Positions 1 through 20,832 of a DNA stretch of 20,832 nt are shown here, piece after piece; within the stretch, counting starts at the first letter, position 1, and every line of letters begins with the position of its first letter. Under the pieces are notes generated by a model, which ran no database searches, was not told the DNA's origin, and saw only the letters and a list, made by a program, of their open reading frames with translations. A program made the position numbers and the translations under genes. The DNA is from a virus. The stretch covers positions 1 through 20,832 of the IMG/VR virus record IMGVR_UViG_3300021961_000772; one strand, given 5' to 3'.

Positions 1-39
1 GCCAGTTTGGGATCTGTTTAACGTAAAATAGGGGAAACC

Positions 40-231
40 ATGAAAAAGTATATTTTTTGTGCTGTGGTCTTGTTGTGTTCCGGCTGTACCGGAATGGAGA
101 TCGGAGGTCGCTTAGGTCTTTACAGAGTAGACGAGCGTCAGGAATCAAGCCGTACCAACGTTGAGAACAAAGTGCCTCTCAAATGCTACTTTGTAGACTG
201 TTACACGCAACCGACTAGCGAGCTGAAATAG
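40..231 (+). CDS. small predicted lipoprotein, 63 aa
   Basis: Function not recognised. The N-terminus has a lysine pair, a hydrophobic core at about residues 5-13 and a cysteine after CSG at residue 16, which resembles a lipoprotein signal peptide, although the usual Leu at -3 is displaced by one. The mature part would be about 48 residues, charged, with two further cysteines near the end (KCYFVDC) that could form a disulfide. A GGGGAAA ribosome site lies just before the ATG. It heads a tight run with a membrane protein and a lytic transglycosylase. By inference, an early exported lipoprotein could act in superinfection exclusion (as T5 Llp or Cor proteins do) or as a spanin-like partner. No family match is claimed. 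The gene is probably real given the ribosome site, signal and spacing. Confidence 0.7.
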   Translation: MKKYIFCAVVLLCSGCTGMEIGGRLGLYRVDERQESSRTNVENKVPLKCYFVDCYTQPTSELK

Positions 232-239
232 GTGACACC

Positions 240-407
240 ATGATCGATCAAATCAAACAACTACTCTTCACACCCACGGGAATCATCGTTTCTTTGCTTC
301 ATGTGGCGTTCTTTGTGGGTGCTGTAACGTGCTGGATCGGGATCCAAACACAGATCCTTGGCAACGACCCAATCGAGCAGGTGCAATCGTTAGGAAAGCG
401 ACGATGA
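240..407 (+). CDS. small single-pass membrane protein, 55 aa
   Basis: A short open frame that reads MIDQIKQLLFTPTGIIVSLL and ends in a basic GKRR tail. AGGTGAC lies a few bases before the ATG and acts as its ribosome site. One membrane segment is clear at about residues 13-35 (TGIIVSLLHVAFFVGAVTCW). The stop overlaps the start of the downstream transglycosylase gene as ATGA at 404-407, the classic translational-coupling arrangement, and this supports both the gene and the downstream start. Function is unknown. Its place between a lipoprotein and a secreted transglycosylase suggests an envelope role such as a holin-like or exclusion protein, but that is inference from neighbourhood only. Confidence 0.72.
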   Translation: MIDQIKQLLFTPTGIIVSLLHVAFFVGAVTCWIGIQTQILGNDPIEQVQSLGKRR

Positions 408-907
408 AGCCGGTTCAGGGTAGCCCTGCCGATCCAAGTTGGATCGGTGGGGTTGTTATAGTCGCTATGGCAGCCTGTACGGTGCGATTACCTGATGACC
501 TATCCTACCACACCCTTCGCTTCTTTGGGCTCCATAGCGGCCATTCTAAGGCCGTTATAAGCCAGGAAGTGAACAGGGCCGCCGATGCTTACGGCTTAGA
601 TCGGAACGTGTATTACGCTGTGATACAGGTCGAGAGCGGTGGAAACGTGAGAGCTGAGAGTCATGTCGGTGCCCGTGGATTGTCTCAGGTTATGCCATTT
701 AACGCCAAACGGTGTGGATGGCACCCAGATCGGCTGTGGGATGCGACCCACAACGTGCGGTGTGGTGCTCGCATACTGTCGGAGGAGTTAGAACGTACCG
801 GCAACATCCGAGACGCTCTTACCGTGTACAACTGTGGCAAAATTAACTGCAAGGAGGGTAAAGAATACGCTAGAAAGGTACTTTCACTGTCTAAGAAATT
901 AGGCTAG
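404..907 (+). CDS. membrane-anchored lytic transglycosylase (SLT family), 167 aa
   Basis: Predicted to cleave peptidoglycan glycan strands in the periplasm. The SLT/goose-lysozyme-type pattern is clear: VIQVESGG with catalytic Glu77, then GARGLSQVMP at about 89-98, the NVRCGARIL helix and a YNCG motif near 142-145. The N-terminus has a hydrophobic stretch at about residues 13-24 ending in AMAAC, so Cys25 may be lipidated; otherwise it is a simple membrane anchor. I chose the ATG at 404 because it overlaps the upstream stop as ATGA; an in-frame upstream start at 329 would run through the neighbouring membrane gene. The domain is about minimal size. It could serve as an endolysin, or as an early wall-remodelling enzyme, since it is on the opposite strand from the holin. 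Extra cysteines (104, 120, 144, 149) suggest disulfides. Confidence 0.85.
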   Translation: MKPVQGSPADPSWIGGVVIVAMAACTVRLPDDLSYHTLRFFGLHSGHSKAVISQEVNRAADAYGLDRNVYYAVIQVESGGNVRAESHVGARGLSQVMPFNAKRCGWHPDRLWDATHNVRCGARILSEELERTGNIRDALTVYNCGKINCKEGKEYARKVLSLSKKLG

Positions 908-939
908 TAAGATGTAAGATGTAATTTATTGGAGACAAA

Positions 940-1779
940 ATGAACGACAAACAACTAATAACACAGAACAACGTGGAAATGCTTCACACGTTGCGTAACA
1001 CGGTCGCACCCGGCCTAACTGACAGCGAGTTCGCTCTATTTGCGGAGATCGTTAAGTCAACCGGCTTGAATCCTGTGACGAAAGAAGTGTGGGCAATCAA
1101 GGCAGGTGGGAGACTCCAACTGATGACAGGGATCAACGGATTCCTTCGTATCGCCAACTCTCACCCCATGTTTGACGGCATGGAGGTAGAGTTTGAGTGG
1201 GACAATAAACAGCTCATTTCAGCAACTGCCAAAGTATATCGCAAGGACAGGCGGTTTCCGGCTGTAGCTACGGCTTATATGAATGAATACGGCAAACAAA
1301 GTCCTATATGGAAAACGATGCCATCAGTTATGTTAAGTAAGTGTGCGAAAAGTCTGGCCATAAGAGAGGCTTTTGTGCAGGAACTTGGCGGCTTGTACAC
1401 CCAGGAGGAGATGCCAGCCGAGTATGCACCACCACGAGCTACGACTATCCCGCAGGAGGCTTTGATCGTTTCGGAGAAAACCAACCGAGTGATTGGGGCC
1501 AAGGTTGAGCCAGTTGAGGACATCGTAGACGTAGAAACTGGGGAAATCTTAGTTGAAGAGGACGATTTGCCTGATTTTATGCAGGTTAAGTCAAAAGCTA
1601 AGAAATCGAAGGCTACGACGACCTACTACAACCTGGAAACGCTACAGGGTGACAAATTGGTCATCGCTGAAACGTATCTGGTTGCCAATAACGCCAAAAG
1701 GTTGACCGAAACACACTGGAAGTCACCCATCCGACTTGAGAAACTGACTAGCTGCATTGATGAGGCTTACAATGAGTAA
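940..1779 (+). CDS. bet: Bet/RecT-family single-strand annealing recombinase, 279 aa
   Basis: Anneals complementary single strands in phage recombination and replication. The RecT/Bet core covers about residues 10-150, with TGLNPVTKEVWAIK (41-54) and MTGINGFLRIAN (62-73) matching the hallmark stretches of lambda Bet relatives. The C-terminal 120 residues are less conserved, with an acidic linker, a lysine-rich patch (about 217-225) and a small helical end. A GGAG ribosome site lies six bases before the ATG, and a tandem TAAGATG duplication at 908-921 lies just upstream. No lambda Exo-like 5'-3' exonuclease appears in the window. The partners seen here are an SSB-like protein (2853-3173) and an Hjc-like nuclease (4210-4563). 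Family assignment is firm; partner use is inferred. Confidence 0.92.
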   Translation: MNDKQLITQNNVEMLHTLRNTVAPGLTDSEFALFAEIVKSTGLNPVTKEVWAIKAGGRLQLMTGINGFLRIANSHPMFDGMEVEFEWDNKQLISATAKVYRKDRRFPAVATAYMNEYGKQSPIWKTMPSVMLSKCAKSLAIREAFVQELGGLYTQEEMPAEYAPPRATTIPQEALIVSEKTNRVIGAKVEPVEDIVDVETGEILVEEDDLPDFMQVKSKAKKSKATTTYYNLETLQGDKLVIAETYLVANNAKRLTETHWKSPIRLEKLTSCIDEAYNE

Positions 1780-1975
1780 CGATATACCACCGGCTGATTA
1801 CTGCCGACCACGCTTTGACAGTCCACGACCCGGCTACAAGCGACACACCATTTTCATTAACGTGGATCTGCTGTGGCGCTGTAAGTCAGTGTGCTCAAAA
1901 GACAAAATAAGCTTCACTACGTTGTTGGAGGAGGCTTTGCGTAACCGCATTAACTATCATGGGAAACTAAAATGA
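1772..1975 (+). CDS. small ribbon-helix-helix-like protein, 67 aa
   Basis: Possible DNA-binding protein. After a proline-rich head (RPRFDSPRPGYKR), the segment HTIFINVDLLWRCKSVC followed by FTTLLEEALRNRI looks like one beta strand and two helices, the shape of an Arc/CopG ribbon-helix-helix dimer half. I place the start at the ATG at 1772, which overlaps the end of bet by eight bases; ATG 1760 and TTG 1757 are in frame but add residues coded only by bet. The 3' end overlaps the next gene as ATGA. No operator is identifiable. The RHH reading is a pattern impression without a family match. Confidence 0.7.
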   Translation: MSNDIPPADYCRPRFDSPRPGYKRHTIFINVDLLWRCKSVCSKDKISFTTLLEEALRNRINYHGKLK

Positions 1976-2229
1976 TTAGCCAGATAACACAGGACGCAAT
2001 CACGTTTAGTGAGTCGTTTCTACCACATCCAAACAGGACGCAGGACCTGAGTGACTACCAAGCTGCATACGAGGAGGGAGCACGGCAAGTGCTGCGCTAC
2101 CTTCAACAGTTTGCTTGCCGAGTAAACGCTATAACACCGCCATTGGAGTCGAACAGCTTCCAAAACGGTCAGGTAGACGGCATCCTTTGGACCGTAGACC
2201 ATATCAGCGCACTTTTTGGAATTGGATAA
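1972..2229 (+). CDS. hypothetical protein, 85 aa
   Basis: Not recognised. The protein is soluble and probably helical in the middle (DYQAAYEEGARQVLRYLQQF), with no signal peptide or membrane segment. Its ATG overlaps the upstream stop as ATGA, so translation is probably coupled to the RHH-like gene and to bet. It is the last plus-strand gene before the convergent minus-strand unit. Nothing in the sequence points to an enzyme. A helper or inhibitor role in recombination is possible only from its position. Confidence 0.7.
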   Translation: MISQITQDAITFSESFLPHPNRTQDLSDYQAAYEEGARQVLRYLQQFACRVNAITPPLESNSFQNGQVDGILWTVDHISALFGIG

Positions 2230-2230
2230 T

Positions 2231-2263
2231 AAAAAAGCCGGTCAGGGGGAAACTCTGACCGGC
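2231..2263 (-). terminator. intrinsic terminator of the minus-strand HTH unit
   Basis: GCCGGTCAG at 2237-2245 pairs with CTGACCGGC at 2255-2263; a G-U and a G-C pair extend the stem to 11 bp around a GGAAA loop. Read leftward, the stem is followed at once by six T (2236-2231) and more AT, which is a textbook rho-independent terminator for the minus strand. Read rightward, no T-run follows, so it should stop only the minus-strand unit, although the hairpin could protect the 3' end of the plus-strand transcript. Confidence 0.88.
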
Positions 2264-2274
2264 CACGACAAAAT

Positions 2275-2311
2275 CAATGGAGACAAACCTATGAACGTGT
2301 CTCCTTCATTG
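2275..2311 (+). other. hairpin enclosing a ribosome site and a 7-codon ORF
   Basis: CAATG then GAGACA (2275-2285) pairs with TGTCTC (2298-2303) and, after a CTT bulge, CATTG (2307-2311). The left arm contains a GGAG ribosome site eight bases before an ATG at 2291 that opens a tiny frame, MNVSPSL, ending at TAA 2312-2314. The same GGAGACAAA leader occurs before bet. The hairpin would hide the ribosome site. Whether this is a leader peptide, a decayed gene start or chance is unknown. Confidence 0.35.
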
Positions 2312-2318
2312 TAAATCA

Positions 2319-2609
2319 TCACCCCAACAACGTCAAAGTCCAATTCTCATCAGGACTACATCGTTTAGCCTCGGTTCTCAGCGATGAATTGGCCACAAGT
2401 TGGCCGTAATCGCAGAAAAACCGCTTGTTTCGTCTGAGGCCGCCTGTAGTGGCCTCATAATCAACCAAGAACACGTTTCCGTCGGCATCCACAGCCTTGT
2501 ATGTTCCCACCGAATTGCCCGTATGCGTCGAAATAGGAGCATACTCCGGCAGGATGCTGTAAAGCCGCTGGTGCAGGTCCGTGATAATGGGTTTATGCTT
2601 GTTTATCAT
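2319..2609 (-). CDS. hypothetical protein, 96 aa, second gene of the HTH unit
   Basis: Not recognised. The middle (TYKAVDADGNVFLVDYEATT) reads as alternating beta strands, followed by a basic GGLRRNKRFF patch and a short tail; there is no signal peptide or membrane segment. The ATG lies within the last codons of the HTH gene (17-base overlap) with a GGAGCGTC ribosome site just before it, so the two are cotranslated. The gene ends shortly before the minus-strand terminator. A small cargo gene in an autonomous promoter-to-terminator unit inside a phage is typical of a moron or an accessory control gene, so anti-defence, exclusion or regulation are all possible. Confidence 0.75.
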   Translation of the reverse strand: MINKHKPIITDLHQRLYSILPEYAPISTHTGNSVGTYKAVDADGNVFLVDYEATTGGLRRNKRFFCDYGQLVANSSLRTEAKRCSPDENWTLTLLG

Positions 2610-2781
2610 GACGCTCCTTCAACCAAGCTTCAATGTCAGCAATTTTTACCCGGCGATGGGTTTTGAGTTTAAGATGTGGACACCCAGCTTTTAACCAACT
2701 GCGGATCGTCATATCAGAAACGCTAAAATAAGCCTTTGCTGCCGTTATCGTGACGTAATTGTTTTTTTCTTCATCTGTCAT
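2593..2781 (-). CDS. excisionase/MerR-like winged HTH DNA-binding protein, 62 aa
   Basis: Small DNA-binding regulator. Residues 10-32 (VTITAAKAYFSVSDMTIRSW) form the helix-turn-helix of the HTH_17/Xis-like family, in which the first helix chooses the module and the second contacts DNA; HLKLKTHRRVKIADIEAWL then gives the short wing and closing helix. Length is normal for this family. A good sigma70-like promoter lies upstream on the minus strand, and tandem 11-bp repeats sit between the -10 and the gene, so autoregulation is likely. Xis-type proteins usually bind phased direct repeats, as seen here. No integrase is in the window, so it may act as a transcription regulator and not in excision. 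Confidence 0.88.
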   Translation of the reverse strand: MTDEEKNNYVTITAAKAYFSVSDMTIRSWLKAGCPHLKLKTHRRVKIADIEAWLKERHDKQA

Positions 2782-2792
2782 AAATTACCTTG

Positions 2793-2814
2793 CGGTTTCT
2801 GTACGGTTCTTGTA
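2793..2814. promoter_or_regulatory. candidate operator: two tandem 11-bp direct repeats
   Basis: CGGTTTCTGTA (2793-2803) is followed directly by CGGTTCTTGTA (2804-2814), 9 of 11 positions identical and one helical turn apart. They lie in the divergent gap at the expected start-site/early-leader position of the minus-strand promoter and near any plus-strand promoter for the SSB-like gene. That is a natural binding place for the adjacent HTH protein. Binding is inferred. Confidence 0.5.
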
Positions 2815-2815
2815 G

Positions 2816-2844
2816 ATACTAAGTGCTTTTGTAGTCTTTATCAA
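2816..2844 (-). promoter_or_regulatory. sigma70-like promoter driving the HTH unit
   Basis: On the minus strand, TTGATA (2844-2839) and TAGTAT (2821-2816) are separated by exactly 17 bases. Each hexamer matches consensus at four of six or better, and the spacing is optimal. Transcription would begin near 2809 and read into the HTH gene at 2781. A weaker plus-strand pair (TTGCGG 2790, GATACT 2815, 19 apart) would overlap it face to face. Confidence 0.7.
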
Positions 2845-2852
2845 GGGGATTT

Positions 2853-3173
2853 ATGGGAAAACCAACTAGAACTTGGCGAAACAAAGGGATCGATATTGCC
2901 GCATGGCAAAACGACGAAGGAAGGGTCTCGTTTACAATGAGAAAGTCGTACCTGAACAAGCAGACCAACACATGGACTGACACAAAATACCTTTACCAAG
3001 ACGATTTACGAGCCTTGGTTGAGCTATTGGAGCAAGCAATTGCCTGGAATAGTGGTAACGCCGCTGACCGAGAGGAGCATAAGTGGGCCGCCGTAGAATC
3101 TGGTTCACTAACCGAAGTTGTCGCAAAGACAGCTAAGGCCGTTAAGTTTGAAGATGATGACATTCCTTTCTAG
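2853..3173 (+). CDS. SSB-like protein, PC4-like domain plus acidic SSB tip, 106 aa
   Basis: Probable single-stranded DNA-binding protein. Residues about 8-65 (NKGIDIAAWQNDEGRVSFTM, then KSY, W, and a helix LRALVELLEQAIAW) resemble the four-strand-plus-helix PC4/YdbC-like domain found in small phage ssDNA binders, and not the OB fold of ordinary SSB. A flexible linker leads to the last eight residues FEDDDIPF, almost the same as the C-terminal tip of E. coli SSB (DFDDDIPF), which recruits repair and replication enzymes. AAGGGGA precedes the ATG. It heads the plus-strand recombination operon. The tip is seen directly; the fold assignment is a pattern call. Confidence 0.78.
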   Translation: MGKPTRTWRNKGIDIAAWQNDEGRVSFTMRKSYLNKQTNTWTDTKYLYQDDLRALVELLEQAIAWNSGNAADREEHKWAAVESGSLTEVVAKTAKAVKFEDDDIPF

Positions 3174-3181
3174 AGGATTTT

Positions 3182-3442
3182 ATGAAGCTCTACAGTTTAA
3201 TTCGGGTCATTGACGGCAAGTGGGAGATCGTTCTCCACATTCGCCGTAATGATGATTGGAAGTTTCAGTATGAGCCAAGGCCGGAGCTGCGGCAGATTAT
3301 TGACGAAAACTACCATGTCACGCCTGACGAGATGGCCAAGCTGTTATTGGATAACGTCATGCATTGCGAGGTGGTCGAGATACACAACATGTCAGGGCAA
3401 GGAATTGTAGTAAGGCGGTGCGATGATCAAGCCAGTGAGTGA
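3182..3442 (+). CDS. hypothetical protein, 86 aa
   Basis: Not recognised. It starts eight bases after the SSB-like gene with GAGGATTTT as ribosome site. The protein is mixed alpha/beta and acidic, with a strand-like start (KLYSLIRVIDGKWEIVLHIR) and a central helix (TPDEMAKLLLDNVM); there is no export signal. Its 3' end overlaps the next gene by 20 bases. Position in the recombination operon suggests DNA metabolism, but no motif supports a specific role. Confidence 0.72.
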   Translation: MKLYSLIRVIDGKWEIVLHIRRNDDWKFQYEPRPELRQIIDENYHVTPDEMAKLLLDNVMHCEVVEIHNMSGQGIVVRRCDDQASE

Positions 3443-3605
3443 ACTATTTAAGGACCAGTTGTGGCGTAAGCTCGAAGCACAACACAAAGCGTCTGTAGAG
3501 CAGGGCAAGGTAAATCTTTTTACCGCAAATCAGGAAGCAGCCATCATACGGTGGAGTAGCGAGGTACTGACTCAGGAGCGAGTTAAAAAGGAAACAAAGA
3601 AGTGA
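3423..3605 (+). CDS. small hypothetical protein, 60 aa
   Basis: Not recognised. A lysine-rich, mostly helical small protein. Start at ATG 3423, inside the 3' end of the upstream gene, with AAGGCGG as a plausible ribosome site. Its stop overlaps the GTG start of the next gene (GTGA at 3602-3605). The tight coupling on both sides is the main support for it being real. No nuclease or DNA-binding motif can be named. Confidence 0.62.
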   Translation: MIKPVSELFKDQLWRKLEAQHKASVEQGKVNLFTANQEAAIIRWSSEVLTQERVKKETKK

Positions 3606-4210
3606 ACGCTGACATACCCCCACTCAAGGTGTGGATTAAACGGGAGTACCTTACAAAAGGTGAGGAGTCAGGCTTTGAGGAGGGGGTAGCGTTTGCGGTG
3701 CAGTCCATGAAAGGCAGAGCATTGCACTTCCACGTTCTGCTAAAATCGGGCGCTCATTTCCGTCATGTGCCGTTGCATTGGTTGTGTCATAATGTCCCTG
3801 TTGTAACCGAGGAGCGGCCACTTGAAGCGTTACAGTTGTGGGACTGTTTCAGTTATAAACCAGTAGTTACCGTATTTGACCTGCTTAGAAACTATCAATG
3901 CGAGGCAATACTCCGTGACAAAACTAAGTATAACGCCACTTATTATTGCACAGTTGATTGGCTGCCTGATTGTGATTCTCAGTCTGGTTGGTTGCTACAT
4001 CCCGACCAAAATAAATGCGCCCATATACTTCTGTTGGAAAACGGACAAATCGGATGTTTGCCAACCAATCGAGTCCTCTTCAAAGACGGATTCTATATCG
4101 GAAACGTTCCAGACGCTGCCACCCGTAACTATAAAACCGTGGACGTTGTTTTCACCGCCGAAACCTGCGAGCGATGGTCAGTAGCAGACAAAGAGGAGAC
4201 TTACTACTAA
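3602..4210 (+). CDS. conserved phage protein of unknown function, 202 aa
   Basis: I recall similar proteins in marine and freshwater phage early regions, with a recognisable LWDCFSYKPVVTVFDLL segment at about residues 79-95 and a later HPDQNKCAHILLLENGQIG stretch at about 132-150, but no assigned activity. No signal peptide or membrane segment. Start is GTG 3602, overlapping the upstream stop, with AAGGA upstream. The stop shares one base with the start of the nuclease gene (TAATG). The cysteines and histidines in the middle could bind a metal, but no standard finger is apparent. Another open frame with lipoprotein features lies inside it in a different frame (3915-4184). Confidence 0.8.
   Translation: MNADIPPLKVWIKREYLTKGEESGFEEGVAFAVQSMKGRALHFHVLLKSGAHFRHVPLHWLCHNVPVVTEERPLEALQLWDCFSYKPVVTVFDLLRNYQCEAILRDKTKYNATYYCTVDWLPDCDSQSGWLLHPDQNKCAHILLLENGQIGCLPTNRVLFKDGFYIGNVPDAATRNYKTVDVVFTAETCERWSVADKEETYY
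3915..4184 (+). CDS. possible nested proline-rich lipoprotein, 89 aa
   Basis: An alternative frame inside the 202-residue gene encodes a textbook lipoprotein signal: MTKLSITPLIIAQLIGCL, more hydrophobic residues, then lipobox LVGC with Cys27. The mature 63 residues contain nine prolines and two more cysteines, and end LPPVTIKPWTLFSPPKPA, which resembles outer-membrane Rz1-type spanin subunits. The GTG start has GAGG nine bases upstream. The frame is open for 102 codons in total (from a TTG at 3876). Rz1 genes are often nested in another gene, but normally in Rz, and this one is on the opposite strand from the holin cassette. It may be a spanin, an exclusion lipoprotein, or a chance open frame. 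Confidence 0.42.
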   Translation: MTKLSITPLIIAQLIGCLIVILSLVGCYIPTKINAPIYFCWKTDKSDVCQPIESSSKTDSISETFQTLPPVTIKPWTLFSPPKPASDGQ

Positions 4211-4563
4211 TGGTAAACAGTAGAGCCAAGGGTGCCAGAGGCGAGCGAGAGCTTGCGAACAAACTCAAGGAGCATGGGTTTGAAGCTCGTAGAGGTCAGC
4301 AGTTTTGTGGCTCTAATGGCGATCCTGACGTAGTGTGCACCGAATTAAGCGATTACCACATCGAATGTAAAGTTGTGCAGGCCCTCAACATCGACAAGGC
4401 AATGGCTCAATCATTGAACGATTGTCACGATAAAACACCAATATGCGTACACCGGAAAAACCACAAGCCATGGCTAGTTACAATGTTTCTAGAGGACTGG
4501 TTAGCTCTAGTAAAAGCAAACCTTGGTCAGACGTTGAATCCGAACCAGGACCAAACGAAATAA
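4210..4563 (+). CDS. PD-(D/E)XK nuclease, Hjc-like Holliday junction resolvase, 117 aa
   Basis: Predicted structure-specific DNA endonuclease. The pattern is KGARGEREL (Glu12 within the G-x-x-x-E-R start typical of archaeal Hjc), GDPDVV (Asp38/Asp40) and HIECK (Glu52, Lys54), followed by an AMAQSLND helix. Length agrees with Hjc-type resolvases. I place the start at ATG 4210, sharing a base with the upstream stop (TAATG) and preceded by GAGGAG; an in-frame ATG at 4174 is possible but is coded within the upstream gene. In this operon it would resolve recombination or replication junctions before packaging, working with Bet and the SSB-like protein. Alternatively it is a general VRR-like nuclease; no cleavage specificity can be read from sequence. 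Confidence 0.82.
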   Translation: MVNSRAKGARGERELANKLKEHGFEARRGQQFCGSNGDPDVVCTELSDYHIECKVVQALNIDKAMAQSLNDCHDKTPICVHRKNHKPWLVTMFLEDWLALVKANLGQTLNPNQDQTK

Positions 4564-4853
4564 ACACTCCCGAAGCCATCATGTGGTTGGCCGTTATCGA
4601 CAAAGCCATTACGGATTACGTTGCGCCAACACCAGACTTATCAGCAACGTATGCACAAGGTTTAGATTGGTTTTTTTACGAGCGAACGTCAGTCCCGTTC
4701 AACCTGGCTTACATTTGCGACATGCTGTTCGATGACTCATCCAAGGTGTCAGCGATTCGTGCAAGGGTCACACGATTAAAAAATAACCCAGAGGAGCTTA
4801 AACGCTTTGTTAAGAAACGATATAACCTACGAATCAACAGTAGGTTTTTTTAG
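4443..4853 (+). CDS. phage hypothetical protein, start uncertain
   Basis: The conserved-looking part begins TPEAIMWLAVIDKAITDY and continues through GLDWFFYERTSVPFNLAYIC, a pattern I have seen in small phage proteins of unknown role. The C-terminus is strongly basic (RFVKKRYNLRINSRFF). The start is not resolved. ATG 4443 and ATG 4470 lie deep inside the nuclease gene and lack a clear ribosome site, while ATG 4581 lies 17 bases after the nuclease stop but would cut the start of the conserved helix. The extra upstream residues are serine-rich and look like shadow of the nuclease. The last codons form a terminator hairpin, and the stop overlaps the end of the convergent holin gene. Confidence 0.7.
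   Translation: MRTPEKPQAMASYNVSRGLVSSSKSKPWSDVESEPGPNEINTPEAIMWLAVIDKAITDYVAPTPDLSATYAQGLDWFFYERTSVPFNLAYICDMLFDDSSKVSAIRARVTRLKNNPEELKRFVKKRYNLRINSRFF
4824..4851 (+). terminator. intrinsic terminator inside the end of the last plus-strand gene
   Basis: AACCTAC (4824-4830) pairs with GTAGGTT (4840-4846) around a 9-base loop, and the T-run continues to 4851. Its sequence also encodes the last residues (NLRINSRFF) of the upstream gene. It would end the plus-strand recombination operon exactly where it meets the leftward lysis genes. Read leftward there is no T-run after the stem. Confidence 0.75.
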
Positions 4854-5035
4854 CGCTTTTTCTTATCGATCAGACTCCAAACCTGACTAACGCCGTACAG
4901 TACGGCGCCACCGACTACAGGCTCCGCAGCTTGAACAAGGTTGTGAGCATCAGCCTCAGACACTCCAACTGTAAGCAAGCCACCAGCAGCCAGGGTTAGC
5001 AAGTGCCGAATAAGGGAAGCAAGAAATACCGGCAT
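4850..5035 (-). CDS. Pam3-gp28-like holin, 61 aa
   Basis: Small membrane protein that probably forms the holin lesion in the inner membrane. The pattern matches the Pam3-gp28-type putative holins: IRHLLTLAAGGLLTVGVSEA, a short polar stretch, then VVGGAVLYGVSQVWSLIDKKK with the characteristic W-S-x-x-D-K-K-K end. Two membrane segments at about residues 8-24 and 38-55, basic C-terminus. GGAG lies seven bases before the ATG. The first 40 bases overlap the end of the upstream secreted-protein gene in another frame, and its stop overlaps the convergent plus-strand gene end. It closes the lysis-like cassette. Confidence 0.8.
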   Translation of the reverse strand: MPVFLASLIRHLLTLAAGGLLTVGVSEADAHNLVQAAEPVVGGAVLYGVSQVWSLIDKKKR

Positions 5036-5820
5036 AAAATTCTCCGTGTTCTCATAAACGTGGCGCTACCGTATTTACAATCCCGACGCCGTGGATCAAC
5101 AAAACCACCTCGAATGCAATTCATCCAAGGCTCCCAGTAATAGGCTAAATCACACTTAGCATATCGGTCCACCCATTTCTTTACGTCGATTGTACGGCCA
5201 TCAGTGCCGTCCATATCCGCTATACACGGCTTAGACAGATTAGGACTTTCTCCGTGGGACTCACAAACGTATCCCTTGGCGCAGCGTTGCCGGTGAGGAC
5301 TGTCAACAGGAACACACTGAGGCAAAGCAACAGATATCCGATGTAATAAAACTCTTCTGGCACTTTCATTTAGGTCACACTCCAAACAAGGACTGACGTA
5401 ACATGTCAGGTTAGTAGAGCTGCTAAACATCACAGCCAGGTCATTTAACTGCTTATCGAAGTATCCCATCAGCTTTTTATCGTTACGAAGCACGGCACGA
5501 CTGGCAGAGGCTATGGTATGCCCGTAGAACGCCTCATAACGCCCACAGCGACGATTTCTAAGGCAGGGGCCGTTAGAGAGATGGACTCGCACTACTTTCG
5601 GCCTAGAGTCAGTTATAAGCCTTTTAGGGCACTGGCACTCAGTTCCAAACGTATTGGTTAGCCAGGATAGTTTGAGCGTCTCATGGCCACGATACATCTT
5701 AACCGTTGCGTCACAGTTCCAATCCTTGTGACACATAGCCAGCAAACTTGGTGCTGCGCTTGCCGTAGGTAACTGAACAACCACCAACAGCATAAACACA
5801 ACCGCAAGCAGCGGCTTCAT
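4996..5820 (-). CDS. secreted cysteine-rich protein of the lysis cassette, 274 aa
   Basis: Exported protein of unknown activity. It has a clean Sec signal peptide (hydrophobic core 4-17, likely cut after ASA at residue 22) and about 18 cysteines in the mature part, so it must fold in the periplasm with many disulfides. Strand-like stretches each end in an acidic or polar residue: VVRVHLSNGPC (76-86), TCYVSPCLEC (139-148), YVCESHG (184-190), PCIADMDGTD (198-207) and CDLAYYWEPW (223-232). That spacing recalls a TIM-barrel glycosidase with Glu147, Glu187, Asp202/204 or Glu230 as candidate acids, but this is inference. I recall similar proteins in other phages without known function. The ATG overlaps the upstream stop (ATGA). 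Position suggests envelope degradation at lysis. Confidence 0.78.
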   Translation of the reverse strand: MKPLLAVVFMLLVVVQLPTASAAPSLLAMCHKDWNCDATVKMYRGHETLKLSWLTNTFGTECQCPKRLITDSRPKVVRVHLSNGPCLRNRRCGRYEAFYGHTIASASRAVLRNDKKLMGYFDKQLNDLAVMFSSSTNLTCYVSPCLECDLNESARRVLLHRISVALPQCVPVDSPHRQRCAKGYVCESHGESPNLSKPCIADMDGTDGRTIDVKKWVDRYAKCDLAYYWEPWMNCIRGGFVDPRRRDCKYGSATFMRTRRILCRYFLLPLFGTC

Positions 5821-6059
5821 TTTTCCAGCACCCTATCTAGCTTCTTATCCATGCGCTCAATCTGAGTTTGGATGTTGTTAAGTTCAGCCTTGAGGATCTG
5901 AACTTCCATTGTCACCTGATACTTGGATTGCTCAAGCTCATGAAGCGAGTTTTTAACCGCACGATAATCCATGCCAACGATGGAAATTACCACGCCGATG
6001 ATCGCTTTCACAGCAAGGTCAAACCAATACTTGAGTTGTGTAAAATCTCCGTCCGTCAA
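5817..6059 (-). CDS. membrane protein with coiled coil, i-spanin-like, 80 aa
   Basis: One membrane segment at about residues 14-30 (DLAVKAIIGVVISIVGM) is followed by a long heptad region (33-78) rich in Leu, Glu, Lys and Gln. That topology, N-terminus in and coiled coil outside, fits an inner-membrane spanin, although membrane-anchored XhlA-like lysis accessories share it. The start is TTG at 6059, supported by a strong GGGAGG ribosome site four bases upstream and by overlap with the upstream stop (TTGA). It overlaps the next gene as ATGA. If it is an i-spanin, the outer lipoprotein is not beside it; the nested lipoprotein at 3915-4184 is one candidate. Confidence 0.75.
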   Translation of the reverse strand: MTDGDFTQLKYWFDLAVKAIIGVVISIVGMDYRAVKNSLHELEQSKYQVTMEVQILKAELNNIQTQIERMDKKLDRVLEK

Positions 6060-6475
6060 TGCACCCTCCCGCCGCCATAAGCATCTATAACTACTATTTC
6101 TGCTTCGGGAGTGTTCCCCATAAGTTCCATGAACTTTTGGAACGCCGATTTGCTTGCTAATATCGCTGATTCACTGCCAAGTTTGCCAAACTGCAAACCA
6201 ACTAAGATACAACCATGCGTATCCTTATGCGTATTGCCAGCGTGAATCAAAATCTGGCTACGCTCTGGGACATCCATAATTTGGTAGGTTAAACCAAACT
6301 TAGGACTACGATGAAGTTTGAGTTTGTAACGACCGACTGGAATACAACTGATCAACTTCTCGTTGTATTTCCAAGAGTCTTCAAGCGTAACCAACTCAGG
6401 AGAGCCGTCGATACAGAGGACGCCCATTGTAGCGCCGTTATGCTCTGTAACTCTGACTAACCTAAGCTGCTTCAT
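6056..6475 (-). CDS. DUF5675 family protein, L,D-transpeptidase-like motif, 139 aa
   Basis: Matches the DUF5675 pattern: TLEDSW near residue 30, SCIPVGRY (43-50), SPKFGLTY (57-64), VPERSQILIHAGN (69-81) and DTHGCI (85-90). The His78 and THGC89 pair resembles the catalytic H...(S/T)HGC motif of YkuD L,D-transpeptidases, so a cysteine enzyme acting on peptidoglycan is a reasonable idea, but the family's activity is not established as far as I know. No signal peptide. It overlaps the fibre gene by four bases upstream (ATGA-type) and leads the lysis-like cassette. Similar proteins are common in phage tail-to-lysis regions. Confidence 0.83.
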   Translation of the reverse strand: MKQLRLVRVTEHNGATMGVLCIDGSPELVTLEDSWKYNEKLISCIPVGRYKLKLHRSPKFGLTYQIMDVPERSQILIHAGNTHKDTHGCILVGLQFGKLGSESAILASKSAFQKFMELMGNTPEAEIVVIDAYGGGRVH

Positions 6476-7632
6476 GCTTCCAACGCTGCTATACGGGCTT
6501 CGAGGGATTCTACTTTGGCGTTAAGTTCTTGGATGGCCTTGCAAAGGACGGAAGTTAGACGATCATAGCTAATAGCGTCTGGCTCTCCTTCTATGTTCTT
6601 TGCAACAACTTCAGGAACAACATTCACCATCTCTTCGGCGATAAATCCAACGTCGTGACGATCTGGCTCTGCCTTGTATGTAAATGCAACGGGCCGCATC
6701 GCAAGAACTTCAGCCAGTCCATACGAGCCATCCTCGATGTTATCTTTATAACGAGCTGATGAGGTATCGTATGTCCAGTCTCCCGTTGAGTTATTCCACT
6801 TCATGAAATGAGTGCCAACGCCGGACGTAATGTTCAGAATTCTATAAGCGAATCCGGAGCCGTTGTATATTAGTGGAACGCCAGAATAAGCGCCCCCTAA
6901 AATTGCAGAGGCATTGCCAATAGCAATAGTAGTTGCGCCAGCTACTTGACATGAAAAAGCTGAACCTGCCGCTGTTCCAGAGTTAGCACCGTTTACAACA
7001 ATTAGTTTTTGCCCTGTGCCATCTCCGATTGTTAAAAAACTGATTGGAGCAGTTGTTCCGATACCGACACGATTGTTAGTTCGATCTACATATATTGGAG
7101 CACTTGCTATGTTAGTAATTTGAAACTGAGTACCATCGTAGACCATCTCTACAATGTCACCAGTCTTAAACTCGTTACCAACAAGCGCTGTTCCTTGACG
7201 CTGCAATGTTTTAGCACCAACGCCATTCACATTAATCGTAGCAGCGCCAGTGACAGTAGCATTTGCAATCCAACGGAAGGTTTGACCTGTAGCATAGGCA
7301 GTGATCGCAGGGGATAACGTGATGGTATAGGCAGTGCTAGTTCCTCCAGACGTTCCACCCCATAATGGAGAGCTGTCCTGCACCTGCGCCGTTTGTGCAG
7401 CATCCGTTCTAGCAGTAGCAGCACCGATATTGGTCAGCTTATTGCCGCCAAGGTTAAGGTTACCAGTAGCAGCGTTAGAACCATCCTTGTTAAGGCACTG
7501 ATTGATACCAGTGGCAAAGTCATCGTCCTGTGTGTCATGGCGTCCAGCCTCAATGCCTATGCCTAGTGAAGCATCGCCTACCCAACCACCAGTTGCATTA
7601 TTGCCCTTCGTATAGTTCCCGCCCGACCACAT
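6472..7632 (-). CDS. tail fibre with C-terminal S74 intramolecular chaperone, 386 aa
   Basis: Trimeric host-recognition fibre. The N-terminal part has the common phage fibre signature EAGRHDTQDDDFATGINQCL with LNLGGNKLTNIG, used to attach to the tail. The middle is Gly/Thr/Ala-rich beta structure with an RVGIGTTAP stretch. The C-terminus is a peptidase S74 (endosialidase-type) chaperone: SSARYKDNI with Ser291 and Lys296 as the self-cleavage dyad, AFTY, HDVGFIAEEM, ISYDRLTSVL and a final coiled coil (AKVESLEARIAALEA). Self-cleavage would leave about 290 residues as mature fibre. AGGAGG lies seven bases before the ATG. It is short for a fibre, so it may be a secondary fibre or tailspike-like tip. 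Confidence 0.92.
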   Translation of the reverse strand: MWSGGNYTKGNNATGGWVGDASLGIGIEAGRHDTQDDDFATGINQCLNKDGSNAATGNLNLGGNKLTNIGAATARTDAAQTAQVQDSSPLWGGTSGGTSTAYTITLSPAITAYATGQTFRWIANATVTGAATINVNGVGAKTLQRQGTALVGNEFKTGDIVEMVYDGTQFQITNIASAPIYVDRTNNRVGIGTTAPISFLTIGDGTGQKLIVVNGANSGTAAGSAFSCQVAGATTIAIGNASAILGGAYSGVPLIYNGSGFAYRILNITSGVGTHFMKWNNSTGDWTYDTSSARYKDNIEDGSYGLAEVLAMRPVAFTYKAEPDRHDVGFIAEEMVNVVPEVVAKNIEGEPDAISYDRLTSVLCKAIQELNAKVESLEARIAALEA

Positions 7633-7643
7633 AATGTATCCTC

Positions 7644-9926
7644 CTAAATTAAACTCAAAACTTTATCGACGTATTCTCGTGTTTCTCTCGGAACCTTGAC
7701 GTAAGCCTTTATATTGGCCCAGGTTGGACGTTTGCCCTCTGCCCTTACCTTAGCCATGGCTCGCTTAATGTTGTTCGGCCCCCAGTTGTACGCAGCCAGC
7801 GCAAGGCTCTCATCGCCAAACTCACTAAGCTGCTGTTGAAGGTAACGACTGCCACCCTCTACATTTTGCTTAGGGTCTTTAGCATCAACGCCAAGGTCAC
7901 GAGCGGTTGCTGGCATAAGCTGCATAAGGCCACGAGCGCCCTTGCTGCTGACTGCATCCTGCTTACCGCCTGACTCAACCTTCATCACAGCCTTGACCAG
8001 TGACGCCGGTGCGTACTTCTCACCAGTGGGTATGCTGATGTCTTGTTTACCAACTTTAGCTTCAACTGGAGCGTTTAGAGTTTTCTCAAGCTCCATAATA
8101 CGCTGCTCAAGCATCGTGTTCTCTGCATCTAAATCATTTGGTGTTGGAGATGTGCTTGTAGCGATTGTCGGCTCAACAGAGCTGCGCTTTACGTTAAACT
8201 TAATTTCTCTGGCTGCGCTTAAATCAATGTTAGCTGGAGGGATTGAACCAGGAATAAATGTTTTGTTGTCAATCAACATTCCAATATCGTTAGCTTTCAA
8301 CAAAGCATCTAATTCGGCTTCGTCGATTGCTTTACCGCCAAGAAAAGCGTCGCTTCCTTGATTTTCTCGCAATGTGTTTCTAATTCTGTTTACAGCATCG
8401 GAAGCATCTTCATAGATAACTCCTTGCTTTGCGTCAGAGGCAATCGGCGCTGCTGTTGCAGTTTCCGCTCCAGGGAAAACTATTCGGTCTCCAGTTTGCT
8501 CTTGCGGCATTGCCGTAACTCCTCTTGCTGCAAGTTGTCGAACAATATCCGGCCATGATTGTTCCATCGCTTGTCCAGCTTTTCCACTGGCAGTTAAAGC
8601 TCGACCAAGCAAACTTTGTCCTGGTTTAGTTCCAGCTAATGCCAAACCACCAGCAAGGACAGTTCCTAATACGGGACTTCCGGTAAGATACGCTGCCCCA
8701 GGTAGACCAGCACCGCCCGTTGTATAAAGCAGCGCACGAGTTAAATCCTGCGGTGTCATTGGCTTTTCAGCCGCACGTTTAGCTCGCTCTATAACTGGTT
8801 CTACAACAAGCAGATCCCGCTTATCTTTATTAAGTTGCTTAACTTCGGGTGCGTATTCTTCAATCGTTTCTTTTACATCTGTATAAAACCGCCGCCAAAA
8901 CGTAGGGTCAGTTTCAGGCGATTGCTTCCAGTTTTCGCCAATCGCTTTCTTTTGCTGATTAAGATAAACGAGTGAGCCTTGCCCTTGTTCTTTAAGGGCT
9001 TTCAGAAACTCATTAACTTTTTCTTTGTAATATTTAACTTCAGTAGCAGGAGCTTTAGTTTGAATCCACTCAAGTGTTTTATCCAAACGTGGAATAATTC
9101 CAGTTTTACGAGTCTTATCTACTTCCTGCAAAACGCCTTGAATTGCAGTTTCCGTAGACTCTTTAGCATCACGTAAATTTGAGTATAAAACATCAGGATT
9201 AGTAGACGTTCCTAAGGTTTTGTTTTCAATTAACTTGTCGGCAGAACTTTTTAATTGAGTTTCAAAATCTCCAGGTAACGATTCAATAATTTGATTTTTT
9301 GCAGCCTTAGTATAATCCGATTGTCTAATGCCTAACGCACTTCGCAACAACCCTTTCCCACCTTCTTCAAGTATTGGAGCAATAGATTTAGCTGCTGCTT
9401 TTAAACCTGACAATGACAATGGTGCTAATAATGCGCCCGTAATAGCCCCATAAGGACTACCAGTTGCATATTCCCCGGCTTCACTACCAGCGTACGAAGC
9501 CAATCCGAGCCCGGCGCTTTGTAGCGGTTTTGCTAATGAGGTTAAGGCTTCTGCTTTGCCACCAGGAACTGGAGCCATAAAGCTGAGAGCAGTTTCTAAT
9601 CCGCTTAATCCTTGAGCTTCTCGCTGTTGAGCATAGAGGTTTTTAAGTGCGTTTACCTTGGATAGTTCTTCAGCGTAGTAATCCTGTGGCGCTGCGCCAG
9701 TAGCTAGCCCATATATGTCACGACCAATGGCGGGAACGGCAGCGATACCTTTGCTTAGTTGTCCAAACGTAAGAATGTCACCAAGGTTAATTAAACCGCC
9801 GGTTCCTGTAGCAAGAGCGTTTGTTATGGATCCGCCAACAGGCGCAGGTTGAGACGCTGATAGTGTAGCCTCAAGTTGCGCTATGCGTTGCTCCAATAAT
9901 GCGTTCTCTTGCTCAATAGGATCCAT
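7644..9926 (-). CDS. internal virion protein with C-terminal lytic transglycosylase, 760 aa
   Basis: Ejection protein that locally opens peptidoglycan during DNA entry. The last 130 residues form an SLT domain: KAVMKVESGG with catalytic Glu651, SKGARGLMQLMPATA, AYNWGPNN and VPRETREYVDKV. The first 550 residues are Ala/Gly-rich and helical with several hydrophobic stretches. A coiled-coil motif, ENALLEQRIAQLEATL, occurs at residues 7-22 and again just before the enzyme (602-617, ENTMLEQRIMELEKTL). The ATG shares a base with the upstream stop (TAATG). Podoviruses place such enzymes in ejection proteins (T7 gp16 is the known example). It is probably packaged in the head and ejected with the proteins coded upstream. 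Confidence 0.88.
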   Translation of the reverse strand: MDPIEQENALLEQRIAQLEATLSASQPAPVGGSITNALATGTGGLINLGDILTFGQLSKGIAAVPAIGRDIYGLATGAAPQDYYAEELSKVNALKNLYAQQREAQGLSGLETALSFMAPVPGGKAEALTSLAKPLQSAGLGLASYAGSEAGEYATGSPYGAITGALLAPLSLSGLKAAAKSIAPILEEGGKGLLRSALGIRQSDYTKAAKNQIIESLPGDFETQLKSSADKLIENKTLGTSTNPDVLYSNLRDAKESTETAIQGVLQEVDKTRKTGIIPRLDKTLEWIQTKAPATEVKYYKEKVNEFLKALKEQGQGSLVYLNQQKKAIGENWKQSPETDPTFWRRFYTDVKETIEEYAPEVKQLNKDKRDLLVVEPVIERAKRAAEKPMTPQDLTRALLYTTGGAGLPGAAYLTGSPVLGTVLAGGLALAGTKPGQSLLGRALTASGKAGQAMEQSWPDIVRQLAARGVTAMPQEQTGDRIVFPGAETATAAPIASDAKQGVIYEDASDAVNRIRNTLRENQGSDAFLGGKAIDEAELDALLKANDIGMLIDNKTFIPGSIPPANIDLSAAREIKFNVKRSSVEPTIATSTSPTPNDLDAENTMLEQRIMELEKTLNAPVEAKVGKQDISIPTGEKYAPASLVKAVMKVESGGKQDAVSSKGARGLMQLMPATARDLGVDAKDPKQNVEGGSRYLQQQLSEFGDESLALAAYNWGPNNIKRAMAKVRAEGKRPTWANIKAYVKVPRETREYVDKVLSLI

Positions 9927-10942
9927 TACTTTCTCTGTGTTGCTAACGCTTCAAGTTTTGCTAAACGTTCTTTTAACTCACGATTCTTTTTAGCTGCTTC
10001 AGATTCGCTACCTGGCGTTTCTATTTTTGCGCCTGTGCCAAACATCTTTGTAAGCTCCTCTGGCGAGCTGGTGGCAACCTCTACAGTACGTTGTGCTCGC
10101 TTGCTATTTAGATCGATAAGCGTATCCCAAGCGGCCACAATATCTGCTTTTGTAGCTGTTAAAGATTTGCCAGTAATTATATCAGCCGCCTTTTTTTCTT
10201 GGCCTGTAAGCGTAGCGCCAAAGTTAGCCTTTCGATAAAGCTGAATTACAGCTTCATTTGCTTGATTAAACCCTGTCTCGCCTAAATTAAATCCAGTAGT
10301 TAAAACGGTCTTTAACTTAACTGGGTCCATTTCCGCTATCCTATCTCGCTGTGCTTTAGCAGCGTCAGCAAATGTAGAAGCCTCAGTAATAGCTGTTTGA
10401 ACGCCTGTAGGCAGTTGTTGTTTTGTACGAGCGGCAGTAGCACCGGCAACTGCTAGTGCTCTATCAAGTTCGGCTTGTGCTTTGCGATTAAAAAGTTTTG
10501 TCCCTTCAGGTCCAAGTTCAAATTCAGCAAGAGCCTTTTGCTTAGCAACTTCTTGTCCTATAGCAGTTTTCTGCAACAATTCTTGTTGCGCTAAAGCACG
10601 AGATAACGCACTAAGTCGTCCACCAACTCCAGAACCTACAGCTTCGCTTGGTAACGCTGCTAAGAAGTCTGTACGAGCTTCTGGCGTAGTCAAAGCCGCC
10701 ATTTGATTAGCGTACTGCTGTGTTTGCAGTCCCATATCAAATGCTTCCTTCCGTGCCTGGTATCCAAGCAATGAAGCTACTAACGCACCGCCAAGGGTGA
10801 CGCCAAGATTCTGCATCGGACTGGCGTATGGATTAACCAGACTGGGAAGTGCCTGAGCTACACCTTGAGCGCCAAGACCCCACCCAGTATCCAGTGGCGT
10901 ATACTGTAATCCTGCTAATGCGTTAGTAAGTTCATCTGCCAT
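9926..10942 (-). CDS. internal/ejection protein candidate, 338 aa
   Basis: Ala/Gln/Leu-rich helical protein. The N-terminal third has a hydrophobic segment (NLGVTLGGALVASLLGY, about 45-61). The middle contains IQLYRKANFGATLTGQE, a stretch I associate with podovirus internal virion proteins, and the C-terminus ends in a charged coiled coil (KKNRELKERLAKLEALA). The next gene starts with a very similar coiled coil, so the two products may associate. Its ATG follows the upstream TAA by two bases. A role in DNA ejection is inferred from composition, motif and position between the hub region and the transglycosylase protein. Confidence 0.75.
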   Translation of the reverse strand: MADELTNALAGLQYTPLDTGWGLGAQGVAQALPSLVNPYASPMQNLGVTLGGALVASLLGYQARKEAFDMGLQTQQYANQMAALTTPEARTDFLAALPSEAVGSGVGGRLSALSRALAQQELLQKTAIGQEVAKQKALAEFELGPEGTKLFNRKAQAELDRALAVAGATAARTKQQLPTGVQTAITEASTFADAAKAQRDRIAEMDPVKLKTVLTTGFNLGETGFNQANEAVIQLYRKANFGATLTGQEKKAADIITGKSLTATKADIVAAWDTLIDLNSKRAQRTVEVATSSPEELTKMFGTGAKIETPGSESEAAKKNRELKERLAKLEALATQRK

Positions 10943-10944
10943 AA

Positions 10945-11886
10945 TTAGCTACCGCCCATTAAGCCTCGTGTAATTCCTGCTCCAACACCCTGTGCTGCTC
11001 CAGTGATGCCAGCATTTACGGTTGATTGGCTCCCACCTTGCTGTGGCCCATAACCTGCCATAATCCGAGCAGCTAAAGCCGCTTCGTCGGCGTTAGATCC
11101 ACCACCGCCACCGCCTTTGGTCATTTGAGCAAGCCTCAAACGATTCTGCATTTCAAGCTGATTTTGTCGTGCTTGCCATTGACGTTGTTTTTCAGCTTCA
11201 GAGCCAGTGAACTGGAATCCTTGCTGTTGGCCATACAGGTCAAGGTAAGGACTAGCCATTTGGCTTGGCAACAATGCCGTGCCAGTGGCTTGTTGATAAC
11301 CTTGCTGCTGGTAACCTTGAGCTGCTTGCCATGCTGCGTTTTGTGCGTCTTGTCGAGCTGTGTTTTGTTGATCTGCAAGCTGACGTGTCAATGCTTGATA
11401 TGCTGGAGAGTTTGGATCTAACCCACGCTCTACGAGGCTTTGCTGTAGTTGTTCGTTCTGTCGTGCAAACTGCTCTTGATTCTTACGTTCAAACTGTCCG
11501 TAAATCGTATCGTATGCTCGTTGCATACCCTGCTCGAATTGAGGCTGATATTGTTGCTGGAACGTATTTGGATCAAAGTTACGAACGTCGTTAATACCTT
11601 CCTGTACCAAACCCTCTAGACCGCCCTGAATCTGTTGTTGCGGTGTGGGAGCTGCTGGTGCTGCTGGTGCTGCTGGTCCCTGAGTAGTAGGAGTAGAGGC
11701 TTTCGGCGCAAAGGGATTTTGCTTAGCTGGCACAAACGGCTTTGTTTGGTTAGCCAAACGCTTACCGTAGCCATCAACCTTGTAGCCTTCTTTGTCTACC
11801 CATTGACCATTAAACTGCCAGTTCCCCCGCTTAGAAAGTGGAGGAGTTTTAGGGTCTTTAGCCATTGCTGTTTTTGCTGGTGCCAT
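10945..11886 (-). CDS. virion/internal protein candidate, Gln-Ala-rich, 313 aa
   Basis: No family recognised. The start is ATG 11886, two bases after the hub gene stop (TAA TT ATG) with AGG upstream; the longer frame from 11982 would run through the hub gene. The N-terminus MAPAKTAMAKDP, then LSKRGNW, resembles the start of the 287-residue protein at 14287, also at DNA level. It continues through a Pro/Ala linker, a long Gln-rich helical region (about 90-230, many QQ and RQ pairs) and a Gly-rich tail with GGGGGG and GAAQGVGAGITRGLMGG. Such composition fits an internal head or ejection protein in a podovirus, but that is inference. Confidence 0.72.
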   Translation of the reverse strand: MAPAKTAMAKDPKTPPLSKRGNWQFNGQWVDKEGYKVDGYGKRLANQTKPFVPAKQNPFAPKASTPTTQGPAAPAAPAAPTPQQQIQGGLEGLVQEGINDVRNFDPNTFQQQYQPQFEQGMQRAYDTIYGQFERKNQEQFARQNEQLQQSLVERGLDPNSPAYQALTRQLADQQNTARQDAQNAAWQAAQGYQQQGYQQATGTALLPSQMASPYLDLYGQQQGFQFTGSEAEKQRQWQARQNQLEMQNRLRLAQMTKGGGGGGSNADEAALAARIMAGYGPQQGGSQSTVNAGITGAAQGVGAGITRGLMGGS

Positions 11887-11888
11887 AA

Positions 11889-13421
11889 TTATACCTGTCC
11901 ACCCATATCGTATCGAACCTCGAATCCTAGTATCTGCATAGTTGAGTTCTTTAGTGAACCGCCAAATCGTACAGCGGCACAATGGCCCTGACCCTTAGTG
12001 GCGTATCGGTCAAAGACGTATTCAACCTCTGCTGACCACGGACTGCCCCATGGACTACCCCAGGGAGTAAATGCGCCACTAGGCGTTGCCACTGCTGTTA
12101 CTGTAGCCGCTCTCTTAAAGTCAGTATCCAAACCAATGTTTAAGGTTACCCCACGCTTCACCTTTAGGATTGGTCGAATGTCCTTGAACGCCTTGTAGTT
12201 TGACCGGCTACCATAGAAACTAAACGCTGACCGGCCACTATAGGCTATAGCTTGGCTCTCAGTCGCTGTTACAGCATCGGCCTGACCTGTCTCACCCTTC
12301 CACACAATACCCGTTGAGGATGCGTAATAGGGCTTCTGATTGAACAGGCAGCTACTGAAAGCGTGTTCATCATTGTAAAGCTGGAACTGGGTCCAACCCT
12401 TAGTATCAATGCTGTAAACTAAGAAACGGCATGAGCTACCAGTTGTGGGGATGCTGATATATACCCTGCGACCCTGCGGCCAGAAAAAGCCCGACCACTG
12501 ATGGTCAAACGGAGAAACAGCAGCATATTGCGAGATAAGAGGATTTACCTTGTAGCTAACAATCTGAACGGCTGCCTCTGGGTCTGACATGAACAAGCCA
12601 GAAATAGGCACAATTCCTTGTTCCGTTATAACCCAAACGTCATTGTTAATTCGGACAAACGCCCTATGGCCAAGAGGTCTACCGATATAATATCGAGCTA
12701 CCAATGCCCAGGATGTAGGGTCGCCAGCATAGGTACCGTTGTAGAAAACAATCTCGCCTTCACTGCTACATGCCCAGAAATAATCTTGGCTGGTCATGCT
12801 AGTATTGGTGCTAAAGCTGCCAATGCCTACAAGGTAGCCACCCTTAGTAAAGACGTATTGGAAGTCAAAGGATGTAAGAGCAGGAGTGCCAGCGGTTCCA
12901 GTTACCTGCAAACCGCCATACCAAACCTTAGCTGTGTTTTCTTCTACGAAATATAATCGTTCTTTATAAGCAGTAACGTTAATGAGATTAGCAGTTGTAA
13001 CGCCGGTAAAGGTTACGTCAATAACGTTACCAGTCCCCGTATAAACCTTTGCGTTATCCACCCCGTTACACATGTAAAGGTTGTTGCCATAGGTTACCGT
13101 CTGAAACTCACCGTTTGTAACGGTCGTAGCGCCCTTGATTGATGTAGACACCCCAGCAGTCGTTATCTTGTAAATGTTGCTGCTGGTGGCCGCTATCAGC
13201 TGCGTAGTGGCATCTTTAAGCTGTAGTGATGTCAGGGTCACAATAGGCGTAGCAGCACCTATATCGGCAAACTGCTCGTAGCCAAGACGAACGGTTGGAG
13301 CGTTTGCACCTGGAAACACATTAACAAGTTCCAGAGCAAACGTTGGCTCCATGTTGTCTATTGGACTTACTAGGTCCAAGCCACCGTATGGAGGTGGCAT
13401 TGTGAATCCCTGAAAGGCCAT
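11889..13421 (-). CDS. tail hub / packaged DNA stabilisation protein, P22 gp10-like, 510 aa
   Basis: Predicted to form the lower head-tail connector ring that plugs the tail and holds packaged DNA. It opens PPPYGGLDLVSPIDNMEPTF and continues NVFPGANAPTVRLGY, the recognisable start of P22 gp10/podovirus hub proteins. The body is a series of short beta strands with repeated N/G-x-L-Y or Y-F turns (NNLYMCNG, RLYFVEE, VWYGG, DYFWACSS, DVWVITEQG), consistent with a beta-propeller. A GSPWGSPW repeat sits near residue 460. The start follows the upstream stop as TAA TT ATG. It is flanked on both sides by ejection-type proteins. Confidence 0.85.
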   Translation of the reverse strand: MAFQGFTMPPPYGGLDLVSPIDNMEPTFALELVNVFPGANAPTVRLGYEQFADIGAATPIVTLTSLQLKDATTQLIAATSSNIYKITTAGVSTSIKGATTVTNGEFQTVTYGNNLYMCNGVDNAKVYTGTGNVIDVTFTGVTTANLINVTAYKERLYFVEENTAKVWYGGLQVTGTAGTPALTSFDFQYVFTKGGYLVGIGSFSTNTSMTSQDYFWACSSEGEIVFYNGTYAGDPTSWALVARYYIGRPLGHRAFVRINNDVWVITEQGIVPISGLFMSDPEAAVQIVSYKVNPLISQYAAVSPFDHQWSGFFWPQGRRVYISIPTTGSSCRFLVYSIDTKGWTQFQLYNDEHAFSSCLFNQKPYYASSTGIVWKGETGQADAVTATESQAIAYSGRSAFSFYGSRSNYKAFKDIRPILKVKRGVTLNIGLDTDFKRAATVTAVATPSGAFTPWGSPWGSPWSAEVEYVFDRYATKGQGHCAAVRFGGSLKNSTMQILGFEVRYDMGGQV

Positions 13422-13423
13422 AA

Positions 13424-14287
13424 TTAGCTTATTGAACCAAACCTATTTGGATTTTGCGCTTTCATTTGTTGTAACTGCTGAACGGTCATTTGCTGGCCCC
13501 CAGGTCCAATAGCTAAACCATTTGGGTCCATATTTTGCAGCTGCCCGTATTGCTGTCCTCTTTGCTGTAGCATCCCACTTACTGAACCAGGTTGCTGCGC
13601 TGCCTGTTGCTGTTGTCTAAACATTTCCTGCATTTGCTGCAAATTTGGCATCGGTGTCCCTGGAGGATATCTCAACATCAAATCTTGAACCTGACGTTGT
13701 TGTCCTTGCGGGAACGGATACATCTGGTTTTGCATAGGATATGGCTTAGGCCCAAAACCAGTGGTCATTGCAGGACCACCAAAAACTTGACTGTTAAAAT
13801 CCTCATTTGGATAGAGGTTTTGTAAATCAGCCAACGAAGCATTAGGACCAAAGCCTGGTTCCATCGGCGACTTAGGAGGCATGTAATTATTCAAAACGTC
13901 ATTGATGCGCCCCGTAGCCTGATTAACAAGGTCTCTTTCTTGTGGAGACATTGGCTGTTGCGGTTGTTGCTGATTCGGTCTCGGTGCTGGACGGTCTCCT
14001 TGCATAGCACGATTAGCAGCGTTTAGTGCCCTCTCCTGTAGTGACTGTGTTCTTTGACCAGGCAATGCTTGTCCCTTAGAGCCTACAAGCTGACCAGCGC
14101 TGTTACGATAAACGCCAGGAGACAATCGCTTTGATGGCAATGGCTTTGCTCCATCCATTAATTTCTTTCCAATGCCTGGGTCCATTGGTTGAAACTTACC
14201 ACGGCGATTAAGTCTGTCTTTTTCAGACTGTGGTAAGGCAATGCTGACATTACCCGGCTCTTTTCCCATTGCTGTTTTTCGTGCCAT
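13424..14287 (-). CDS. disordered Gln-Pro-rich virion protein candidate, 287 aa
   Basis: No family recognised. It begins MARKTAMGKEPGN and then has a basic segment (LNRRGKFQPMDPGIGKK), a likely disordered middle (PRPNQQQPQQPMSPQ), many Met, Gln and Pro residues and MLQQRGQQYGQLQ repeats near the end. Low complexity of this kind is seen in podovirus internal or tail-assembly proteins. The N-terminal motif is shared with the 313-residue protein at 11886. It starts six bases after the upstream stop without a clear ribosome site, so it is probably coupled. Function is inferred from context only. Confidence 0.72.
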   Translation of the reverse strand: MARKTAMGKEPGNVSIALPQSEKDRLNRRGKFQPMDPGIGKKLMDGAKPLPSKRLSPGVYRNSAGQLVGSKGQALPGQRTQSLQERALNAANRAMQGDRPAPRPNQQQPQQPMSPQERDLVNQATGRINDVLNNYMPPKSPMEPGFGPNASLADLQNLYPNEDFNSQVFGGPAMTTGFGPKPYPMQNQMYPFPQGQQRQVQDLMLRYPPGTPMPNLQQMQEMFRQQQQAAQQPGSVSGMLQQRGQQYGQLQNMDPNGLAIGPGGQQMTVQQLQQMKAQNPNRFGSIS

Positions 14288-14293
14288 AAAACC

Positions 14294-15481
14294 CTACTTT
14301 TTCTTCGTGTTAAGTTCTAAACGTTCTCTAATCGACATGCTTTTTCCCTTACCTTCAGGCGTAGAAACTTGCGGTGTTTTAGCTATTGGCGCAACCTGAC
14401 GACCTTTTGGCATCTCAGGCAGAGCAACTCCAGCTTGTTTTGCAAAAGTTGACTTACCAAGCATGGCGTTAATGTTAGCAATTACATCCTCTTGGCTTTT
14501 GGCGTTTGAGGTGGCTGCGTTTACAAGCATACCAGTATACTGCTCAATATTAAGTTTCCCGTTAGCGTCCTTATAAATGTTTTGTATCATTGGATTAATT
14601 TGCTTTACTGCAAACTCAGCCAATGGATTAGAAAAATCTACGTCCCAAGCGTTTCGAGTCTTTTTCTTATCAATGTTTTCGCCAACGTTTTGATATTTGG
14701 TTTTGCCATCTAATCCAATGTTGAACTGGGAGCCGTCTGCAAGCGTGACATTGTAATCATCATCGGCAACGCCAGTTTCTTTTAAGAGTCCTCGGAAATC
14801 ATCACGGAGAAGCTGAGCGTCGGACTTACCAGTGGTCATCATTTTACCAATGGATCGTTTGCCCATAAGTCGTAATGCAAGATTAGGAAGTCCTCCCAAA
14901 CCTCCTGTACCAACCATAAATCCAGTATTGATATAATCCTCTCTGGTACCTCGGCCACGAAGTATGTCCTTCATACCACCCTCCCAAAGTTGATTAAGAC
15001 CAACTGCTCCAAGAGCTGCGATGCCGCCGATAGCACCCGCACTCATTCCACCAGCGCCAGCCGTTCCCGCCCCAGCTCCGGCTGCGCTCGCACCTGCGGT
15101 ACCTGCACCAGCGGCTCCTGCGCCAGCAGCACCTGCTCCAGCACCAGCAGCTCCGGCTGCACCAGCAGCGCCAGTTCCAACTATTTTAGCCCCAAGGAGA
15201 GTAGGAGCTGCGGGAGCAGCGCCACTACTAAATAATCCAGTTATTGCTGGAATACCTTTAGTTGCTAACAACGCACCACCTACAGCGCCGCCTGTCTGTG
15301 CAAGCGATTGCTTCATTTGCTCGTTTGCTAAATCTTTTTGTTGCTCCTCTGGACTCTTAGGCGCACCAAAACGCTCTTGTACCTGCTGTACAGCTTGCAA
15401 CGGAGACAAACCCTGCGTTTTAAGCCACAGGTAATAAGTCTGAGGGTCTTTCTGTGCTAACGGGGGTTCTTGTCCTGCCAT
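14294..15481 (-). CDS. Gly/Ala-rich internal/ejection protein candidate, 395 aa
   Basis: Begins MAGQEPPLAQKDPQTYYLWL with a helical head (LSPLQAVQQVQERFGAPKSP, a pattern common in phage internal proteins). A hydrophobic Ala/Gly tract of about 50 residues follows (about 101-152), with further hydrophobic residues after it. The C-terminal half is soluble and mixed, with NPLAEFAVKQINPMIQNIY and a basic end. The tract could cross or insert into a membrane, as expected for DNA-ejection proteins of P22-like phages. I chose the ATG at 15481, one base after the adaptor stop and preceded by TGGA; an in-frame TTG at 15499 adds six residues. Confidence 0.75.
   Translation of the reverse strand: MAGQEPPLAQKDPQTYYLWLKTQGLSPLQAVQQVQERFGAPKSPEEQQKDLANEQMKQSLAQTGGAVGGALLATKGIPAITGLFSSGAAPAAPTLLGAKIVGTGAAGAAGAAGAGAGAAGAGAAGAGTAGASAAGAGAGTAGAGGMSAGAIGGIAALGAVGLNQLWEGGMKDILRGRGTREDYINTGFMVGTGGLGGLPNLALRLMGKRSIGKMMTTGKSDAQLLRDDFRGLLKETGVADDDYNVTLADGSQFNIGLDGKTKYQNVGENIDKKKTRNAWDVDFSNPLAEFAVKQINPMIQNIYKDANGKLNIEQYTGMLVNAATSNAKSQEDVIANINAMLGKSTFAKQAGVALPEMPKGRQVAPIAKTPQVSTPEGKGKSMSIRERLELNTKKK
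15040..15178. repeat. low-complexity Ala/Gly coding tract
   Basis: Degenerate GCA/GCT/GGT/GGA-type triplets within the 395-residue protein encode nearly pure Ala and Gly (for example GAGAAGAGAAGAGTAGAS). The DNA is GC-rich compared with its surroundings. The opposite strand is also open here, as Pro/Ala shadow frames. Replication slippage could change its length. Confidence 0.7.
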
Positions 15482-15482
15482 A

Positions 15483-16346
15483 CTAAATCCATGTTCCAAA
15501 CACTGCTACACCGTCACGAGCAAACAAATTAGGCCGTGTAGTGCCACCAGCAAATATCACTTTGCCAACTTGGTCACGACTAAATTCTTCATGAAGCTGA
15601 ATATCAAAACGTGGCTTAACACCTTCCAGTCCGTGAATCTCAGCAAACCGCTCTAAGATTCCCTGCTCAAGCAGCTTCTCGTTGAATATGCTTACGTCAG
15701 TGTCAGCAAGGAAAGTATTATAAGCACCGTTGTAATAGGTCCAAGTAACGCCACCATCCGATACAGAACCAGTAGTATGTGTAGGAATTGTAGCACCTGT
15801 CGTCCCTCCTGCTGTCGTCTGGTAGTAGTTCCCGTTGTTAAAGCAGTAGGAGCCAGCAGCAAATGATGTCGCTGTTACCCACTGACGAGGACGCACACTT
15901 CTGTCAGCGATATACTCAAAAACAATAATATCCCCGTTGTAATTAGCGCCTGGGGTTGGACTAATGAGAAGCTGGTTATTGCTAATTCCCCGAATTTGGA
16001 ATCGCTGATAAATGGTAGGGTTAAGCTGGAAACCTCTTATATCGGCGTAATCCTGTTCGCTCATTGGACCTAAAAGTCTCCAACGAGTCGATGAATTCCA
16101 AAAGGTTTCGTACTGGTACCATGAAAAGGCCGCTGGTAACTCATACGTTGCCGTATTAGCTACCAGCGTGATTGACCCTGAAGCGTAACATTTAGGCCAA
16201 GGGTAAGCCTCAAAGATGTCACGGTTAATACGTTGCGCAATCGCTAAGAGCTGCTTTGTAGTCGTCTCATTAGACGTAAGGATGTTGGATTCAACCGTGT
16301 ATCCAGCCTCATTTGCAACGTTCGTAATAACCGTGGCTATCGTCAT
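15483..16346 (-). CDS. head-tail adaptor with inserted carbohydrate-binding-like module, 287 aa
   Basis: Predicted adaptor ring under the portal (P22 gp4 / T7 gp11-type role). The N-terminal helices (TVITNVANEAGYTVE, LAIAQRINRDIFEAYPWPKC) and a strand pattern (GSITLVANTATYELPAAF) fit the podovirus adaptor family, as does FNEKLLEQGILERFAEIHGL near the end. Between them, residues about 155-205 form a separate small module: W-V-T-A, then AAGSYC, NGNYYQTTAGGTTGATIPTH and DGGVTWTYY, which resembles the small W/Y-rich carbohydrate-binding-like modules in phage tail proteins. The ATG overlaps the upstream stop (ATGA). Confidence 0.8.
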   Translation of the reverse strand: MTIATVITNVANEAGYTVESNILTSNETTTKQLLAIAQRINRDIFEAYPWPKCYASGSITLVANTATYELPAAFSWYQYETFWNSSTRWRLLGPMSEQDYADIRGFQLNPTIYQRFQIRGISNNQLLISPTPGANYNGDIIVFEYIADRSVRPRQWVTATSFAAGSYCFNNGNYYQTTAGGTTGATIPTHTTGSVSDGGVTWTYYNGAYNTFLADTDVSIFNEKLLEQGILERFAEIHGLEGVKPRFDIQLHEEFSRDQVGKVIFAGGTTRPNLFARDGVAVFGTWI

Positions 16347-17023
16347 ACTTTCCTTGGTCTACCTCGTCGTGGAGTTTCCTCCTGAGCCTCAATAATGCCT
16401 TCTTCTAGGGCTTCATCTGGAACAGATTGGATCACCCCCTTTCTATCGGCACGAAGGTCAATTCCCTCGTTGGCTTCTACACGTTGCATGAAAAGCTCAA
16501 GTTTATGCTCAAGCTGCTCACGACGAGTTGTTTCCCGATCCAAGAGCTGTCGTAACTTCACGACCTCGTTCTGGTCGGAATTCGCTGCGTCTATCCAATC
16601 TTGTGCTAATTTGCAGAACTTAGACAAGGGCCCAAGTTTGCGTTTAATCTCATCGTTTGCCGCAGCCAACTGCTCGACCGTTTTAAAGCCAAGGTACTGA
16701 AGCTCACGCATGGCAGAACCAGACATCATTGGCCATTCAGCCAACGGAGTTCCTTCGACTACAGGCTCGCTACCAGCCTTAAAACGAGCGTACAGCTCAG
16801 GGTAGTCGTGAATATCCTGCGGCTCAATCCGTCGAACTGTCTCATCCATGCCAGGCCATTGAATTGAGATGGATGGAATCTCGTCAAAGATTGGACGACC
16901 CTCCTTCAATGACTTTTCACGGTTCTCGTTGTAAGCAAAAAAGAACTTGATATTAGCGCCAGAGTACCGCTTCTTAGGCTGCGAGTTCCCCGACATGATC
17001 GACTGCCAGTCTATCTGTGCCAT
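16343..17023 (-). CDS. conserved podovirus head-region protein with AT-hook-like tail, 226 aa
   Basis: A protein commonly seen next to head genes in tailed phages, with the segment GTPLAEWPMMSGSAMRELQY then GFKTVEQLAAANDEI (about 93-128), a helix-hairpin-like pattern. A coiled coil follows (VVKLRQLLDRETTRREQLEHKLELF, about 153-177). The last residues are PRRGRPRKV, a good AT-hook core (RGRP) that could hold DNA in the minor groove. Exact role unknown; likely structural or head maturation. CGGAG lies seven bases before the ATG, after the 17034-17062 hairpin. Confidence 0.78.
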   Translation of the reverse strand: MAQIDWQSIMSGNSQPKKRYSGANIKFFFAYNENREKSLKEGRPIFDEIPSISIQWPGMDETVRRIEPQDIHDYPELYARFKAGSEPVVEGTPLAEWPMMSGSAMRELQYLGFKTVEQLAAANDEIKRKLGPLSKFCKLAQDWIDAANSDQNEVVKLRQLLDRETTRREQLEHKLELFMQRVEANEGIDLRADRKGVIQSVPDEALEEGIIEAQEETPRRGRPRKV

Positions 17024-17033
17024 ATAATCTCCG

Positions 17034-17062
17034 TAGTATTACGCAAAAGTGCGTAAATACTA
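17034..17062 (-). other. hairpin upstream of the 226-residue head gene
   Basis: TAGTATT and ACGCA (17034-17045) pair with TGCGT and AAATACTA (17050-17062), twelve base pairs with one bulged A and a 4-base loop. No T-run follows in either direction, so it is not a normal terminator. It ends just before the CGGAG ribosome site of the next gene, so RNA processing, transcript stability or translation control is plausible. Confidence 0.6.
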
Positions 17063-17069
17063 TATAGCA

Positions 17070-17387
17070 CTAGCCTTCAACAACGACCACTGTGTTAATC
17101 GTAGCGCCACTGGTCTGATAGGCTGTGATGGCTCCTTGAGGAACAAAGCCATTTGTAAACATTAGTCGGTTACCGTTGTCGTTGTTTGTAAGGTTAAGGC
17201 AGATGTTTGTTGAGGTTGGAGCAATGCCGGTTAAGGTTTGTCCAGCCAGTCCAATGCCAACATGAGCAGCGGAAGCGTTTTGGATCAATAAAAACTTACG
17301 AAACGGGTTAGCGGCCAAAATGGTTGTGCTGGTTGCTGTTGGAATACTGGGGGTAGTAGTTACTGCGTTTCCAGAATATGCGGTCAT
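17070..17387 (-). CDS. small head/decoration-like protein, 105 aa
   Basis: A compact beta-rich protein with the sequence NPFRKFLLIQNASAAHVGIG, a pattern frequent in small phage structural proteins that form a jelly-roll or Ig-like knob, and a hydrophobic end (NTVVVVEG). No signal or membrane segment. AGGTGA lies close to the ATG, directly after the T-run of a terminator. It probably decorates the capsid surface or forms a head fibre tip. Function is inferred from position two genes after the capsid-stabiliser candidate. Confidence 0.72.
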   Translation of the reverse strand: MTAYSGNAVTTTPSIPTATSTTILAANPFRKFLLIQNASAAHVGIGLAGQTLTGIAPTSTNICLNLTNNDNGNRLMFTNGFVPQGAITAYQTSGATINTVVVVEG

Positions 17388-17396
17388 AAATCACCT

Positions 17397-17422
17397 AAAA
17401 ATAGGGGGGACTTTCACCCCCC
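17397..17422 (-). terminator. G6/C6 intrinsic terminator before the 105-residue gene
   Basis: Read leftward: GGGGGG (17422-17417), loop TGAAAGT, CCCCCC (17409-17404), then TATTTTT (17403-17397). The T-run joins the ribosome site of the next gene. It should lower transcription beyond the 101-residue gene. It is nearly a copy of the terminator at 17745-17769. Confidence 0.85.
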
Positions 17423-17427
17423 GTGAA

Positions 17428-17733
17428 TTACAGCGCCTTAGTGAATTTAAGGTAGAAGTAAGAAGTTCCGTTAGATACAACTACAAAGCAGTTAGTATCA
17501 GCATCGGCATCCTTAACTACGCCTACAAATCCACTTCCTACAGTAGCTGGAGCACCGAACGAAGTCGTAAGCTCTGCTGCTGTTGGAGTTGTGTCATTGA
17601 CGTTGTTGATTGCTTGCTTAGTACGAACACCAGCGGCGGTAGCATTAACAACGGAGGTATTAACTCCATCGGTAACTGCTGCTGCAAGTTCCGCTGGCAA
17701 ACCAAGTCCCATAAGGGTCGTTGTGCTGGCCAT
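17428..17733 (-). CDS. small virion protein, 101 aa
   Basis: Thr/Ala/Val-rich protein that begins MASTTTLMGLGLPAELAAAV, with a short helix then beta strands (SGFVGVVKDADADTNCFVVV, SYFYLKF). Similar short proteins follow coat genes in many phages as head-fibre or decoration parts, but no family is certain. AGGGAG lies five bases before the ATG. The gene is framed by two near-identical G6/C6 terminators, so its own message level may differ from that of its neighbours. Confidence 0.72.
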   Translation of the reverse strand: MASTTTLMGLGLPAELAAAVTDGVNTSVVNATAAGVRTKQAINNVNDTTPTAAELTTSFGAPATVGSGFVGVVKDADADTNCFVVVSNGTSYFYLKFTKAL

Positions 17734-17744
17734 ATATTCTCCCT

Positions 17745-17769
17745 AAAAAGGGGGGCTTTTACACCCCCC
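17745..17769 (-). terminator. G6/C6 intrinsic terminator after the 161-residue gene
   Basis: Read leftward: GGGGGG (17769-17764), loop TGTAAAAG, CCCCCC (17755-17750), then TTTTT (17749-17745) and AGGGAG, the ribosome site of the next gene. A strong stem with a T-run. It would cut readthrough from the heavily expressed coat genes. Confidence 0.88.
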
Positions 17770-17775
17770 TATCGG

Positions 17776-18261
17776 TTAGTTCACCTTGAGGTAGCCAGTT
17801 GATTTAAGCTCAACGGTTCCAGCTCCAGTAAGCGTAGTAAGTCCTACTACGTTCTGAATCTTGGTTGTTGAAGCATCATCAGCTACACCAGCAGTTGCCG
17901 TAGTATTAAGGTTAGCGTCTGCGGCATACGATGCAGCAGCCTTACCCTTAATTCCAGAACCAACTCCACCTCCACCGATTCCACCTACCCATACCCAAAG
18001 GTATTCATTGTCAGCGGCAGCCACTTGAGCTACTCCAACTTGAAGGTTGTTAGAACCAGCATTTGTGGTTGTAAGTTCAATAGCTTGTCCATCGTCAGAA
18101 ATTTTGACGAAAGCATACTGAGCAACAGCACCATCGGCCTGAACGAACATAAACTCACCTTCTGGCGCAGCACCAACGGTACCTACTTTTGCCGGAAGAG
18201 GAATAGTTACTCCATCCCAGGTTTTCTTTGCATTAACTCCGAATGATCCAACTTTTGACAT
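17776..18261 (-). CDS. capsid decoration/stabiliser-like protein, 161 aa
   Basis: Beta-rich protein directly after the coat gene: EGEFMFVQADGAVAQYAFVK then DNEYLWVWVGG (about 88-98), a glycine hinge (GIGGGGVGSGIKG) and a C-terminal Ala/Thr-rich domain ending LKSTGYLKVN. The pattern agrees with small capsid-decoration proteins (DUF2190-like parts or head stabilisers), but I cannot name the family. AGGAG lies nine bases before the ATG, so expression with the coat protein is likely. Confidence 0.72.
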   Translation of the reverse strand: MSKVGSFGVNAKKTWDGVTIPLPAKVGTVGAAPEGEFMFVQADGAVAQYAFVKISDDGQAIELTTTNAGSNNLQVGVAQVAAADNEYLWVWVGGIGGGGVGSGIKGKAAASYAADANLNTTATAGVADDASTTKIQNVVGLTTLTGAGTVELKSTGYLKVN

Positions 18262-18280
18262 ATTCTGTTTCTCCTATTCT

Positions 18281-19237
18281 TTAAGCGTAAATTACAGCCT
18301 GAAGTGCAGGAGCGGAGCAGCAGAGGTTTCCTTCAACGATAATAACCGTGAAGAAAGCATCCTGGTCAACCGGACGAGCCATTTCTGGAGCGAGCGGCTT
18401 AAAGTCTGCGCCACGAACCATGTCGAATGTCCAATACTTAGTATTGAGAAGTCGGCATGAGTTAGTCTCAAGCACTGAAGAACCAAATCCACCGTCGAAT
18501 ACGAAATCGCATCCGTCGTAGCTAAGAACACGGAATCCAGCTACAGCCTTCTTTGCAGGAAGCTGAATACGCTGAATTGCTGTGAGCGAGCTGTGGAGGT
18601 ACTTCCAAGCAGTACGATCCATGAGTCCAAGGTCAGGCTGCTCGTCACCTCGTGTTACCTGCGAGATAGCGTCAGTAATTTGCTCCTGAACGTTGGAAGC
18701 TGAAAGCGTAACGTTGATTGCAAGGTTACGAGCCCAAAGGTTGGCGCTACGGTCAATAGTTCCGTAGGTGCCGGACGATGGGGATGTCGAAACTGCTTTC
18801 TTGATACCGTCGAACTCAAGTCCACCGGAACCAGTTCCATCGCCACGAAGCGAGGTTGATACGGTGTTTTTAAGACGGCTGATTGCAGCCTTCATCTTCA
18901 TTTCAGCGAGGTCAATAAGTTGAGCCTCATCACGGTTAGCACGACGCTCACGGCCAGCAATAGCTACAGGCTCATAAACCTGCTTAATTGCAAAACGGAA
19001 AGCGGTTGCATCGTCGATTGCTGAAAGGTCGAACGAGTCAAAGCCGGAGTAGAATCCACCTACAGCCGCATCATTGTACATGATTGGCTTACGGAGTTCA
19101 TATCCACCGGAAAATTTACGAATAAGACCCTGCTCATCAAGAGAAGCCAAAAGCGGGTTGTGGTGAAGAACCTCATCCGCAATAGCGTCCGATTGATCAA
19201 ACAGGGTAGTTACGATTGCTTCTTCAAGATTAGCCAT
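18281..19237 (-). CDS. major capsid protein, HK97-like fold, 318 aa
   Basis: Forms the icosahedral head. The N-terminal arm (LEEAIVTTLFDQSDAIADEV) is followed by NPLLASLDEQGLIRKFSGGY and FSAIDD-type segments, then a helix (EAQLIDLAEMKMKAAISRLKN) and the loop FDGIKKAVSTSPSSGTYG. The middle reads LGLMDRTAWKYLHSSLTAIQ and the C-terminus FFTVIIVEGNLCCSAPALQA, as in podovirus-type HK97-fold coat proteins that lack an N-terminal delta domain. A separate scaffold gene lies upstream. Length is normal. The gap before it has a 6-bp hairpin (19246-19263). Confidence 0.88.
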   Translation of the reverse strand: MANLEEAIVTTLFDQSDAIADEVLHHNPLLASLDEQGLIRKFSGGYELRKPIMYNDAAVGGFYSGFDSFDLSAIDDATAFRFAIKQVYEPVAIAGRERRANRDEAQLIDLAEMKMKAAISRLKNTVSTSLRGDGTGSGGLEFDGIKKAVSTSPSSGTYGTIDRSANLWARNLAINVTLSASNVQEQITDAISQVTRGDEQPDLGLMDRTAWKYLHSSLTAIQRIQLPAKKAVAGFRVLSYDGCDFVFDGGFGSSVLETNSCRLLNTKYWTFDMVRGADFKPLAPEMARPVDQDAFFTVIIVEGNLCCSAPALQAVIYA

Positions 19238-19245
19238 TGTAGTTA

Positions 19246-19263
19246 TCCCTTTAGTTTAAGGGA
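19246..19263 (-). other. small hairpin between scaffold and coat genes
   Basis: TCCCTT (19263-19258 read leftward) pairs with AAGGGA (19251-19246) around a 6-base loop. The right arm carries an AAGGGA-type ribosome site for the coat gene, so pairing could affect coat translation or mark an RNase cut. There is no T-run, so it is not a terminator. Confidence 0.45.
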
Positions 19264-19275
19264 CAACCGTCTTGG

Positions 19276-20298
19276 CTATTCTCCAGAAAGGCGACGCCGC
19301 AGGTTGTCCCGAATATCTTTCGTTACGATCCTGGGAGTTCCGCTACCAGCAGAGCCAGATATAGATTTAGAAGCTGCTTTCGCCTTCTGTGTGGCTACTT
19401 GCTGCTGCTGTATTACCGGCGTTGTCTGTAGTTTTTGAGCTATAGACGCAAACGTCGGGTTACCGTTTACAACGTAATTATAGGCGGTTTCTAGGATCTC
19501 GTCTGTCGAGCTATACCGGCCTGTCGTTGCTAAAGCCTGTACCACGGGGGCCATCTCAGCTTCTAACTGCGCTGCTGTTTCTGGGTCACGGAACAAAGGC
19601 TTACGGCTTGTAAACGATTCTACCGCACGTTGATTCATGTACTCAACTGCCTTTTTTTCCTGTTCTTGCTGTATGGCCTTAAAACGCTCCTCAGCGATTT
19701 TTTCGGCGTCGGCTTTAGTCAGGTACTCGGTTGGCTGTTGATACTGCTGTGCTTGATTTACGAGGTCTGCTGGAGATAGTCCGTAAGCCTCAAGCCACTC
19801 CATAGCTGTTTGCACCGGATTAGCTTGCATTGCTTTGTCCCAGGCAATAGAGCGTCGAGTTACGTCAGCAACGCTAATTCCGTCCTTGGCATAATCTTCC
19901 TCGTATTGTTTGATTACGTCGTAAATGCGGGAATTTTGATCACGAAGCTGATTAACCTCCTGCATCTTTTTGTCATACTGCGTACGGGTTTCGTATGCTC
20001 TACGATTAAGATAGGTCTGTAATATATGAGAGTTAGCAGGGGTTGGATTAAGAAATGCCTCCTTTTCAGCGGCGTTCATGTCAGCCGGAGGAGCCAATGG
20101 AATCCGTTCAGCCACTTGTGGCGTTGCCTCTTGAACTACGGGGCTTTCTGTGGGGCTTTCGTTTGTGGATTCCTCTACAGTTTCTTCTTCTTTTTGGTTC
20201 TTAAATTGTTTAGCTAAACTTTGACGTATTGAAAGTTCTGCTGGTTCCTTGTCTACAACAACTTCAGTTGATTGTACGTCGGGTGTGTTATCTTCCAT
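19276..20298 (-). CDS. capsid scaffold protein, 340 aa
   Basis: Temporary core for head assembly. Acidic, disordered start (EDNTPDVQSTEVVVDKEPAE, more Glu/Ser/Pro), a long charged coiled-coil centre (YDKKMQEVNQLRDQNSRIYD, and EKIAEERFKAIQQEQEKKAV) and a basic end: AASKSISGSAGSGTPR, then DIRDNLRRRLSGE, the type of C-terminal coat-binding segment used by P22 scaffold. I chose the ATG at 20298, with AGG seven bases before; an in-frame TTG at 20313 adds five residues. The first 11 bases overlap the upstream gene. Confidence 0.83.
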   Translation of the reverse strand: MEDNTPDVQSTEVVVDKEPAELSIRQSLAKQFKNQKEEETVEESTNESPTESPVVQEATPQVAERIPLAPPADMNAAEKEAFLNPTPANSHILQTYLNRRAYETRTQYDKKMQEVNQLRDQNSRIYDVIKQYEEDYAKDGISVADVTRRSIAWDKAMQANPVQTAMEWLEAYGLSPADLVNQAQQYQQPTEYLTKADAEKIAEERFKAIQQEQEKKAVEYMNQRAVESFTSRKPLFRDPETAAQLEAEMAPVVQALATTGRYSSTDEILETAYNYVVNGNPTFASIAQKLQTTPVIQQQQVATQKAKAASKSISGSAGSGTPRIVTKDIRDNLRRRLSGE

Positions 20299-20611
20299 TT
20301 CTATACCTATCAATCATAGTCTCTTTAAGTTTGCTTACGAGTTCTCGCTCCCGTGAGCCGTTTTCACGGTCGCTCTGGTAGCCTCTGTCGTAAGCGTCTC
20401 CAACCTCTACAGCGCCAGCAGCTCTGTATGCTGCTCGCAGTTTGCTTTTACTTGTATATATTTCTTTTGGGTTTAGTGGGTTTCTAGTAGGCTCCATATC
20501 ATCTTGAATGAATAAGTCACGAGCGTTTGATTCTACTCGTTTTTGTACCTTTTCTATAGGTACTACTCTTTGCTGTACATGACAGTATTGAAATAGCCTA
20601 TATTTACTCAT
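20288..20611 (-). CDS. small conserved phage protein before the scaffold, 107 aa
   Basis: Seen in many tailed phages between portal and scaffold genes: a start of the type MSKYRLFQYC, then FIQDDMEPTRNPLNPKEIYT and SKSKLRAAYRAAGAVEVGDAY, with a charged helical C-terminus. Function is not established to my knowledge; some relatives have a zinc-ribbon-like head, but here only one Cys is present (residue 10), so a metal site is absent or lost. Start ATG 20611, directly after the TAA of the upstream gene. Confidence 0.78.
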   Translation of the reverse strand: MSKYRLFQYCHVQQRVVPIEKVQKRVESNARDLFIQDDMEPTRNPLNPKEIYTSKSKLRAAYRAAGAVEVGDAYDRGYQSDRENGSRERELVSKLKETMIDRYRNGR

Positions 20612-20832
20612 TTAATCATCCATCAGCATAAACAATAATAATAATCTTGTTCGCTTTGCTTTTTCCTCGGCAACTAAATTATGTCCTTTTAGAAGTTTTT
20701 CTGCCACTTTTTTAGCAGCTAAAGCCTCTTTTTGTCGACCGGCTAAAATTTGAGCCGCTAAAAACTCTTCTAGTAGCTCCTCCTCAGTTTTTTGTTTTTT
20801 AGAGCGTTTTAGGCCTTTGTCTAAAATATCTG
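20612..20832 (-). CDS. 3' end of a larger virion gene, cut by the window edge
   Basis: An open frame of 73 codons runs in from the right edge and ends at TAA 20614-20612, directly against the ATG of the next gene. The product is a charged helix (EEELLEEFLAAQILAGRQKE, then AAKKVAEKLLKGHN) ending RTRLLLLFMLMDD. By gene order (before the scaffold) it may be the C-terminal helical part of a portal protein, but nothing in the sequence proves it. Confidence 0.6.
   Translation of the reverse strand, partial: DILDKGLKRSKKQKTEEELLEEFLAAQILAGRQKEALAAKKVAEKLLKGHNLVAEEKAKRTRLLLLFMLMDD

Follow-up and report, generated by a model that had tools for sequence, protein, structure and literature searches.

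We propose, at odds only slightly better than even (a probability of about 0.5), that a small gene in a 20,832-base piece of an uncultivated tailed-phage genome (hereafter the window) encodes a ssDNA-binding protein that acts in place of a canonical SSB, that its SSB-type tip binds a C-terminal domain shared by two annealase types and thereby loads the annealase of the phage itself, and that the same tip probably docks host partners of SSB. According to this model, a PUR/PC4-like core, probably a dimer, would coat the ssDNA that arises from phage replication and recombination, while a flexible linker would present the tip. On the phage's RecT- or ERF-type annealase, the tip would bind the shared C-terminal domain, and this docking would load the enzyme onto the coated ssDNA, by analogy with what the tip of HK620 SSB does for Sak4. 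The same tip would probably let host SSB-binding enzymes act on the phage ssDNA. The features concerned are collected in Table 1.

Table 1. Features of the window in and around the gene encoding the tipped protein.
Feature	Position	Strand	Basis
RecT/Bet-type single-strand annealing protein, 279 aa	940..1779	+	PF03837 E 2.3e-27; phrog_252 (Bet-like) E 8.6e-40
Shared C-terminal annealase domain, residues 218-279, putative tip receptor	1591..1776	+	ERF-type match; reciprocal HMMs; predicts tipped gene
Shine-Dalgarno-like AAGGGGA	2843..2849	+	Sequence reading; directly 5′ of ATG
Tipped ssDNA-binding-like protein gene	2853..3173	+	ORF with ATG start, 106 aa; 50 other family records
Core, residues 6-73, predicted beta-beta-beta-beta-alpha, PUR/PC4-like	2868..3071	+	AlphaFold2; sub-threshold DUF3276 matches of relatives
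Variable linker, residues 74-98, probably disordered	3072..3146	+	pLDDT <55; aligns poorly across family
SSB-type C-terminal tip FEDDDIPF, residues 99-106	3147..3170	+	Kept in family; mainly synonymous codon changes
Small ORF of the run, no assigned function	3182-3442	+	Relatives in 18 contigs
Small ORF of the run, no assigned function	3423-3605	+	Relatives in 12 contigs
202-aa ORF of the run	3602-4210	+	Relatives in 23 contigs; phrog_3704, E 8e-41
Hjc-like PD-(D/E)XK nuclease	4174..4563	+	PF01870 27.6 bits, cut-off 21.1; found in 28 contigs
Last ORF of the run, 136 aa	4443..4853	+	Relatives in 32/37 contigs; no significant family match

The open reading frame at 2853-3173 is a real gene, since it has relatives on 36 other contigs and close relatives differ mostly by synonymous changes. 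These 36 contigs were obtained by searching IMG/VR with the tipped protein and its alignment (28-92 % identity), and a further 14 by searching it with the neighboring annealase domain, giving, together with the window, a family of 51 uncultivated-virus records; the longest contigs related to the window measure 33-37 kb. No relative of the tipped protein was found in 50,697 cultured-phage records, nor in GTDB genomes in two scans (with the core profile and with RecT). The window protein has no Pfam match and a PHROG match at chance level only, and PDB sequence searches with this protein, its family, one relative or the annealase domain as queries gave no match. Scans for promoters and terminators showed no greater richness than in shuffled sequences. 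Counted from the conserved start, family members are mostly 85-109 aa long, with a core of about 70 residues in which P4, G12, W18, K31, Y33, K36, K45 and L55 are invariant (family alignment). In L020, L028, L063, L082, L089, L092 and others, the N-terminus is extended ahead of the core by about 29 conserved residues with the pattern YQKK...VK.N.V......K.RKS.

The 106-aa protein terminates in KFEDDDIPF, and the first-pass annotation had likened its last eight residues to the tip of bacterial SSB. This likeness is confirmed across the family and is far from being peculiar to the window: the protein ends in PF in 48 of the 51 records, in PW in two (L043 and L044) and in NF in one (L036), almost always after acidic residues, so that 50 of 51 records have a PF or PW tip. 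The same is true of 11 of the 12 clusters formed from the core at 70 % identity. Common endings are DDDIPF, MDDIPF, MEDLPF, FDDLPF and DDKVPF. The SSB-type tip is not a chance feature. The family contigs encode 1,077 closed, non-redundant ORFs of 60 aa or more; 30 of these have a P-F/W end preceded by acidic residues, and every one of the 30 is a member of the tipped family. In pairwise comparisons of close relatives, the last eight codons show 2-4 synonymous changes and 0-2 non-synonymous ones. The linker that joins the helix to the tip varies in length and is poorly conserved in sequence, and the tip persists despite divergence of both core and linker. Its retention across the family, its uniqueness among the ORFs and the mostly synonymous changes in its codons show the tip to be under selection, as in bacterial SSB.

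In L043 (5001-5297) and L044 (3206-3499), DDDIPW replaces DDDIPF at the tip, and both records have Y in the annealase domain where most others have W. Both changes belong to a single lineage and are thus not counted as covariation.

The annealase is the constant companion of this gene. The first-pass annotation had placed the gene close to Bet, and indeed a RecT/Bet gene precedes it at a distance of 1.07 kb; the product of that gene scores 96.3 bits against PF03837 (cut-off 24). Among the 37 family records, 24 encode a RecT protein, seven an ERF protein and none both; wherever the annealase gene was located, it is upstream of the tipped gene, on the same strand and 0.3-3.5 kb away. In the six records with no annealase match, the tipped gene is at most 1.8 kb from the upstream end of the contig, and a C-terminal piece of an annealase remains in two of these cut-off records (L004 and the L017 contig, as L067). 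A PF00436 SSB gene was found in none of the 37 records, several of 33-37 kb among them.

The RecT and ERF proteins have unlike cores and a C-terminal domain of 60 residues in common. Residues 218-277 of the window RecT match residues 141-201 of the ERF protein L041 with an E-value of 1.8e-16. An HMM built from the RecT domains only matched 7/7 ERF proteins (E 4e-24 to 7e-8) and nothing unrelated among 2,230 ORFs, and an HMM built from the ERF domains only matched 25/25 RecT proteins and nothing else among the same ORFs. Searches of Pfam and the PDB gave no significant match for the domain, and PHROG gave a single one. Relatives of RecT occur in 283 cultured-phage records; neither the shared domain nor the tipped protein was found in cultured phages.

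As a blind test, IMG/VR was searched with the annealase domain alone. This search returned 40 contigs, 16 of them new, and in 13 of the 16 a member of the tipped family was located at most 5 kb downstream of the domain. In G037 (33.6 kb), the tipped gene, ending in DVDDDVPF, is at the opposite end of the contig, as expected for a circularly permuted genome. The remaining two new contigs end 10 and 271 bases past the annealase gene. The annealase domain and the tipped protein therefore co-occur wherever both could be seen. It should be noted that linkage and shared ancestry alone could explain this co-occurrence. The tree of tipped proteins mixes RecT- and ERF-linked members, with four changes between the two; branch support is weak, and we do not claim repeated RecT/ERF swaps, the support of the tree being too low.

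Two of these observations favor the neighboring phage annealase over a host enzyme as the primary partner of the tip: complete neighborhoods all hold an annealase with one and the same C-terminal domain, on two different cores, and in contigs retrieved blindly this domain foretells the presence of the tipped protein. Annealase loading that depends on an SSB tip is already known. Sak4 binds DNA covered by the SSB of phage HK620, and is stimulated in annealing, only if this SSB retains its last six residues (PMC5928155). As proposed for our case, the HK620 protein is a phage ssDNA binder whose last six residues (NDYPPF, compared with DDDIPF here) are required by the phage's own annealase. It is nonetheless described as a bona fide SSB, and its partner Sak4 is RecA-like, whereas the body here is predicted to be non-OB and stands beside RecT or ERF annealases with a shared tail domain. 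An annealase gene beside a putative ssDNA-binding-protein gene is likewise the arrangement of the annealase-SSB module of HK620 and Firmicutes phages.

The receptor side of the proposed pair also has a known counterpart, since Red-beta of phage lambda binds E. coli SSB via its C-terminal domain, with K253 essential (PMC8303780), and the last seven residues of SSB set the host range of RecT (PMC10711431). Red-beta resembles the present annealases in carrying a small C-terminal domain on a RecT-superfamily protein. The two domains, however, have no detectable sequence similarity, which counts against our proposal, and the domain described here occurs on both RecT and ERF cores. A survey of Firmicutes annealases describes one C-terminal domain on RecT, Erf/Sak3/Rad52 and Sak4 clusters (PMC8093625). 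That domain, presented as a Red-beta-related helix-turn-helix, may be the one found here or a different one; in the passages of the survey considered, nothing connects it with a non-OB SSB. What appears to be new is the loading of an annealase via a non-OB body, beside a tail domain common to two annealase families. A bolder version, in which the tip arose by convergence on a non-OB protein, the receptor domain moved between RecT and ERF proteins and the two form a self-contained loading pair independent of host SSB, is possible but less likely than not.

The first-pass annotation had proposed that the tip recruits host partners of SSB. This idea survives in a secondary role: host RecQ, ExoI, PriA and others are likely additional targets, because no PolA-type polymerase or DnaB-type helicase was detected in the 11 long records searched. 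Together with an O-like initiator in one relative, this result suggests that the coated DNA is probably also a substrate for host enzymes recognizing the SSB tip. One could go further and suppose that the tip serves mainly such enzymes, the protein on coated phage ssDNA recruiting PriA, primase, RecQ, ExoI, RecO and others in place of host SSB, and that the shared annealase domain has another job, for example binding host SSB or a nuclease. The probable need for host replication enzymes in phages with no PolA- or DnaB-type protein detected fits this reading, as does the nearness of the tips to the general bacterial consensus, and the Red-beta domain binds both host SSB and lambda exonuclease (PMC8303780). 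It leaves unexplained, however, why one annealase domain, on two types of annealase, accompanies the tipped protein. Moreover, a YqaJ-type exonuclease (PF09588) is absent from all 21 records considered, in which other nucleases are present, and we rejected the shared domain as a binder of a YqaJ/lambda-exonuclease-type nuclease. We consider a tip devoted chiefly to host enzymes possible, if somewhat unlikely.

The first-pass annotation had described the body of the protein as PC4/YdbC-like rather than OB-fold. AlphaFold2, run with 9 and 32 sequences, predicts strands at residues 6-10, 13-19, 25-35 and 40-43 and a long helix from residue 49, followed by disorder, with a block pLDDT of 80-92 across residues 1-70 and values below 55 in the linker. 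This order of strands and helix is that of the PC4/PUR group and not of a complete OB barrel, and the PF00436 profile found no OB-domain match in the tipped protein. The prediction thus agrees with a body that is not an OB fold. Bacterial SSB (PF00436) shares with the family the acidic D-D-D-I-P-F tip behind a disordered linker; it differs in its OB domain, in place of which we see a core of about 70 residues with no strands predicted after the helix.

The PC4-like part of the earlier description holds for the topology as predicted; in sequence, the family that comes closest appears to be PUR (DUF3276), a member of the PC4-like group, rather than PC4 itself. DUF3276 (PF11680) was matched by 10 of 32 members, with a best E-value of 0.001 and below the Pfam cut-off, and the highest score in the family came from a further member (22.0 bits, E 1.9e-4, against a cut-off of 23.1); the window protein itself gave no DUF3276 match in the Pfam search. 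With hhalign, the family profile aligned to five PUR sequences with E-values of 0.0002-0.0007, above all 40 shuffles, while T5-type PC4 scored near shuffle level, with no significant match. The PUR and PC4 query sequences were checked against PDB chains and public records. No PC4 family match was obtained for the tipped family in the Pfam search. Structure comparisons point weakly in the same direction: Foldseek ranked Borrelia Pur-alpha first, at an insignificant E-value of 0.14-0.19, and VIA gave Drosophila Pur-alpha a Z of 4.1 (2.3 Å over 60 residues), which is within noise. Foldseek found nothing significant in the PDB or BFVD, and no PC4 entry or SSB OB domain was among the matches listed, which does not argue against either fold.

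One PUR repeat consists of four antiparallel strands and a helix, and the homodimer binds nucleic acids (PMC3764826). The PUR/DUF3276 proteins (Borrelia Bpur and those of Bacteroidota) agree with our prediction in the order of secondary structure; unlike the tipped protein, Bpur is a regulator that prefers RNA, and none of the five PUR sequences compared has an I-P-F tip. The PUR/DUF3276 proteins L100, L101 and L102 of Bacteroidota plasmids end in EIKIDIDF, AIKLDIEF and EIKIDIDF, acidic-hydrophobic C-termini with a final F and without the proline of the SSB tip. The PC4-like ssDNA-binding protein of phage T5 (4BG7, cited in PMC8545432), for which a role in recombination-dependent replication has been proposed, is likewise a phage protein with the four-strand-plus-helix topology predicted here. 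In contrast to our family, five T5-type homologues and one Rhizobium-phage PC4 homologue have no SSB-type tip.

The core could also be a shortened and degenerate OB-type SSB (strands 1-3 plus the helix) rather than a PUR/PC4-like protein, with its function unchanged. The tip is of SSB type, and the E. coli SSB hairpin aligned to the family profile with an hhalign E-value of 0.001, above 40 shuffles. Since this hairpin aligns nearly as well as PUR, such descent is conceivable. We think it unlikely, as four strands are predicted ahead of the helix and none behind it, and as the PUR profile scores higher and DUF3276 is matched by many members.

As the alternative to recruitment, the first-pass annotation had offered competition with host SSB for its partners. 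The tip would then be a decoy that keeps SSB-dependent host repair or defense enzymes from working. In principle the tip would fill the pockets that bind host SSB, judging from general knowledge of SSB partners, and competition is possible; nothing was found that argues for it. The placement of the gene in a recombination set with an annealase, and the lack of a phage SSB gene, fit a functional ssDNA binder better than an inhibitor, and we regard a decoy as very unlikely. We give still less credence to a nucleic-acid-binding regulator or nickase of the PC4-like group with an incidental tip: the nickase AcrIIA22 does belong to the PC4-like proteins (PMC8545432), Bpur is a transcriptional regulator with a preference for RNA and dsDNA over ssDNA (PMC3764826), which also counts against a ssDNA role for the tipped protein, and position 14 of the family is an almost invariant acidic residue, but the tip is retained behind a variable linker, the association with annealases is strict, and AcrIIA22, compared by topology only, lacks the helix predicted here.

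If the proposed annealase loading is correct, the bacterial SSB tip would be a portable recruitment signal, placed here on a different ssDNA-binding fold, and its partner domain would be portable between recombinase families. How phages escape the host-specific pairing of SSB and annealase would become a directly testable question. The two partners would also offer a compact pair (about 106 residues plus a 60-residue domain) for recombineering where host SSB mismatches the known RecT proteins.

The tipped gene is the first of a same-strand run of small genes that reaches position 4853 and includes the Hjc-like ORF starting at 4174, in agreement with the operon described at first pass. The ORF at 4443-4853 is the most widely conserved neighbor. 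The label "ferredoxin" that phrog_3704 lends to the ORF at 3602-4210 looks doubtful for a gene in a recombination run. Members of phrog_18407, a family not found in the window, lie close to or directly downstream of the tipped gene in L028 (5309-5782), L008 (6330-6812) and 14 other contigs, and resemble a PD-(D/E)XK nuclease by eye. Upstream of its annealase, L028 also encodes, at 1140-1643 (-) and 1838-2287 (+), an O-like replication initiator (E 1e-8) as well as a RadC-like protein (E 1e-37).
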